Assembly: GCA_947037125.1 (NCBI GenBank)
Contig: CAMQTJ010000003.1
Coordinates: forward strand, 1 to 64,000
DNA: 64,000 bases
Source of the DNA: an uncultured Holdemania sp.
GTDB lineage: Bacteria > Bacillota_I > Bacilli_A > Erysipelotrichales > Erysipelotrichaceae
Direction: 5' to 3'
In this document: positions 1-64,000 of the stretch, piece by piece
Position numbering within the stretch: position 1 is the first letter of the stretch
How the letters are laid out: each line of letters starts with the position of its first letter
Position numbers and translations under genes: made by a program
The notes under the pieces: generated by a model
Databases searched by the model: none
What the model was told of the DNA's origin: nothing
Seen by the model: only the letters and a program-made list of their open reading frames with translations

Positions 1-1
1 T

Positions 2-67
2 GATGAAACAGGATTAATTTATTTACGTGCAAGATACTATGATCCAAGTATAGAATGCAATAAATGA
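2..67 (+). pseudogene. Truncated 3' end of an RHS-repeat protein
   Basis: The frame from base 2 reads DETGLIYLRARYYDPSIECN and stops one codon later. This is the hallmark of the RHS-repeat-associated core, which normally continues into a variable C-terminal toxin domain of tens to hundreds of residues. Here the reading frame ends five codons after the core, so the toxin tail is gone. The 5' part lies outside the window. It directly abuts DUF5692 debris, which suggests the two pieces were joined by deletion or recombination. The core match is seen in the sequence; loss of the tail is inferred. Confidence 0.7.
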
Positions 68-87
68 TGTTGCTTGGTTATTGGTAA

Positions 88-596
88 GAAAAAAGTCAAG
101 ATATGATTTGGACTGACCAATCAATTTATTGGGTAATTGCTTATTCAATTTGGAATTTATCATATTGTTTAAATTGTATTTGTGATCGTGCATTTTATCC
201 AGCTGTTCTACCTTTACTTGCATATTTAATAGCAGAATTGTTCTTTAGAAAAGGGGCATGGTTACAACATCGTGCACAAACATTAGTTTTATGGTCAATG
301 TTTACTTTAACTATTCCAACTTTTGCAAGTACATCACAATTTGCTGTTGCTAGTGCAAATAATGAAATAGCTCTACTAGTTATAAGTATTTATCTTTAGT
401 ATCTAATTTAGGTGTATTAGTTTATGGAATTATCACAATTAAAAAACATAAACGTAATGTTTTTAAGCAAGATGTTTATGTTAATAGTAAATTTTATAAA
501 GATGCTTTAATTGATTATGATTTAGTTTCGACTTGTTCGACTTCAATCTTTTTTTATGCAATATTTAATTATGTTGTGTTTTGTGATTTAAGCTAA
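88..596 (+). pseudogene. DUF5692-family membrane protein, 5'-truncated and frameshifted
   Basis: The frame through 399 encodes a hydrophobic protein with the stretches YWVIAYSIWNLSYCLNCI, AFYPAVLPLLAYLIAELF and GAWLQHRAQTLVLWSMFT, which I recognise as typical of DUF5692. It ends abruptly at TAG 397-399. The -1 frame from 387 continues smoothly as YLSLVSNLGVLVYGIITIKK and runs to TAA 594-596, so a single frameshift near 387-396 broke the gene. A stop at 85-87 blocks extension upstream, so the N-terminal membrane segments are missing too. Function of the intact family is unknown to me. Confidence 0.65.
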
Positions 597-665
597 ATCC
601 CTTTTTAAAATAAACTATCTACAAATATTTTATCTTTATTAAAATTAGTGCATCAATATTTATTG

Positions 666-674
666 TGTTATAAT
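666..674 (+). promoter_or_regulatory. Extended -10 promoter for the MBL-fold gene
   Basis: TGTTATAAT is a consensus extended -10 element (TGn-TATAAT), 57 bases before the start codon at 732. The same nonamer precedes several other genes in this window. Confidence 0.6.
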
Positions 675-731
675 TTAGTTATTAAAAATATACTTATTTT
701 TAATTTGTTTATATGATGATGGAGGATTATT

Positions 732-1493
732 ATGGATAACTGGTTTACAGTAGATAGCATTGATAACAATACATATATTATAAGTGAATACAAACATTGG
801 GAGCAAACACATGCTTATCTTCTTAATGGCGATAAATATAGTTTGCTTATTGATACAGGACTTGGAATAGAAAATATTTATAATGAAGTAGTAAAACTAA
901 CAGAAAAACCTATAATTGTTGTGGCTACACACATTCATTGGGATCATATTGGAGGGCATAAGTATTTTGATGATTTTTATGTTCATCAAGATGAATCTAA
1001 ATGGATTGATGGTGAATTTCCTTTGCCACTATCATTGGTAAAAGAATATGTACAAGAACGTTGTGATTTGCCAAAAATGTTTAATATTGATGATTATCAA
1101 ATATTTCAAGGTACACCAAAAAAATTGTTGAAAGACAGGGATGTTATCGATATTGGTGGTAGATGTATTAATGTAATTCATACTCCTGGTCACTCACCCG
1201 GACATATGTGTTTTTATGAAAAGAATACGCAATATTTATTCACTGGCGACTTAGTTTATAAGGGGATGTTAATTGCATATTTCCCGAGTACTGATCCAGA
1301 AAAGTATTTGGAATCAATTAATAAAATAGCACAACTACCAATTAAAAAAGTATTTCCAGCTCATCATGATTTGAATATATCAATAAAAATAATAGATGAT
1401 ATAAAGGATGCAATGGTATCTATAAAAAAACAAGGAAAGTTAAAGCATGGAAGTGGAGTATTTGAATATAATAATTTTTCTATTTGGATATAG
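732..1493 (+). CDS. MBL-fold metallo-hydrolase
   Basis: This 253-residue protein is a metallo-beta-lactamase-fold hydrolase. The zinc-binding motif HIHWDH is at residues 67-72. Later ligands are visible in HTPGHSPGHM, the bridging Asp in FTGDLVYKG, and the final His in FPAHHD. Such enzymes hydrolyse thioesters, lactones, phosphodiesters or nucleic acids; the motif set does not tell which. It has no signal peptide, so it is cytoplasmic. The start is supported by GGAGG about 6 bases upstream. It is a single-gene unit between DUF5692 debris and a terminator at 1610. Confidence 0.88.
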   Translation: MDNWFTVDSIDNNTYIISEYKHWEQTHAYLLNGDKYSLLIDTGLGIENIYNEVVKLTEKPIIVVATHIHWDHIGGHKYFDDFYVHQDESKWIDGEFPLPLSLVKEYVQERCDLPKMFNIDDYQIFQGTPKKLLKDRDVIDIGGRCINVIHTPGHSPGHMCFYEKNTQYLFTGDLVYKGMLIAYFPSTDPEKYLESINKIAQLPIKKVFPAHHDLNISIKIIDDIKDAMVSIKKQGKLKHGSGVFEYNNFSIWI

Positions 1494-1609
1494 TAGAAAA
1501 TTTTTAGCTATATTGTTATAGTTAGTGAAATTATTTTAACATAATATTTAATTAATAATATATATAACATAAACTAATAAATACATTTTATAATTTTGTA
1601 TAAATAATT

Positions 1610-1632
1610 AGACAGATTACTGTCTTTTTTTA
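1610..1632 (+). terminator. Rho-independent terminator after the MBL-fold gene
   Basis: AGACAG, a 4-base loop, CTGTCT and a run of T. It lies 117 bases after the stop codon at 1493. Confidence 0.75.
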
Positions 1633-1713
1633 TCTGCTTATTTCTATTATTGATGTTTCATTTCATCTTAGCAAAAATAGTCGAGAGTATTAAATTAATT
1701 TGATGTATGCTTA

Positions 1714-1743
1714 ATTAGTAAATAGACATGTATATTTACTAAT
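1714..1743. promoter_or_regulatory. Candidate operator: 11-bp inverted repeat
   Basis: ATTAGTAAATA (1714-1724) and TATTTACTAAT (1733-1743) form a perfect 11-bp inverted repeat around an 8-base spacer, ending 25 bases before the ABC ATPase start at 1769. The arrangement suits a dimeric repressor site, but a transcribed hairpin is possible. It also argues that the in-frame ATG at 1742, which lies inside the repeat, is not the start. Confidence 0.5.
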
Positions 1744-1768
1744 GACATTGAAAAATGAGGTGCCAAAG

Positions 1769-2503
1769 ATGAATAGTGTGATTAAAGTAAAAGAATTATC
1801 AAAAAATTATAAAGATATTGTTGCATTAGAAAATTTTGATTTTGATGTAAATAAAAAAGAAATTGTGGGTATTTTAGGAGCTAATGGTGCTGGAAAAACA
1901 ACAGCAATTGAGTGTATGTTAGGTGTTAAAAAACAAAGTAGTGGAGATGTTGAAATACTAAATTTAAATCCTATAATTGATAGAAAAACATTATTTGAAC
2001 GTGTTGGTGTCCAATTTCAAGATGGAAGCTATCAAGAAAATATTAAAGTTGGTGAATTATGTGAAGTAACAGCTTCTTACTATAAAAAAAGTGTTGATTA
2101 TAATAAATTACTCAATAAGTTTGGTCTTGAAAATAAACTAAAAGAACCAGTCAAACAATTATCTGGTGGACAAAGGCAGCGACTATTTATAATACTTGCC
2201 CTAATTATGGATCCAGAATTAGTATTCTTAGACGAATTAACAACAGGACTTGATCCAAGAGCAAGAAAAGATGTGTGGAATATACTTGTTGATTTAAAAA
2301 ACAATGGATTAAGCATTGTCTTAATTTCACATTTTATGGACGAGGTACAACAACTTTGTGATAGAATCTATATTTTAAAACAAGGTAAGACGGTATTTAA
2401 TGGAACAGTTAGTGAAGCAATAAAAAATAGTCCATGTGAAAAGTTTGAAGATGCTTATTTTTGGTATACAGATCAGGAGGATATGAAGGATGAATACTTA
2501 TAA
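1769..2503 (+). CDS. ABC transporter ATP-binding protein (ABC-2 exporter type)
   Basis: This is the ATPase subunit of an exporter. It has Walker A GANGAGKTT, a Q-loop in QFQDGSY, signature LSGGQRQR, and a Walker B/D-loop region reading LVFLDELTTGLDP, where Leu replaces the usual Pro after DE. I take ATG 1769 (residue 10 of the longer frame) because GAGGTG sits 8 bases before it, while ATG 1742 has no ribosome site and lies inside an inverted repeat. The 3' end overlaps the permease gene by 14 bases, so the two are translationally coupled. An AraC/GyrI regulator follows. This is consistent with drug or peptide efflux, but the substrate is unknown. Confidence 0.9.
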   Translation: MNSVIKVKELSKNYKDIVALENFDFDVNKKEIVGILGANGAGKTTAIECMLGVKKQSSGDVEILNLNPIIDRKTLFERVGVQFQDGSYQENIKVGELCEVTASYYKKSVDYNKLLNKFGLENKLKEPVKQLSGGQRQRLFIILALIMDPELVFLDELTTGLDPRARKDVWNILVDLKNNGLSIVLISHFMDEVQQLCDRIYILKQGKTVFNGTVSEAIKNSPCEKFEDAYFWYTDQEDMKDEYL

Positions 2504-3233
2504 AAAAATGCTGATAACTGAACTAAAATTGTCATTGCGTGGTATGGATATGGTTATTTTTGCAATTGTTATGCCGATTATTATATTGGTTGCAATATAC
2601 TTTATTAATGGTGATAACTTAGCTTATGAAAATGCTAGTTATACTGTATTGCAACAATCGTTTGGTGCTGTTGTATCAATTGCAATTTTAGCAAGTGGTG
2701 CAATGGGATTACCAATTGTTATTTCCGATTATCGAAATAAAAAAATATTAAAAAAAATGAAAGTAACTCCAATAAAACCAATTATGATTTTAATTGTACA
2801 AGTATCAATTTATACGATATACTCATTCATATCACTAGTTTTACTATTTGCAATAGCAACAAACTTTTTGGGATTAAGATTTCAAGGAAATATTTTTGTA
2901 TTTTTAATTGGATGGGTACTAGTTTTAATCTCAATGTTTAGTATTGGGATGTTGGTTGGTGGTGTTAGCAAGGATCAAAAAACAGCAAATGTATTAGCTA
3001 GTTTATTATATTTTGTGATGCTTGCATTTTCTGGGACAACAATTCCTTATGAAATTATGCCTTCATTAATGCAAAAAATTTCAAACTTATTACCATTAAC
3101 ACAAGGTATTAAACTTTTAAAAGCAACATCACTAGGACTAGAAGTAGAAAGCTTCATTGTTCCAATTATTATAATGTGTATAATTGGAGTAGTTTGTACA
3201 TTTATTTCAATTAAATACTTTAAATGGGAATAA
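2490..3233 (+). CDS. ABC-2 type permease
   Basis: A 247-residue integral membrane protein with six hydrophobic segments, in the ABC-2 permease pattern: an N-terminal helix around residues 20-38, a second around 58-78, helices near 100-125, 135-155 and 168-185, and a last one near 222-243. It is the membrane partner of the ATPase just upstream and starts inside that gene, with AGGAGG about 10 bases before its ATG. Pairs of this form export drugs, lantibiotics or lipids. Substrate cannot be read from the sequence. Confidence 0.87.
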   Translation: MNTYKKMLITELKLSLRGMDMVIFAIVMPIIILVAIYFINGDNLAYENASYTVLQQSFGAVVSIAILASGAMGLPIVISDYRNKKILKKMKVTPIKPIMILIVQVSIYTIYSFISLVLLFAIATNFLGLRFQGNIFVFLIGWVLVLISMFSIGMLVGGVSKDQKTANVLASLLYFVMLAFSGTTIPYEIMPSLMQKISNLLPLTQGIKLLKATSLGLEVESFIVPIIIMCIIGVVCTFISIKYFKWE

Positions 3234-3278
3234 TCTATATTATTGTCTAAAAGCTACAGGATAGCATGGAGGTAAAAA

Positions 3279-4151
3279 ATGTTAGAACAACAAGAAGCCG
3301 TTCAACGAATGCAAGATTATATTGATCAAAACTTGTATGAAAATATAAGCCTAACAGATTTAGCGAAAGTATCATTATTTTCTCCATGGTATTCATATCG
3401 CTTATTAAAACAATGGACAAATTATACACCTGCCGATTATATTCGTAAGCTAAGATTATCTAAGTCAGTATTGCGATTAAGAAATCAAGAACAAAAAATT
3501 TCAAATATAGCATTTGAAACAGGGTTTGGTAGTGTTGATGGTTATCAAAGGGCTTTTTTAAAAGAGTTTTTAGTTAATCCTAAAGAATATGCACTTAATC
3601 CAATACCTATTCAGTTATTTATACCTTATGGTGTAAAATTTAGAGCAGTAGCAAATAAAAGAAAGGAAAATAATAAAGTGAAAAATATTTTTATTCAAGT
3701 AATAGATAAAAAAGCTTGCAAAGCTATAATTAAAAGAGGACATAAAGCAAATGATTATTTTGCTTATTGCAATGAGGTTGGTTGTGATGTTTGGGGACTT
3801 TTAACAAGTATTAATTCTGTTAGGAAGGAACCTGTTTGTTTATGGTTGCCAGATGCTTACATTAAACCAAATACATCAAAGTATGTACAAGGTGTTGAAG
3901 TTGATTGTGATTATGATCAAGGAATACCTGAAGGTTATGATATTATTGATTTACCTGCTACAAAATATCTTATGTTTCAAGGTGAACCATTTGAAGAAAT
4001 TGATTATGCAACGGCAATCACTGAGGTTTGGGATGCAATCAAAAAATATGACCCTACAATTATTGGTTATAACTGGGATGATACAAATCCTCGTATTCAA
4101 TTAGAACCAATTGGAACTAGAGGCTATATTGAATTAGTTTCCATAAAATAA
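3279..4151 (+). CDS. AraC-family regulator with GyrI-like effector domain
   Basis: 290 residues. Residues 5-105 form a double helix-turn-helix of the AraC type (ISLTDLAKVSLFSPWYSYRL, then ISNIAFETGFGSVDGYQRAF). Residues about 135-290 resemble the GyrI/Rob ligand-binding domain, ending in the typical NPRIQLEPIGTRGYIELV pattern. This architecture, DNA binding first and small-molecule binding second, is that of Rob/BmrR-like drug sensors. The gene follows the exporter by 45 bases with its own GGAGG, so it probably senses the exported compound and controls the operon, perhaps through the repeat at 1714-1743. That link is inference. Confidence 0.9.
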   Translation: MLEQQEAVQRMQDYIDQNLYENISLTDLAKVSLFSPWYSYRLLKQWTNYTPADYIRKLRLSKSVLRLRNQEQKISNIAFETGFGSVDGYQRAFLKEFLVNPKEYALNPIPIQLFIPYGVKFRAVANKRKENNKVKNIFIQVIDKKACKAIIKRGHKANDYFAYCNEVGCDVWGLLTSINSVRKEPVCLWLPDAYIKPNTSKYVQGVEVDCDYDQGIPEGYDIIDLPATKYLMFQGEPFEEIDYATAITEVWDAIKKYDPTIIGYNWDDTNPRIQLEPIGTRGYIELVSIK

Positions 4152-4212
4152 TTAAAAGCAATACAATAACTATTTTGATGCCATTGACAGATTTTTAATC
4201 GAATAAGATTTA

Positions 4213-4259
4213 ATATAAAGCCACCGCAATTAGTTGAATGTAGTGGCTTTATATTTTTA
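4213..4259 (+). terminator. Terminator of the ABC-2/AraC operon
   Basis: ATATAAAGCCAC (4213-4224) pairs with GTGGCTTTATAT (4243-4254), a perfect 12-bp stem, followed by TTTT. The rest of the 4152-4514 gap is AT-rich and I see no gene in it; a TTGACA at about 4298 could belong to a promoter for the next gene, but no well-spaced -10 follows. Confidence 0.8.
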
Positions 4260-4514
4260 GGGTTATTACTAATTATTAATACCATTTAAACATGGTTTTG
4301 ACAATATAATCAAAAAAAACGATATTATATAACCAAATAATATATGATGTAAATGTGATTATAAGACACGATTTATTATTGTTTATAATATTAATATTTT
4401 ATAGCGAAAATATTAAAGCATTTAATAATTACAATATTAATCAAGTCTTTTATTAGGTTTATAAAATTAAAGATTTTCTAAATGAAAATAATATATTATG
4501 AAAGTGGTGACTAA

Positions 4515-6764
4515 ATGAAAACAGTAATGAAAATAAATTCTATATTAATTATTTTATTTGTAATTAGCTTAACTTTTTTCAATTTTAAAAACAGTGATTC
4601 ACAGTATTGGGATAGCTGGGGTAAAAATGATTATTCACAAGATATATATTTGAAAAATACAGGATACAGTGGAGAAGATTTATTCAATATGCTATCAAAT
4701 CTTGCCCAAGAATTTGAAGTAAACATTATCAAACATGATTACTTAAATTATGATAATCAAACGATGATCGTAAAATCAATTTATATGGCAGACGATACTG
4801 ATGATCTTTTCTCTAATGATACCCTTAAAAAGGGGACTTGGCTATCATCATCAGATAATAAAAATAATGAATATTTAAGTTCAAGTAAATCATATACAAC
4901 AAAATCTATTGGTAATATCTTTGATTTTTTAGGTGATGATTATTTTGAAATATGGACTTTAAATAAGTTTGAAAGTGAACGTGGAACATTAGATGGTGAT
5001 TATACAATTAGAGCAACAAACACCAACAGTATAGATCAATTTATAGCTGAGTTATCATATCGAAGTGATATTTCAATCAATGACTTAACAACTCAAAACG
5101 CCTTTTCATCAATTGGTGCTTCCCCTATTGAAGCATTATGTTTGTTTGGACTTGTTGCAAGTTTTGTATTATATGGTTTAATGTGTCTTTTTTATGGAAT
5201 CAATAACTCTAAAAAAATTGGAATAATGAAACTTATCGGAATAAAAAATATTACGATTTGGAGTGATTTAGTTATATCAATAATTAAAACGGTTATTATT
5301 AGCGTTTTAATAATTAATATTTTAATTGTATTAATTATTAAAAATTTAACTATGGATTTTTTAATAACTTTATTTATAATACAGTTTGGATTTATTTTAT
5401 TAATAATACTATTTTCATCAATTGTATATTTTATAATTAAGAGTAATAGAATAAGTGATTTAATTAAGAATAGAAAAATTCAGAAGCCAATTATTTGTTT
5501 ATCTTATATAGTAAAATATACAATCTTATTTGTTGTATTAATTTTTGCAAGTTGTATATGCAGTTCTCTATTGATGGTTAATGATGAATATACTAAAATT
5601 GAAGACTGGAAATCAGTTGGAGATTTAGCTGTTTTAGTCAATGTTAATATAGGTGATGATGGTGCTAGTATTATGCAAGGTGATTTAAAATTATCAGAAG
5701 ACTTTGCGGGATATTATGAATATTTGAATAGTAAGGGAGCAATTTATGCTCTACCATCTGTCTATACACCACATGCTCAGTTAAAGTCAAAATATATTGA
5801 AGAAACTGATAGTTATGATTATGTTGATTATTTTAATCCTGACCTAGTAAGTGTAGGATATAGTGATATAGTTATGTCAGTTAACACAAACTATTTGAAA
5901 AGATTTCCTATACTTGATGAAGACCAAAATCAAATCGTTGTTAATGAAAATCAAGCAAGAACAATCTTAATACCCAAAACAAGAGAAAATGAGGCAGATG
6001 TGCTAATTGACCTCTATAAATCAGCTTATATTGCTGATTTAGAAAATATTGATATTAGATATGGAGTAGAAGATAATGAAGTCCCTAATATTGAAATAAA
6101 CTATGTTATTTATGAACCAGATTCTAGTGGATACTTTGCTTTTTCTACTGAGTATGAAGATAGTAATTACTTGATTAAAGAACCAATTTTTGTAGTCCTT
6201 ACAGATGATGGTATTACCTTAACTGAAAAAGGAAATATATTAGTTCAAGGCATAAATGCACCACTTAAAATTAATTTAGAGGACGTTTCAAGTAGTGAAT
6301 ACAATAATAATTTATTAGATGAAACTTCAAAATTTAATTTAGATGATAATCAATTGAAGTATATGGCGATTGAGGAAATCTTTGCAACCCAGATAATCGC
6401 ATTAGAGTTGTTAGCTAAACAGTTGTCGATTGCAATAATAATGTTATTTATTATAATGAGTGGCGTAAGTTATCAATTAACTCAGGAAATTTTTAAAGTC
6501 AACAAACAAAAAATATGTGTTAAAAAATTATATGGTTATTCTTTCTTTGATCGATATAACAAGTTAATTTTAGCTAATGTAGTTACAGTAATTATTTTAG
6601 GTGGTTTAGCTATTATCATTGCCCCAAATTTAGTGCAAATGACTATAAATATTTATTCTATATTCATCGTTTCTATACTAGCTATTATAGATTTATTGAT
6701 GATGTTAGTTATTATTAAGTATTTTGAAAATAAGAGTGTTTCTCAAGTTGTGAAAGGAGAATAA
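4515..6764 (+). CDS. FtsX-like permease, bacteriocin-associated integral membrane type
   Basis: 749 residues. One N-terminal membrane segment (about 8-24) is followed by an extracellular region to about 205, four helices (about 208-228, 250-272, 278-305, 330-352), a second large extracellular region (about 355-635), and three C-terminal helices. The layout and the tight link to a MacB/lactococcin-type ATPase match the putative bacteriocin immunity/export membrane protein of lactococcin 972-like clusters. It acts in the membrane, probably exporting or repelling a peptide. No bacteriocin precursor is visible upstream. It is stop-to-start adjacent to the ATPase gene. Function beyond transport is inferred. 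Confidence 0.75.
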   Translation: MKTVMKINSILIILFVISLTFFNFKNSDSQYWDSWGKNDYSQDIYLKNTGYSGEDLFNMLSNLAQEFEVNIIKHDYLNYDNQTMIVKSIYMADDTDDLFSNDTLKKGTWLSSSDNKNNEYLSSSKSYTTKSIGNIFDFLGDDYFEIWTLNKFESERGTLDGDYTIRATNTNSIDQFIAELSYRSDISINDLTTQNAFSSIGASPIEALCLFGLVASFVLYGLMCLFYGINNSKKIGIMKLIGIKNITIWSDLVISIIKTVIISVLIINILIVLIIKNLTMDFLITLFIIQFGFILLIILFSSIVYFIIKSNRISDLIKNRKIQKPIICLSYIVKYTILFVVLIFASCICSSLLMVNDEYTKIEDWKSVGDLAVLVNVNIGDDGASIMQGDLKLSEDFAGYYEYLNSKGAIYALPSVYTPHAQLKSKYIEETDSYDYVDYFNPDLVSVGYSDIVMSVNTNYLKRFPILDEDQNQIVVNENQARTILIPKTRENEADVLIDLYKSAYIADLENIDIRYGVEDNEVPNIEINYVIYEPDSSGYFAFSTEYEDSNYLIKEPIFVVLTDDGITLTEKGNILVQGINAPLKINLEDVSSSEYNNNLLDETSKFNLDDNQLKYMAIEEIFATQIIALELLAKQLSIAIIMLFIIMSGVSYQLTQEIFKVNKQKICVKKLYGYSFFDRYNKLILANVVTVIILGGLAIIIAPNLVQMTINIYSIFIVSILAIIDLLMMLVIIKYFENKSVSQVVKGE

Positions 6765-6766
6765 AA

Positions 6767-7399
6767 ATGATTGCTGTAAAATTAAATAAAATAAACAAAT
6801 CTTTTAATAAAAAAGAGGTTCTTAAGGATTTTTCACTAGAAATTAAAAGTGGTGAAATGGTTGCAATAACAGGTAGTTCTGGGTGTGGTAAGACAACATC
6901 ATTGAATATCATGGGATTAATTGAAAAGGCTGATAGTGGAACAGTAGACATCTTTGATATTAAAAATGCTTTGCCTAACACAAAAAAATCACATAAAGCA
7001 ATTAGGGAATATATTGGTTACTTATTTCAAAACTATGCATTAATTGATAATGAAACAGTTGAACAAAATCTTGAAATAGGACTTAGATATGTCAAGAAAG
7101 CTAATCATAAAAAGCTAATTAAAACTGCATTAGAAGCTGTAGGGTTAGAAAATTTTGAAAAAAGAAAAATCTTTGAATTATCAGGTGGAGAACAACAAAG
7201 AATTGCAATTGCTAGAGTAATGTTGAAACCATCAAAGCTAATTCTTGCCGATGAGCCAACAGGGTCATTAGATAGCGTAAATCGTAAACTAGTAATGGAT
7301 TTATTAATTAAGCTTAATGAAATGGGAAAAACTGTAATAATTGTTACTCATGATGATTACATTGCGAATCGATGTACAAGAGTTGTAAAAATTTATTAA
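6767..7399 (+). CDS. ABC ATPase, bacteriocin export/immunity (MacB-like) type
   Basis: 210 residues with all nucleotide-binding motifs: Walker A GSSGCGKTT, Q-loop LFQNYAL, signature LSGGEQQR, Walker B LILADEPTGSLD, and the switch His in IVTHDD. Its short length and GSLD D-loop are typical of ATPases that power FtsX-like permeases; the closest remembered group is the lactococcin 972-type exporter ATPase. It starts 2 bases after the permease stop with AAAGGAG 6-7 bases upstream, so the two form one complex. A LytTR regulator and histidine kinase follow and may control it. Confidence 0.88.
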   Translation: MIAVKLNKINKSFNKKEVLKDFSLEIKSGEMVAITGSSGCGKTTSLNIMGLIEKADSGTVDIFDIKNALPNTKKSHKAIREYIGYLFQNYALIDNETVEQNLEIGLRYVKKANHKKLIKTALEAVGLENFEKRKIFELSGGEQQRIAIARVMLKPSKLILADEPTGSLDSVNRKLVMDLLIKLNEMGKTVIIVTHDDYIANRCTRVVKIY

Positions 7400-7473
7400 A
7401 TGTTGTTATTAGCAACTTTAATTAATAAATAAGTTAAAATTAATGGAAATAATTGATTATGCAAATTATATAA

Positions 7474-7482
7474 TGTTATAAT
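7474..7482 (+). promoter_or_regulatory. Extended -10 promoter for the LytTR/GHKL pair
   Basis: TGTTATAAT lies 28 bases before the regulator start, with TTGATT at 7453-7458 as a plausible -35 at an 18-base spacing. The two-component pair can therefore be transcribed separately from the ABC genes. Confidence 0.55.
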
Positions 7483-7509
7483 TAATTTAGAATCACACAG
7501 AGGTAGTTT

Positions 7510-8223
7510 ATGTTTAAAATAGGGATAATTGATGACGAGATAATTGCTCGTAAAAAGATAAATAATATAATTAATCGTACGATTATTAATTTAAAAATAG
7601 ATTATAAAGTATTTGAATATAGTAGTGCTAATGCATTCCTTTCTAGCAACAATACAGATATTGATTTACTGTTTTTAGATATTGAAATGGGTAGTGAGAA
7701 TGGTGTGGAATTATCAAAAATAATGTTTGAAAAAGCTATGAAACCTATTATTGTTTTTGTGTCTTCTTATGATGGGTATATTAATGATGCATTTGGTTTA
7801 AATATCTATGCCTATGTACTGAAAAGTGAAATAGAGAAAAGATTACCAACCATTATCAATAATGTAATTAAGCAACTTGAAAAAAAGGCATTTGTAATTT
7901 TAGCTACTGAAAATGGTAACGAAACTTTTAAGTATGATGATATTGTCTACATAACAATTGATAATCGTAAATTTTTTATTAAAACATTAAGTAATTTAGA
8001 AACAACACGAATAAATGCTACTACTTTAAGTGGTATAAAATTATTAATTGGTGATCAATTTTTACAGGTTAATGCTAAATATATTGTTAATGGTATGCAC
8101 ATTAAATTAATTGAAAATGGTGCTGTAATTTTAGCTAATGATGAATGTATATTCATTTCTCGTGGTAAGTTTAAACAATTTAATAATTTATATAAAGATT
8201 ACTTAATTAGAGGTGGCATATAA
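7510..8223 (+). CDS. LytTR-family response regulator
   Basis: 237 residues. The receiver domain (about 1-120) shows the acidic pocket in IGIIDDE, the phosphoacceptor Asp in LLFLDIEMGSENG, and the conserved Lys in YVLKSE. A LytTR DNA-binding domain fills about 130-237 and contains ENGNETFKYDDIVYI and the C-terminal FKQFNNLYKDYL. Regulators of this AgrA/ComE type bind imperfect direct repeats and control bacteriocin, competence or virulence genes. The stop codon overlaps the start of the kinase gene by one base, so they are partners. No AgrB/AgrD pair accompanies this copy, so its signal is unknown. Confidence 0.9.
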   Translation: MFKIGIIDDEIIARKKINNIINRTIINLKIDYKVFEYSSANAFLSSNNTDIDLLFLDIEMGSENGVELSKIMFEKAMKPIIVFVSSYDGYINDAFGLNIYAYVLKSEIEKRLPTIINNVIKQLEKKAFVILATENGNETFKYDDIVYITIDNRKFFIKTLSNLETTRINATTLSGIKLLIGDQFLQVNAKYIVNGMHIKLIENGAVILANDECIFISRGKFKQFNNLYKDYLIRGGI

Positions 8224-9506
8224 TGTTAATTATCACAAGTGAACTTCTATTTTGTTTTTTTGATTTTATACTAATGAAAACTTTTGCTGATTTAATATTA
8301 GTAAATAAAAAAAATGGAATTGCAAAAGATACTATGTTCTTAGTGCTTTTTGCAATATTAACATTATTTATTGCATATAATGATATAGTATCGTATTTTT
8401 CATTTGTATTATTAATGGCGATTTCAACAATATTTTTAAATATTTTATATTCAGGAAAACTGATAAACAAATTTTTAATAGTAATTTTATTTCATGTAAT
8501 TTATGCAATATATTCAAGTGTTTTAGTTTTTGGTATAACTTATATTTTTGATATAGATAATAATTTAATATATCAATATGGATCTTCAGTAAGAATTTCA
8601 TTTATTATTACAACAAGATGTTTTGCATATATATTATTGATGTTAGTTTCTAGACTTAATAAAAGCTACAGAAAGGATTATATTGTTTCAAAAAATATAA
8701 TATTTATGTCGATAACATGTTTATTACTAGCAGGAGTTATCACAAATATGCTTTATACAAGTTATTCTAGCTATACTAGTGATATTGTTTTTTTAATTGC
8801 CGTTTTAATTATGATATTTATTGTAGCAATAATTACAGAGAAAGTTTTATTTCAACAAAAGATTAACTTAAAAAAAATACAGGATTTAGAAAATGCTTTA
8901 AGTATTAAAAAAACGTATTCTGATAAAAATTCATATGATTTTAACGAAATAAGAAGAATAAAACATGATATAAATAATAATTTGTTTGCAATTGAAACAT
9001 TACTGAGTGAACATAATTACGAAGATGCTCTAACATATTTAAAAGAGATATCAGGCTCAAAATCTTTAAAAAAAGTAATTATGAGTGGTAATGATGTAGT
9101 TGATGCTTTGTTGAACGTAAACGTTAATTTAAATCCTGAAATTGATTTTGATATTGAAATACATTCATTAGGACTTAATATTAATAATATGTCACTAGCA
9201 GTTATAGTAGGTAATGCAATTAGTAATTCAATTGAGGCTACTAAACAAGTTGATCATCATAAAAAAAATATAAAAATTATAATTAATGAAGACAAGCGGT
9301 GCATTAGAATGATATTTGAAAATTATTATATGTTTGTTCCAAATATTACAGACGGTAAATTAATTAGTATAAAATTAGACAAAGAAAACCATGGGTTGGG
9401 TTTGTATAGTATTGAAAATGAAACGAATAAGTTCAATGGTAAAATCAATTTTGATATTGATAAAAATCAAAGAAAGTTCACGCTTAATGTTTTATTGATG
9501 AAATAA
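8223..9506 (+). CDS. GHKL (AgrC-like) sensor histidine kinase
   Basis: 427 residues. Six to seven membrane helices fill residues 1-208. The phosphoacceptor His is H248 in IKHDINNN, the N-box is GNAISNSIEATKQ, and the G-box is NHGLGLYSIENE, so the kinase core looks intact. Membrane sensors of this shape detect peptides. It is translationally coupled to the LytTR regulator upstream and lies next to a bacteriocin-type exporter, which suggests sensing of a bacteriocin or pheromone; that role is inferred. A second kinase of the same length and architecture is encoded at 28234. Confidence 0.88.
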   Translation: MLIITSELLFCFFDFILMKTFADLILVNKKNGIAKDTMFLVLFAILTLFIAYNDIVSYFSFVLLMAISTIFLNILYSGKLINKFLIVILFHVIYAIYSSVLVFGITYIFDIDNNLIYQYGSSVRISFIITTRCFAYILLMLVSRLNKSYRKDYIVSKNIIFMSITCLLLAGVITNMLYTSYSSYTSDIVFLIAVLIMIFIVAIITEKVLFQQKINLKKIQDLENALSIKKTYSDKNSYDFNEIRRIKHDINNNLFAIETLLSEHNYEDALTYLKEISGSKSLKKVIMSGNDVVDALLNVNVNLNPEIDFDIEIHSLGLNINNMSLAVIVGNAISNSIEATKQVDHHKKNIKIIINEDKRCIRMIFENYYMFVPNITDGKLISIKLDKENHGLGLYSIENETNKFNGKINFDIDKNQRKFTLNVLLMK

Positions 9507-9521
9507 AATAGGTGAAAGTTA

Positions 9522-9556
9522 AAAAAAGCACTTTTAAATAGTGCTTTTTTAGTTAT
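9522..9556. terminator. Bidirectional terminator between kinase and AraC gene
   Basis: AAAAAAGCACT (9522-9532) pairs with AGTGCTTTTTT (9540-9550). The flanking A and T runs let it work for both converging genes. Confidence 0.8.
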
Positions 9557-9577
9557 TTATAAAATTAGTTAAAATTT

Positions 9578-10489
9578 TTACTTTACTACAATATTTTTAA
9601 TTAAATTTAGTTGATGACTTTTAAGTTTTTGATATTTAGTAGGTGCAATCTTTTCTTCATTTTTAAATGCACGAGAAAAATGAATTAAACTAGAATATCC
9701 AAGTTGTTGCGATATTTGTTCGATTGTTAGTTTATTAGATAATATCATTGATTTAGCTCTTAAGATACGATATTTTTGAATGTATTTACTTGGTGTTATA
9801 TTTAAAACGGAAACAAAACATTTATATAAATAATTTTCACTAACATTTAATTGCTTACTTAATGCAGTAATTGATAAATCTCCATCAATATTCTTACTTA
9901 TAAAACTTATACAACTATTAACAATATCAGCTTGAGTGTTATTAATTAGTTTTACATAATTAACTTTACTTGTCGTTAATTGATTATTTCTAACTAATAA
10001 AACACACATTTGTTTAATATAACTATTAATCATAGTAGCATAACCACTATTTTGATTTTGGACCTCTTTTTGGATTTTATAAAATAACTCGAAAAATATA
10101 TCAGGATTAGATATATGAAAAACACTTGAATTTTTTTTAAGCATTTGTAAGAAATTATCTTGAGATATTTTAGGTTCAATATCAAAGTGAATATAATGAT
10201 ATTCACTTACGTGATCTTTTTTATTATGTGATCGATATAGTCCATAAGGTTCTAATATCATAAAGTCATTTGTATTACATGTATATTGATTTCCTAAAAT
10301 GTTTGTTGTGCTACCACCTTTAGAATAGAAAATAAATTCAATATCATTAATCGTATAATCTGCAATTTTTTCAATTTTAGTAGACCAAATTCCACAAGAA
10401 TTTACTTTGAAATTTAATGTATCTAAAAATAAGCTAAAGTCATCATCAATAATAGAAACATTTTTATCATTAGAATTGAAATAGTTCAT
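9578..10489 (-). CDS. AraC-family transcriptional regulator
   Basis: 303 residues. An N-terminal AraC-type cupin sensing region spans about 20-180, and a C-terminal double helix-turn-helix spans about 195-295 (LSITALSKQLNVSENYLYK and LTIEQISQQLGYSSLIHFSR). It is divergent from the flavin reductase lipoprotein gene, and the shared region contains two 16-base direct repeats 21 bases apart at 10544-10580, the usual spacing for AraC-type activator sites. It probably switches on the reductase when its ligand is present; the ligand is unknown. Confidence 0.9.
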   Translation of the reverse strand: MNYFNSNDKNVSIIDDDFSLFLDTLNFKVNSCGIWSTKIEKIADYTINDIEFIFYSKGGSTTNILGNQYTCNTNDFMILEPYGLYRSHNKKDHVSEYHYIHFDIEPKISQDNFLQMLKKNSSVFHISNPDIFFELFYKIQKEVQNQNSGYATMINSYIKQMCVLLVRNNQLTTSKVNYVKLINNTQADIVNSCISFISKNIDGDLSITALSKQLNVSENYLYKCFVSVLNITPSKYIQKYRILRAKSMILSNKLTIEQISQQLGYSSLIHFSRAFKNEEKIAPTKYQKLKSHQLNLIKNIVVK

Positions 10490-10543
10490 AAGGCACCTCT
10501 AGAAACATAATAACATAAAATTACATGATTTGATTGTTTATTG

Positions 10544-10580
10544 GAAAATGATAAATATTGATAAGAAAATGATAAACATT
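10544..10580. promoter_or_regulatory. Direct repeats, probable AraC-type operator
   Basis: GAAAATGATAAATATT (10544-10559) and GAAAATGATAAACATT (10565-10580) differ at one base. Their 21-base offset places both on the same helix face, and they sit just upstream of the probable reductase promoter (a TATCAT near 10596). This is the expected pattern for an activator of the AraC family. Confidence 0.6.
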
Positions 10581-10619
10581 ATTAATGTGATTTTGTTATC
10601 ATTAATGAGAAATGGGGAA

Positions 10620-12074
10620 ATGAAAATGAAAAAATTAATTAAGTTAGCTTTAGTTTCACTTTTATCAATTAGTGCATTAGTTGGATGTAGTTCTAATGAA
10701 GGAACAAAATATGATAAAAATGTTGATGTATTAGTACTTGGAGCAGGTGGAGCAGGATTAAGTGCTGCAATTGAAGCAAGTGATAATGGAGTTGAAGAAG
10801 TTTTAGTTGTTGAAACATTAGGATTTATTGGTGGAACAACATTTATTTCACAAGGAATGATTGCAGGTTATGAAACTGTTATTCAAAAAGAACAAAATAC
10901 AGTGCCAACTACATTTGATGAAATGTATGATAATTTAATGCTTAATGCATCATATCGTTTAGATTCAGATTTAACAAAAATCACAGTTGAAAAAAGTAAA
11001 GATTCAATTGATTGGTTACATAACCGTTTAGATGTAGCATTTACAGATGACGTAATTGTAGGTTATGGTCCACTTGAAATGATGCATGTTGTAGAAGGTG
11101 GAGGTAATGGTTTATTAGCTCCTTATCAAACAGCACTAGAAGAAGCAAATATTGAAGTTATGACAAATACTACAGCTTATGAAATTATCATGACTGATGA
11201 TAATAAAGTTGAAGGTGTTAAATGTACTACGCAAGATGGTGAAATTACTATTGGTGCTAAATCTGTTATTATAGCAACTGGTGGATACTCAGCAAATGCT
11301 GAATTAGCTGTTTTATTAGATCCTGAAGTTAAAGGAACATTTGGAGTTGGTTTTTCTTCATGTACAGGAGATGGTATTATTATGGGAAGTAATGTAGGTG
11401 CTGCACTTACACATACAAATCATTTAATGGCTGTTTTAAAGGATTATGAAATTATGAATGATCACAATGGTGATACTAATAGTGCAACTGTATCACGTTT
11501 TATTGCTCAACCAAATACAGTTTTAGTTGGTAGTGATGCAAAAAGATTTATTGATGAAAAATCTGGTGGATTTATGACTCAAGAATTAAATCGTCCGATC
11601 TTTAATAAAATGAATCAAGAAGATAAAAGCTATGTATGGGCATTAAATGATGTTGCTACATTAGCTGCATCTGAAATTAAAAGAGGTAAAGATTTAGAAT
11701 TTATTACTGCAAATACAATTGCTGAATTAGCAGCATTAATGGAAGTTGATGCAGCTACACTTGAAAAAACAATCAATGATTATAATTCATATGTTGATGC
11801 AGGATTTGATCCAGAATTTAACCGTACTCAACTAGCAAAAATCTCAGCTCCTTATGTTGCTGTTAAAGTAGTGCCTTCTGTAATCATCACTTATGGTGGT
11901 CTTGCAAGAAATGCAAATGCTGAAGTATTAAGAGCTGATAGTACTGTAATCGAAGGATTATATGTTGCAGGTGAATCTGCAGCTAACTCTGCGTTTATGG
12001 GATTCACAATTTCTAATGCTTTAACATGGGGAAGAATTGCAGGAGCAAGTGCTGCAGCTTACAACGCTAAATAG
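10620..12074 (+). CDS. Lipoprotein FAD-dependent reductase (fumarate reductase flavoprotein type)
   Basis: About 484 residues from ATG 10620 (GGGG 3-6 bases upstream); an in-frame ATG 90 bases earlier lacks a ribosome site and would spoil the signal peptide. The N-terminus is a lipoprotein signal with lipobox ALVGC. The mature protein has an FAD-binding Rossmann motif, VLVLGAGGAGLSAAIEA, and the closing pattern IEGLYVAGESAANSAFMGF of the fumarate reductase/succinate dehydrogenase flavoprotein family. It is therefore an extracytoplasmic, membrane-anchored reductase of an organic electron acceptor. The covalently flavinylated FMN-binding domain found in many relatives is absent, so its electron donor must be a separate protein. 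The divergent AraC regulator probably controls it. Confidence 0.88.
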   Translation: MKMKKLIKLALVSLLSISALVGCSSNEGTKYDKNVDVLVLGAGGAGLSAAIEASDNGVEEVLVVETLGFIGGTTFISQGMIAGYETVIQKEQNTVPTTFDEMYDNLMLNASYRLDSDLTKITVEKSKDSIDWLHNRLDVAFTDDVIVGYGPLEMMHVVEGGGNGLLAPYQTALEEANIEVMTNTTAYEIIMTDDNKVEGVKCTTQDGEITIGAKSVIIATGGYSANAELAVLLDPEVKGTFGVGFSSCTGDGIIMGSNVGAALTHTNHLMAVLKDYEIMNDHNGDTNSATVSRFIAQPNTVLVGSDAKRFIDEKSGGFMTQELNRPIFNKMNQEDKSYVWALNDVATLAASEIKRGKDLEFITANTIAELAALMEVDAATLEKTINDYNSYVDAGFDPEFNRTQLAKISAPYVAVKVVPSVIITYGGLARNANAEVLRADSTVIEGLYVAGESAANSAFMGFTISNALTWGRIAGASAAAYNAK

Positions 12075-12079
12075 TTATT

Positions 12080-12113
12080 AAAGACTTTCTTAATCGGAAG
12101 TCTTTTTTTTTTT
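12080..12113 (+). terminator. Terminator after the flavin reductase gene
   Basis: AAAGACTT (12080-12087) pairs with AAGTCTTT (12098-12105), followed by an eight-plus T run. Confidence 0.85.
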
Positions 12114-12117
12114 ATAA

Positions 12118-12146
12118 TTGACAAAAGTAGCTAAAATATATATAAT
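12118..12146 (+). promoter_or_regulatory. Perfect consensus sigma-A promoter
   Basis: TTGACA (12118-12123), exactly 17 bases, then TATAAT (12141-12146). It starts just past the preceding terminator and points at the small membrane protein genes from 12318, leaving a leader of about 165 bases. Perfect matches in both boxes are rare, so strong expression is expected. Confidence 0.8.
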
Positions 12147-12204
12147 ATAAGAAAAAGAAGAATAATAAGTCGTTATAAAACGAAGTGAACAAGTAGGAGG
12201 GAAA

Positions 12205-12228
12205 ATGCATATGATAATTATGTCTTAA
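12205..12228 (+). CDS. Possible 7-codon leader ORF
   Basis: ATG CAT ATG ATA ATT ATG TCT TAA, preceded 4-5 bases upstream by AGGAGGG, one of the strongest ribosome sites in the window. It may be a translated leader peptide of the downstream genes or the stump of a broken gene. The peptide, MHMIIMS, has no recognisable motif. Confidence 0.3.
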   Translation: MHMIIMS

Positions 12229-12317
12229 TATATATAAGATATAAATAGATTTAAAGCTAATCGTTTATAACACAGCAAATAATTTTGTGATATAATAAAC
12301 ATAAAGAGGGTATGTTC

Positions 12318-12533
12318 ATGAAAAAAGACTATTTTATTTTTGAAATAATTGGATTACTTGGATTTTCTGTAGTATTGATATTATTGATTATGTTTAAAAG
12401 TAGTTTTGAGAATCAACTAATAATTGATATTTTAATTGTTGTATTACCAATTACATTAACACTGTTTTTCTATTATAAATATTCAAGAGATAAAAAAATA
12501 AGTGCAAAACAAGATGAGTTTGATGGCTTTTAA
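12318..12533 (+). CDS. Small two-helix membrane protein (paralogue A)
   Basis: 71 residues from ATG 12318, chosen because GAGGG lies 7 bases upstream; ATG 12312 is too close to that site. Two hydrophobic helices (about residues 9-27 and 33-52) are joined by a short FENQLIID-type turn, and the C-terminus is charged. The next gene encodes a clear paralogue: both begin MKKD and share the pattern MF-x-x-x-FE-x-Q-x-x-x-D and LP-x-TL at matching positions. I do not recognise the family. The pair may arise from tandem duplication and sits behind a very strong promoter. Confidence 0.7.
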   Translation: MKKDYFIFEIIGLLGFSVVLILLIMFKSSFENQLIIDILIVVLPITLTLFFYYKYSRDKKISAKQDEFDGF

Positions 12534-12581
12534 TATTTTAAATGATTAAAAATAAATTTACTTAATAAAAGGGAGAAAATT

Positions 12582-12803
12582 ATGAAAAAAGACACGTTTT
12601 ATATTGAATATATTATTATGCTTATTACAGTATTATTTGTATTATTATTATCAATGTTTAGACAAAATTTTGAACAACAATGGCTTGTTGATGCTGTTAT
12701 AATTGGATTACCTGCAACCTTGTGTATTATTCAATATTTTAGATATAGAAAAAGTCATCTAAGACATATTTATACAGATGAAGAATTAAAGAAAAGAAAA
12801 TAA
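12582..12803 (+). CDS. Small two-helix membrane protein (paralogue B)
   Basis: 73 residues, with GGGAG upstream of its ATG. Two hydrophobic helices (about 9-26 and 36-52) frame the turn MFRQNFEQQWLVD, and the tail YTDEELKKRK is highly charged. It is homologous along its length to the product of the gene 50 bases upstream, mainly in the helices and the FE-x-Q turn; the tails differ. The family is unknown to me. Small tandem membrane proteins of this type can be immunity, stress or regulatory proteins, but nothing here decides. Confidence 0.7.
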   Translation: MKKDTFYIEYIIMLITVLFVLLLSMFRQNFEQQWLVDAVIIGLPATLCIIQYFRYRKSHLRHIYTDEELKKRK

Positions 12804-12889
12804 GGTATTCATAAAATTTAATTAATGATGGATATTGTATAATTATAGACTATTTAAATAATTTGATGATAAAGGAGGTGGTGAAAAAT

Positions 12890-13492
12890 ATGTTTAGGAA
12901 TAAAAAGTTTACAATGAAGGAAAATGCAACAATTTTATTATATGCAATAACCTTATTATTTATATATTGGTATGGGTATCACTTTTATGAATTATGGCAA
13001 GAGATAATCTATTTTATTATCTTAGCTGTTATCTTTTGGTATATTGCTAATGGATTTAAATTTAAGACTGATAATAAAAAATTGTTTGAAGTTATAGGTA
13101 TTACCATATTTGTATTTATTTTAACACCTACATATTCATTAGGTAATGTTAATTTATTATATAATGGTGATCCATACTGGCATAATTGGAGTCGAAAAAA
13201 TATTACATTTCAAGAGTCTATGCTTGATTATGATCAAATAAATTCCGATTATAAAAAACAAGTTGAAGTAACTTCAAGTAACAAACCGATGTTTATCGAT
13301 TTTGAGTTTAATAATAAACTTAATAATGAAACAATTGTTGATAATGTACCTGTAAGCTATTTAAAGCAAGATGGTAAGGTGTATTGTAAGTTTACTATCA
13401 AGGATTTAAACTACTTTGTATGGTATATACAAGATGATTATGACGTTAATAAGATTAAGGAATATATTATTAAATTGAATCAAATATTATAA
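12890..13492 (+). CDS. Membrane protein of unknown function
   Basis: About 200 residues from ATG 12890, which has a strong AAGGAGG ribosome site; codons upstream of it overlap that site. Three hydrophobic segments lie in the first 90 residues (about 16-33, 36-54 and 66-85), followed by a soluble and probably extracellular domain of about 110 residues with DPYWHNWSRKN and a C-terminal DYDVNKIKEYIIKLNQIL. I do not recognise the family. It lies between the two small membrane proteins and a lipoprotein, all on the same strand, so the four are likely co-transcribed. Confidence 0.7.
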   Translation: MFRNKKFTMKENATILLYAITLLFIYWYGYHFYELWQEIIYFIILAVIFWYIANGFKFKTDNKKLFEVIGITIFVFILTPTYSLGNVNLLYNGDPYWHNWSRKNITFQESMLDYDQINSDYKKQVEVTSSNKPMFIDFEFNNKLNNETIVDNVPVSYLKQDGKVYCKFTIKDLNYFVWYIQDDYDVNKIKEYIIKLNQIL

Positions 13493-13524
13493 AAAGATGA
13501 TTGAAAAATCAAAAGGAGAAGATT

Positions 13525-14328
13525 ATGAAAAAATTATTACTATTATTTATAACAGCTTTATTATTAGTTACAACAGGTTGTTCAGCTAAACAAAGTACTG
13601 TAGATGTACAACAAACACTTGAAAAAATGATTAGTGCAAATGCTGATAAAAATTCAGGTACAATGAGTGGAACAATGGATATGCTAACAGGTGTTGGTAC
13701 TGCAGAAGAAATGTCTATGAAAATGAAATATGATTCTGTAATATCTATAGAAGATCCATTAAATATAGATACTTATAATTTGAGTATGAATATGAAGGCT
13801 GATATGATTATGTTGGGGCAAGTTCAAGAAATGATTATGGATATCTATTTTTCTAGTGAGGGTGTTTTTATCAATATAGGTGATCAAATAAAAATGAAAA
13901 TGCCATTAGTAGAAGATTTAGATGCATTATATGATATGTTAGAAGAATCTGGAATGGGTAGTATTCAAAATCCTGCAGAAACAACAATGCTTGCAAGCAA
14001 AATGGAGGAATTTTTAGATGCAAAAAGTGACGGTAAACAGATAACAATATCAATCAATGAAGCTAAAAAAGCAGAAGCTATTGCATTTATGCAAGCCGAA
14101 AATGGTGATATGGGAACAGTTGATGATTTAGTAGTTACTATTGTTTTAGACGCTGATACTCATGTTATGATTTCTACAATAATGGAAATTAAAACAACAG
14201 TTAGTGATCCTACAATGCCAGCTACTATGGATATGAAAATGGAATTTAAAAATGATGATAATGTTGAGGTAGTTTTACCAAATGATTTAGATAATTATAT
14301 AGAAATGACAGATCTTGGATTGAATTAG
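13525..14328 (+). CDS. Lipoprotein, DUF6612/LolA-like
   Basis: About 267 residues from ATG 13525, which has AAGGAG 8 bases upstream. The signal peptide ends with lipobox LVTTGC, so the protein is anchored to the outer face of the membrane. The mature part is rich in Met, alternates beta strands (for example TMSGTMDM, MDIYFSSEGVFINIGD, TMDMKMEFKN), and contains internal repeats of the MKMKY/MNMKAD type. This resembles the LolA-like beta fold of DUF6612 lipoproteins found in many Firmicutes. Function is unknown. It is the last gene before a strong bidirectional terminator. Confidence 0.78.
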   Translation: MKKLLLLFITALLLVTTGCSAKQSTVDVQQTLEKMISANADKNSGTMSGTMDMLTGVGTAEEMSMKMKYDSVISIEDPLNIDTYNLSMNMKADMIMLGQVQEMIMDIYFSSEGVFINIGDQIKMKMPLVEDLDALYDMLEESGMGSIQNPAETTMLASKMEEFLDAKSDGKQITISINEAKKAEAIAFMQAENGDMGTVDDLVVTIVLDADTHVMISTIMEIKTTVSDPTMPATMDMKMEFKNDDNVEVVLPNDLDNYIEMTDLGLN

Positions 14329-14344
14329 AGCATATATATAAATT

Positions 14345-14397
14345 AAAACCTGAATGACATACACTTTAATTAAAGGGGATGTCATTCAGGTTTTTTA
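14345..14397. terminator. Strong bidirectional terminator
   Basis: AAAACCTGAATGACAT (14345-14360) pairs perfectly over 16 bp with ATGTCATTCAGGTTTT (14379-14394), flanked by A and T runs. It separates the lipoprotein gene from the convergent oxidoreductase operon. Confidence 0.9.
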
Positions 14398-14421
14398 ATT
14401 ATATTTTATATGATATAAATT

Positions 14422-14763
14422 TTAATTATAAACATTACTAGTAGCTACTATATCAATATTGGTATTTAATATATTATCAATTAACACATCACCAATAATA
14501 ATAGGTGTTGATACAGTTGTTTGGTTGATTAATTTCATTGCATCCATAATTAAATGTTTAGGTAATGCTTTTTTACTTTTAACTGATACAACATGGTTTA
14601 TATCACTATTTGTTTTAATTGTAGAAGTTAACACACGAACAGGATTTGTAGTTTCTGCAATTGCATGATTTTTACCCCTTATACAAATATTACCACTAGT
14701 GTTATTTCCATCAACTAAAACATGGCAACTTTTAGGACAAACTGTACAAATAATTTCTTTCAT
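14422..14763 (-). CDS. DUF1667 iron-sulfur/zinc-type protein
   Basis: About 113 residues. The N-terminus carries four closely placed cysteines, CTVCPKSC and GNICIRG, typical of DUF1667, which is almost always encoded beside GlpA-like and pyridine-nucleotide oxidoreductases. It probably carries a metal cluster and acts as a subunit of the complex they form. I choose ATG 14763, directly after the upstream gene's stop and with AAAGGTG 5 bases before it, over the GTG at 14772. It is the last gene of the minus-strand operon 17456-14422. Confidence 0.85.
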   Translation of the reverse strand: MKEIICTVCPKSCHVLVDGNNTSGNICIRGKNHAIAETTNPVRVLTSTIKTNSDINHVVSVKSKKALPKHLIMDAMKLINQTTVSTPIIIGDVLIDNILNTNIDIVATSNVYN

Positions 14764-14764
14764 A

Positions 14765-16021
14765 TTATTCACCTTTTTCCTTTATTGAAATTAAGATTTC
14801 ATCACAGTTTTCAAATAATTCTTTTTTAATCATTACTTGTTGCATTTCACAAGGTAATAAATAAGGTTTATTAATTTTAATTTCTTGATTATTTGCATTA
14901 GTTATAATAATAGTACAGCTATCAAATTTCTTTTTAACTCTAAATGATATTTTTTTATCTTCATTTAAATTAGTTAATCGAACTTTTTGAGGTACACAAT
15001 AACCTATATTTGCATCAACTTTTAAACTAATTGTTTTATTTTCACTATTAATTGTTTGATTCATTGCATAAAGTGCAGCATATTTACCCGCTTGTAGACT
15101 TTCTAAAGTTACATGGTCAACTAGATCATGTACATGTAAAACATTGCCACAACTAAAGATACCACTAACAGATGTTTCCATATTATCATAAACAATTGCA
15201 CCATTTGTACGTTTATCGATGTCTACATTTGCTTTTTTAGATAATTCATTTTCAGGGATTAAACCGACAGATAATAAAACAGTATCACAATCAAACTCTA
15301 TTTCACTGCCTATTATTACGTTACGATTTTCATCGACTTTTGATACTATAATTTTTTCAACACGATTTTTTCCAATAATCTTAGTAATTGTATGAGATAA
15401 AAGTAATGGAATATCAAAATCATTTAAGCATTGCACAACATTTCTAACAAGTCCATTTGAATATGGCATGATTTCAACACAAGCTAAAACTTGTGCGCCT
15501 TCTAACACAAGTCTTCTTGCCATAATTAATCCAATATCTCCAGATCCTAATATAACAACTTTTTTCCCAACCATATAACCTTGTTTATTAATGAAATATT
15601 GAGCACTTCCAGCACTCATAATTCCAGCACAGCGATTTCCAGGTATTGATATAGCACCTGCTGCTCTTTCACGACATCCCATTGCTAAGACAATTGATTT
15701 TGCAGCTAATTTTAAATATCCTTGTTGATTATTTATTGCTACTATTTCTTTATTGTCACTTATTTCAATTACCATTGTATCAAGTAAGATTTCAATGTCA
15801 TTTTCTTTAACCATTTTGATAAAACGATCAGCATATTCAGGTCCACATAATTCTTCATTGAAATAATGTAAACCAAAACCATTATGAATACATTGATTTA
15901 AAATACCACCTAAAACATTATCACGTTCTATGATTAGGACTTTTTTTGCACCATTTTGTTTTGCACTTATTGCACTACCAAGTCCTGCAGGTCCACCACC
16001 TACAACGATTACATCATACAT
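14765..16021 (-). CDS. NAD/FAD-dependent oxidoreductase of the GlpA/DUF1667 cluster
   Basis: 418 residues. An FAD Rossmann motif, VVGGGPAGLGSAISAKQNG, is at the N-terminus, with the pattern GGILNQCIHNGFG after it. A second nucleotide-binding motif, VVILGSGDIGLIMARR, starts near residue 152, and the closing SGIFSCGNVLHVHD pattern is near 285. This is the pyridine nucleotide-disulfide oxidoreductase type, but without a redox CxxxxC at the usual place. It lies 4 bases after the GlpA-like gene and stop-to-start with DUF1667. The three probably form one electron-transfer enzyme oxidising glycerol 3-phosphate or a related hydroxy acid; the substrate is inferred. Confidence 0.88.
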   Translation of the reverse strand: MYDVIVVGGGPAGLGSAISAKQNGAKKVLIIERDNVLGGILNQCIHNGFGLHYFNEELCGPEYADRFIKMVKENDIEILLDTMVIEISDNKEIVAINNQQGYLKLAAKSIVLAMGCRERAAGAISIPGNRCAGIMSAGSAQYFINKQGYMVGKKVVILGSGDIGLIMARRLVLEGAQVLACVEIMPYSNGLVRNVVQCLNDFDIPLLLSHTITKIIGKNRVEKIIVSKVDENRNVIIGSEIEFDCDTVLLSVGLIPENELSKKANVDIDKRTNGAIVYDNMETSVSGIFSCGNVLHVHDLVDHVTLESLQAGKYAALYAMNQTINSENKTISLKVDANIGYCVPQKVRLTNLNEDKKISFRVKKKFDSCTIIITNANNQEIKINKPYLLPCEMQQVMIKKELFENCDEILISIKEKGE

Positions 16022-16025
16022 AAAC

Positions 16026-17456
16026 TTACACTCCTTTTTTAGTTACATTACTTATAATATAACTACCTTTTTTATCTGCTGTAATATTTTCAATTGCAAT
16101 ATTTTGATGTTTCGCAATGATTTCCATTACTTTAACTCCACAAAATCCACCTTGACATCTTCCCATACCTGTATTACAACGACGTTTAATTGCATCAATA
16201 CTACTTATTGAAATTGGTCCATTTAATGCATTTATGATTTCACCTTCACTAATATTTTCACAGCGACATACTATACGTCCATAGTTTTTATCTTTATTTA
16301 TCAAATCTATTTTTTCATTTTCACTTAATTCATTAAAACGAATAACTTTACGTGTATTAATAAATGTTTCTTTTTGTTGTAATTGATTATTAACAGATAC
16401 TAGTTCTACTACTTTTTTTGCTATGGCAACACTTGCACTAAGTCCTGGTGATGCAATACCTGCAACTATAAAATAATTTTTATTTTTTGTACTTTCTTTA
16501 ATGATAAAATCTTTTTTCAATGATCTAACTCTTACTCCTGCAAAGTTTCTTATATTTTCTCTTAAATTAATATCTTTATAAATATTATTAACTTGTTTCG
16601 CAATAATTTGTAATCCATCACTACTTACAGATGTATCATCACTTGTAGTGTTTGTTGCAGTTGGTCCAACTAGTAAATTGTTATGAACAGTTGGTGTTAT
16701 TAAAATTCCTTTACCATTTTTATTTGGAGTTTGAAAGATAACATGGTTTACAATACTACTTTGATTTTTATCTAGTAAATAATATTCACCTTTTACATAC
16801 TTACATTGATAATCACATTCATCTAATAACTCATCAATTTTAATTGAACCTGCACCACTTGCATTAATAATCATTTTTGTATCAATACTATTTTCACCAT
16901 TGCTTACAGTATAATAATTGTTATGAGCTACAATTTCCGTTACTTCATAATTTAAATTTAGTTTACAGCCATTATTAATAGCACACTCAATTTGGGCAAT
17001 ACATAATTCCCAAGGACTTATAATTGAGGCACTTTCGCAATACAATGCACAAGTAAAACCTTCATTTAAATTTGGTTCTAATTGATATAATTGTTTTGAA
17101 TCAATAATTTTAATTCCTTTAACATTATTGTTTATACCACGATTATATAAATCATTGATAACTTGTTTATCTTCATCGTTTTTTCCAATAACTAATGATC
17201 CAATATTTTTTAATGGTACATCTAAATCTTTGCATATTTGATGAACTAAAATATTTCCTTCAACATTCAACTTAGCCATTAAACTATTTTCTACACAGTC
17301 ATATCCACCATGAATTATTCCACTATTAGCACGACTTGCTCCTAATGATACATCATTTTCTTTTTCTACTACACAGATATTTAATTTATATTTACTTAGC
17401 TCATAAGCAATTGATGCACCTACTACACCACTTCCAATTATCACAACATCAAACAT
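16026..17456 (-). CDS. GlpA-like FAD dehydrogenase with C-terminal [2Fe-2S] BFD domain
   Basis: 476 residues. The N-terminal DAO-type FAD motif is VVIIGSGVVGASIAYELSKY, followed by SRANSGIIHGGYD, characteristic of glycerol-3-phosphate and L-2-hydroxyglutarate dehydrogenases. The C-terminus (about 395-455) is a BFD-type [2Fe-2S] domain with CRC and CNTGMGRCQGGFC, giving four cluster cysteines. The substrate is probably glycerol 3-phosphate or a 2-hydroxy acid, with electrons passed to the adjacent oxidoreductase. GGAGG precedes the ATG. First gene of the operon, divergent from a LacI-family repressor that likely controls it. Confidence 0.87.
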   Translation of the reverse strand: MFDVVIIGSGVVGASIAYELSKYKLNICVVEKENDVSLGASRANSGIIHGGYDCVENSLMAKLNVEGNILVHQICKDLDVPLKNIGSLVIGKNDEDKQVINDLYNRGINNNVKGIKIIDSKQLYQLEPNLNEGFTCALYCESASIISPWELCIAQIECAINNGCKLNLNYEVTEIVAHNNYYTVSNGENSIDTKMIINASGAGSIKIDELLDECDYQCKYVKGEYYLLDKNQSSIVNHVIFQTPNKNGKGILITPTVHNNLLVGPTATNTTSDDTSVSSDGLQIIAKQVNNIYKDINLRENIRNFAGVRVRSLKKDFIIKESTKNKNYFIVAGIASPGLSASVAIAKKVVELVSVNNQLQQKETFINTRKVIRFNELSENEKIDLINKDKNYGRIVCRCENISEGEIINALNGPISISSIDAIKRRCNTGMGRCQGGFCGVKVMEIIAKHQNIAIENITADKKGSYIISNVTKKGV

Positions 17457-17529
17457 ATTTATACCTCCACAATTGTTCTCTTGTATACATCTTACACATT
17501 ATATTCAATTAATACAAATTTTGATATTT

Positions 17530-17573
17530 GTTTTATTAATAATTATTAGTTATTTATTAATAATTATTAATGA
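17530..17573. repeat. AT-rich direct repeat in the LacI/oxidoreductase divergent region
   Basis: TTATTAATAATTATTA occurs twice, starting near 17532 and again near 17555, each with internal dyad symmetry (TTAATAATTATTAA). They lie between the divergent operon and the lacI-type gene and may be regulator sites or simply AT-rich DNA. Confidence 0.35.
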
Positions 17574-17593
17574 ATATTTACTTAAAATGCAAT

Positions 17594-17607
17594 TGTAAGC
17601 GATATTT
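17594..17607 (+). promoter_or_regulatory. cre-like LacI-family operator
   Basis: TGTAAGCGATATTT matches the catabolite-responsive element consensus TGWAANCGNTNWCA at 12 of 14 positions, including the central CG. It lies 86 bases before the LacI-type gene and could bind CcpA or the neighbouring LacI regulator itself. Confidence 0.45.
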
Positions 17608-17692
17608 TATTAAAAACGACTAATAATATTGTATAATTAATAAATTATTAATAAATGATATGATATAATTAATATTATTATAGAGGTGACTT

Positions 17693-18754
17693 ATGAGTAA
17701 AATTACTACTAAAGATATTGCAAGTATTTGTAATGTTTCACAATCAACCGTATCAATGATTTTAGCTAATAAAAGTGATGTTTCTTTTTCAGTTAAAACT
17801 CGTGATAAAGTATTAAAAGCAGCTATTGATTTAGGTTATAAAATGAAACCATCAGAAAAAATTGATTCTTATTCAAAATCAATTGCAATCCTTGTACCTA
17901 ATGTATCTAATTTATATTATACTAATTTAATTGATGATATTAATCGTTATAGTTATAGTAAGGGATATTCATGTTTTGTAGGAATAACTACACGTGACAT
18001 TAAAAAAGAAAAAGCCTATTTAGATATATTATCAAAGGGGACAATGGTTGGTATTATTTATTTATATAGTTCAAATCTAGTTGATGAACTTCAAAGTATT
18101 TATGATAATATTCCAATTGTTACAATATGTGATAAGGACAGTAAACTTAATATTAATACAGTTGATTTAGATAGTAAGCAGATGGGTATTATTGCAGCTG
18201 ATTATTTACTTTCATTATATCATCGTAATCTTGCCTATGTTACTACACCACTTCATTCACTAGAAAAGACCCGTAATTTAAGGCTTGATGGAATTAAGCA
18301 GTGTATTGCAGACACTCAACACAAATTTGAATCATTAGATGTTTTATCTTTTGAAAGTGGTGAAACAATCAATTTTAGTTCTTCTAAGTTTGAATATTTA
18401 AATGGTTATGAATTAGTTAAAAATTATATTCTATCAGGAGGTATTGCAACAGGTTTTATTGCCATAAATGATATGGTTGCAATAGGTATTATTGATGCAA
18501 TAAAAGATTTAAAGTATAAAATACCTAATGATTATTCTATTTGTGGTTGTGATAATATCCCACTTGCAAGTACATCATTATTATCATTAACTTCAATTGA
18601 TCATGCAACAGACACAAAAGCTATTGATGCTGTTGATATTATTGTGAATCAAATAAGTTTGAAACGTAGTAAAAGACGTAGTACAACATATATTAATTAT
18701 AAGCCTGAATTAATTAAAAGAAATTCAACAGGATATAATAAAGTAATTAAATAA
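17693..18754 (+). CDS. LacI-family transcriptional regulator
   Basis: 353 residues. The N-terminal helix-turn-helix and hinge region, TTKDIASICNVSQSTVSMIL, are typical of LacI/GalR proteins. The rest is a periplasmic-binding-protein-like sensor domain (about 60-345) with AILVPNVSNLYYTNLIDDI and DYSICGCDNIPLAS. It is transcribed divergently from the GlpA-like operon and so is its likely repressor; the inducer may be the dehydrogenase substrate or a sugar phosphate. GAGGTG precedes the ATG. The C-terminal stretch INYKPELIKRNSTG has a decayed copy at about 21411-21455. Confidence 0.92.
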   Translation: MSKITTKDIASICNVSQSTVSMILANKSDVSFSVKTRDKVLKAAIDLGYKMKPSEKIDSYSKSIAILVPNVSNLYYTNLIDDINRYSYSKGYSCFVGITTRDIKKEKAYLDILSKGTMVGIIYLYSSNLVDELQSIYDNIPIVTICDKDSKLNINTVDLDSKQMGIIAADYLLSLYHRNLAYVTTPLHSLEKTRNLRLDGIKQCIADTQHKFESLDVLSFESGETINFSSSKFEYLNGYELVKNYILSGGIATGFIAINDMVAIGIIDAIKDLKYKIPNDYSICGCDNIPLASTSLLSLTSIDHATDTKAIDAVDIIVNQISLKRSKRRSTTYINYKPELIKRNSTGYNKVIK

Positions 18755-18755
18755 T

Positions 18756-18777
18756 ATATGACAGATAGGTGTCATAT
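18756..18777. promoter_or_regulatory. 8-bp inverted repeat overlapping the VOC gene promoter
   Basis: ATATGACA (18756-18763) and TGTCATAT (18770-18777) form a perfect inverted repeat with a 6-base spacer, immediately upstream of the -10 element at 18784. It would place a bound regulator over the -35 region. It could also be a weak lacI terminator, but no T run follows. Confidence 0.4.
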
Positions 18778-18783
18778 TTAGAG

Positions 18784-18792
18784 TGTTATAAT
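18784..18792 (+). promoter_or_regulatory. Extended -10 promoter for the VOC gene
   Basis: TGTTATAAT, 24 bases before the start codon at 18816. Confidence 0.5.
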
Positions 18793-18815
18793 TTATTTAT
18801 AGATGGAGGTTTTTT

Positions 18816-19277
18816 ATGAAATATACATGTATTGTAATAAGTGTTAAGGATATAAAGAGTGCTACTAAATTTTATATGGACTTATTTGGCTTGAAAATAG
18901 TAAGTGATTATGGTATTAACGTTGTATTTGATTGTGGAATAGCTTTACAACAAAATTTTGATTGGTTAATAAGTATCGATAAAGCAAAAGTAATTAGTAA
19001 ATCCAACAATATTGAATTATGTTTTGAAGAAGATGATTTTGATCAGTTTTTAATAACTTTAAAAAAATATAATGTACAATATTTAGGTAATGTTATACAT
19101 CATACATGGGGACAAAGAGTAATTCGTTTTTATGATTTAGATTATCATTTAATTGAAGTCGGTGAAAACATGAAAAGGGTTGTACTAAGATTTATTAATC
19201 AAGGTCTTACAATGGATGAAATAGCACTTAAAATGGATGTGAAGTTAAGTGATTTAGCTAATATATTAGCTGATTAA
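18816..19277 (+). CDS. VOC-family (glyoxalase/dioxygenase superfamily) protein
   Basis: 153 residues. Residues 1-118 follow the vicinal-oxygen-chelate beta-alpha-beta-beta-beta repeat: CIVISVKDIKSATKFYMDLF then GQRVIRFYDLDYHLIEVGE, which carries the usual C-terminal metal ligand Glu. The final 35 residues, MKRVVLRFINQGLTMDEIAL and onwards, look like a small helix-turn-helix tail rather than part of the VOC fold. Such proteins include lyases and antibiotic-binding proteins; the substrate is unknown. GGAGG precedes the ATG by 7 bases. Confidence 0.82.
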   Translation: MKYTCIVISVKDIKSATKFYMDLFGLKIVSDYGINVVFDCGIALQQNFDWLISIDKAKVISKSNNIELCFEEDDFDQFLITLKKYNVQYLGNVIHHTWGQRVIRFYDLDYHLIEVGENMKRVVLRFINQGLTMDEIALKMDVKLSDLANILAD

Positions 19278-19288
19278 ATTATAGTAAG

Positions 19289-19331
19289 TAAAAAGAACAA
19301 GTAAGATTATAACTTTTACTTGTTCTTTTAT
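19289..19331. terminator. Bidirectional terminator
   Basis: AAAAGAACAAGTAA (19289-19302) pairs with TTACTTGTTCTTTT (19314-19327), a 14-bp stem. It ends the VOC gene. Confidence 0.85.
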
Positions 19332-19360
19332 TATTGTAAATAAATTATAAACTGTGAGCT

Positions 19361-20100
19361 ATCAAAATAAAAAGATAGGTTGCTTATCTTTTGTATAATG
19401 ATTAGCTGACTCATAAGCTTCTATATTTTTTTCAAGTCCTGATCCTTGGCGATTCATAAAACCAATCCGTTGAAAAATATCTGATAGTACAGATTTCTTC
19501 GTGTAGATGGAATATTTTTTATATTTATATCTTGAATCATTCTTCCATCAGGCATACCTCCTGGAGAGTAGATTGTCATTTTATCATCAAAAATATCAAT
19601 ATGAACTTCACTTCCTATAATTGTATAGTCAAGATAGATTAGAGCGTTAACAAGACATTCAAAAATACTTCTTTTTACGTATCGTGGCATCTCAATTCTG
19701 GAATCATCTGTCTTTTTCTACATTGTTTTTGTATTATGACTTACAAAACGCATACCGTCATTTAATAATGAAATTATACTGCCGCTATATTTTTCACTAA
19801 CAAATGCATCAACAATTCCACCAGCCTTATTTAAACCGTTCCATCTTGTACAAAATAATTTTGATTGATAAACTTGTGATTCATCGGCAAATAGTGCTCC
19901 AGCATTAGTTAAGTTTTTATTTTTATCGATAATACCAAAAGAATAGAACATTTTTTCGCTAAAACTATTATTAGTCCAAATTTTATAGCGTTCCTTTAGT
20001 TTTGTAAAAGAAAAATATTCTAATTTGAATTGTGAAATTTGTGTATCATAAGTAATGTTTTTCCCCTTTAAAACAAGTGCTTTAATTCACTTGATTCAGC
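19361..20100 (-). pseudogene. Degenerate AlbA_2/RecG-like ATP-binding protein
   Basis: Three frames carry consecutive parts of one protein. Bases 20080-19720 read GKNITYDTQISQFKLEYFSF, then LTNAGALFADES and later KAGGIVDAFVSEKYSGSI. Bases 19690-19454 read RSIFECLVNALIYLDYTIIG and YSPGGMPDGR, the HATPase_c_4 signature. Bases about 19480-19361 read DIFQRIGFMNRQGSGLEKNI. This is the C-terminal two thirds of a Schlafen AlbA_2-type transcriptional regulator or helicase-related protein (COG2865). At least two frameshifts and loss of the N-terminal AlbA domain make it non-functional. Confidence 0.8.
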
Positions 20101-20232
20101 AACTACACTTTCTTTTATTTCACATTGTGTAGTTTCTCCTATCAAATTTTATTAACATAATTAAATAAATTGCATAAGTTGTTTTGTCTGATTGATGGAT
20201 AACTAAACCTAAATTAACACTTATAAATTTGA

Positions 20233-21216
20233 TTAATCTAAATAAACTACTTGACCTAAATCAATTGACTGATTGGCACAAAGAGTTATTTCTAATACCT
20301 TAACACCATGAGCATAATCTGATAAGATAAGTGTTTTATCATTAGTCATTACAGCATTGATAAATAGTTGCATACAATTGAAATGATTATTCTCATCATT
20401 TGTTTTTGTGATTTTTGAATGTCCATCTTGAATAGTTAATTTTTGTGACCAGTCATAGCTTATAGTGGTAGTTGCTGAATGAATTTTAAATCCAATTTGA
20501 CTATTAGATTCATCATCTTTGTAACATCCACTCATGATTGTTGCAATGATTCCGCTTTTAAAAGTTAGTATGCAACTAGAATAGTCTAAAACTGTAGAAT
20601 TATCATAGTTATTTATACCTGAAGTTCCTTGAGCATAAATACTTTTAACATCGCCAAATAGATAGTATAAAGCACTAAAAATATGGGTTGATTGTTCTAC
20701 TATTTGACCACCTGATAACAATTTATCTCTCCACCAATAAACCTGTGGAAAATCACTAATCCAATTACCTTGTACTAAACCAACTTTTTCATGTTTTAAT
20801 TTAGTTTTAATTTCTTGTAATAAAGGATTACACAGAGCTTGATAACCAACACATGTTATAATGCTTGAATCTTCAATTTGTTTTTGTATTTGCTTTACAG
20901 TATCAAGGGAAAGACCAATAGGTTTTTCAATATACATACAAATACCAAGTGATGCAGCAATTGATTCAATATCATTATGCATTGCAGGTGGTAAACATAA
21001 AACAATGGCATCAAGTTTTAACGATTTATCATTAAACATATCATAATGATTATCAAATAATTTTGCAGATAAAACTTTTTTTGATGTGATTTCTAATTTA
21101 ATTTTATTTGTTGAAACTAGTGCAACAATATTTACAGATCCCATTTGTAATAGATTATCAATATGTACATTTCCAAACCAACCACAACCAATAATGCCAA
21201 CATTTATTTTTTTCAT
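20233..21216 (-). CDS. Gfo/Idh/MocA-family oxidoreductase
   Basis: 327 residues. NAD(P)-binding Rossmann motif VGIIGCGWFGNVHIDNLL at the N-terminus and the family's MYIEKPIGLS motif (catalytic Lys in EKP) near residue 95. The C-terminal domain holds WWRDKLLSGGQIVEQSTHIF, with the Asp/His pair expected at the sugar site. These enzymes oxidise or reduce sugars, inositols or their derivatives. It has no co-directional partner, so the substrate cannot be inferred. It is followed downstream, on its own strand, by the AlbA_2-like pseudogene. Confidence 0.9.
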   Translation of the reverse strand: MKKINVGIIGCGWFGNVHIDNLLQMGSVNIVALVSTNKIKLEITSKKVLSAKLFDNHYDMFNDKSLKLDAIVLCLPPAMHNDIESIAASLGICMYIEKPIGLSLDTVKQIQKQIEDSSIITCVGYQALCNPLLQEIKTKLKHEKVGLVQGNWISDFPQVYWWRDKLLSGGQIVEQSTHIFSALYYLFGDVKSIYAQGTSGINNYDNSTVLDYSSCILTFKSGIIATIMSGCYKDDESNSQIGFKIHSATTTISYDWSQKLTIQDGHSKITKTNDENNHFNCMQLFINAVMTNDKTLILSDYAHGVKVLEITLCANQSIDLGQVVYLD

Positions 21217-21404
21217 AATTTACCAATACTTTCTATTTTATAGGTGATTTTATAAATTAATTTTACCATAAATGAGTAAAATAGATATAAGATTTATTAC
21301 ATATTAAATACATTATAATTTAAGTGTAAAAAAGATTTAAAAATAGTTTAGTGTTATGATTACATAATAGTTTCTTTTACTTTATAATTGAAATTATTAA
21401 TATA

Positions 21405-21455
21405 TATTTATACAACATTAATAATTATAATCCTGAATTAATTAAAAAAAATTAA
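21405..21455 (+). pseudogene. Scrap of a LacI-family C-terminus
   Basis: The frame from 21411 reads YNINNYNPELIKKN then stop, against YINYKPELIKRN at the end of the intact LacI-type gene at 18690-18730. DNA similarity is high over about 35 bases (for example CCTGAATTAATTAAAA). It is a remnant of a second related gene or of a duplication. Apart from this and the terminator at 21486, the gap 21217-21540 shows nothing else. Confidence 0.45.
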
Positions 21456-21485
21456 CCAGGTTAAATAAACAATTTGATAATTAAA

Positions 21486-21521
21486 AAAACAAGGAATAGA
21501 TAAAATATCTAACCTTGTTTT
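21486..21521. terminator. Bidirectional terminator after the Fic gene
   Basis: AAAACAAGG (21486-21494) pairs with CCTTGTTTT (21513-21521), with an inner TAGATA/TATCTA stem. Confidence 0.8.
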
Positions 21522-21540
21522 ATGTTTAATTGAATTATTA

Positions 21541-22146
21541 TTAAATTAAGTCTTCAGCTTTATAGATGTTATAGCCTTCGTAAAAATAACTAGCGTCAAT
21601 ACCTTTGATATAAACTTCTCTGTCATCTACATCTTGTGTTAAAGCATTTAATAGTAAATGTTTGATTTCTATATCTTTGATTGGACTTCTTTTTATGGCT
21701 AATAAATAGTCGTGCTTGTCTACTTTACTCCAATCTACAACTTTGTTTAAATTATTTTTAAGTATTAAATCAAGCCAAATTCTTGTGCTTCTACCATTAC
21801 CTTCTCTAAAAGGATGTGCAATATTCATTTCGACATATTTTTCAATAATTTCATTAAAATTACTTTGAGGCATACTGTCAATGTGTTCTAATGAATTTTT
21901 TAAGTACATAAGTGGAGCAAAACGAAAATTACCTTTCGCAATATTAACGGTCCTATGCTTTCCGGCAAACTCATAAATATCTTCAAATAAATACTTATGT
22001 ATTTGAATAAGTGCAGAAAATTTTCCAGGTTCTAAAGTGTTTAATATCCCTTTTTCAAAAAGTTCATAAGCTTTTTTCTTGCTTATTCTTTCTTCATTTA
22101 AAGCTAAATCAGATTCATTTTGTATTCCAAGTTTATTTTCGAGCAT
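21541..22146 (-). CDS. Fic-domain protein (class III, C-terminal inhibitory motif)
   Basis: 201 residues. The catalytic Fic motif HPFREGNGRSTR is complete at residues 111-122, including the catalytic His and the phosphate-binding GNGR. A flap region, KGNFRFAPLMY, precedes it. A C-terminal segment SYFYEG (186-191) fits the inhibitory motif [S/T]xxxE[G/N], whose Glu blocks ATP binding. An inhibitory motif at the C-terminus defines class III Fic proteins, such as the Neisseria enzyme, which AMPylate targets such as gyrase when derepressed. Here it is an orphan single gene with no separate antitoxin, consistent with self-inhibition. GGAG precedes the ATG. Confidence 0.88.
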   Translation of the reverse strand: MLENKLGIQNESDLALNEERISKKKAYELFEKGILNTLEPGKFSALIQIHKYLFEDIYEFAGKHRTVNIAKGNFRFAPLMYLKNSLEHIDSMPQSNFNEIIEKYVEMNIAHPFREGNGRSTRIWLDLILKNNLNKVVDWSKVDKHDYLLAIKRSPIKDIEIKHLLLNALTQDVDDREVYIKGIDASYFYEGYNIYKAEDLI

Positions 22147-22302
22147 AATTATTCTCCTTTTAATCCTGATAATTTATTGTGCAATAATATATATTATAAC
22201 ATAAATACAATTAAAAAATTGTATAACTAAAAATAGTGTGACTGTTGAAAATGGACTAAATATAATAATTTACTAGTATAAATTGTTGTATAGAATTATA
22301 AT

Positions 22303-22338
22303 ATGAATATAATGATTATTGATGATGAAAATGAATAA
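22303..22338 (+). pseudogene. Possible stump of a response-regulator gene
   Basis: ATG at 22303 reads MNIMIIDDENE and stops; the frame then continues AIKC before another stop. MxIxIIDDExEAI is the exact opening of LytTR response regulators. No further receiver sequence follows before 22424. It may be a remnant, or chance. Confidence 0.25.
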
Positions 22339-22423
22339 GCTATAAAGTGTTAAACATAATTAATGTTCAAACAATGTTTATCAAGTTTTACTGTGAATAA
22401 TCTAATAGAGTAGGTAGGTATAT

Positions 22424-23674
22424 ATGAAAAAGATAAAAGCAATTATATTAATGGTTTGTGTTTTAATAATTGGAGTTTGTGGTTATAGTTACCTTCAATT
22501 AAATATTGATTTAGTACCAAAAATTACTTCAAGTTTAAATCAAAATGAAATGTTTAAAGAATCAGTTGATTGGAATATTCCATATTTTTTTAACTTATTA
22601 AATAAAAATGTTAAGGAAAAAATAATAGATGATAATGCACCGATTACTATCAATGAAAATAATCTTGAAATTTCAGTAAATCAAGATGATGCACATAGTT
22701 ATATTAGTGTAAAACATGATGATACTATTATTTATGAAGGTAGTATTGATGATTTTAATGATAACTTTCTTTTTATAAACAATGGCGAATATACAATTAA
22801 TAATCATGTAACATTTACTACAGATGAATTGGGGAATGGTGATATTTATTTTAAACAAAAAGTTAATGTAGATATTAATGAAGTTAAATATAATTTAACT
22901 TTAGATAATTTATTACAAGGTCAACTTTCATGCATTAAAATATCCAATGTTCCAAATGATATTATACCTGTAGGTAAAAGTGATTTAGGACAAATTAATT
23001 TTGTGAAAACTGATGTAGAAAATCAATATATGGGTATTATTCCATCATCATATACAACAGATGTAGGAGATTATGTTGTGCAAACACAATTAGGTAGTAA
23101 TAGCAAAGAATTTATTATTAATGTTAGTGAGAATGAATTTGTAGTACAAAATTTAAAAGTTTCTCAAACAATTGCGAAAGATACAACATACTCAGACGAA
23201 GCTAATGCGGAGTTTGCTATGGCAACACTTCCATTAACTAAAAGCTATAGTGATGAAATTTATTGGGAATCAACCTTTGTACAACCAGTTTTTGGTAAGA
23301 TTTCAACACCTTATGGTGTTATACGTTATGTTAATGATGATCCTGTTTCAAGAAGGCATGGTGGTGTAGATTTTGCTGTTCCTTTAGGTACACCAGTTCA
23401 AGCTCCTAATAATGGAGTTGTGGAATTTGCACAGTTTTTAAAACTAACAGGTAATACAATAGTTATAGATCATGGTGCTGGTCTTAAAAGTTATTTTTAT
23501 CATCTAGATAGCATCAGTGTTGAAGTTAATGATACTGTAAAGAAAACCGATATAATTGGAAAAGTTGGAACAACAGGATTTTCTACTGGTGCACATTTAC
23601 ATTATGAGTTGCGAATTGGTGATAAATGTATTGATCCATTCCCATTATTTGATAATACTTCAACAATCTACTAA
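22424..23674 (+). CDS. M23-family (LytM-type) cell-wall peptidase
   Basis: 416 residues. An N-terminal membrane anchor or signal (about 4-25) leads to an extracellular region with beta-rich domains, one resembling an Ig-like fold at 150-250. The C-terminal catalytic domain (about 285-410) shows the zinc ligands in RRHGGVDFAVPLGTP and AHLHYELRIGD. It therefore cleaves peptide cross-links in peptidoglycan. It lies just upstream of an amidase gene, and both point toward the agr locus, suggesting cell-wall remodelling. The ribosome site GGTAGG is weak. Confidence 0.9.
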   Translation: MKKIKAIILMVCVLIIGVCGYSYLQLNIDLVPKITSSLNQNEMFKESVDWNIPYFFNLLNKNVKEKIIDDNAPITINENNLEISVNQDDAHSYISVKHDDTIIYEGSIDDFNDNFLFINNGEYTINNHVTFTTDELGNGDIYFKQKVNVDINEVKYNLTLDNLLQGQLSCIKISNVPNDIIPVGKSDLGQINFVKTDVENQYMGIIPSSYTTDVGDYVVQTQLGSNSKEFIINVSENEFVVQNLKVSQTIAKDTTYSDEANAEFAMATLPLTKSYSDEIYWESTFVQPVFGKISTPYGVIRYVNDDPVSRRHGGVDFAVPLGTPVQAPNNGVVEFAQFLKLTGNTIVIDHGAGLKSYFYHLDSISVEVNDTVKKTDIIGKVGTTGFSTGAHLHYELRIGDKCIDPFPLFDNTSTIY

Positions 23675-23710
23675 GTAAATAATGGTTTTAGAATATAATT
23701 AAAATTAAAG

Positions 23711-23753
23711 ATGTAATTGAAAAAGATAATAATCTATTCAATTACATTTTTTT
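23711..23753 (+). terminator. Terminator after the M23 peptidase gene
   Basis: ATGTAATTGAA (23711-23721) pairs with TTCAATTACAT (23737-23747), followed by a T run. The amidase gene is therefore a separate unit. Confidence 0.8.
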
Positions 23754-23939
23754 GATTTTATCACAATTTTGAATATTTATAATGAATTTTAAAAGTAAAT
23801 TAGTAAATGTAAGTATTTCGTAAGATATTTGTATGTAAAAATTGATAAGTAATATCATAAAAAAAGTTAAAATATTAATAGATATATAAACATACATTTC
23901 TATTAGGGATAAGACACTAAAGTGTTTGGAAAGAATATT

Positions 23940-24674
23940 ATGAAAAAAAATAAAAAGAAAGCAAATACCAATAAAAATATTCAAATAAGGAAAAGCAAAA
24001 GTAGAAAAAATAAAAAGGGGAAAAGAAGACTTAAGAAAGGAATTAAAATTAAATTGATTTTAATTGCTATTATTACAAGTATTATATTAGGCGTTGTAAT
24101 ATTTATGTTTAATAGTGGAAATATTATTAGTTTGATAAAACAACAAAAAATATCCGAAGAAATTATTTTTGATAGTGTTGATGAAATAAGTGTATTTAAT
24201 GAAATTATTGGCGAATTTCAACAAAATAGACCAGCAATAAAAAGAGAAATAAAATATATTGTAATGCACGAAACAGGTAATTTTTCAAGTAGTGCAAATG
24301 CTTCTAATCATAGTCAATATTTATTAACTAATGATAATGACGAAAATTCATGGCATTATACAGTTGATGAAAATGAAATATATCATCATCTACCTGATAA
24401 TGAGGTAGGGTGGCATGCAAGTGATGGATTAAATGTTGATGGCGGTAATTTAAATGGTATTGGAATTGAGTTATGTGTTAATGAAGGTAGTGATTATTTA
24501 AAAACGGTCGATAATGCGGCAAAACTTGTTGCGAAATTATTGGATTTATATGAATTAGATATTGATGATGTGAAAACTCATAAAGATTTTAGTGGCAAGG
24601 ATTGCCCTACTAATTTATTGTTGGAAAATAATTGGCAAATGTTTATAGATAAGATTCAAGAATACATGCATTAA
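23940..24674 (+). CDS. N-acetylmuramoyl-L-alanine amidase (Amidase_2 type)
   Basis: About 244 residues from ATG 23940 (GGAAAG 6 bases upstream), preferred to the in-frame GTG at 23922. A very basic, lysine-rich cytoplasmic tail of about 35 residues precedes one membrane helix (about 41-60). The Amidase_2 domain (about 100-244) carries the zinc ligands in KYIVMHETGN, TVDENEIYHHLPDNEVGWHA and THKDFSGKDCP. It cleaves the amide bond between N-acetylmuramic acid and L-alanine in peptidoglycan. It is anchored with its catalytic domain outside. The lysine tail is unusually long. Confidence 0.9.
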   Translation: MKKNKKKANTNKNIQIRKSKSRKNKKGKRRLKKGIKIKLILIAIITSIILGVVIFMFNSGNIISLIKQQKISEEIIFDSVDEISVFNEIIGEFQQNRPAIKREIKYIVMHETGNFSSSANASNHSQYLLTNDNDENSWHYTVDENEIYHHLPDNEVGWHASDGLNVDGGNLNGIGIELCVNEGSDYLKTVDNAAKLVAKLLDLYELDIDDVKTHKDFSGKDCPTNLLLENNWQMFIDKIQEYMH

Positions 24675-24959
24675 CAAGTATATAACAATTATAAAATAAC
24701 TAAAGATAAGAAGATTTTATATCAATATTTTACTACTAAAATTCTAATGCATATGATATCATAAATTATATTAAGAAGTAAAAATAGCATAGCACATTAC
24801 TAATTATTTACCGAAAATAATATAGTCTAAAAGGATTCTGAAAAGTTTAATTAGTGGATGTTTAGAATGGTAATTATTTAATAAAAAAAATCTAGCAGAT
24901 ACATATAAATTCTATAAAAGGTTATTTAAGTATTTAATGTTAGATGAGGAGGGGATTAT

Positions 24960-25372
24960 ACGAAAAAAAAGACATTGATTATTGTAATGAGTTTCACTAT
25001 TGTTGCATTAGTAATGATAAAATTATTATTTGTGTATTGGAGTTATAATCCCGATATACGTATTTCAAAGCCAATTGTGCCTGACAATAATAATTTTATA
25101 GAATATATTGGAGTTTCATATACTAATAAAGTTGAAATGGCAGATAGTTTGAATGATGATATGTTAGAATTTTTCTATTGTAATGAAAAAATAAATCTGA
25201 TTTTGTAAAGAATTATATCTCACCTACAATGATAAAATCATCAAGTGAAAATAAAGATGGGAAAATGGTTGTAAGATATTTTAGAAGTGCTACAACAAAA
25301 GATGGTGAAATAATAGAAGTAGATATTGAAAAGATATTTGATTTTATATTAGATAAAGATATGGATTTTTAA
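24960..25372 (+). pseudogene. Broken gene for a small anchored protein
   Basis: A good ribosome site (GAGGAGGGG, ending 24955) is followed by ACG at the expected start position, then KKKTLIIVMSFTIVALVMIK, a typical membrane anchor. The frame stops at 25208, but a shifted frame continues from about 25197 as KSDFVKNYISPTMIKSSSEN to TAA 25370-25372. Loss of the ATG and one frameshift indicate a dead gene of about 135 codons. I do not recognise the family. Confidence 0.6.
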
Positions 25373-25585
25373 AAAGTAAATAATAATATAAATAGTTTAA
25401 CGAAAGTTATAAAAAAATACTATGTTAAACAAATAATGGACACAAAGCATATAAAAAAGTTAGAGACCTAATGTAAAGTTGAAGTTTATCTCATAAAAAA
25501 AATAAAATATGTGATTTTATCATTAAGTGATGAGATTAATAAATATTTTTTTTAAGATTAAGTGAATAGAGAATGGGGAAAAATA

Positions 25586-26689
25586 ATGAATAAGAAATTT
25601 GTATTAACTGTTTTATTAATACTATTTATAGTGTTAGGGGTAAAATTTTATAGTGAAAAAGACAAAGGTAGTATAGAATTTAATTATGTTTTTAAAGATA
25701 CACAAATTTATTCAAATAATATAATTATTGAGGAAATAGATAATAACATGTATTATCTTCATAGAGAAAATGGAAATTTGATGAAGATAGATCAAGATAA
25801 TAACATAATACAATTACTTGATTATAAAGTTACTAATTTTTATATAGATGAAAATAATTTGTTTGTAGTTTTGGCAAATGATCAAGCAGCAGATGAAGAT
25901 AATAGTAGGGTGATTGATGTTTATCAATTAGATAATATGCAAAAAAAAGATACCTTTAATTTAGAGGTACCAGATAAATCTAGTGGTAGCGATTTATACT
26001 ACCTAACTTCAAATGAAAAGTATAATGCAAACGTTGATAATAGAAATGATAATATAGGTCTTGGAAAATTTATTTATACTAATGAGGGGGCAAGTAAAGA
26101 ATTAATCAATTATCCAATCATTCAGTTTTCAGTGAATGAAACTATAAATTACTATATTTTATATGATGAGTTTGGCGGTAGACTTATAAGTGAAAAATCA
26201 TTGCCGTTAATAATTGAAAATGATATTAAAATGAGTGATTACACAAATAATATTACTATTGACGATAATGTTGAATATTTTAAAATTGTAGAAGGTGGAT
26301 TATATTATTATAAAATAGACAACAATAAATTTATTCCAGGAAAAACAAGTTATGATGATCAAAATGGTTTTTTATATTATTATGATCAACTAACACAAAA
26401 AAAAGAAAAGTACAGTGAATTTTGTATACGTGGATTTAGTGTAGGTAAAGATGGAATTTATATAAGTCTAAATGCTGATGATAATAAAGGCAGTGATATG
26501 AATATAGAATCAGGTCTTTATAAATTAGATGATAAAAATAATATTGAACTAATTATAAAAGGTGATGTGAGTGAAATACAAATAGATAATGACACAATAA
26601 TAGTTGAAATAAGAGAAACAGATGAGCATAATGAAATAAAAATTAAAACTAGCTTAATTGATGAAGATAAGATAATAGAAATAGAATAA
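25586..26689 (+). CDS. Membrane-anchored extracellular protein of unknown function
   Basis: About 367 residues from ATG 25586, which has GGGG 8-9 bases upstream; an in-frame GTG at 25562 has none. A single N-terminal hydrophobic helix (about 5-20) anchors an otherwise hydrophilic, acidic, beta-rich exterior. Repeating units such as NNMYYLHRENGNLMKIDQDN and GLYYYKIDNNKFIPG resemble beta-propeller blades of the DUF5050 kind, but I cannot confirm this. It follows two cell-wall hydrolases and a broken gene and precedes the agr operon. Confidence 0.6.
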   Translation: MNKKFVLTVLLILFIVLGVKFYSEKDKGSIEFNYVFKDTQIYSNNIIIEEIDNNMYYLHRENGNLMKIDQDNNIIQLLDYKVTNFYIDENNLFVVLANDQAADEDNSRVIDVYQLDNMQKKDTFNLEVPDKSSGSDLYYLTSNEKYNANVDNRNDNIGLGKFIYTNEGASKELINYPIIQFSVNETINYYILYDEFGGRLISEKSLPLIIENDIKMSDYTNNITIDDNVEYFKIVEGGLYYYKIDNNKFIPGKTSYDDQNGFLYYYDQLTQKKEKYSEFCIRGFSVGKDGIYISLNADDNKGSDMNIESGLYKLDDKNNIELIIKGDVSEIQIDNDTIIVEIRETDEHNEIKIKTSLIDEDKIIEIE

Positions 26690-26822
26690 TTTAAATAATG
26701 ACGAATTAAAGAGTAATAATGATTTTAGTTGGAAATATTTCCCTGCTATTTTAACTATGGATGGGAAATGGATAATTTTTAAAAAATCAATAAGTAATAA
26801 ACTAATTGATTATTTTAAGTAA
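26685..26822 (+). pseudogene. Possible gene fragment without start
   Basis: An open stretch of about 45 codons includes DFSWKYFPAILTMDGKWIIF and ends at TAA 26820-26822. It has no start codon and no ribosome site, and its N-terminus runs into the end of the preceding gene. The composition looks protein-like, so it may be the tail of a deleted gene. Confidence 0.3.
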
Positions 26823-26829
26823 AACTATT

Positions 26830-26862
26830 AAAAGCATATGGTTATGAAAAATGCTTTTAGTG
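26830..26862. terminator. Hairpin, possible terminator
   Basis: AAAAGCAT (26830-26837) pairs with ATGCTTTT (26851-26858). The T run is short, so termination may be weak. Confidence 0.5.
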
Positions 26863-26880
26863 CGATTAATTATTAATTTT

Positions 26881-26932
26881 ATAGTGATTATTAATAATTT
26901 CACTATTTTACATGTAAACTAAATGTTATAAT
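26881..26932 (+). promoter_or_regulatory. agr operon promoter region with inverted repeat
   Basis: ATAGTGA (26881-26887) and TCACTAT (26900-26906) form an inverted repeat around an AT-rich core. A consensus extended -10, TGTTATAAT (26924-26932), follows 17 bases later and 24 bases before agrB. The repeat may be a regulator site or the end of the upstream unit. Confidence 0.5.
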
Positions 26933-26956
26933 ATAATAATATATGAGGTGAAAAAT

Positions 26957-27478
26957 ATGCATGTTTATATTACAAAATTATTAATTGATAATAATATTAT
27001 TCCATTAGATGCAAAAGAAAGTTACGAATATGGTATTGAAGTTTGGATATTAAAAATGATTCATTCTATGACTATTATTGCAATAGGGTTAGCTTTTAGT
27101 AGAATAGTAGAAACATTATTATTCTTATTAGTTTTCTCTAACATAAGAAAACTTGCAGGAGGATATCATGCGAGTACAAAAATGAGATGTTTTAGTATAT
27201 CTTTAATTATGATTTTTTCTTTATGTACTATTTTAAATACGATAAAAATACCAAATAATTATTTGTTAATAATGTATTTTATTTGTGCATTAATAGTTAT
27301 AGTAAAATGTAAAACAGACTATAAAAAGCAGCTTATTTTATTGATGATTATAATTTTTATAATTAATTTAGTATTAATTTATTATTCATTTAATGGCTTT
27401 TTTACGACAATATGTATTGCCGTTTTATTTGCATCAATATTACTAATAATGTCAATTATTAAAGAGAAAAAGCTATAA
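26957..27478 (+). CDS. agrB: AgrB-type peptide-processing membrane endopeptidase
   Basis: 173 residues from ATG 26957 (GAGG 8 bases upstream). Four to six membrane helices. The catalytic pair lies in NIRKLAGGYHASTKMRC: His71 and Cys78 have the same seven-residue spacing as the Staphylococcus AgrB pair. AgrB cleaves the C-terminal tail of AgrD and forms the thiolactone of the autoinducing peptide. The substrate is encoded 2.1 kb downstream at 29625, after the regulator and kinase, so the order here is B-A-C-D rather than B-D-C-A. First gene of the operon. Confidence 0.92.
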   Translation: MHVYITKLLIDNNIIPLDAKESYEYGIEVWILKMIHSMTIIAIGLAFSRIVETLLFLLVFSNIRKLAGGYHASTKMRCFSISLIMIFSLCTILNTIKIPNNYLLIMYFICALIVIVKCKTDYKKQLILLMIIIFIINLVLIYYSFNGFFTTICIAVLFASILLIMSIIKEKKL

Positions 27479-27494
27479 AGTATAGGGGAATTTT

Positions 27495-28232
27495 ATGTTA
27501 AGAATAGGGATATGTGATGATCAAAAAGAAATAATAGATGAAATCGAAAGAATTGTAAGTGATTATTTAAATGATAAACATATTATTTTTTCAATAATTA
27601 AATTTTATAGTGGGGGTCAATTAAAAAATGAAATGCTTTATAAAAAGGTTGATTGTTTATTTTTGGATATAGATTTAGGTGAGGATAATGGTGTAACAAT
27701 TGCACAGCAAATAAGAGAAGATGTTTATGATAAAATGACGATTATCTTTGTTACAGGAGACAGTTCATATCAAACTAAGGTTTTACCTTTACATACGTTT
27801 GATTATATCCTTAAACCTTTTAAAAAAGCTGATATAGAGAAAACATTAAGTGATTACTTAAAGTGGAATAAAGATAAAATAATGAAAAAAATTGTATTTA
27901 ATTTAAAAACGAAAAATGGTAATGAAGTCATTGTTGAAGATGATATTATTTATATTGAATATATTAATAGAAAAATTGTTGTTAATACTACAAATAATTA
28001 TTATGAAATCAATATGACACTAAAAGCTTTTTATGAAATGCTTAGTTATGAAAAATTCTTTATACCACATAATGCATTTATAATTAATGTGGAGAAAGTT
28101 AAATCATTTAAAAGTTCATTATTTAATATTGTTATGATAAATGATAAAAACATACCAATTTCACAAAAAAGGCTTAAGGAATTTAAATCTAAGTACAACG
28201 ACTATATTAATAGATTAAGTAGGTGGATGTGA
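27495..28232 (+). CDS. AgrA-like LytTR response regulator
   Basis: 245 residues. The receiver domain (about 1-125) has IGICDDQKE, the phosphoacceptor in CLFLDIDLGEDNG, and the Lys in DYILKPFKK. The LytTR domain (about 135-240) contains NGNEVIVEDDIIYIEYINRK. It follows agrB by 16 bases and precedes the kinase start by one base, so it is the AgrA of this locus. It should bind imperfect 9-bp direct repeats near its targets, but I could not locate a convincing pair in front of agrB or agrD. Confidence 0.92.
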   Translation: MLRIGICDDQKEIIDEIERIVSDYLNDKHIIFSIIKFYSGGQLKNEMLYKKVDCLFLDIDLGEDNGVTIAQQIREDVYDKMTIIFVTGDSSYQTKVLPLHTFDYILKPFKKADIEKTLSDYLKWNKDKIMKKIVFNLKTKNGNEVIVEDDIIYIEYINRKIVVNTTNNYYEINMTLKAFYEMLSYEKFFIPHNAFIINVEKVKSFKSSLFNIVMINDKNIPISQKRLKEFKSKYNDYINRLSRWM

Positions 28233-28233
28233 T

Positions 28234-29517
28234 ATGGAATTTCTTGTTAGGTTATGTTCTAGTTTTATAATTCATTTTATTTTTTATAATTATTTTCATG
28301 ATAAATATAAAACAAAAATATCAGTAGTAAAACAATGTGTATTGATAATTATATTAGTTAATATTAGTTCTTTTATAAATTTATTAGGTATCCCACAACT
28401 AAATTTCTTAATAATGTCGTTATGTTATATATTTATGGGATATAGTATTTTCGAATATCATACTTTTAAAGAAGTTATCTCAGATTTAGCTTTTTTTATC
28501 TTAATGGTACTGTTGGAAACTCTGTGTTTTTATATCGCTAATATATTATTAGGAGGCATTGATATTAATAACAATGTTCATATAACACTAATTTCATCAC
28601 TTATCTTATTTTTCTTAAGTTCAATTTTAAAGGGAAAGATGAACGGATTTTCATTAAAAAATGTATCTATTTATGGATTTATTGTATTTTTTTCGACTAC
28701 TTTTTTTAATATGTTTTTGCTATATATATTTGCATACGCACATAATAGTAGTGAATCTAATATTCATCGTGAAATTATAATTTTCGCAAGTATAGGAACA
28801 GTTATGATAAATATAGTAATAATTAGTTGTTTTCAAATAATCAATAAATCAAATCAAACTAAAAGTGAGTTAATGTGTGAAAAACACCAATACGATCGCT
28901 TATTACAACACTATGCTGATATTAAAAAAAATATTGATAATACCCAAGGGTTAATTCACGATTTCCGTAATCATTTTCAAACTGTAACTCTTGCGTATGA
29001 ACAGGGAGAAAATGAATTGGCGAAAAAAACAATTGATAATTATCTAAATGAAATTGATAAGAGTAAAATTATTTATAATACAAATAATGTGATTTTAGAT
29101 ATGATTTTATATGAAAAACATAATGAGGCTGCAAAGTATGGGATAAAGTTTATATTTAAAATGAAAGACATGGATTTGAATTTTATTGATGACTTTGAGT
29201 TAATTACTTTAGTTGGAAATTTATTAGATAATTGTATTGAGGCTAATTATGAAGTTAGTAATTTAGAAAAATTTATTTCAATTTTAGTGTTTGAGGTAGA
29301 TGGAATGATCATAATTAAAATTGAAAATAGTTGTAATAATAAAATAGATATAGTAAATAATGAAATCAAAACTACAAAAAAATCAAGTGATCATAAAAGA
29401 GGACAAGGCGTAAGAAACATAAAAAAAGTAGTGGATAAACTTGAAGGGAATTTTGATATTTATATAAAAGAGGAAGTATGCACAACAATAATTTCTATTC
29501 CTGTATTAGTTAATTAA
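28234..29517 (+). CDS. AgrC-like GHKL sensor histidine kinase
   Basis: 427 residues. Six to seven membrane helices lie in residues 1-205, followed by a coiled dimerisation helix. The phosphoacceptor is H242 in LIHDFRNHFQTV, the classic AgrC H-box. The N-box is GNLLDNCIEANYEV and the G-box is RGQGVRNIKKV. It starts one base after the regulator stop, with AGGTGG within the end of that gene. It is the presumed receptor for the peptide from the agrD gene downstream. Confidence 0.92.
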   Translation: MEFLVRLCSSFIIHFIFYNYFHDKYKTKISVVKQCVLIIILVNISSFINLLGIPQLNFLIMSLCYIFMGYSIFEYHTFKEVISDLAFFILMVLLETLCFYIANILLGGIDINNNVHITLISSLILFFLSSILKGKMNGFSLKNVSIYGFIVFFSTTFFNMFLLYIFAYAHNSSESNIHREIIIFASIGTVMINIVIISCFQIINKSNQTKSELMCEKHQYDRLLQHYADIKKNIDNTQGLIHDFRNHFQTVTLAYEQGENELAKKTIDNYLNEIDKSKIIYNTNNVILDMILYEKHNEAAKYGIKFIFKMKDMDLNFIDDFELITLVGNLLDNCIEANYEVSNLEKFISILVFEVDGMIIIKIENSCNNKIDIVNNEIKTTKKSSDHKRGQGVRNIKKVVDKLEGNFDIYIKEEVCTTIISIPVLVN

Positions 29518-29624
29518 TTTAAATGTAATATATTTAGTAAGTTATACATGATTTAATATACATTAAACAACAGTAGTTGAAATAAAATAATAATATGCTA
29601 TATTTTAAATAGGAGGTTACAACT

Positions 29625-29765
29625 ATGAAAAAAAATGAAAATAATATTTTGAAATTAGTTAAAAAATGTGCAGATAAAGAAATTACTAAAACTGTAGATG
29701 GTAAATGTTTGTTTTTTGGATATCAACCTAAAGTACCAGCTAATTTAAAGAAGTGTAATAAGTAA
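29625..29765 (+). CDS. agrD: AgrD-type cyclic lactone autoinducer precursor
   Basis: 46 residues. The N-terminal part (NNILKLVKKCADK) is a short amphipathic helix. The core reads CLFFG at residues 28-32, followed by YQPKVPANLKK, the conserved C-terminal tail of Firmicute AgrD proteins, where a Cys four residues before the cleavage point forms the thiolactone. By family rules AgrB would cut after Gly32, giving a five-membered ring C-L-F-F-G with an unknown N-terminal tail. AGGAGGT lies 7 bases before the ATG, and TTGAAA with TATATT (about 29577-29604) may supply a private promoter. It starts 107 bases after the kinase. Extra Cys at positions 15 and 44 are unusual. Confidence 0.88.
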   Translation: MKKNENNILKLVKKCADKEITKTVDGKCLFFGYQPKVPANLKKCNK

Positions 29766-29774
29766 TTATTATAC

Positions 29775-29859
29775 TAATGACGAAATAATTGTTGGTTAGT
29801 AAACTACCCTAAATGAAAAAAATAAGTCCTAATATAAATCAACAATAATTTAGTCATTA
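29775..29859. repeat. Long imperfect inverted repeat after agrD
   Basis: A 20-base arm (29775-29794, starting TAATGAC) and its partner (29840-29859, ending GTCATTA) match at 18 of 20 positions, enclosing a 45-base loop. It starts 10 bases after the agrD stop. It could be an RNA structure in the agrD transcript or a remnant of mobile-element ends. Confidence 0.55.
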
Positions 29860-29864
29860 AATAA

Positions 29865-29890
29865 AATAAGGTATGATATCGTATCTTATT
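29865..29890. repeat. Near-palindrome centred on GATATC
   Basis: AATAAG (29865-29870) and CTTATT (29885-29890) flank an almost self-complementary core, TATGATATCGTA. Mismatches are G-T compatible, so it would fold in RNA. No T run follows. Confidence 0.45.
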
Positions 29891-29938
29891 GATTAATGAA
29901 TTATAAATAATGTAATATGTTTAACTGTTAACATGTGT

Positions 29939-29993
29939 ATACCTAATTATTAAGTAATTTACCCAATTTACTTAATAATTAGGTATATTTTTT
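29939..29993 (+). terminator. Strong terminator downstream of agrD
   Basis: A perfect 19-bp stem, ATACCTAATTATTAAGTAA (29939-29957) with its complement at 29968-29986, is followed by seven T. It lies 174 bases after agrD, so the earlier repeats are inside the transcript. From here to 30241 there is only a weaker AT-rich hairpin (about 30140-30165) facing the phosphodiesterase gene and no gene. Confidence 0.75.
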
Positions 29994-30241
29994 TGCAATG
30001 TAGATTGTATGCTTAATATTATAATATTGATAATCTAGTTTTTGTTATAGTATTATTATGAATTAATGTTAATTGGTTAAATTGACATTATAAATAATTA
30101 TGTAAACTTAGTAAGCATTAGCTATATAAACTAAAAAAATATAAATTCTAAAATGAATTTATATTTTCTTTTTAATAGCTCAGTTTAATAGATACACTTA
30201 TAAAATATAAATTACTAATATTTTACTCAATTAGTAATTTA

Positions 30242-30781
30242 TTACATTGTTATACGGTTTAAAGCATTGTCTTTAAGATCATAGATAGTAAATGAATCAT
30301 TATCTAATAATGCATATGAGTTGATCATATCACCTTTGGCTAAAGTTATTGAGCTAGGATTTAAAAATAATACGTTATCTGTTTGTTGAATTAATTTTAA
30401 ATGTGTATGACCACTAATCATAATATTTATATCATTTTCTGTTATAAATTTATCATTATTTAAATGACCATGAGTTAATAAAATATTTTTCTCTTTTAGA
30501 TTTATTATTTTAAAGTCTTGCATGATATCAAACTCTAATACCATTTGATCTACTTCACTATCACAATTACCACGAATTGCAATTATATGTTCTTTTAATG
30601 GATTTAAAATTTCAATAACCTGTTTTGGATCATAAGATAATGGTAATGGATTTCTTGGACCATGATATAAAACATCACCTAAAATAATAATCTTGTTACA
30701 TTTGTGTTTTGTATATAAATCACTAATTAATTTTGCACTGTTAACACTTCCATGAATGTCTGCTACAACTAAATATTTCAT
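30242..30781 (-). CDS. YfcE/MJ0936-type metallophosphoesterase
   Basis: 179 residues. It has all calcineurin-like phosphoesterase motifs: VVADIHGS near the start, ILGDVLYHG, IRGNCDSEVD, LLTHGH and ISGHTHLK. Proteins of this length and motif set (YfcE in E. coli) are manganese-dependent phosphodiesterases acting on small phosphodiesters; the cellular substrate is not established. Start supported by GGATGG upstream on the minus strand. It lies 30 bases downstream of the deacetylase gene on the same strand and may be co-transcribed with it. Confidence 0.9.
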   Translation of the reverse strand: MKYLVVADIHGSVNSAKLISDLYTKHKCNKIIILGDVLYHGPRNPLPLSYDPKQVIEILNPLKEHIIAIRGNCDSEVDQMVLEFDIMQDFKIINLKEKNILLTHGHLNNDKFITENDINIMISGHTHLKLIQQTDNVLFLNPSSITLAKGDMINSYALLDNDSFTIYDLKDNALNRITM

Positions 30782-30811
30782 AAAATACCATCCTTTATAT
30801 CTATGATATAT

Positions 30812-31642
30812 TTATTTGTTGTTATAGTCAATAATTTCATAACCAACTTGTTTTACTTGTTTAATAAAATCATCTAAAATATTCATATTTGTAGTTGATA
30901 CAGAATGTAATAATAGTATTTCTCCATTATGTAAATTATCTACAAGTTTAGTTAATGATGATGATTCATTTGGTTGATTATTAACGTCATAATCATTATA
31001 AGCAAATGACCAAAGTAATGTTTCATAATTTAATGCTTGTGTTATTGCAAGTGATTTTTCAGAGAATTCACCTTTAGGTGGTCTAATAACACTCATTTGA
31101 TATTGGAAATTTTCCAACATATAATTGTGTAAACTTACAATTTCTTCAACAAGTTTTTTACTATCAATATCAGTCATAACAGGGTGATGAAAAGTATGAG
31201 ATCCAATAGTGTGTCCTTCATCAATCATTCTTTGTACTAATTCGGCATTTTCTTCAACATATTGACCTGTAAGAAAAAAGATTGCTTTGGTATCATTAGC
31301 TTTTAATGTATCAAGAATTGAACCGGTATTACCATTTTCATATCCATTATCAAAAGTTAATAATATTTCTTTTTTGTTATCTAAGACAAATTTTGTGTTA
31401 TATTGCTTATATTGTTCATTAGCTTTTACACAATCGATAGGTTGATTATTTTCATCTCTACTTTTACCTATTCCCCAAGCATTTTTTTCATTACTTATTG
31501 AATCAAATTCACTAGTATCAATATCTTGTGAACTAATATCAATTTTTGGAATGTCATCAGTAATTGATGAAACAGTTTGAGGTGTTGCACTTTGATTAAA
31601 TATTGTAAACAATAGTAATAAATAAACTAACATTTTTATCAT
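30812..31642 (-). CDS. Polysaccharide deacetylase, PdaA-like
   Basis: 276 residues. A signal peptide (MIKMLVYLLLLFTIFNQSAT) is followed by a linker and a NodB-type deacetylase domain (about 85-275). Motif 1 is LLTFDNGYENG with the catalytic Asp; motif 2 is SHTFHHP with two zinc His; the closing LLHS is present. The WGIGKSRDENNQP stretch before motif 1 and the FDNGYENG wording match PdaA, which removes acetyl groups from muramic acid to make the muramic delta-lactam of spore cortex. That would suggest a spore former, but vegetative PdaA-like enzymes exist. Confidence 0.85.
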   Translation of the reverse strand: MIKMLVYLLLLFTIFNQSATPQTVSSITDDIPKIDISSQDIDTSEFDSISNEKNAWGIGKSRDENNQPIDCVKANEQYKQYNTKFVLDNKKEILLTFDNGYENGNTGSILDTLKANDTKAIFFLTGQYVEENAELVQRMIDEGHTIGSHTFHHPVMTDIDSKKLVEEIVSLHNYMLENFQYQMSVIRPPKGEFSEKSLAITQALNYETLLWSFAYNDYDVNNQPNESSSLTKLVDNLHNGEILLLHSVSTTNMNILDDFIKQVKQVGYEIIDYNNK

Positions 31643-31939
31643 TATTTTTACCTCCCATTAATAATATGATATAAAATTTGTGAGTTATGAATAAATTGTA
31701 GTAAAATAATTGGAATTATTTGAAAATTTAATTTTATAGATAAGTATAAATAATATTATTATGACTAATTAAAAAATAGACAAATCAATTTAGAATATAA
31801 TTGTGTAAAATATTAAAATAGATGTATAATGATAGTAGATTATTTGAAAGTAAAATACCATTAGGATTTTAACTTATTGATCAAATAGTTTGAGTTGTTG
31901 ATATTCATTGTATCCGTAAGGAACGATAGGAGAAGTAAA

Positions 31940-32545
31940 ATGAAAACAATCAAAACAAAACAATTAGTATTATTATCATTATTTATTTGTATCGAAATTA
32001 TTTTAGCAATTACCCCTTTAGGATATATTCCAATTGGGCCTGTTCGTGCTACAACAATGCATATACCTGTTATTTTGGCAGGTATTGTTTTAGGTAAAAA
32101 ACAAGGTGCAACATGTGGCTTAGTATTTGGAATTAGTAGTGTTATAATTAACACAATTCAACCAACACCTACATCATTTATATTTAGTCCGTTTTATAGC
32201 TTAGGTGAATTTAATGGGAATTTTAGTAGTTTAATTATTGCAATTGTTCCTCGTGTTTTAATGGGGTATATGAGTGGCGTTATTTTTAATTTATTAAAAA
32301 GTAAATTAAATTCTTATACTAATGTAATAATCAGTTCAGTTATCAGTTCAATTACAAATTCATTTTTAGTGCTTGCAGGTATTTATGTGTTTTTTGGTCA
32401 AGCATATGCTGATGTAAAGGGAATTGCTTTTAGTGGGTTAATAGATTTATTAATGTATATTATATTGACTAATTCAATTGTGGAAGCAATTGTTGGTACA
32501 ATAATAATATTAGCGATATATAAAGCGATTAAAAATCGTTTGTAG
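31940..32545 (+). CDS. ECF transporter substrate-binding (S) component, probably pantothenate
   Basis: 201 residues from ATG 31940 (AGGAG 8 bases upstream); an earlier in-frame codon at 31895 lacks a site. Six membrane helices. The N-terminus carries the TKQLVLLSLFICIEIILAIT pattern and GPVRATTMHIPVILAGIVLG, typical of S components. It captures a vitamin and needs the shared EcfT/EcfA module encoded elsewhere. The next two genes are coaBC and coaX, so pantothenate is the likely substrate (PanT type). Spacing to coaBC is 8 bases. The 297 bases upstream hold nothing recognisable. Confidence 0.85.
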   Translation: MKTIKTKQLVLLSLFICIEIILAITPLGYIPIGPVRATTMHIPVILAGIVLGKKQGATCGLVFGISSVIINTIQPTPTSFIFSPFYSLGEFNGNFSSLIIAIVPRVLMGYMSGVIFNLLKSKLNSYTNVIISSVISSITNSFLVLAGIYVFFGQAYADVKGIAFSGLIDLLMYIILTNSIVEAIVGTIIILAIYKAIKNRL

Positions 32546-32553
32546 GAGAATAT

Positions 32554-33735
32554 ATGAAAAGAAAAACAGTTGTAGTTGGAGTAACAGGTGGTATTGCAGC
32601 CTTTAAAACATGTCAGTTAGTAAGTGATTTAGGTAAAATGAATTTTTATGTTCATGTTATCATGACTAAAAATGCCTGTGAATTTATTGCGCCATTAACA
32701 TTTGAAACATTAAGTCACAATCGTGTAAGTGTTGATACATTTGATAAAAATTATCTGTACGATGTTAATCACATATCACTTGCGAAAAAATGTGATGTTT
32801 TTATAATTGCGCCATGTAGTGCAAATGTGATTGGTAAAATTGCGAATGGTATTTGTGATGATATGCTAACTACTACGTTTATGGCAACTACATGTCCTAA
32901 AATAATATGTCCTGCAATGAATACTGCAATGCTTGAAAATGTTATTGTTCAAGATAATATTGAAAGACTTAAAAAATATGGAATACAGATTGTTGAATCA
33001 ATTAGTGGATTATTGGCATGTTTAGATGTTGGTAAAGGTAAACTTGCAGATAGTGATGTTATTATTGAATCAATTAATGATGCAATGATTTGTGATAAAT
33101 ACTTAAAAGATAAAAATATCTTAATTACAGCAGGTGCTACAGTTGAAAAAATTGATCCTGTTCGATATATTTCAAATCATTCAACCGGTAAAATGGGTGT
33201 GGCGATTGCAACCTGTGCTAAAAGATTAGGGGCAAATGTTACTTTAATTTGTAATACTAATGAAAAAGTTGATCCGAACATCAATCGTATTGATGTGAAA
33301 AGTGCAAGTGAGATGTATGAAAATGTTAAAAAAGAATTTGATAAATGCGACTATTTAATAATGGCTGCAGCTGTTGCGGATTATACAATTGAAAATATTA
33401 GTATTAATAAACTTAAAAAAAATGATGATGATTTAGCTTTAAAATTAAGTCGTACTATTGATATTTTAAAATATTGTGGTGAAAATAAAAAACATCAAAA
33501 AATTATTGGGTTTGCAATGGAGAGTGAAAACTTAATTGATAATGCTAAAAGTAAATTAAGTAAAAAAAATTGTGACTTAATTGTTGCAAACAATATTAAT
33601 GATAAAGGTGCAGGTTTTGCAACTAATACTAATTTAGTAACATTTGTTGGTAAAGATGAAGTAATTAGTCATGAGTTAATGTCTAAAATTGATGTAGGCT
33701 ATAAAATATTTGAATATATAAAGGAAAAGGAATAA
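32554..33735 (+). CDS. coaBC: Bifunctional phosphopantothenoylcysteine decarboxylase/phosphopantothenate-cysteine ligase
   Basis: 393 residues, the normal fused form. CoaC half (1-180): the flavin-binding start TGGIAAFKTCQL, catalytic His73 in VNHISLAK, the PAMNTAML motif at 120-127, and Cys156 in LLACLDVGKGKLAD. CoaB half (185-393): ITAGATVEKIDPVRYISNHS and GKMG for CTP and phosphopantothenate binding, with the mobile KKN region near 290. It makes 4'-phosphopantetheine from phosphopantothenate in coenzyme A synthesis. It lies between the ECF component and coaX in one unit. Confidence 0.95.
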   Translation: MKRKTVVVGVTGGIAAFKTCQLVSDLGKMNFYVHVIMTKNACEFIAPLTFETLSHNRVSVDTFDKNYLYDVNHISLAKKCDVFIIAPCSANVIGKIANGICDDMLTTTFMATTCPKIICPAMNTAMLENVIVQDNIERLKKYGIQIVESISGLLACLDVGKGKLADSDVIIESINDAMICDKYLKDKNILITAGATVEKIDPVRYISNHSTGKMGVAIATCAKRLGANVTLICNTNEKVDPNINRIDVKSASEMYENVKKEFDKCDYLIMAAAVADYTIENISINKLKKNDDDLALKLSRTIDILKYCGENKKHQKIIGFAMESENLIDNAKSKLSKKNCDLIVANNINDKGAGFATNTNLVTFVGKDEVISHELMSKIDVGYKIFEYIKEKE

Positions 33736-33738
33736 TAT

Positions 33739-34518
33739 ATGTTATTAACAATTGATGTAGGTAATACCCATATTACAATGGGTGTATTTAATGAAAATGA
33801 ATTAGTAGGTAGTTTTCGCTTAACAACAAAGACACCAAGAACATCTGATGAATTTGGCGTTTGTTTTGTTGCATTATTTGGTCAAAAACAAATAGGTATT
33901 GAACAAATTGAAAATTGTATTATTGCAAGTGTAGTTCCAAAAGTAATGCATGCACTAAATAATGCTGTTCGTAAGTTTTTAAAATGTGAACCTATGATTG
34001 TAGGTCCTGGTACAAAAACTGGTATTAAAGTTCACACAGAAGATCCAAAATCTGTTGGTGCTGACCGTATTGTGAATGCTGCTGCTGTTTATAGTGAATA
34101 TAAAAAAGCTTGTCTTGTAATTGATTTTGGAACTGCAACTACATACGATTTTGTATCTGATAAAGGGGTGTTTGAGTATACAGTTATTTCACCAGGTCTT
34201 GAAATAATTGCGAATGTTTTAGCAGAAAAAACGGCTAAGCTACCTGAGGTTGAAATTAAAAAGCCATCAAGAATTTTAGCTAAAAATACTGTTCATGGAA
34301 TGCAAGCTGGAATTGTTTATGGATATATTGGACAAGTTGAATATATTGTTAAGAAAATTAAATCGGAATTAAAGCAGGATTTTGTAGTTATTGCAACAGG
34401 TGGTTTGAGTAGAGTATTTGAAAATGAAACAGATGCAATTGATTTTTATGATCATAACCTTGCATTTAAGGGGATGAAGATTATATTTGAAAAAAACAAG
34501 GAGCAAAATAATGGCTAA
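33739..34518 (+). CDS. coaX: Type III pantothenate kinase
   Basis: 259 residues. The ASKHA-fold phosphate-binding motif DVGNTHITMGVF is at the N-terminus, GADRIVNAAA near residue 107 holds the catalytic Asp, and VIDFGTATTYDF follows. It phosphorylates pantothenate, the first step of coenzyme A synthesis; type III enzymes need a monovalent cation and are not inhibited by CoA. It starts 3 bases after the coaBC stop and overlaps the Maf gene by 8 bases. With the ECF component, it points to pantothenate salvage. Confidence 0.95.
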   Translation: MLLTIDVGNTHITMGVFNENELVGSFRLTTKTPRTSDEFGVCFVALFGQKQIGIEQIENCIIASVVPKVMHALNNAVRKFLKCEPMIVGPGTKTGIKVHTEDPKSVGADRIVNAAAVYSEYKKACLVIDFGTATTYDFVSDKGVFEYTVISPGLEIIANVLAEKTAKLPEVEIKKPSRILAKNTVHGMQAGIVYGYIGQVEYIVKKIKSELKQDFVVIATGGLSRVFENETDAIDFYDHNLAFKGMKIIFEKNKEQNNG

Positions 34519-35074
34519 AATTATTCTGGCTTCAAAATCTCCTAGAAGAAAAGAATTATTGGGGAATTTAGGTGTTAATTTCAGTATTGATAGTTGTGAT
34601 GTAGATGAAACAATTGACTTTAATAATGATTTACATAGTGAACTTAAATTATTAGCTTATAAAAAAGCAAAAGCAGTTTTCGATAATAATAAAGATAGTA
34701 TTGTTATTGGAAGTGATACTGTTGTAGTTTTAAATGATGAGGTACTTGGCAAACCAATAAATGATGAAGACGCTTATAATATGTTAAGTAAATTATCTAA
34801 TAATCAACATCTTGTAATTAGTTCGGTATGCATTTTATCAAATGAGATAAATGACTGTTTTGTGAGTATTACAAAAGTTGTTTTCGATAAATTAAGTGAT
34901 GAAGAAATTAATGAATATATTGCAACTAAGGATTGTAATGATAAAGCAGGTTCTTATGGAATACAGGGGATTGGGGCAAAATTTATTAAAGGTATTGAAG
35001 GGGATTACTACACAGTTATGGGACTTCCGCTAAATGCTTTATATCAAAAATTAAAAGAATATAAAATAATATAA
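34511..35074 (+). CDS. maf: Maf-family nucleoside triphosphate pyrophosphatase
   Basis: 187 residues from ATG 34511, inside the last codons of coaX and preceded by AAGGAG. The Maf signature SKSPRRKELL is at the N-terminus, the conserved Glu/Asp in DVDETID follows, and SDTVVVLNDEVLGKP is near residue 75. Maf enzymes hydrolyse non-canonical or modified nucleoside triphosphates (for example dTTP/UTP or m7GTP) and are linked to septum arrest. The QGIGAKFIKGIEGDYYTVMG pattern near the end supports the dTTP/UTP-type subgroup (YhdE-like). Confidence 0.93.
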   Translation: MAKIILASKSPRRKELLGNLGVNFSIDSCDVDETIDFNNDLHSELKLLAYKKAKAVFDNNKDSIVIGSDTVVVLNDEVLGKPINDEDAYNMLSKLSNNQHLVISSVCILSNEINDCFVSITKVVFDKLSDEEINEYIATKDCNDKAGSYGIQGIGAKFIKGIEGDYYTVMGLPLNALYQKLKEYKII

Positions 35075-35082
35075 GGAGTAAT

Positions 35083-35355
35083 ATGACAAAACTTGAAGAA
35101 GCAAGAATTGAGATTAATGAAATTGATAAACAAATGGCACAATTATTTATCAAACGCATGGATACTGTAAAAAAAGTAATTGAGTATAAACTAGAAAATA
35201 ATTTGCCTATATTTGATGAAAAAAGAGAATTAGAAGTAATTGAACTAAATGTATTAAATCTGAATAATTTACAGTTACAAGACTATTATAAAGAATTTGT
35301 TATTTCTATGATGAATATTTCTAAAAAATATCAAAAAGATTTTATTGAAAATTAG
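35083..35355 (+). CDS. Chorismate mutase, AroQ type
   Basis: 90 residues, all helical, the size of a free-standing AroQ domain. ARIEINEIDKQMAQLFIKRM supplies the catalytic Arg near residue 8 and the RM-x-x-V-x-K pattern, and EYKLENNLPIFDEKRE matches the usual K-x-x-x-x-PI-x-D-x-x-RE signature. It converts chorismate to prephenate for phenylalanine and tyrosine. It starts 8 bases after Maf with AAGGAG, closing the cluster begun by the ECF component. Confidence 0.92.
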   Translation: MTKLEEARIEINEIDKQMAQLFIKRMDTVKKVIEYKLENNLPIFDEKRELEVIELNVLNLNNLQLQDYYKEFVISMMNISKKYQKDFIEN

Positions 35356-35365
35356 TTAATTAAAA

Positions 35366-35421
35366 CATAAAACATAAAAACATAAAAACATAAAAACATA
35401 AAAACATAAAAACATAAAAAC
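35366..35421. repeat. 8-bp tandem repeat (CATAAAAA)
   Basis: One 7-base copy (CATAAAA, 35366-35372) and six perfect 8-base copies of CATAAAAA (35373-35420). Perfect short tandem repeats of this kind change copy number by polymerase slippage. The last copy is the left arm of the adjacent hairpin at 35414. The remaining sequence to 35725 is AT-rich and carries no gene. Confidence 0.9.
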
Positions 35422-35450
35422 TTTCTAACAACCTTAGGGAGTTTTTATAT
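35414..35450 (+). terminator. Terminator built on the last repeat copy
   Basis: ATAAAAACT (35414-35422) pairs with AGTTTTTAT (35440-35448), with CTAA/TTAG pairing inside. It ends the coaBC-coaX-maf-chorismate mutase unit. Earlier repeat copies could compete for the same right arm. Confidence 0.6.
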
Positions 35451-35725
35451 ATTTATTGTTACAAAAAGAATAACATATAATTAAATTATTAATGCTTTAT
35501 AACTATTATTTTACTATAATATAATGCTATAAAATCAACAATGTCAGCTAAAAAATAGCCAATCAAAGAATAGTTGTTAAATATAGTTGAATGATGAAAA
35601 ATTAAATAAAATACTACTATGTTTTTGTAAGAAATAACGGTATAATGAAATTGATTAGTAATAGATTAAATTAATCTTTTTTACAAAAGAAAGAAAATAA
35701 TTTATATGAAATAGGGAGAGTTTTT

Positions 35726-38700
35726 ATGGATGATTTCAATTTGCAAAATGTGGTGCTGGATAATGAAGAATCAATTTGTTATATTTCTGATTTAGACACA
35801 TTTGATTTGTTATATATAAATGATTTAGGGAGAGAACTCTTTAAAATAAAAGGTGATGAATATAAGGGTAAAAAATGTTATTCTGTATTACAAGGTAATA
35901 GTGAAAAGTGTAGTTTTTGCAATAATGATCGATTATGTAAAAATAAAGTGGTTGAAAAAGAGCATTATAATAAACTAATAGGTAAACAGTTTCAATTGCT
36001 TGACACTATTATTGAATGGCAAGGTAAAGATGTTCGCATGGAGTTAGCAATTGATATTTCTTCAAGAAAAAATGAAATTGATAATCTTAAAAATAAACTA
36101 TTATTTGAGGAAACTTTATTGAAATGTGCACAAGCGTTGTCGTTACATAAAAATATGAATGTAGCTATTAATAAATTATTGGAAATAATATGTAATTTTT
36201 TTGGTGCAGATAGATCTTATATCTTTGAGATATCGGAAGATGGTAATTTTGTTAATAACACGTATGAATTCGCAATTGATGGCGTAAAAACTGAAATTGC
36301 AAATTTGCAACTAGTTCCTTATAGTTTTGTAGCTTCGTGGTTTGAAAAATTTGAAAATCAAGGAGAATTTTATATAAATTCTTTAAATGAAGATGAAGAT
36401 ATACAAGAAGATACATACAATATTTTAGAGCCACAAGGAATTGAAAGTTTGTTGGCAGCACCATTAATAATTGATAATAAATTTATAGGTTTTTTAGGTG
36501 TAGACAACCCTAAGAGTATCACAATTGATACATCTTTATTGCGCTCAGTAACACTTTTTGTTACCTCTGAATTAGAAAAAAAAGAGATTAATGATAAGCT
36601 AAATGAAAGTGTAAACTATGATAGTTTTACCGGAATTTATAATCGTAATAAATATATTACAACACTTGATAATATCATAGCTAAAAGACAAGAACCTGTT
36701 GGTGTTATCTATTTGGATATTGATGGATTGAAAAAAGCTAATGATGATTATGGTCATGAATATGGTGACATGATTATATTAAAAATAGTTGATTTATTAA
36801 AAACGTATTTTCCTTATGAATTGTTTAGAATTGGTGGAGATGAATTTATCGGATTTTATTATGATAATAATAAAAATGAATTTGATGAAAAAGTTAAAGA
36901 ATTAGTTAAAATAATTGATACACAAGAAGAAATTAGTGCTTCTATTGGAAGCATATGGTGTAATGATCCAAAAAATATAATTGAAAATATTGTTAGTGCA
37001 GATGAGCTAATGTATTTAGATAAACAAGAATACTATAAAATTCAAGAAAATAAGGAACAAAATAATCATAAAACTAATTCACTATCTACAAAAGAGCACA
37101 AATCATTATTATTTCAAACTGATCTTTTAACTGGTTGTTTAAATAAACAATCAACTGAATATAGTATTAAAAAAATCATTTCAACTTGTGTAGATAAAAA
37201 TTGCGTTCTATTTGTTTTAGGACTTCAAAATTTCGGGGAAATTAACGAGTGTTTTGGACACTTGGCAGGAGATAAAGTATTAAGAGATATTGGAGTTTCA
37301 CTTCGTAAATTTTCAGTTAAAGAAGATATTGTAGGAAGAGTTACAGGTGGTAAATTTGTACTATTTTTAAATAAATTAGATAATTTATTTTTAATAAAAC
37401 AACTCGCAGAAAAAATTATATATGTGGTCACAAAAAATTTAATAACACATGATGAAAGTGTTAGGGTATCTTGTAGTGTAGGAATTTCTAGATTAATAAA
37501 AGATGGCGATACTTATGAGGAATTATTTGATAAGGCATGTAGTATGCAACGTGTCGCAAAACATAATGATAATAAACAATATTTAGTTTACTCAAAAGAA
37601 ATAAAAATTAAGGAAAATTTTGATGATAATAGAGAAAATAATGAAAAAATTTATATAAGTAATAAATCTAATAATGATATATTGTTGAAAACATTAAACT
37701 TGTTGTCAAGTGAGAATAAAGTTGAAAATTCTATTAAAGATATATTAAAAATGATAGCTAGTGAGTATGATGTGTCTAGAGTAAATATATTCGAACTAGC
37801 TAGTAATGATAATGTTTATAATTGTACATATGAGTGGTGTGGAGATTATATATCTTTGAATACTAATAATTTACATGATATTTCTTTTGAAAGACTTATA
37901 AATAATTTTGACGAATATATAAATGATTGTATAGTTATTTGTAATGATATTAGGGATTTAAAATGCAGTAATTGTGAAGTTATTGAATCTTTAGGGATTA
38001 AATCTTTTTTACAAACATATGAAAATACAAGTAATATGCCACGTTTTATAATAAATATTGCGGATTGTCAAAAGCCAAGACATTGGACAGATTCAGAAGT
38101 TATGACATTAAAATATCTTTCAAATTTACTAATAATGAGCCTAAAGCAATCTAGAATAATAGAAAGTATTGATATTAGTAAACAATTCGAAAATTTAGAT
38201 ACACTTACAAGTATTAGTACAAAAGAAAAGTTTTATAAAGATACAACAAACATGCTAAATAAACATCAAGATAAGAATTTTTTCTTAATGCTTATTAATG
38301 TTAATAAATTTCAAATGTTTAATACATTTTTTGGTATTGATGAAGGTGACAGATTATTAAAATTGATTGCTAAAGATCTTGAGGTATTAACTGAAAATAA
38401 TTTATCTACTTTTGGACGAGTTGGGGGAGACATATTTTGTGTTTGTCAACAACTAGTCAAGCCAATAGAAGTTGCAGCTAAGAGTTTAACTAATACTTTA
38501 GCTAAATGTTTTGATAATTACAGATTCGATTATAATCTTAGTTCTTCAATTGGATTTTACTTGATAGAAGATTTTAATACACCTATTGAAATAATGTATT
38601 CTAAAGCATTTTTAGCTGCAAAAAAAATAAAATATGTAAAATCAACTGCCTACTCAATATATGAAGATTTAATGCAACAAGAAGAAGTTAATGAACAATC

Positions 38701-39901
38701 AATAATTAATGATATGGAATTTGCACTTACTGATAAGCAGTTTGAAGTTTATTTACAACCAAAAGTAAAACTAGATACAGATGATATAATTGGGGCTGAA
38801 GCGTTAGTAAGATGGAATCATCCACTTAAAGGATTTATAACTCCAATTGATTTTATACCGATATTTGAGAAAAATGGTTTAATTTGCAAGTTAGATTATT
38901 TTGTTTGGGAAACGGTATTTAAGTTATTGCATTCAGAAATAGAAAATAATCAAGAAGTGTTTCCGGTTTCCGTGAATGTTTCAAGAGCAGATCTATTTAA
39001 TAAGAATACTCTACCATTTTTTAAAGAATTGCTTAAAAAATATAACGTACCTGTAAAACTTGTTCATCTTGAAATTACTGAGAGTGCATATATTGAAGAT
39101 TATGAAGAAATTGGTACGCTGATTAATCAATTAAAAGAATTAGGATTTCATATTGAAATGGATGATTTTGGTACTGGATACTCTTCATTAAATATGTTTA
39201 GTGAAATGATAGTTGATACCTTAAAATTAGATATGAATTTTTTAAAGGATTTACAAAATAATGGAGATAAGCATGATGTTTTATCGTTTATTGTTAGTTT
39301 AGCTAAAAACTTTAATCTTCCAGTTGTTGCTGAGGGAATTGAAACAGTTGAACAGTTGTCTTTTTTAAGGACAATGGGTTGTGATATTGGACAAGGGTAT
39401 TATTTTTCTAAGCCTCTTCCTATACCTGAATTTTTGAAATTTAAAAATGAGTGGAAAAACAAAAAGATAACAAATAAACTTAATGTGAATGATGAATTTA
39501 TGGATATACAAGATATTTTATATCCGAATCAACAAATGACTACATTTTTTGAAAAAGGATTAGGTGCAACAGGAATTTTTAAAGTTACAAATAAGTCTAT
39601 TAAGACAGTGCGCTTTAATGATGATTTAAATCAAGCTTTAGGAATATTTGATAGAAATATTTTATATAAAAATGATATTCAACAACTTTTTCATAAGGAA
39701 TATGTTAACTTATTGTTTGAAAATTTAAAACAAGCAAAATGTTCAAGAAAACCAAGTATATTTGACGCGAAATTATTGAATCCAAGAGATGATGATAGCA
39801 ATACATTCGCTATTTATAATGATTTTCATATTTGTATTAAAATCATTAATACAAACCAGTTAGCCGATATGTATTTAATAACTTTTGAATTATTAAATTA
39901 A
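35726..39901 (+). CDS. Multidomain cyclic-di-GMP protein: PAS, two GAF, three GGDEF, one EAL
   Basis: 1391 residues, no membrane segment. In order: PAS-like sensor with a Cys cluster (about 15-115; C51, C62, C65, C71), GAF (about 125-285), GGDEF 1 intact (GGDEF at 370-374), GGDEF 2 degenerate (TGGKF at 540-544), a second GAF-like region (about 650-805), GGDEF 3 altered (GGDIF at 899-903), EAL intact (EAL 1024-1026; DDFGTGYSS near 1147; VAEGIET), and a C-terminal region of about 130 residues that may be a PAS fold. One cyclase site and one phosphodiesterase site look complete, so it could both make and degrade c-di-GMP. It is a single-gene unit. Confidence 0.92.
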   Translation: MDDFNLQNVVLDNEESICYISDLDTFDLLYINDLGRELFKIKGDEYKGKKCYSVLQGNSEKCSFCNNDRLCKNKVVEKEHYNKLIGKQFQLLDTIIEWQGKDVRMELAIDISSRKNEIDNLKNKLLFEETLLKCAQALSLHKNMNVAINKLLEIICNFFGADRSYIFEISEDGNFVNNTYEFAIDGVKTEIANLQLVPYSFVASWFEKFENQGEFYINSLNEDEDIQEDTYNILEPQGIESLLAAPLIIDNKFIGFLGVDNPKSITIDTSLLRSVTLFVTSELEKKEINDKLNESVNYDSFTGIYNRNKYITTLDNIIAKRQEPVGVIYLDIDGLKKANDDYGHEYGDMIILKIVDLLKTYFPYELFRIGGDEFIGFYYDNNKNEFDEKVKELVKIIDTQEEISASIGSIWCNDPKNIIENIVSADELMYLDKQEYYKIQENKEQNNHKTNSLSTKEHKSLLFQTDLLTGCLNKQSTEYSIKKIISTCVDKNCVLFVLGLQNFGEINECFGHLAGDKVLRDIGVSLRKFSVKEDIVGRVTGGKFVLFLNKLDNLFLIKQLAEKIIYVVTKNLITHDESVRVSCSVGISRLIKDGDTYEELFDKACSMQRVAKHNDNKQYLVYSKEIKIKENFDDNRENNEKIYISNKSNNDILLKTLNLLSSENKVENSIKDILKMIASEYDVSRVNIFELASNDNVYNCTYEWCGDYISLNTNNLHDISFERLINNFDEYINDCIVICNDIRDLKCSNCEVIESLGIKSFLQTYENTSNMPRFIINIADCQKPRHWTDSEVMTLKYLSNLLIMSLKQSRIIESIDISKQFENLDTLTSISTKEKFYKDTTNMLNKHQDKNFFLMLINVNKFQMFNTFFGIDEGDRLLKLIAKDLEVLTENNLSTFGRVGGDIFCVCQQLVKPIEVAAKSLTNTLAKCFDNYRFDYNLSSSIGFYLIEDFNTPIEIMYSKAFLAAKKIKYVKSTAYSIYEDLMQQEEVNEQSIINDMEFALTDKQFEVYLQPKVKLDTDDIIGAEALVRWNHPLKGFITPIDFIPIFEKNGLICKLDYFVWETVFKLLHSEIENNQEVFPVSVNVSRADLFNKNTLPFFKELLKKYNVPVKLVHLEITESAYIEDYEEIGTLINQLKELGFHIEMDDFGTGYSSLNMFSEMIVDTLKLDMNFLKDLQNNGDKHDVLSFIVSLAKNFNLPVVAEGIETVEQLSFLRTMGCDIGQGYYFSKPLPIPEFLKFKNEWKNKKITNKLNVNDEFMDIQDILYPNQQMTTFFEKGLGATGIFKVTNKSIKTVRFNDDLNQALGIFDRNILYKNDIQQLFHKEYVNLLFENLKQAKCSRKPSIFDAKLLNPRDDDSNTFAIYNDFHICIKIINTNQLADMYLITFELLN

Positions 39902-39907
39902 AATAAA

Positions 39908-39945
39908 AAAATGTTGTAGGACTTAATGTCCACAACATTTTTTTT
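39908..39945. terminator. Bidirectional terminator
   Basis: ATGTTGT plus GGAC (39911-39922, one-base bulge) pairs with GTCC plus ACAACAT (39928-39938), flanked by A and T runs. It serves the GGDEF/EAL gene and the convergent ABC exporter gene. Confidence 0.85.
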
Positions 39946-39959
39946 AATTATATGTTTGA

Positions 39960-41693
39960 TTAATCAATAAATTGCATATTATATAGTTTTGCATATGTAC
40001 TATTATTTCCAATTAGTTGACTATGACTACCTTGTTCAATTATACCATCTTCAGATAATACAATGATTCTTTGCGCGTTTTTAATTGTTGATAAACGATG
40101 AGCTATAACAAATGTTGTTCTATTTTTTGCTAATGATTCAAGAGAGTCTTGAACTACTTTTTCACTCTCGTTATCTAAGGCACTTGTAGCCTCATCAAAA
40201 ATTAATATAGCAGGATTTTTTAAAAATACTCTAGCAATTGATAGTCTTTGTTTTTGACCCCCTGATAACTTAACACCACGTTGTCCAATATCAGTATCAA
40301 ATCCATCAGGTAGTGCCATAATAAAATCATAGGCATTTGCTTTTTTTGCTGCTTCAACTATTTCTTGCGTTGTTGCACTTAATTTACCATAACCAATATT
40401 TTCCATAATAGATCCTGCAAAAAGATATACATCTTGTTGAACTATACCAATATTAGATCGTAATGATTTTAATTTAATATCTTTGATATCAACACCATCA
40501 ATTTTAATTGAACCATCACTAACTTCATAAAATCGTGGAATAAGTGAACAAATTGTTGTTTTACCAGCCCCACTTGAACCAACAATTGCTATGTATTCAC
40601 CTGCATCAACTTTTAAGTCGATGTTTTTTAAGACATAATCACTTTTTTCGTTGTATCTAAAACCAACATTATTAAACTCTACTTTACCTTTAACATTTAA
40701 AATATCCTTAGATTCAATTGAATCTTTGATATCGGGTTTTATTTCTAATATATCCATGAAACGATCAAATCCTGTCATACCTTGTTGAAATGATTCAGTG
40801 AAATTAATTAATTTTTTTACAGGATCAGTTAAATTATTAATATAAAGTAAGAATGTTAATAAATCACCAATAATTATAACTCCACCACTTATAAATAAAG
40901 AACCTGCAACAATTACAACTATAGTAATCATTGTAATAAAGGCACCAAGACCTGAATGGAAAATAGCCATAGCTTTGTAACTTATTTTTTTACTTAAAAC
41001 ATAATTGTTATTTTCATACTCAAATTTATCTATTTCAATATCCTCAGATGCAAATGATTTAACAACTCTAATTCCTGATAAGTTATCTTCGATACGAGCA
41101 TTAATTTCACCAACTCTTTTTTTATTTAATCTAAATGCAATACGCATTTGCTTATTACAAAAATAAGCAAATATAAACATAAAAGGTAAGATAGCAAATA
41201 CTAATAATGTTAAAACTGCATTAATTTGAAATAATATAATAAAAGCACCAAAGAATTTAATGATTGATATAATAATATCTTCTGGTCCGTGATGATATAG
41301 TTCAGCTAATGTAAATAGGTCATGTGTTAAACGAGACATCAATATTCCAGTTTTTTGTTCATCATAAAAACTGAATGACAATTTTTGATAATGGGCAAAT
41401 AACTCATTACGCATATCATGTTCCATGTATACACCCATTAAATGACCTTTATAAGTAACAAAGAAATTACAAGCAACTTCAATTAACACAAGTCCAATCA
41501 TGAATAAACCTACTTGATAGATCGCACTATGATCAATATCAGTCATAGATAGTACATCATTTGTAATATATCGTATACATAATGGTAAAATTAATGAGAT
41601 TAGAGCAACAATCATAGAACATCCTAAATCCGCAAATAATAATTTTTTATAAGGTTTATAAAAAGAGAAAAACTTTTTAAATCGATTCGACAT
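39960..41693 (-). CDS. ABC exporter (fused permease and ATPase)
   Basis: 577 residues, a half-transporter that works as a dimer. Six membrane helices and the coupling loops occupy residues 1-320; the nucleotide-binding domain occupies about 335-577 with Walker A GSSGAGKTT, signature LSGGQKQR, Walker B ILIFDEATSALD and switch His in VIAHRLSTI. It is of the MsbA/BmrA multidrug and lipid type. It is monocistronic. Its substrate is unknown; no partner half-transporter lies beside it, so it is probably a homodimer. Confidence 0.92.
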   Translation of the reverse strand: MSNRFKKFFSFYKPYKKLLFADLGCSMIVALISLILPLCIRYITNDVLSMTDIDHSAIYQVGLFMIGLVLIEVACNFFVTYKGHLMGVYMEHDMRNELFAHYQKLSFSFYDEQKTGILMSRLTHDLFTLAELYHHGPEDIIISIIKFFGAFIILFQINAVLTLLVFAILPFMFIFAYFCNKQMRIAFRLNKKRVGEINARIEDNLSGIRVVKSFASEDIEIDKFEYENNNYVLSKKISYKAMAIFHSGLGAFITMITIVVIVAGSLFISGGVIIIGDLLTFLLYINNLTDPVKKLINFTESFQQGMTGFDRFMDILEIKPDIKDSIESKDILNVKGKVEFNNVGFRYNEKSDYVLKNIDLKVDAGEYIAIVGSSGAGKTTICSLIPRFYEVSDGSIKIDGVDIKDIKLKSLRSNIGIVQQDVYLFAGSIMENIGYGKLSATTQEIVEAAKKANAYDFIMALPDGFDTDIGQRGVKLSGGQKQRLSIARVFLKNPAILIFDEATSALDNESEKVVQDSLESLAKNRTTFVIAHRLSTIKNAQRIIVLSEDGIIEQGSHSQLIGNNSTYAKLYNMQFID

Positions 41694-41835
41694 AAATACC
41701 CCCTAATTTTCTAATTCAGTACATTATATCACAGTTTGAAATAAAAGACTTAATTAAGGTATATGTAAAATATAGTAATTATAATATAAGCTTAAACTAA
41801 TAGATATTACTTATGTAGGTATATTTGAAGAATAA

Positions 41836-41866
41836 TAAAAAAAGGTAGAATTAATCTACCTTTATG
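41836..41866. terminator. Terminator after the small Cys-ended protein gene
   Basis: AAAAGGTAGA (41840-41849) pairs with TCTACCTTT (41855-41863); on the minus strand a T run follows. Confidence 0.75.
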
Positions 41867-41869
41867 ATA

Positions 41870-42145
41870 TTAACAACAGGGATCTTTTTCAAATAAACAA
41901 CAAATTTTATTTTGTAATGCTGTTTCAAATTTAGCTGCTGCTTCAAGTGTCATTCTTAAACTAATTTGGAATTTTTCTAATTCTTCAAAAGTTAAGCATG
42001 GATGTGCAACAACCCATTGCATTGCTTCACCTGATGCATTTAAAATGTGTGCAAGTGCAGCCTCCTCTAAAGCTATACTTTGAATAATATCATTGATCGC
42101 GCAATTTCTTGATATTCCGCTATTTACTATAACTGGCATTCCCAT
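41870..42145 (-). CDS. Small helical protein with Cys-rich ends, exosporium/coat-associated motif
   Basis: 91 residues. The pattern IIQSIALEEAALAHILNASGE, then a second helix ending in TALQNKI, resembles a short domain that I associate with Bacillus and Clostridium collagen-like exosporium and other spore-surface proteins; this recall is not certain. The C-terminus is KICCLFEKDPCC, so four Cys lie in the last 12 residues, in addition to C13 and one near 50. That suggests disulphide cross-linking or metal binding. GGAGAT precedes the ATG. If the spore link is right, it joins the PdaA-like gene as a sporulation hint. Confidence 0.55.
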   Translation of the reverse strand: MGMPVIVNSGISRNCAINDIIQSIALEEAALAHILNASGEAMQWVVAHPCLTFEELEKFQISLRMTLEAAAKFETALQNKICCLFEKDPCC

Positions 42146-42291
42146 AATTATCTATCTCCTCTCGATAATATATAGTATTCATTTGATAATATTAAATAGG
42201 GACATTCGCACAAATTTAAATAATAATAATAATAATATATTTTTTTGTAATAATACTATGTTAAAATTATATTATTAAATAGGAGGTATTT

Positions 42292-43155
42292 ATGTACGAT
42301 TTTCATATTCATTCAAATTATAGTTTAGATGGAACATATTGTGTTGAAGATTTAATAAAAATGGCTAAAAATAATAATTGTACAACAATTGCAATAACAG
42401 ATCATAATTGTGTTAAAGGATGTATAAGGGCTATTGAATGTGGTAAACAATATGGTATAAAAGTTATTAAAGGTATTGAGATTGATTGTGTATATAATGG
42501 AATTGATTTTCACTTACTTGCCTATAATATAAATGTTGAAGATGAATACTTTACTTTTATAGAAAATTACTACCTTAGACAAAATGAACTCAATACTTTA
42601 AAACAAGTACGTTTGTTTGAAAAATATTTTAATGTAGAATTTAGTGATGATATGCTTGAAAGTGTATTGGTTAAAAATATAATTGTTCCTGAAGATTTAT
42701 GTGCTGCAATTATTAAATCACATCTTTACGATGAATGTGATTGGTTAAAGCCATATATTAATGGTGGATTTAGAAGTGATAATAGTAACGTTAATTTTTA
42801 TTGGGATTATTTTTCACAAGGAAAAGTTGCATATGTAAAAAATATTAATATTGGTTTTGACGAAATATTAAATTTTATTCATTCTCAAAATGGTCTAGCT
42901 TTTATAGCCCATCCATTATTGAATTTTAAAGATGATCAAGATTTAATAAAATGTATAAAATCAGGAATTGATGGAATAGAAGTATATAGTAGCTATCATA
43001 ATGATAGTGCAATAAATAAATATTTGGATATTGCGAAAAATTATAACCTTAAAATAACTTGTGGTAGTGATTTTCATGGTGAACATAAACCAACTATTAA
43101 GATTGGTGTTCATAATATAAACATGAAAATAAATGATATTTATTCATTTGATTAG
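42292..43155 (+). CDS. PHP-domain phosphoesterase
   Basis: 287 residues. The PHP metal ligands are present: DFHIHSNYSLDG at the N-terminus, ITDHNCVKG near 37-45, KGIEIDC near 60, FIAHPLL near 205, and the closing GSDFHGEHK near 262. These enzymes hydrolyse phosphoesters such as histidinol phosphate, nucleoside 3',5'-bisphosphates or oligonucleotides; the length fits the YciV/RNase AM group, but the substrate is not resolved. AGGAGGT precedes the ATG by 6 bases. Confidence 0.9.
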   Translation: MYDFHIHSNYSLDGTYCVEDLIKMAKNNNCTTIAITDHNCVKGCIRAIECGKQYGIKVIKGIEIDCVYNGIDFHLLAYNINVEDEYFTFIENYYLRQNELNTLKQVRLFEKYFNVEFSDDMLESVLVKNIIVPEDLCAAIIKSHLYDECDWLKPYINGGFRSDNSNVNFYWDYFSQGKVAYVKNINIGFDEILNFIHSQNGLAFIAHPLLNFKDDQDLIKCIKSGIDGIEVYSSYHNDSAINKYLDIAKNYNLKITCGSDFHGEHKPTIKIGVHNINMKINDIYSFD

Positions 43156-43222
43156 TACATTTTATCGTAAGATATATGCAAAATTATAAACATTCAAATA
43201 TCACTTATAAATATAAAAAATG

Positions 43223-43258
43223 AAAATAGATAAAATAATTATATTTTATCTATTTTTT
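43223..43258 (+). terminator. Terminator after the PHP gene
   Basis: AAAATAGATAAAAT (43223-43236) pairs with ATTTTATCTATTTT (43243-43256), a 14-bp stem followed by T. Confidence 0.8.
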
Positions 43259-43312
43259 ATTGTTTTTAATTGCAAAAAGTAGTATGATATCCTTTATGAA
43301 AGTTGGTGTATT

Positions 43313-44725
43313 ATGGCAAAAACACAAGATTTAGCAACGAAAAAAGTATCAAGTTTACTATTTAGTCTGGCAATTCCAGCAATTATAGCACAATTAGTAA
43401 ATATTATTTATAACTTAGTCGATCGTATTTATATAGGTCAAATGGCAGATGGAACAGTAGCTATGGCATCTTTAGGGGTAGCCTTACCAATTGTAACATT
43501 TATCATGGCTTTTACATTATTACTAGGAAATGGTGGTGCTCCACTTGCTGCAATTAAACTTGGTCAAGATGATAAAGATGGCGCTGAGAAAATAATGACA
43601 ACATCATTTGTATTATTAGTAGCTTCAGGTATTATTATTACCATAGCGATATTAATGTTTAAGGAACCAATACTATTATTGTTTGGTGCAAATGCCGAAA
43701 CATTGCCTTTAGCAATTGATTATATTGAAATCTATTGTTTAGGTACAGTATTTGTGCAAATTGCAGTGGGAATGAATGCTTATATTAATACACAAGGATT
43801 TGCGAAAGTTGGAATGAAAAGTGTATTAATTGGAGCTGTTTTAAATATTATATTAGACCCAATCTTTATTTTTGGATTTGGAATGGGTGTAAAAGGTGCA
43901 GCTTTAGCGACTATCATTTCACAAGGTGTTTCAGCTGTTTGGGTATTAATTTTCTTATTTGGTAAAAAGAGTACAATTAAAATTAGAAAAAATTATTTAA
44001 AATTAGATTTAAAAGTTGTGGGAGCTATTTGTGCATTAGGTGTTTCTCCATTTATTATGACTTCTACAGAAAGTTTATTACAAATTTCATTTAATTCACA
44101 ATTAGATAAATTTGGGGGTACAATGGCTGTTGGATCAATGATTGTACTACTTAGTTTATATCAATTAATAAATATGCCTATCAATGGTATAACTTTAGGG
44201 GCTCAACCAATTATAAGTTACAATTATGGAGCTAAAAATTATGAACGCGTTAGAGAAACATTTAAACTTACGTTTATCAGTTCCTTAACATATTCGTTTT
44301 TGATGGCAGGAAGTATTATGCTATTTGCACCATTTGTACTTAGAATGTTTTCAAATGACCCAAATACTATTGAGTTTACTACTTGGGCAGTTCGTATTTA
44401 TTTATTCGGTGCATTATTTTTTGGTGCACAATTAGCTTGTCAACAAACATTTATGGCATGTGGACAAGCAAAAATATCACTAATGATGGCTATTTTTAGA
44501 AAAATAATTTTATTAATACCATTCATTTACTTATTTCCAATGACAATAGGTAATACAGAAATAGCTGTTTCAATGTCACAAACAGTTACATCATTTGTGA
44601 ATGATGCACCTAAAGTTTTTGCAGTGTTTTTTGCAGAACCTGTATCAGATATATTAGCTGCTGCTGTCACAACAACTGTGTTTTATCGTTTTTATAAAAA
44701 ACACTTGTCTAAAGACATCGGTTAA
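43313..44725 (+). CDS. MATE-family multidrug efflux pump (copy 1)
   Basis: 470 residues with twelve membrane helices in two homologous halves. The N-terminal KKVSSLLFSLAIPAIIAQLV and NIIYNLVDRIYIGQ patterns are typical of the DinF/NorM-like MATE subfamily of Firmicutes. It exchanges cations (Na+ or H+) for organic drugs across the cytoplasmic membrane. A second, closely related copy follows after a terminator, so each has its own transcription unit. The start has the weak site GTTGGTG, the same as in copy 2. Confidence 0.93.
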   Translation: MAKTQDLATKKVSSLLFSLAIPAIIAQLVNIIYNLVDRIYIGQMADGTVAMASLGVALPIVTFIMAFTLLLGNGGAPLAAIKLGQDDKDGAEKIMTTSFVLLVASGIIITIAILMFKEPILLLFGANAETLPLAIDYIEIYCLGTVFVQIAVGMNAYINTQGFAKVGMKSVLIGAVLNIILDPIFIFGFGMGVKGAALATIISQGVSAVWVLIFLFGKKSTIKIRKNYLKLDLKVVGAICALGVSPFIMTSTESLLQISFNSQLDKFGGTMAVGSMIVLLSLYQLINMPINGITLGAQPIISYNYGAKNYERVRETFKLTFISSLTYSFLMAGSIMLFAPFVLRMFSNDPNTIEFTTWAVRIYLFGALFFGAQLACQQTFMACGQAKISLMMAIFRKIILLIPFIYLFPMTIGNTEIAVSMSQTVTSFVNDAPKVFAVFFAEPVSDILAAAVTTTVFYRFYKKHLSKDIG

Positions 44726-44746
44726 TATTACATTTAAATTATATTT

Positions 44747-44776
44747 AGAACTCTATTATATTAGGGTTCTTTTTTA
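44747..44776 (+). terminator. Terminator between the two MATE genes
   Basis: AGAACTCTA (44747-44755) pairs with TAGGGTTCT (44762-44770), one G-T pair, followed by TTTTTT. Confidence 0.75.
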
Positions 44777-44828
44777 TTTGCATTTAACTTTAATTAAGAG
44801 TATTATAACAATGAAAAGTTGGTGTACT

Positions 44829-46262
44829 ATGGAAAAAACTAAAGATTTAGAATATAAAAAAATACCAGGTTTATTAATTAGTCTTGCAATACCTGCAATT
44901 GTTGCACAACTCATAAATATTATCTATAACTTGGTTGATCGTATTTATATTGGACAAATGATAGATGGTAATATTGCTATGGCATCATTAGGTGTTGCAC
45001 TTCCAATCATTACATTTATAATGGCATTTACACAATTGTTTGGTAATGGTGGTTCATTTTTAGCGGCAATCAAAATTGGTCAAAATGATAGTGATGGTGC
45101 CGAAAACATTATGACTAATTCATTTGTTTTGCTTATTTCATCAGGTATTATTATAACAATAATTATTTTATTATTTAATGAACCCTTATTATTGTTATTT
45201 GGAGCAAATGGTCAAACTTTACCAATGGCGATTGAATATATAACGATTTATAGTTTAGGAACAATCTTTGTTCAAATAGCGATGGGTATGAATTCATATA
45301 TTAACACACAAGGCTTTGCGGAAATTGGTATGAAAAGTGTGCTTATTGGAGCATTATTAAATATAATATTAGATCCTATTTTCATTTTTGGTTTTGATAT
45401 GGGAGTAAAGGGTGCAGCGTTAGCTACCATAATATCACAAGGAGTTAGTTGTGTTTGGGTATTAAGTTTTTTATTTGGAGAAAAAAGCACAATTAAAATT
45501 AGAAGAAAATATTTTAAATTAAACTTTAAAATTGTATTAGGAATTTGTGCTTTAGGTTTATCACCATTTATTATGTCATCTACAGAAAGTTTGGTGCAAA
45601 TTGTTTTTAATTCCCAGCTTGAAAAATATGGCGGTACACTTGCAGTAGGTGCTATGATTGTTATATTAAGTGTATATCAGCTTGTAACTTTACCACTTCA
45701 TGGTATTACTCATGGTGCACAACCAATTATTAGTTATAATTATGGTGCTAAAAATTATGTAAGAGTATGTGAGGCAATAAAATTATCTTTTATTATATCA
45801 TTTGCTTATTCAATTATTGTCAGCGGTTTTATTATTTTATTTGCACCATATGTTACTCGTATGTTTGTAAATGATCCAGATACATTAATCTTTACTACAT
45901 GGGCAGTTAGAATTTATATAATTGGTGGAATGTCTTATGGTGCACAAATGTCTTGTCAACATGCATTTATGGCGCTTGGACAAGCTAAAATATCGGTATT
46001 TATGGCAGTCTTTAGAAAATTAATTTTATTAATACCTTTTATTTATCTATTTCCTTTAACTATTGGGAATACACAATTCGCATTTGATATATCATTAATT
46101 GTGGCCTCATTTGTACATGATGCACCTAAAGTGTTCGCTATCTTTTTTGCAGGTCCTGTATCTGATATAATTGCAGCTATTGTTACAACAATAACCTTTT
46201 ATATATTTTTAAAAAGACATTTAAAAAAGGACTTAAATAAAGTCCTTGATAGTAGCGATTAA
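44829..46262 (+). CDS. MATE-family multidrug efflux pump (copy 2)
   Basis: About 477 residues from ATG 44829; the stretch GAAAAGTTGGTGTACTATGG is almost identical to that at the start of copy 1, which fixes the start and points to tandem duplication. Most of the sequence aligns with copy 1, including NIIYNLVDRIYIGQM and GAQPIISYNYGAKNY, with divergence concentrated in helices that line the pore (for example TQLFGNGGSFLAAIKIGQ against TLLLGNGGAPLAAIKLGQ). The two copies may therefore differ in substrate. The last 30 bases overlap the convergent HD-HAD gene. Confidence 0.92.
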   Translation: MEKTKDLEYKKIPGLLISLAIPAIVAQLINIIYNLVDRIYIGQMIDGNIAMASLGVALPIITFIMAFTQLFGNGGSFLAAIKIGQNDSDGAENIMTNSFVLLISSGIIITIIILLFNEPLLLLFGANGQTLPMAIEYITIYSLGTIFVQIAMGMNSYINTQGFAEIGMKSVLIGALLNIILDPIFIFGFDMGVKGAALATIISQGVSCVWVLSFLFGEKSTIKIRRKYFKLNFKIVLGICALGLSPFIMSSTESLVQIVFNSQLEKYGGTLAVGAMIVILSVYQLVTLPLHGITHGAQPIISYNYGAKNYVRVCEAIKLSFIISFAYSIIVSGFIILFAPYVTRMFVNDPDTLIFTTWAVRIYIIGGMSYGAQMSCQHAFMALGQAKISVFMAVFRKLILLIPFIYLFPLTIGNTQFAFDISLIVASFVHDAPKVFAIFFAGPVSDIIAAIVTTITFYIFLKRHLKKDLNKVLDSSD

Positions 46263-47453
46263 AGGTTTCTTAAATGAATCCTTTTTTTTATCTTTTACAG
46301 CTATAACATTATTAAATCCTGCTTCAAAACTACAATTGATTCCAGTTATAGAATCTTCAAAGATTAATGTTTCATTAATATTAGTCTTAAGATTATTTGC
46401 AGCATCAATAAACATTAAAACTTTATTTTTATATGTATGATTATCATAAATGATATCACTATAAGTCATATATTTATTTAAGTTGAAATATTCATAGAAA
46501 AAATCGATGTTCTCTTTAATTGATGCTGAAGCTATAGTAAATTTTATATTGTTCATTTTTAATAAATCAAATAATTCATATGCACCATCCACAAGTAATA
46601 CATTGTTTTCAACTATTTGTTTACGATATAATTCTTCTTTTAATTTAGAGTAATAATCATATTCTTCATCACTTAATTCAATATAACTTTTAAGAATCAT
46701 TTTATTTGTTTTACCTGTTAAGTTTTTATGATCTTCAGCACTCATAATTGGTAAGTTTAAGCTACTTAATGTTTCATTCCATGCTTTTAAATGATATGGT
46801 TCATCAAAGACTAATGTCCCATTAAAATCAAAGATAACACCTTTAAAATAACTTAAGAAACATTTTTGTTTTAAGGCTTTTTGATCTTTTATAAGATTAC
46901 GTAAATTAGTTAATTGCAACATATTTCTATCACTTACAATAGGTAATTTCATATAACCTGTTTCACTATACTTATCAATTAAATGTTCATAAGTTCTTTG
47001 ATAACTATCAATAAAATTTAATTCAGGTGAAATACTTTTACCAAAGTCAGTACAACGATTAATTATTTTATCAATATCAATTGTTTTATCAGCACTACTT
47101 ACAATACAACCATAGATTGATACAGGAGGATTTTTTGATGAAGCTCGATGATCTATTATGGCTTGTGCCATAATATCAATTTCTAAATCACTAAAAAATT
47201 CAATAATAAATTTATCTTCTTTCATCATTTGAGCTGATGTAATATGATGTGTTTCTCTTCCATGAATTAATCCTAAATCATGAAATGCTGCAACTGTATA
47301 AACAATATCATAGTTCACATCATAGTTTTTTGCGATAATTAAACTTTGGTGTATAACATCATTTATATGGTCTAAATTATGTGCTTTATCATAATTTTGA
47401 TATTGAATCAAAATATTTTCATCAATATATTTTTTTAGTTTATTATTAATCAT
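46233..47453 (-). CDS. Fusion of an HD-domain hydrolase and a HAD-family phosphatase
   Basis: 406 residues in two halves. Residues 1-195 form an HD-domain phosphohydrolase (AHNLDHINDV, then VAAFHDLGLIHG with the HD pair, and IDHRASSKNP). Residues 207-406 form a HAD phosphatase of the beta-phosphoglucomutase type: nucleophile motif VIFDFNGTLV, the Ser/Thr motif IASASIK, and IFEDSITGINCSFEAGF. Both halves are complete. It overlaps the csoR gene by 4 bases, so it belongs to the copper operon. A link between copper and a nucleotide or sugar phosphate phosphatase is unexpected. Confidence 0.88.
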   Translation of the reverse strand: MINNKLKKYIDENILIQYQNYDKAHNLDHINDVIHQSLIIAKNYDVNYDIVYTVAAFHDLGLIHGRETHHITSAQMMKEDKFIIEFFSDLEIDIMAQAIIDHRASSKNPPVSIYGCIVSSADKTIDIDKIINRCTDFGKSISPELNFIDSYQRTYEHLIDKYSETGYMKLPIVSDRNMLQLTNLRNLIKDQKALKQKCFLSYFKGVIFDFNGTLVFDEPYHLKAWNETLSSLNLPIMSAEDHKNLTGKTNKMILKSYIELSDEEYDYYSKLKEELYRKQIVENNVLLVDGAYELFDLLKMNNIKFTIASASIKENIDFFYEYFNLNKYMTYSDIIYDNHTYKNKVLMFIDAANNLKTNINETLIFEDSITGINCSFEAGFNNVIAVKDKKKDSFKKPLIATIKDFI

Positions 47454-47713
47454 TTATTCACCTTTGAAATAAGTTTCATTACTTCATCTAATTTTTGATC
47501 TAAGTTATCTTCGATGATTGCATCTTTTAAGCAATTTTCAATATGTGCTCTTAATACTGTTTGATTAACTTTTAATATTATTGATGATGTCGCAAGTAAT
47601 TGATTCGATATATCACAACAATAACGATCTTCTTCTACCATTTTTATGATACCTTCAAGTTGTCCCTTGGCAGTTTTTAAAAGGGGTACTACTTTATCTT
47701 TATCGGCTTTCAT
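47450..47713 (-). CDS. csoR: CsoR-family copper-sensing repressor
   Basis: 87 residues, all helical, of the DUF156 family. The Cu(I) ligands are in place: Cys33 (or 32) in RYCCDIS, then H57 and C61 in RAHIENC, the C-x24-H-x3-C pattern of CsoR. Copper binding releases the protein from DNA. Its ATG overlaps the copA stop by one base and its end overlaps the HD-HAD gene by four. The likely operator is the dyad at 50194-50208 next to the copA promoter, giving autoregulation. Confidence 0.93.
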   Translation of the reverse strand: MKADKDKVVPLLKTAKGQLEGIIKMVEEDRYCCDISNQLLATSSIILKVNQTVLRAHIENCLKDAIIEDNLDQKLDEVMKLISKVNK

Positions 47714-47925
47714 TAATCTTGTACCTTAAAACCTTTATCACTAATTGCACTTTTAATTGCTGGTAGTAATGTTTCATCATTAGTTGTTACTGTAACTATT
47801 TTAGTATCGATATTGATATCATAAGAATCTAAGTTAAAAGTTACTAGGACTTTATCAATTGTCATCTTGCAATGATTACACATCATATCACTTACTGTAA
47901 AGCTAATTGTTTTTAAATTATTCAT
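47713..47925 (-). CDS. copZ: Embedded CopZ-like copper chaperone (in-frame 3' part of copA)
   Basis: An internal ATG at 47925, preceded by AGAGGAAA at a 4-5 base spacing, opens 70 codons in the copA frame: MNNLKTISFTVSDMMCNHCK and onwards, with CxxC copper ligands at residues 16 and 19 and the normal length of a free CopZ. The preceding copA codons (KMIKLNKKKEEII) look like an ordinary P-type ATPase C-terminus. A separate CopZ gene has most likely been fused by loss of the copA stop, and may still be translated on its own. Independent translation is inferred. Confidence 0.6.
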   Translation of the reverse strand: MNNLKTISFTVSDMMCNHCKMTIDKVLVTFNLDSYDINIDTKIVTVTTNDETLLPAIKSAISDKGFKVQD

Positions 47926-50184
47926 AATTATTTCCTCTTTTTTCTTATTTAATTTTATCATTTTAAAACTATTTAATCTTAAAGCATTGGTTACAACACA
48001 AATTGAACTTAATGACATTGAAATAGATGCTATCATCGGATTTAATTTAATACCAAATGGTATAAATAAAAGACCTGCTGCAATTGGTATACAAATGATA
48101 TTATAGATAAAGGCAAAAAACAAGTTTTGTTTAATGTTTTTTAATGTTTGTTTACTTAAATTAATTGCATTATAAGCATCAATTAAATCATTACTCAATA
48201 ATACTATATCACTTGATTCAATGGCTATATCTGAACCATTTGATATGGCAACAGAAACATCTGCTAAGGCAAGGGATGGACCATCATTAATACCATCACC
48301 AATCATCATAACTTTATGATTTTCACTTTGTAATTGTTTAATAACAATATGTTTATCTTCAGGTTTACAATTAGCCTTAAAATTAGTTATATTACATTCA
48401 TCAGCTATTTGTTTTGCGACATTATAATTATCACCTGTTAACATAATAACATCAATATTACTTTGTTTAAATAATTCAATTGCCTTTATTGTTGTTTCTT
48501 TTAATTTATCCGTTAAAGTAATTAAACCAATTACTTTTTGATTATGACTAATATACAATATTGTTTTAGCCATTTTAAGATAATTAGTAGCCATATTGTT
48601 TATATCACTATCATCAATATTGTGTAATTTTATGTAATCATAATTTGTAATACTTATTGGATCATTATTTTCAAGTGTTCCATTAATTCCATAACCGATT
48701 ACTTCTTGATATGAATTTAATACTAAAGGTGTGATATTTGATAACTTACTAAAGTCACAAATAGGACTAGCAAAAGGGTGTGAACTTTTTAGTTCTAATG
48801 AATAGGCAATTTGTAATGCATTATCACTAATAAAATAAGTGTCACTAACATCAGGTTTACCATAAGTCATAGTATTTGTTTTATCTAATATTATTGTATC
48901 AACCTTACAAGCATTTTCTAAGGCCTTACCAGACTTGATTAAGATATGATTTAAAGCAGCTTTACCACTTGATACAACTATAGCTGTAGGTGTCGCTAAA
49001 CCTAGGGCACATGGACAAGAGATAACTAATACGGCAATAAACATATTTAAAGCTGTTGTTAAAGGATAACCCATAATTAACCATGTAACTAAAGTTATTA
49101 GTGAAATAATAATAACTGTTGGTACAAAGTATAATGTTATCTTATCTGCAATGTTTGCAATATCAGCTTTTGAGGCAGATGTTTGTTCCATTAATTTAAT
49201 GATTTGGGATATTTGAGAATCTTTTGATAGTTTTAATACTTTGATTTTAATATTGCCATTTAAATTTAAAGTAGCCTGAATTACTTTGTCATCAACTTTT
49301 TTATTAACAGGAACACTCTCCCCACTAATCATTGATTCATCAACCATTGTACTACCTTCAATTATTATTGCATCAGCACTGATTTTTTCCCCCGCCTTAA
49401 CAATACATATATCATTAATTTGTAGGTCTTCAACTAAAACAGTATGTTGTACACCATCTTTTTCAACTGTCGCAACTGTTGGGTTTAAATCAATTAATTT
49501 ATTGATTGCTTTAAATGTTTGCTTTTTTGATTTAGCTTCTAATGTTTTCCCAATATTGATTAAAACAATAATCATTGCAGCTGTTTCAAAATATAAATCA
49601 TTCACATAAATCATCACATTTGCCATATCATTATTAGACATTGCAGTACTTATTAAAAATAAAGTAATAATCCCATAAATTAGTGCAGCACTACTTCCAA
49701 TTGCAACTAATGCATCCATATTGGGATGTTTATTAATTAAACTTTTAAAACCATTTATAAAATAATGTTTATTAATAATTATAATAGGTAGTGTTAACAT
49801 AAATTGAATTAAAGCAAAATTAAGTGGATACTTATGCATATCAATAATACTTGGTAATGGATAATTAAACATATGTGACATAGCAATTAAAAATAAAGGA
49901 ATACCAAAAACTAAAGATATAATTGTATTATTATATAATTGTTTAAATTCATCACTATATGAATCATCTTTTTGACTATTATCAGTAACTTTAAAACCTA
50001 GATTATTAATTTGTTGCTCGATTACTTTTATATCAACATCACTTTCATAATCAAAGCTTAACACTTTGCTATGAAGTGGTAATGTAATATTGCTTATTGA
50101 ATTATTTTGATTTAATTCTTTTTCAATAGATGCAATACAAGCATAACAGGTTATACCATCTACTTTATTTTCATATTTATTCAT
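47713..50184 (-). CDS. copA: Copper-exporting P1B-type ATPase with fused C-terminal CopZ domain
   Basis: 823 residues from ATG 50184 (GGAGGT 5 bases upstream). N-terminal heavy-metal domain with GITCYAC (Cys13, Cys16), eight membrane helices, the actuator motif SGES, the CPC transport motif at 390-392, TGDN, and GDGINDGPS. The phosphorylation motif reads DKTNT (434-438), where nearly all P-type ATPases have DKTGT. A second heavy-metal domain, MMCNHC, fills the last 70 residues and has its own start and ribosome site. It pumps Cu(I) out of the cell. First gene of copA-csoR-HD/HAD. Confidence 0.92.
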   Translation of the reverse strand: MNKYENKVDGITCYACIASIEKELNQNNSISNITLPLHSKVLSFDYESDVDIKVIEQQINNLGFKVTDNSQKDDSYSDEFKQLYNNTIISLVFGIPLFLIAMSHMFNYPLPSIIDMHKYPLNFALIQFMLTLPIIIINKHYFINGFKSLINKHPNMDALVAIGSSAALIYGIITLFLISTAMSNNDMANVMIYVNDLYFETAAMIIVLINIGKTLEAKSKKQTFKAINKLIDLNPTVATVEKDGVQHTVLVEDLQINDICIVKAGEKISADAIIIEGSTMVDESMISGESVPVNKKVDDKVIQATLNLNGNIKIKVLKLSKDSQISQIIKLMEQTSASKADIANIADKITLYFVPTVIIISLITLVTWLIMGYPLTTALNMFIAVLVISCPCALGLATPTAIVVSSGKAALNHILIKSGKALENACKVDTIILDKTNTMTYGKPDVSDTYFISDNALQIAYSLELKSSHPFASPICDFSKLSNITPLVLNSYQEVIGYGINGTLENNDPISITNYDYIKLHNIDDSDINNMATNYLKMAKTILYISHNQKVIGLITLTDKLKETTIKAIELFKQSNIDVIMLTGDNYNVAKQIADECNITNFKANCKPEDKHIVIKQLQSENHKVMMIGDGINDGPSLALADVSVAISNGSDIAIESSDIVLLSNDLIDAYNAINLSKQTLKNIKQNLFFAFIYNIICIPIAAGLLFIPFGIKLNPMIASISMSLSSICVVTNALRLNSFKMIKLNKKKEEIIMNNLKTISFTVSDMMCNHCKMTIDKVLVTFNLDSYDINIDTKIVTVTTNDETLLPAIKSAISDKGFKVQD

Positions 50185-50193
50185 AATACCTCC

Positions 50194-50208
50194 CACCCCT
50201 ATAGGGTG
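50194..50208. promoter_or_regulatory. CsoR-type operator
   Basis: CACCCCTATAGGGTG is a near-perfect dyad (CACCC/GGGTG around CTATA), closely matching the G/C-tract dyads bound by CsoR repressors. It lies between the copA -10 and its ribosome site, so bound repressor would block transcription. Confidence 0.7.
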
Positions 50209-50213
50209 TCTAA

Positions 50214-50242
50214 ATTATATACTTGATTTAATAAATAGTCAA
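50214..50242 (-). promoter_or_regulatory. copA operon promoter
   Basis: On the minus strand, TTGACT (50242-50237), exactly 17 bases, then TATAAT (50219-50214), followed 6 bases later by the CsoR-type dyad. Confidence 0.75.
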
Positions 50243-50343
50243 TTATATTGCTTTTTAATATTTAAAGTATAAATAATAATAGATAATGATGAACTTATAT
50301 TAAAAAAGTGGTAAAATAATAATCAGTAAAGCGAGGTAAATAT

Positions 50344-52128
50344 ATGATTAAAACAAGAATTGAAAAATTAAGAAAATTAATGGTTGAACGTAATATTGAT
50401 GTTTATTTAGTTCCAACTGCCGACTATCATCAAAGTGAGTATATTTGTGATTATTTTAAGTGTCGTGAATATATTTCAGGTTTTACAGGTTCAGCTGGAA
50501 CTGTTGTAATAACAAAAGATCAAGCAGGTTTATGGACTGATGGTCGTTATTTTATTCAAGCATCAAAACAAATAGAAAATACGGGTATTACTCTTTATAA
50601 AATGGGTGTTGAAAATACTATATCAATATTAGATTTTATTAAACAAAATTTAAATGAAAATAATTACGTTGGTTTTGATGGTAAGTGTGTTAGTGCAAAC
50701 ATGGGTAAAAGTGTTGAAAATGTTGCGAAGTTTAAGAAAGCTTTAATTAAAGATAATGAAGATTTAATTGATTTAGTTTATGATAATCGTCCATTATTAC
50801 CAAAAGATAAAGCATTTATCTTAGATATTAAATATTGTGGAAAATCACTTTTTGATAAAGTAAATGATGTGAAAAAAGCAATGGAAAAAAACAATTGTAC
50901 TAAACATATTACATGTGCATTAGACGAAATTTGTTGGCTATTAAATATTCGAGGTAATGATGTATTACATACACCGGTTGTACTATCTTATTGTGTAATA
51001 TCACAAGATGGTGTAGAACTATATATTGATAAGAGTAAACTTGATGAACAAATGCTTCAATACTTTAAGGATAATAATGTTGTATTACATGATTATTTTG
51101 ATATTATCAATGATTTAGCTAATATCAAAGATCAAACAATTTGGTTAGATGGTACTAAAGCTAGTTATTCAATGCTTAATGTTTTAAATAAAAATAATAC
51201 AATGATTAATCAACCATCATCAATTGTACTTGCCAAGGCAATTAAAAATGAAGTGGAAATAGCTAACGTAAAACAATCTCATATTATTGATGGTGTATGT
51301 GTTACTAAGTTTATGTATTGGTTAAAACATAATTATGATAAACAAGAATTAAGTGAAATAGATGCATCTGATTATTTAGAAAATTTAAGAAAAGAAATGG
51401 GTGCAATTGATTCAAGTTTTTCTACAATTGCTGCCGTAAATGAAAATGCTGCATCAATGCATTATAGTGCTACAAAAGAAAAACATTCAATGATTAAAAA
51501 AGATGGGATTATTTTAGTTGATTCAGGTGGTCAATATCTACAAGGAACAACAGATATTACAAGAACTATTGCATTAGGTAATATTAAACCTGAATGGAAA
51601 AGATTAATTACTATTGTATTAAAGGGAATGCTTAATTTAAGTAATGCGAAGTTTTTATATGGTTGTACGGGTCAAAACTTAGATATCTTAGCTCGTAATC
51701 CAATCTGGCAACATGATTTAGATTATCAATGTGGAACAGGTCATGGTATTGGTTATCTTTTAGGTGTTCATGAAGGACCTCATGGTTTTAGATGGCAAAA
51801 ATCAATAGCTCGTAGTGAAGACACACGTCTTGAACATGGTATGATTATTACAAATGAGCCTGGTATTTATTTACCTAATGATATGGGTGTTAGAATTGAA
51901 AATGAATTAATTGTAACTAAAGGTAATAAAAATGAATATGGTCAATTTATGTACTTAGATACAATTACATTTGCACCTATTGATTTAGATTCAATTGATA
52001 AGCAATATTTAAATAATGAAGAAATCAAACAATTAAATGATTATCACAATGAAGTTTATTTAAAAATTTCACCATATTTAAATGATGATGAAAAAGTTTG
52101 GTTAAAACAATATACAAAAGCAATCTAA
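50344..52128 (+). CDS. Xaa-Pro aminopeptidase (M24B, long form)
   Basis: 594 residues, the usual length of the long aminopeptidase P form with two creatinase-like N-terminal domains (1-310) and a pita-bread catalytic domain (315-540). The dinuclear metal ligands are visible in VDSGGQYLQGTTDITRT, GTGHGIGYLLGVHEGPHG, ITNEPGIYL and GVRIENELIV. It removes N-terminal residues that precede proline. It is cytoplasmic and monocistronic, with GAGG before the ATG and a terminator at 52138. Confidence 0.95.
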   Translation: MIKTRIEKLRKLMVERNIDVYLVPTADYHQSEYICDYFKCREYISGFTGSAGTVVITKDQAGLWTDGRYFIQASKQIENTGITLYKMGVENTISILDFIKQNLNENNYVGFDGKCVSANMGKSVENVAKFKKALIKDNEDLIDLVYDNRPLLPKDKAFILDIKYCGKSLFDKVNDVKKAMEKNNCTKHITCALDEICWLLNIRGNDVLHTPVVLSYCVISQDGVELYIDKSKLDEQMLQYFKDNNVVLHDYFDIINDLANIKDQTIWLDGTKASYSMLNVLNKNNTMINQPSSIVLAKAIKNEVEIANVKQSHIIDGVCVTKFMYWLKHNYDKQELSEIDASDYLENLRKEMGAIDSSFSTIAAVNENAASMHYSATKEKHSMIKKDGIILVDSGGQYLQGTTDITRTIALGNIKPEWKRLITIVLKGMLNLSNAKFLYGCTGQNLDILARNPIWQHDLDYQCGTGHGIGYLLGVHEGPHGFRWQKSIARSEDTRLEHGMIITNEPGIYLPNDMGVRIENELIVTKGNKNEYGQFMYLDTITFAPIDLDSIDKQYLNNEEIKQLNDYHNEVYLKISPYLNDDEKVWLKQYTKAI

Positions 52129-52137
52129 TTAATTATT

Positions 52138-52170
52138 AAAACGACATTTTGTAAGTGTCGTTTTATTTTA
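52138..52170 (+). terminator. Terminator after the aminopeptidase gene
   Basis: AAAACGACA (52138-52146) pairs with TGTCGTTTT (52156-52164), then ATTTTA. Confidence 0.8.
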
Positions 52171-52271
52171 GTTATTATTAAATTTTTTAAGGTATAAATT
52201 AATTTATTTAATATGATATCAAAGTATTGAAAAGAAACAGTTATTTTGATTGTGATATGATATTTTATTTA

Positions 52272-52280
52272 TGTTATAAT
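52272..52280 (+). promoter_or_regulatory. Extended -10 promoter for the membrane protein gene
   Basis: TGTTATAAT, 76 bases before the start codon at 52357. Confidence 0.5.
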
Positions 52281-52356
52281 TAATACATTGTAGCAATAAA
52301 ATATGTATATATAATAGTTAATCATGCTTATTATATGATATGAAAAGGGGAAAAAT

Positions 52357-52671
52357 ATGTTTTATGATATATTAAATGTTTTAAGTCTTATTTTAGCGAT
52401 GTTATCTTTAGTAATGCCATTTGAAAGTTATTATAAATATAAAGCTGGTGATAGAAATAAGGGAATGAAACAAACTTTGATAGGACTTAGTAGTGCTGTT
52501 TTAGTATTATTATTTCAAATTATGTATCAAAGTCATTTAGTTAAAATTAACGATATGGCAAGTTTTGAAAATATCTTACCAATAATTGAAGTTGTTTTAA
52601 TTGCTTTTGTAGTATTAACGTTAATTATGAATGTTTTAGCTTATATATCAACTACATGGATTCAAGATTAA
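52357..52671 (+). CDS. Small membrane protein of unknown function
   Basis: 104 residues with three hydrophobic helices (about 4-22, 40-58 and 76-97) and a short basic loop, YYKYKAGDRNKGMK, after the first. GGGG lies 7 bases upstream of the ATG. I do not recognise the family. It is a single-gene unit between the aminopeptidase and the restriction-modification island, and no partner is visible. Confidence 0.65.
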   Translation: MFYDILNVLSLILAMLSLVMPFESYYKYKAGDRNKGMKQTLIGLSSAVLVLLFQIMYQSHLVKINDMASFENILPIIEVVLIAFVVLTLIMNVLAYISTTWIQD

Positions 52672-52729
52672 ATTGATATAGAACAAAATAATATTTATGG
52701 AAAAAATTATTATGCGTTTACTTTTAAAT

Positions 52730-52765
52730 ACTTCGATATTTAACTTAATTTTGAAGTTTTTTTTT
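52730..52765 (+). terminator. Weak terminator before the restriction-modification island
   Basis: ACTTC (52730-52734) can pair with GAAGT (52753-52757) ahead of nine T. The stem is short. Confidence 0.4.
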
Positions 52766-52857
52766 GAAAAGTGTTATTTAATTACAATAAATAATACTTA
52801 AAGTGGTATAATAAATCCATAAATCAATATTTATTATATGTGTAAAAATAGTTTATG

Positions 52858-52866
52858 TGTTATAAT
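52858..52866 (+). promoter_or_regulatory. Extended -10 promoter of the restriction-modification operon
   Basis: TGTTATAAT, 34 bases before the start of the Xre-type regulator gene. Confidence 0.55.
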
Positions 52867-52900
52867 TAATAGAGTTATACTGGGGAATGAGGATTAAAAA

Positions 52901-53110
52901 ATGCTTATAAGCTATAAAAAATTGTGGAAATTACTAATTGATAAAGATATGAAAAAGAAAGATTTAAGAGAACTTGCTAATTTGAATCCTACTATAGTAG
53001 CTAAGTTAGGTAGAAATGAAAATGTGAGTATGGATGTATTAGTTCGTATATGTTCAGCTTTTCAGTGTGATATTTCAGAAATTATGGAAATTGTTCCGGA
53101 TAAAAATTAG
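52901..53110 (+). CDS. Xre-type regulator (restriction-modification controller-like)
   Basis: 69 residues, almost entirely one helix-turn-helix domain: KKDLRELANLNPTIVAKLG as the DNA-reading helices and MDVLVRICSAFQCDISEIME as the closing pair. This size and position, first gene before a methyltransferase, is usual for controller proteins that delay the nuclease relative to the methylase. The family also has members without that role. The spacing to the methyltransferase gene is 28 bases. No clear C-box repeat was seen upstream. Confidence 0.85.
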   Translation: MLISYKKLWKLLIDKDMKKKDLRELANLNPTIVAKLGRNENVSMDVLVRICSAFQCDISEIMEIVPDKN

Positions 53111-53138
53111 ATTTAATTAATGAAAAGTAGGAGAAATA

Positions 53139-55652
53139 ATGAAAAATTCAAAATTAACATATATAAGTTTATTTAGTAGTGCAGGAATTGGGTGCTATGG
53201 TTTCAAATCAGAAGGCTTTGAATGTGTTGCTACAAACGAACTAATTCCAAGAAGGCTCGAAATTCAAAAATTCAATAATAAATGTAAATATGAGAGTGGA
53301 TATATTTGTGGTGATATTTCAACATTAGAAACCAAGAATGCACTACTTTCTGAAATTAATATGTGGAAGAAAAAAGAGCAATTAAAACGTGTTGATGTGG
53401 TTATAGCAACACCACCATGCCAGGGTATGTCTATTGCTAATCATAAGAAAACAGATACAGAAATTATTAGAAATTCTTTGGTGATTGAGTCGATAAAATT
53501 AATTAAAGAAATAAAACCTAGATTTTTTATATTTGAAAATGTTGCTGCATTTATGAAAACTGTTTGTACAGATGTTGATGGAGTTGATAAGAGCATTGCG
53601 GATGCGATACAAAAAAACTTAGGAGATATGTATTCTTATATTTCTAAAAATATTAATTTTAAAGATTATGGTGCTTGTTCTAGACGCCAAAGGACAGTAG
53701 TTATTGGAGTTATTAATGAATTAGCTGATGATATTTCGCCTTTTGAAATTTATCCATCATTAAAACAAGAAAAAACATTAAGAGAAGTAATCGGAGAGTT
53801 TAAACCACTAAATGAGTTCGGAGAAATTGACCCTGATGATATCTATCATGCGTTTAGGACTTATCCAGAACATATGAGAAGTTGGATTTGCGATTTAAAT
53901 GAGGGCGAATCTGCATTTGAAAATGAAGATGATTTTAAAAAACCACATCAAATAAAAAATGGTGAATTAGTTATTAATCAACAAAAAAATGGTGATAAAT
54001 ACAAACGACAATATTGGGATAAAGTTGGACCATGCATTCATACAAGAAACGATCAACTTGCGAGTCAAAACACTGTTCATCCGGAAGATGATAGAGTTTT
54101 CAGTATAAGCGAGCTAATGTGTATGATGACTGTGCCTAAAACATTTAAATGGGTTACGACGGATGTAGAGTTGTTAAATGAATTTTCGACTATAGATAAA
54201 ATAAAATTTTTAAAGAAAGAAGAGATTAAGATAAGACAATCGCTAGGAGAGGCTGTTCCCACTGCTATCTTTAAGGAAATAGCGAGCAAAATAAAATATA
54301 GACTAGGTTTTAATACACTTAGAACATCAGAGATTAATATATTAGTAGAAGAAAATGAATTTTCTAATGCTGATATATTAATATCTTTTATACAAGAAAA
54401 TAAATTTAACCTTTCGATTGCTACTTTAGGAAAAATAGCAGAGTTATCTAATAGTTCACGCACGGATAATGCTGCATTTTTCACAAGTAAAGCTCTAATA
54501 ACTGAAATTTTAAAAAATTTACCTTCAACAGATAAAAAAAAAATTAGAATACTAGAGCCTTCTGTTGGTGTTGGTAACTTTATTCCGTTAATAATAGAAA
54601 AATTTACTGAAAAAGATATTATACTTGATGTTGTAGATATTGATACAGTTAGTATTAGAATATTGAAAGAATTATTAAGTAAGTATAATTTACTTAATAA
54701 AGTTACTATTAATTATATAAATGATGATTTTTTATTGCATGAATTTGAAAATCAATATGATTATGTTATTGGTAACCCGCCTTTCTTTAAGTTGAAAAGT
54801 AAAGATTCCTCACTAAACGTCTATAGAGAAAGTGCTATCAATAAAAATACAACAAATATTTGTTCGTATTTTTTAGACAAAGCATTGTCAATAGCTAGCT
54901 ATGTTTCATTAGTTTTTCCTAAATTCATTCTTAATACACCAGAATTTAGGGACTCTAGAGAGTATCTTTCGAAAAAATCAGTAGAACAAATTATAGATTT
55001 TGGAGAAAAAGGTTTTCCTGGTGTTCTTGTTGAAACTATTGCTTTATTTATAAACAATAATTCTGCTCCAAACAAGACAAAAGTAACTTCATATACTCAT
55101 AAAAGGACTTTATTCCAAGATCAAAGTTACATTTTTGATAAAAAATTTCCATACTGGATTATATATAGAGATGAACTTTTTGATAAAGTATCACTAAAAT
55201 TAGAATTTGATGTTTTTGATGTTTTTAGGGATCGTCAAATTGTTAATAAATATCTTACAAGTAGCGGTGAAATACGTGTTCTTAAATCAAGAAATATTAA
55301 TGATGAGGGAACAGAGGTTGTAGATGTTGCAGGGTATGATTCCTATATTAGTAAAGAAATAGCAGTAAATCTTGTTGTAAATAAATATATTGAAACTGAA
55401 AATATTTATCTAACTCCTAATATGACATACAAGCCCAGAATGATTAAAAAGCCAAAAGGTATTATAGTTAACGGTTCGTTAGCAATTCTAACACCAAAAG
55501 ATAATATCAAACCTACAAGTAAACAACTTATTTATTTTTCAACTGAAGAATATCGAAAATTTTATCAAATAGCAAGAAACTATCAAACACGTTCATTAAA
55601 TGTTGATGCATGTTCTGTATTCTTTTATGGATTACTTCGAGAAGAAAAGTAG
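53139..55652 (+). CDS. Fused DNA methyltransferase: C5-cytosine plus N6-adenine domains
   Basis: 837 residues. N-terminal C5 half (1-390): SAM motif LFSSAGIGCYGF, catalytic Cys94 in TPPCQGMS, FENV at 132-135, SRRQR at 181-185, and motif X in QSLGEAVPTAIF (367-378). C-terminal N6-adenine half (435-837): SAM motif EPSVGVGN (473-480) and catalytic NPPF (546-549), followed by a target-recognition region. Both catalytic centres look intact, so one polypeptide can methylate C on one strand and A on the other, as required for an asymmetric site. It lies between an Xre regulator and an HNH nuclease gene. Confidence 0.9.
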   Translation: MKNSKLTYISLFSSAGIGCYGFKSEGFECVATNELIPRRLEIQKFNNKCKYESGYICGDISTLETKNALLSEINMWKKKEQLKRVDVVIATPPCQGMSIANHKKTDTEIIRNSLVIESIKLIKEIKPRFFIFENVAAFMKTVCTDVDGVDKSIADAIQKNLGDMYSYISKNINFKDYGACSRRQRTVVIGVINELADDISPFEIYPSLKQEKTLREVIGEFKPLNEFGEIDPDDIYHAFRTYPEHMRSWICDLNEGESAFENEDDFKKPHQIKNGELVINQQKNGDKYKRQYWDKVGPCIHTRNDQLASQNTVHPEDDRVFSISELMCMMTVPKTFKWVTTDVELLNEFSTIDKIKFLKKEEIKIRQSLGEAVPTAIFKEIASKIKYRLGFNTLRTSEINILVEENEFSNADILISFIQENKFNLSIATLGKIAELSNSSRTDNAAFFTSKALITEILKNLPSTDKKKIRILEPSVGVGNFIPLIIEKFTEKDIILDVVDIDTVSIRILKELLSKYNLLNKVTINYINDDFLLHEFENQYDYVIGNPPFFKLKSKDSSLNVYRESAINKNTTNICSYFLDKALSIASYVSLVFPKFILNTPEFRDSREYLSKKSVEQIIDFGEKGFPGVLVETIALFINNNSAPNKTKVTSYTHKRTLFQDQSYIFDKKFPYWIIYRDELFDKVSLKLEFDVFDVFRDRQIVNKYLTSSGEIRVLKSRNINDEGTEVVDVAGYDSYISKEIAVNLVVNKYIETENIYLTPNMTYKPRMIKKPKGIIVNGSLAILTPKDNIKPTSKQLIYFSTEEYRKFYQIARNYQTRSLNVDACSVFFYGLLREEK

Positions 55653-55713
55653 AAACTGACAATTATTGAAAATATATATGTATTTATCATTATTTTAATA
55701 AGGAGGATTTATT

Positions 55714-56937
55714 ATGATAACTCAGCAAAATATATTAGAATTTTGTAATAATAATAATTACGATATTCGAAAAAGTGGTAATGGAAGATGGATAGATCAA
55801 AAATGTGCTTCTGATGTTTTAACAGTTGTAGCAGATTGTATTTATAATTATGAGATAGAACATCCAAGTAGCACATTTACTACACCTGATATTTGGCATT
55901 ATAAATATACAATTGAAAATGTTGAGGTTATTTTTAAAAAACCTGGAGTAGAAAATCAAGCTGCAAAAAATGAGTATGATAAGTTTTTTCAACAACCAAT
56001 GGAATTATTTGCAACTGCCGGGGTGTTAATTAAGGGGAAAAAAGGTAATAGAAATTTATATACAGTTGGGAATTTTGAAATATTAGAATATATTGCATTA
56101 AGGGAGAAAAATGCGTTATTCTTTCTTAAAACATATATAGAAAAGACATTGTCTGATAGTGGAATAATTAAATATTTTGATGATTTTTTTCTAACACCGA
56201 ATAAATCTTCTTATAAAGATATCAAAAAACTTTTTTCTGATTTTACAATAATGAATACAAAAATTAATGGAGAAGTTGAATGTAATCGTATATTCAATAA
56301 GGTTCTAAATCCACTTGCATATTTTAAAAATTCCTATGGTACAGAAAGAGGTTATATGTCTAAAGATAAAATTACATATGATATGTTAATGTATAATAGA
56401 AATAATTTTAGAGACGTATATGCTGATAAACCAAAAGGAACTACACGTAAGGAATATTTAATTGAACATTCAGTTAATGTTAATGACGCATATTATAAGT
56501 ATCAATCAGTAAAAGCCAAAAATTACCTTCGTAAGTTCAATCATTACTATAGAAATGGTATTACTGAGCATATAGAGGAACGACATGTTGAGGATAAAGC
56601 GACAAACATGCATCATATTTTCCCTGAAGCTGAGTTTCAAGATATATCGGCTTATTTAGAAAATTTAATCGCACTCACACCAACTCAACATTATAACTAT
56701 GCGCACCCTAATGCTAACACTAAAGAAATTAGTGAACAATATCAACATTTACTCTTACTATCAAAGGCTAGTAGAATTGAAGATAACTTGCTAAGTCAAA
56801 ATGTTGAAAAAATCTACGATTTTTATAATTTTTTGTTTGTATTAAACGTAGGATTTGATAATGAAAATGTTTTGAAAATCTCTGATTTAGACTTTTCAAG
56901 TGTTGTTAATGCTATTAATTTACACTATATTGCATAA
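55714..56937 (+). CDS. Probable HNH restriction endonuclease
   Basis: 407 residues. The C-terminal third carries an HNH (beta-beta-alpha metal) motif: MHHIFPEAEF (His300, His301), Asn317 in LENLIALTP, and His326/His331 in TQHYNYAHPN. The N-terminal 280 residues have no motif that I know and probably bind DNA. Position directly after the fused methyltransferase, with AAGGAGG before its ATG, identifies it as the cognate nuclease. Several type IIS enzymes that pair with C5 plus N6-adenine methylases, such as Eco31I, use an HNH site. Recognition sequence unknown. Confidence 0.78.
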   Translation: MITQQNILEFCNNNNYDIRKSGNGRWIDQKCASDVLTVVADCIYNYEIEHPSSTFTTPDIWHYKYTIENVEVIFKKPGVENQAAKNEYDKFFQQPMELFATAGVLIKGKKGNRNLYTVGNFEILEYIALREKNALFFLKTYIEKTLSDSGIIKYFDDFFLTPNKSSYKDIKKLFSDFTIMNTKINGEVECNRIFNKVLNPLAYFKNSYGTERGYMSKDKITYDMLMYNRNNFRDVYADKPKGTTRKEYLIEHSVNVNDAYYKYQSVKAKNYLRKFNHYYRNGITEHIEERHVEDKATNMHHIFPEAEFQDISAYLENLIALTPTQHYNYAHPNANTKEISEQYQHLLLLSKASRIEDNLLSQNVEKIYDFYNFLFVLNVGFDNENVLKISDLDFSSVVNAINLHYIA

Positions 56938-57021
56938 TTGACTTTCCTGTTATAGGTTTATAACGTTTTATAGTATATAATATAAAATGTATTAACTAAT
57001 AGGAAAAGAGGTGAAATTAGT

Positions 57022-57315
57022 ATGAGTAAACTTATTTATGGTAAAAAAAATCAAGTGTATTTTGAAAATGAAGAAGAAAAGAAAATGGCAATGGATTATA
57101 TTTTAACTTCTAGCAATGTTGATTTTAAAGTTCATGAAAATAATCAAAAACAAGGTGCATGGGGACCAGAAGAAAGAATACATTTTAAAAGTGAAATTGG
57201 TGTCCCAGAATGCCTTAAAAGAATAATGACAGCTGGTAATGTAAGCAATTATGGCAGGATTAATTGTGCAGAATTTTGTTTTGAGCTTCGTGAAATAGCA
57301 AAGAAATCAAATTGA
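57022..57315 (+). CDS. Small protein of the restriction-modification island, unknown function
   Basis: 97 residues, soluble, with a balanced charge and the stretch NNQKQGAWGPEERIHFKSEI. AGAGGTG precedes the ATG by about 7 bases. It follows the nuclease gene by 84 bases and is closed by a strong terminator, so it may belong to the same unit. I do not recognise the family. It could be an accessory or inhibitor protein of the nuclease, but nothing in the sequence proves this. Confidence 0.6.
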   Translation: MSKLIYGKKNQVYFENEEEKKMAMDYILTSSNVDFKVHENNQKQGAWGPEERIHFKSEIGVPECLKRIMTAGNVSNYGRINCAEFCFELREIAKKSN

Positions 57316-57404
57316 TATTAAATAAATGTATTATAGATCAGTAATGGTCATAAGTATAATTGCTTGCGTTTATTTTTATTGATTTAAATTAAAGAATTTT
57401 GATG

Positions 57405-57443
57405 ATTGTGCCTTCGATATATGAATGAAGGCACAATTTAATC
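57405..57443 (+). terminator. Terminator closing the restriction-modification island
   Basis: ATTGTGCCTTC (57405-57415) pairs with GAAGGCACAAT (57427-57437), an 11-bp GC-rich stem, followed by TTTAATC, so the T run is poor. Confidence 0.6.
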
Positions 57444-57497
57444 TTCTTTTCAATCTACAATATTTATATTCAAGATTGAAAAACATTATATAACAAT

Positions 57498-57534
57498 AAA
57501 AAAATCCTAACAAGTTTAAATGTAGGATTTTTTT
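57498..57534. terminator. Bidirectional terminator after the glutamine amidotransferase gene
   Basis: AAAAAAATCCTA (57498-57509) pairs with TAGGATTTTTTT (57523-57534). Confidence 0.85.
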
Positions 57535-57538
57535 ATAA

Positions 57539-58234
57539 TTATTTTTTATTGCATAAATCAATAAAATATACAAATATTTGATGAAATCTTTCATCTTGTA
57601 ATAATAATTCAGGGTGGAATTGTACTGCTATAATATTATCTTTTTCAATTGCTTCAACTATATCATCAGTACTTGTTGCAACAATTTTAAAGTTGTTTGC
57701 GACATCTTTTATTGCTTGGTGATGGATAGAATTAATGTTTGTTGTTGTACCAAATATTCTAGATAAAAAGGTATTTGGTGCAATATCGATTTGATGTGCA
57801 AATTGATCCTTTAAATCATTTCTGCTGTGATTAATATCTGTTTGATATTGTGATGGGATATCTTGGATTAATGTTCCTTTAAAGAATACATTAATGATTT
57901 GAAGACCACGACATATACCAAGAATTGGTAATTTATTATCTGAAAATAATTTAACTAATGCAAAGTCCATTTCATCAATTGATGCACTAACAAGTGTTGC
58001 TGTTTTGTGAAGTGGTTGATTAAAATAAATTGAATCAATATCATCACCACCATTTATTAATAGTCCATCACAAAAGTCTAATAGGTAACTATAATCGTGA
58101 TTTGAGTTTGGTGCAATTATTACATAGTTACAATCAAGTTTATCAAGTGCATTAATATATGCTTGATTGCAGTGGTATTTTAGTGTATCTTCAAAATAAG
58201 AATTTCTTATTGTAATAGCAATAGTTGGTTTCAT
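57539..58234 (-). CDS. Class I glutamine amidotransferase, PuuD/peptidase C26 type
   Basis: 231 residues. The nucleophile is Cys108 in PILGICRGLQ, and the His-Glu pair is in AVQFHPELL. The N-terminal NGGDDIDSIYF pattern is typical of gamma-glutamyl-gamma-aminobutyrate hydrolases (PuuD), which free the amine from gamma-glutamyl conjugates. It is a free-standing amidase, not fused to a synthase. The physiological substrate here is unknown, since no other polyamine genes are near. GGAG precedes the ATG on the minus strand. Confidence 0.9.
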   Translation of the reverse strand: MKPTIAITIRNSYFEDTLKYHCNQAYINALDKLDCNYVIIAPNSNHDYSYLLDFCDGLLINGGDDIDSIYFNQPLHKTATLVSASIDEMDFALVKLFSDNKLPILGICRGLQIINVFFKGTLIQDIPSQYQTDINHSRNDLKDQFAHQIDIAPNTFLSRIFGTTTNINSIHHQAIKDVANNFKIVATSTDDIVEAIEKDNIIAVQFHPELLLQDERFHQIFVYFIDLCNKK

Positions 58235-58347
58235 AAGTTTTACTCCTTTTATATATATTATATACTTTTTATAAAATAATGCATAAAATATTAAGTAAAT
58301 GTATTAATAACGGTGAATTTGGTATAAAATAAAGGTGAGGTATTTAC

Positions 58348-60480
58348 ATGAAAAATAGTATAGAAGCATATTACGATGATAAATGTTTAATAAATGTTGA
58401 TGTATCAACAATATTTTATGGGGGTAAGATAAAAGATTTTTATTTGAGTCATAATAATTCAATAATTAATTGTAAAATAATATCAACTATAGTATCAGAT
58501 GATAAAGTTAGTTATTCATTGATAAGCGATGAACCAATAGAAATGAATCAAACTTATATTTTAGGATGTGAAAAAGGATATCGTGCACCACTTAATTATC
58601 GTTTTATTGTAAAAAACGATATTTTTAATGAGTTTTATTACGATGATGGTAAATTAGGTAGTATCGTAAGTAATGATAAAACATTATTTAGATTATTTGC
58701 ACCTACAGCAATTAGTGTTACTTTAAAATTAGAGTATCAAAATAAAATTAGTTATCATGAATTAATATTAGGTGATAATGGGGTATATGAAATTGAGTTA
58801 AATCAATATTTACATTTAGCTTTATATACGTATTTAGTTAATGTTAACAATGAAATAAATGAAGCGATTGATCCTTATGGTAAATGTAGTAATGCTAACG
58901 GAGTAAAAAGCATGGTAGTTGATCAAAGTAATTATCAAAAGATTACATTAGAAAATAAAATTAATAATTACTGTGATGCAATAATTTATGAAGCTTCAGT
59001 TCGTGATTTTACGATGGATGATAAAGTGAAGTTTGAAAATAGAGGTAAGTTTTTAGGGATGATTCAAGAGGGTGTTAAACTTAATAATCAACCAGTAGGT
59101 TTTGATTATTTATGTGATTTAGGTTTTAGTCATGTGCAATTATTACCGGTAAATGATTTTTTTACGGTTGATGAATTATATCCTGATTACCAATATAATT
59201 GGGGTTATGATCCATTTCAATATATGACACTTGAAGGTAGTTATGCTACAAAACTTGATGATGATTCACGTAATCTAGAATTTTTGCAATTAGTCAATAA
59301 ATTTCATAAACATGGCATGGGGGTTATTTTAGATGTTGTGTTTAATCATTGCTATGATATTAATTTATGTAGTTTTAATAAAGTAGTTCCATATTATTAT
59401 TTTAGATATAAAGATAATCAATTATCTAATGGTTCTTATTGTGGAAATGACTTAGATTCAAAAAGTAAAATGTTTCAAAAATATATTGTTGATACATGTA
59501 TGTATTATGTTAATACTTTTGGTGTTGATGGATTTAGATTTGATTTAATGGGAATTATTGATATTGAAACTATGAACCTAATTTATGATACTTTAAACAA
59601 AATTAATCCTTCAATCATGATTTATGGTGAGGGTTGGAATATGCCTACATTAATGGATGATAGTGAAAAGGCTACAATTCAAAATAGTGCTAAAATGCCT
59701 AATGTTGCTTTTTTTAATGATTATTTTAGAGAACATATAAAGGGTAGTACAAGTGATAATGAATATTCAAGTCGTGGTTATGCATCTATTAACTCAGAAT
59801 TTACTTTAGCTAGTACCTATTGTTTATCTGGTATGGCTGATCAAACTAAATTTCATATTTTCGACTATATCCATCAAAGTATTAATTATGTTGAATGTCA
59901 TGATAATGCAACATTATTTGATAAGCTTATGATGTGTTGTACTGATGAATCTGAAGAAGAGATTGTAAAAAGAGTTATGTTAATAAATGCAATTATTATG
60001 TTTTCTCAAGGGGTACCTTTTATTCATTGTGGACAAGAATTTTGTCGTACTAAACGTTATTATCATAATACTTATAATTTATCTGATAAAATAAATCATG
60101 TGAATTATACATGTAAAAACAATCATATGGGTATAATTAAACAATTGAAAAAATGTATTTCTTTACGTAAAAAATGTGATGCCTTTAATATCAATAATAA
60201 TGAAGAATTTAATGCTAGAGTTTCTTTTGAAATATTAGATGATTTAGTAATTAAATATATAATAACTAATACGAAATTTAAAGATAAGATGGGTGATTTT
60301 CATATTTATATTAATCCTAGTAAATCAACATTCAATTATGGAAAAACTAAGTCGATTAAGATATTTGATTCTGTAAGAAAGGATCATGATGTAATTGATG
60401 AAATAATTGTTGATGGTATTTGTTTGCAGATATATTTTTTTGAGCATATAAGTAGCCAAAAAATAGAAGTGTTGTTATAA
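58348..60480 (+). CDS. pulA: Type I pullulanase
   Basis: 710 residues, cytoplasmic (no signal). An N-terminal domain and a CBM48-like domain (about 105-190) precede the GH13 barrel. The pullulanase signature YNWGYDP is at 283-289, region I DVVFNH at 329-334, the nucleophile Asp399 in GFRFDLMG, the acid Glu428 in YGEGWN, and the last conserved site in VECHDN near 511. It splits alpha-1,6 branches in pullulan, limit dextrins and glycogen. GAGGTG precedes the ATG. The bcp gene follows by 18 bases and may be co-transcribed. Confidence 0.95.
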   Translation: MKNSIEAYYDDKCLINVDVSTIFYGGKIKDFYLSHNNSIINCKIISTIVSDDKVSYSLISDEPIEMNQTYILGCEKGYRAPLNYRFIVKNDIFNEFYYDDGKLGSIVSNDKTLFRLFAPTAISVTLKLEYQNKISYHELILGDNGVYEIELNQYLHLALYTYLVNVNNEINEAIDPYGKCSNANGVKSMVVDQSNYQKITLENKINNYCDAIIYEASVRDFTMDDKVKFENRGKFLGMIQEGVKLNNQPVGFDYLCDLGFSHVQLLPVNDFFTVDELYPDYQYNWGYDPFQYMTLEGSYATKLDDDSRNLEFLQLVNKFHKHGMGVILDVVFNHCYDINLCSFNKVVPYYYFRYKDNQLSNGSYCGNDLDSKSKMFQKYIVDTCMYYVNTFGVDGFRFDLMGIIDIETMNLIYDTLNKINPSIMIYGEGWNMPTLMDDSEKATIQNSAKMPNVAFFNDYFREHIKGSTSDNEYSSRGYASINSEFTLASTYCLSGMADQTKFHIFDYIHQSINYVECHDNATLFDKLMMCCTDESEEEIVKRVMLINAIIMFSQGVPFIHCGQEFCRTKRYYHNTYNLSDKINHVNYTCKNNHMGIIKQLKKCISLRKKCDAFNINNNEEFNARVSFEILDDLVIKYIITNTKFKDKMGDFHIYINPSKSTFNYGKTKSIKIFDSVRKDHDVIDEIIVDGICLQIYFFEHISSQKIEVLL

Positions 60481-60498
60481 TAAAATAGAGGTGATACT

Positions 60499-60966
60499 AT
60501 GTTAGAAATTAATACTGTAGTAAATGATTTTGCGTTATTAGATAGTAATAATAATGAAGTTAAATTAAGTGATTTTAAAGGTAAAAAAGTAGTTGTCTAC
60601 TTTTATCCAAAAGATAATACTCCAGGCTGTACAACGCAGGCTTGTAGTTTTAAAGATCGAATTGAATTGTTTCAAGATCGTAATTGTGTTGTTATTGGAA
60701 TAAGTAAAGATAATGATAAATCTCATCAAAAATTTATCGCTAAATATGATTTGCCATTTATTTTATTACAAGATGTTGATACAGAAGTAATGCAATATTT
60801 TGGTGTTTGGAAAGAAAAAATATTGTTTGGTAAAAAATACATGGGTTGTGTTAGAGCAACATTTATTATTGATGAAATGGGTAAAATAATTAAAGTTTTT
60901 GAAAAAGCAAATCCATCTAAAAATGCTGGAGAAATTATTGATTTTTTAGATAATCAAAATATCTAA
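60499..60966 (+). CDS. bcp: Thioredoxin-dependent thiol peroxidase (BCP/PrxQ)
   Basis: 155 residues. The peroxidatic Cys44 is in DNTPGCTTQAC and the resolving Cys49 lies five residues later, the atypical two-Cys arrangement of the BCP/PrxQ group. YFYPKD and ISKDNDKSHQKF are also family marks. It reduces peroxides using thioredoxin. It lies 18 bases after pulA with GAGGTG upstream, and a strong terminator follows. Confidence 0.95.
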   Translation: MLEINTVVNDFALLDSNNNEVKLSDFKGKKVVVYFYPKDNTPGCTTQACSFKDRIELFQDRNCVVIGISKDNDKSHQKFIAKYDLPFILLQDVDTEVMQYFGVWKEKILFGKKYMGCVRATFIIDEMGKIIKVFEKANPSKNAGEIIDFLDNQNI

Positions 60967-60976
60967 TGATTTTTAT

Positions 60977-61005
60977 AAAAAAAGCTATATTTTATAGCTT
61001 TTTTT
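60977..61005. terminator. Bidirectional terminator after bcp
   Basis: AAAAAAAGCTATA (60977-60989) pairs with TATAGCTTTTTTT (60993-61005). Confidence 0.85.
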
Positions 61006-61137
61006 ATGCAATATAAAGGATAATTAAATAGTGTATGTATATAAAGATATAGATTGTAATTATTATTATAATACAATGCATTAATTATAGAATTATGTTA
61101 TATTTATTATAGTAATTATTACTAAAGAGGAGACATT

Positions 61138-61686
61138 ATGTTTAAACCAAGAAATTTTACAGAGATTAATAATGAAGAAGAAAAAAATTTATTAGATGAG
61201 ATAGATCAATTTGATAAAATGGAAGAAGTTATACAACCAGAAAATAAAATAGTTGAAGAAAAAATTGATATTAAAGAAACTACGTTAAATGATGATGTTA
61301 CAATTGAAGGTAATATTATATCTCATGGAAATTTAAATTTATTTGGTGATTTAAATGGTAATTTAAATTGTGATTATGATTTAGTAGTAGCAGGTACAAT
61401 TAATGGTAATGTTAAATCGGGCAATTTTGTGATGAGAGAAGCTAAAGTTAATGGTGATATAGCTGTTTTGAAAAATTTTAATTGCTCTGCCAACTCAATT
61501 GTAAATGGAAATGTAAGTGCTATTGAATGTATTATTGATGGAAAAATTGTAGGTGGGATAAATTGTGTTGGAAATGTTCATCTTCAAAAAAATGCGGTAG
61601 TTGAAGGTGATATAACATGTGGTACATTTTCAGTATTACAAGGTGCAATTATTTCTGGTAAAATAATCATGAATGGCAATAAATAA
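61138..61686 (+). CDS. Bactofilin (polymer-forming cytoskeletal protein)
   Basis: 182 residues. A charged, flexible N-terminus (1-55) is followed by a right-handed beta-helix of about 110 residues with regular six-residue rungs: VTIEGNIISHGNLNLFGDLN, then AGTINGNVKSG and VEGDITCGTF. This is the DUF583/bactofilin fold. Bactofilins assemble without nucleotide into filaments under the membrane and help place cell-wall enzymes. GAGG precedes the ATG. It is a single-gene unit. Confidence 0.92.
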   Translation: MFKPRNFTEINNEEEKNLLDEIDQFDKMEEVIQPENKIVEEKIDIKETTLNDDVTIEGNIISHGNLNLFGDLNGNLNCDYDLVVAGTINGNVKSGNFVMREAKVNGDIAVLKNFNCSANSIVNGNVSAIECIIDGKIVGGINCVGNVHLQKNAVVEGDITCGTFSVLQGAIISGKIIMNGNK

Positions 61687-61709
61687 AAAAGAGCGTTAGC
61701 TCTTTTTTT
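61685..61709. terminator. Terminator after the bactofilin gene
   Basis: AAAAAAGAGC (61685-61694), loop GTTA, GCTCTTTTTT (61699-61708). It overlaps the last base of the stop codon and can also serve the convergent gene. Confidence 0.85.
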
Positions 61710-62151
61710 AATCCTTGATTTTAATTGTAGATTGATTAATTTTTTCGTTATGAGTGTATATTCTTTGATATTGATTTAAGTTATTACGATCATAATAATC
61801 AGTAATAATATCAGTGAACGATTGATCAATTTGTTGACATAATTCATCGAAATATTCAAATACTTCTTCATAGTCGGCATATGTATCTAATGTAAAAATA
61901 ATAATAAAACGATTTTGTTCTTTAACTAAATCAAAGTCATAAAATGTAGAGGTAGCAATTTCTGGATATAAATTTTGTGTGAACTGAATGTTTTTTTCAT
62001 TCATCATTACTTTAATTGCTTCATAGGCTCTATCTTTAAGTGTTGAAATAATTACAAGTTTGATTTTACCTTTGATTGATTCATCGATTTCATCAAACTC
62101 GCTTATGTCTATGTGTTTTTCTAGTAAATCTTGTAATTTAATCTTATGCAT
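61708..62151 (-). CDS. Conserved-looking soluble protein of unknown function
   Basis: 147 residues, acidic, without membrane segments. Helices alternate with strands (for example KGKIKLVIISTLKDRAYEAI and NRFIIIFTLDTYADYEEVFE), and the Tyr/Asp-rich end ITDYYDRNNLNQYQRIYTHN has no known motif. I do not recognise the family. The ribosome site is AGGAGA, and it lies within CCCCTATAGGAG, which resembles the CsoR-type dyad at 50194. It is convergent with the bactofilin gene. Confidence 0.65.
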   Translation of the reverse strand: MHKIKLQDLLEKHIDISEFDEIDESIKGKIKLVIISTLKDRAYEAIKVMMNEKNIQFTQNLYPEIATSTFYDFDLVKEQNRFIIIFTLDTYADYEEVFEYFDELCQQIDQSFTDIITDYYDRNNLNQYQRIYTHNEKINQSTIKIKD

Positions 62152-62234
62152 TATATAATTCTCCTATAGGGGTATTATAACAGTAAATGGATAAAGATTA
62201 AAGTATTGTGGAATAATTAAATAAAGGAGATTTT

Positions 62235-64000
62235 ATGAATAAATTAATAAGAGTATTTCTAGTAGCGATATTATTGTTTAGTACTATTGCTTGTAGCAGT
62301 GAAAAGAAAAAAGATGTGGTCTTAAAAAATGCAGATATTGCACAAAATGATTATCAAAAATCATTTGATAAATTCTTAATAGATGAGTATGTTGAAACGA
62401 TGGAAAGTGATGCGCTAAGCTTGCATTTTTCCCTTTATGATAAATCAAAATATGATATAGTTCAACCCGTTTTAACACTTGGCGAAATAAGTGAACAAAA
62501 TTTTGATGCAAGCCATGAATCATTACTTAAGACACAAAAATCATTAAATGATTTTGATTATGAATTATTAAATTCTACACAACAATTTAATTATGATGTT
62601 TTAAATGATTACTTAAATATTCAACTAGGGCTAAGTGAATTCGAATATTATGATAACTTATTTTCTCCTGCAAGTTCATTAACAAGTAATTTAATAGTTA
62701 ATTTTATGGAATATAAGTTTTATGATTTAAAGGATGCACAAGAATATTTAGTTTTATTAGCTGATGTTGATCGTTTCTTACAAGATGCCCTAACTTATAC
62801 AAATAAGCAAGCCGAATTAGGTTTATTTATGAGTGATAAAACAGTTGATGCAATAGTTGTAGAACTTGATAAATTTTTAAGTAAAGTTGAAAATAATGAA
62901 TTAATATCTGATTTCGATAATAAACTTAGTGAATTAAATATTGAAGATGATATGTTTAATCAATTATCAGCACAAAATAAAACAATCGTGATTGATGAAG
63001 TTTTAGTTGCATATGATAATGTAAAAAATACACTAATAAGTCTTAAAGGTAATGAAAATCAATCAGGAATATTTAATGTTGAAAATGGTAAAGAATATTA
63101 TGAAGCATTATTTTTAAGTAAAACAGGTTCTATGTATAGTGTTGATGAAACTTATAAAATTGCAAATAATTACTTACAACAATTATTAAGTGAATATATT
63201 AGTATTCTTACAAAGAATCAAAGTGTTATTGAAAAAATGTATGAAAATGATTTAGAAACAATGGATCCAATGGATATTTTAGGTGAATTTAAAAATAATT
63301 TAAATGATAAATTTCCAAAAGCTATTGATGCACAGTATAGTGTTAAATATTTAGATCCAACGGTTGCTAACGACGCTACTATTGCTTATTATTTAATTCC
63401 GCAATTTGATAATATCAATGAAAATGTAATTAAAATTAATCCTAATGCAGTACAAGATAATTTAGAACTTTTATATACTTCATTAGCTCATGAAGGCTTT
63501 GCTGGTCACTTATATCAAACTACAAGCTATTTAAACACATCTCCATCACCTATTAGAACACTTACAAGTTATATAGGTTATAGTGAAGGTTGGGCCATGT
63601 ATGCTCAAATGGTGAGCTATGAATGGCTATATGATGATGCTGATCTTATTAGATTAAAACAAATTGATGTTGAAATGAGTTATATATTACAATCAGTTAT
63701 TGATATTGGTGTTAATTATTATGGTTGGTCTATTAATGATGTAAAAAACTATAATAAGACTTTAGGTTTTGATGATTCTATTGAATTAGCGACATCTTTA
63801 TATGAATTTGCTATTAATGATCCATGTTTATTAGCACCTTATGGATTTGGTTTGATGAATATGAATTTATTAAAGTCACATGCAATTGAAAGTCTTGGTA
63901 AAAAATTTGATCTAAAAGAATTTAATAAAGTTCTCTTAGAAAATGGTCCATGTAGTTTTACACTTTTAAAAAGTAAAGTTGATGAATATATTGAAATGAA
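62235..64000 (+). CDS. DUF885-family lipoprotein (putative metallopeptidase), 3' end beyond the window
   Basis: At least 588 codons from ATG 62235 (AAGGAG 8 bases upstream); no stop before the window end. The signal peptide ends with lipobox STIACS. The mature protein is helical and, from about residue 415, shows LAHEGFAGHLYQ, close to the HExxxGH-type metal site of DUF885, and SEGWAMYAQMV, the EGWAxYAE pattern of the family. It is probably an extracellular zinc peptidase attached to the membrane; its substrate is unknown. Confidence 0.85.
   Translation, partial: MNKLIRVFLVAILLFSTIACSSEKKKDVVLKNADIAQNDYQKSFDKFLIDEYVETMESDALSLHFSLYDKSKYDIVQPVLTLGEISEQNFDASHESLLKTQKSLNDFDYELLNSTQQFNYDVLNDYLNIQLGLSEFEYYDNLFSPASSLTSNLIVNFMEYKFYDLKDAQEYLVLLADVDRFLQDALTYTNKQAELGLFMSDKTVDAIVVELDKFLSKVENNELISDFDNKLSELNIEDDMFNQLSAQNKTIVIDEVLVAYDNVKNTLISLKGNENQSGIFNVENGKEYYEALFLSKTGSMYSVDETYKIANNYLQQLLSEYISILTKNQSVIEKMYENDLETMDPMDILGEFKNNLNDKFPKAIDAQYSVKYLDPTVANDATIAYYLIPQFDNINENVIKINPNAVQDNLELLYTSLAHEGFAGHLYQTTSYLNTSPSPIRTLTSYIGYSEGWAMYAQMVSYEWLYDDADLIRLKQIDVEMSYILQSVIDIGVNYYGWSINDVKNYNKTLGFDDSIELATSLYEFAINDPCLLAPYGFGLMNMNLLKSHAIESLGKKFDLKEFNKVLLENGPCSFTLLKSKVDEYIEM

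Follow-up and report, generated by a model that had tools for sequence, protein, structure and literature searches.

Peptide quorum-sensing systems of the agr type have been described with their genes in more than one order, for example agrBDCA in Staphylococcus aureus (PMC5981134) and agrACDB in the agr2 locus of Clostridioides difficile (PMC3754575). The same four components are encoded at positions 26957-29765 of the stretch of 64,000 nucleotides from an uncultured Holdemania sp. that was analysed here (the window), but B and D, which adjoin in both described systems, are parted in this locus. We consider it very probable that the region is a complete agr-type peptide quorum-sensing system, and it probably works in cell-to-cell signalling. 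This assessment is based on the family identity of all four proteins, their catalytic and phospho-relay residues, the common ancestry of the genes and the alignment of the predicted ring.

Gene order and flanking regions

All four genes are located on the forward strand in the order B-A-C-D, with open frames throughout and a plausible ribosome site in front of each. They are agrB (26957-27478, 173 aa), the gene of an agrA-like response regulator (27495-28232, 245 aa), that of an agrC-like GHKL sensor kinase (28234-29517, 427 aa) and agrD, the signal precursor gene (29625-29765, 46 codons). As the start of AgrB, the ATG at 26957 was preferred over the upstream GTG at 26948, because the latter falls inside the ribosome site. 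Sixteen bases separate agrB from agrA, a single base separates agrA from agrC, and 107 bases lie between agrC and agrD. The original prediction had proposed a four-gene agr locus differing in its order from the classic B-D-C-A, with a peptide gene that has its own ribosome site; the ORF positions and family matches of all four genes agree with this layout, and the sequence AGGAGGT is present 8 nt upstream of the agrD start.

The order B-A-C-D is unusual among the loci compared. Our census comprised 49 AgrD loci (45 detected by the family model and 4 by the ring pattern described below), mainly from class-level relatives and with the Clostridia represented by the four pattern loci only. AgrB and AgrD were neighbours in 40 of the 42 loci with an AgrB nearby, the exceptions being the window and the locus L041 with the order D-A-C-B. 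The adjacency of agrB and agrD, a usual although not strictly defining trait of agr loci, is therefore absent from the window, where A and C lie in between.

Short broken frames that are possibly gene remnants were observed upstream of the locus at 24675-25560 and 26700-26823. At 4515-9506, the window additionally carries genes for a DUF1430 membrane protein and an ABC ATPase followed by a LytTR regulator/GHKL kinase pair without AgrB, a unit that resembles those for peptide-responsive export or immunity.

Predicted proteins and the signal peptide

AgrB matches PF04647 in Pfam (1.1e-23) and is a predicted membrane cysteine peptidase that would cut and cyclise AgrD. Its catalytic residues His71 and Cys78 are part of the motif GGYH-x6-C, and H71, C78 and GGYH were invariant in an alignment of 11 sequences. 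According to hydropathy and a motif check, the protein is short and devoid of the usual P..T..N.P loop; AgrBs of 168-178 aa without this cytoplasmic loop were also seen in the loci L048, L059 and L066. The regulator matches the receiver domain Response_reg (PF00072, 2e-14) and the DNA-binding domain LytTR (PF04397, 3.8e-17), with Asp58 as phospho-acceptor by motif. The kinase matches HATPase_c_5 (PF14501, 1.8e-19), has approximately six hydrophobic segments between residues 27 and 205 as judged by hydropathy, and exhibits an H-box HDFRNH (H242), an N-box NLLDN and a G-box GQG. No sequence match was found between AgrB or AgrC and solved structures.

The AgrD peptide, MKKNENNILKLVKKCADKEITKTVDGKCLFFGYQPKVPANLKKCNK, shows the similarity to AgrD profiles that its proposed identity demands, with a match to NCBIfam TIGR04223 at 41.3 bits (cut-off 19, 1.2e-10) over model positions 1-38 of 38, and this is the sole family matched. 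Its leader is strongly amphipathic, with a maximum moment of 0.56 that was matched by 1.2% of shuffles; the charge of the leader exceeds that of most AgrDs and was counted against the agr reading. In an alignment of 48 distinct AgrDs (the window peptide and 47 others), the usual register is a ring Cys or Ser plus four residues, followed by X-Q/E-P. The window peptide fits this register with C28-L29-F30-F31-G32 (bases 29706-29720) and the recognition tail YQPKVPANLKKCNK, so that the predicted ring is C-L-F-F-G with the cut before Tyr33, consistent with the earlier proposal of a five-residue ring ending before Y-Q-P. Cysteines are present at positions 15, 28 and 44. The two outside the ring had been considered unusual, which did not hold, given that 13 of the 48 distinct AgrDs contain at least two Cys; the AgrD of locus L034 likewise has three, near the start, in the ring and at the end.

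A search for the pattern C-x-F-F-G-[YHND]-Q-P-[KE]-x-P in 85,462 species genomes returned four loci. The Firmicutes bacterium UBA5301 encodes an AgrD (L077, 7711-7845) with the identical core CLFFGYQPKVP, but a different leader and end; it is situated at a contig edge, hence no AgrB is visible. Two Anaerocolumna loci (L078 and L079) have the ring CVFFG within the core C-x-FFGYQPK-x-P, and their AgrDs are 43% identical to that of the window over 42 residues. The fourth locus, in RUG111 (L080), contains two tandem, nearly identical AgrD genes with the ring CIFFG (5072-5209 and 5283-5420), which adjoin agrA-C and follow the A-C pair, and AgrB is absent from the 8 kb around them. A single match to the pattern on a viral contig was discarded, as it lies inside a long frame of the opposite strand and has no AgrD-like ORF. 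Because the scan yielded four loci including the identical core of UBA5301, the CLFFG ring is, by this pattern, rare but not unique. The original prediction knew of no described signal with this ring; in the literature searched, none was found and the string CLFFG was met only in the contexts of a plant protein and a mammalian exchanger, although the core itself recurs in UBA5301.

The ring had further been predicted to be a thiolactone. While its residues fit the alignment, agr pentameric thiolactones that are free of an exotail rearrange spontaneously to a homodetic cyclopeptide, the half-life of the Listeria peptide being 1.3 min at pH 7 and 37 °C (PMC11297923), and a tail-free form of the window signal would be expected to do the same. 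It is thus quite conceivable, although we lean against it, that the mature signal is an all-amide cyclo-CLFFG formed by trimming of the tail to Cys28 and an S-to-N acyl shift within minutes. The same rearrangement has been reported for the peptides of Listeria and Ruminiclostridium (PMC11297923), and relatives of the window peptide likewise carry five-residue rings. With a tail retained (K-, GK- or longer), on the other hand, the thiolactone would be stable; the sequence does not decide between the two, since the state of the signal is set by the position of the N-terminal cut, which the letters do not reveal. The computed [M+H]+ values are 568.259 for the CLFFG ring, identical for thiolactone and cyclopeptide, 696.354 for the cyclised form with a K tail (KCLFFG) and 753.375 for that with a GK tail (GKCLFFG).

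Common ancestry of the four genes

The closest relative of the system was found in G468, a genome from another order of the same class. In the phylum sample, the only AgrD match outside the window genome was in G468, and in the class sample the best AgrC match belonged to the same G468 locus. In phylogenies built by maximum likelihood from 46 A, 44 C and 40 B proteins, each window gene was sister to its G468 counterpart (A 96/59, C 100/95, B 80/77). BLAST was concordant with the trees except for AgrB, which scored highest against Anaerocolumna by a small margin, and the G468 AgrD is one of the five AgrDs closely related to that of the window. In the G468 locus (L100), agrB (4645-5169), agrD (5267-5422) and agrC (5474-6751) are followed by agrA (6744-7478) on the other strand. 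It shares with the window a short AgrB (174 aa) and a similarly charged AgrD leader, but differs by its B-D-C order with an opposite A, by the ring CHWWL and by a protein identity of 28-32%. The B, A and C proteins of Anaerocolumna are among the next closest; these loci differ from the window in the order A-C-B-D, the ring CVFFG and an AgrB of normal length (195-196 aa). Given that A, B and C have their sisters in one G468 locus whose AgrD is close to that of the window, the four genes are, judged from these comparisons, one inherited system with a reshuffled gene order, which supports the original grouping of the distal peptide with the local agrB, LytTR regulator and kinase.

No orthologue of the system was detected in 311 genomes of the order, where the best AgrB reached 29-33%, and it is absent from three congeners. 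A search of GTDB genomes and viral contigs by pattern and tblastn likewise revealed no orthologue via AgrB. In phages, AgrB gave nothing but weak matches, with 25-40% identity across 35-67% of the query, and no AgrD was found on plasmids. A synteny comparison with the congeners was abandoned, as the downstream phosphoesterase (46-50%) has unrelated surroundings in them and no empty site could be defined.

The genome encodes three other AgrBs, one of which could process the window AgrD, and this was counted against the agr reading. One of them belongs to a third agr system (C43:17109-17770, locus L023 6068-9021) with the order A-C-D-B and the predicted ring CIYIM. The other two (C45:3235-3762 and C4:62912-63334) have no recognised AgrD; one is lone, upstream of a gyrB/parE-like gene, and the other is 5'-shortened and beside a regulator-kinase pair. 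The peptides that belong to them may have diverged beyond what the AgrD model recognises. A second AgrD of the genome (C1:96353-96463, L024 8342-8467, minus strand), in which the ring Cys is replaced by Ser (SSWLT before YQPEEP) and a lactone is thus predicted, has an A-C pair on one side and a further LytTR regulator on the other, and its vicinity lacks an AgrB.

These observations, together with the gap of 2.1 kb between B and D and the fact that the two are non-neighbours in just 2 of 42 loci, could mean that the window AgrD is processed by another AgrB of the genome and that B-A-C and D are accidental neighbours, all the more since C43, C45 and C4 each carry an AgrB, and C1 an AgrD that is accompanied by C and A but by no B. 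We regard this as very unlikely, because A, B and C are sisters to the genes of one agr locus whose AgrD is close to the window AgrD, and because the C43 AgrB already adjoins an AgrD of its own. Least probable of all is a decaying locus in which the relocated D is out of use and kinase and regulator answer other signals, as might be suspected from the patchy distribution (none in three congeners) and the possible remnants upstream (24675-25560 and 26700-26823), since four open frames, ribosome sites, intact motifs and the full-length match of agrD to its family model argue against it.

Transcription, proposed mechanism and meaning

We infer that agrB-A-C would form one tight transcription unit, followed by agrD with a likely promoter of its own. 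The candidate promoter at 29577-29604 (forward strand; TTGAAA-16-TATATT with TG before the -10) likely serves agrD, but is weak evidence by itself because the number of promoter-like sites in the AT-rich stretch (42) does not exceed that expected from shuffles (40.2). The suggestion that the peptide gene may have its own promoter is therefore met by a suitable site, albeit of a kind no commoner than in shuffled sequence. Upstream of agrD and agrB, LytTR direct repeats above the level of shuffles were not detected in a search without a clade-specific consensus, which leaves autoregulation without sequence support. Downstream of agrD, a palindrome at 29938-29987, whose 23-nt arms show 96% complementarity, with a T run behind it up to 29996, is likely the agrD terminator; its symmetry would also suit the convergent gene at 30242-30781. 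The structured 3' untranslated stretch at 29766-29930 contains two further hairpins and folds with z = -3.16 without the terminator and -6.15 with it. Rfam gave no match in the locus including this stretch, and its interpretation as a mobile or repeated element was rejected, as it is present in a single copy in the genome.

In the mechanism proposed here, AgrB would cut AgrD after Gly32 and close a five-residue ring between the thiol of Cys28 and the carboxyl group of Gly32, and the peptide would be exported and trimmed N-terminally to some extent. At high density, the ring peptide would bind the AgrC-like kinase, resulting in phosphorylation of the LytTR regulator, which in turn would alter transcription, probably including that of the agr genes. 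Processing, ring identity, sensing and autoregulation are all inferred steps. The separation of agrD from agrB-A-C under its own promoter might allow the cell to listen and to process without signalling, with the output controlled apart from sensing. In S. aureus, RNAIII has a regulatory RNA function, and the D transcript might carry a similar one. We consider this idea of separate control and an RNA function unlikely.

The clear oddities of the locus are only two, namely the order parting agrD from agrB and the undescribed ring sequence, and we expect the system to be standard in its biology. With this locus, a group in which few signals have been studied gains a complete agr system that is defined by sequence and whose predicted signal, cyclic CLFFG, is testable. 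The locus also demonstrates that agrD can lie 2 kb from its agrB, so that searches restricted to the neighbourhood of agrB would miss such cases.
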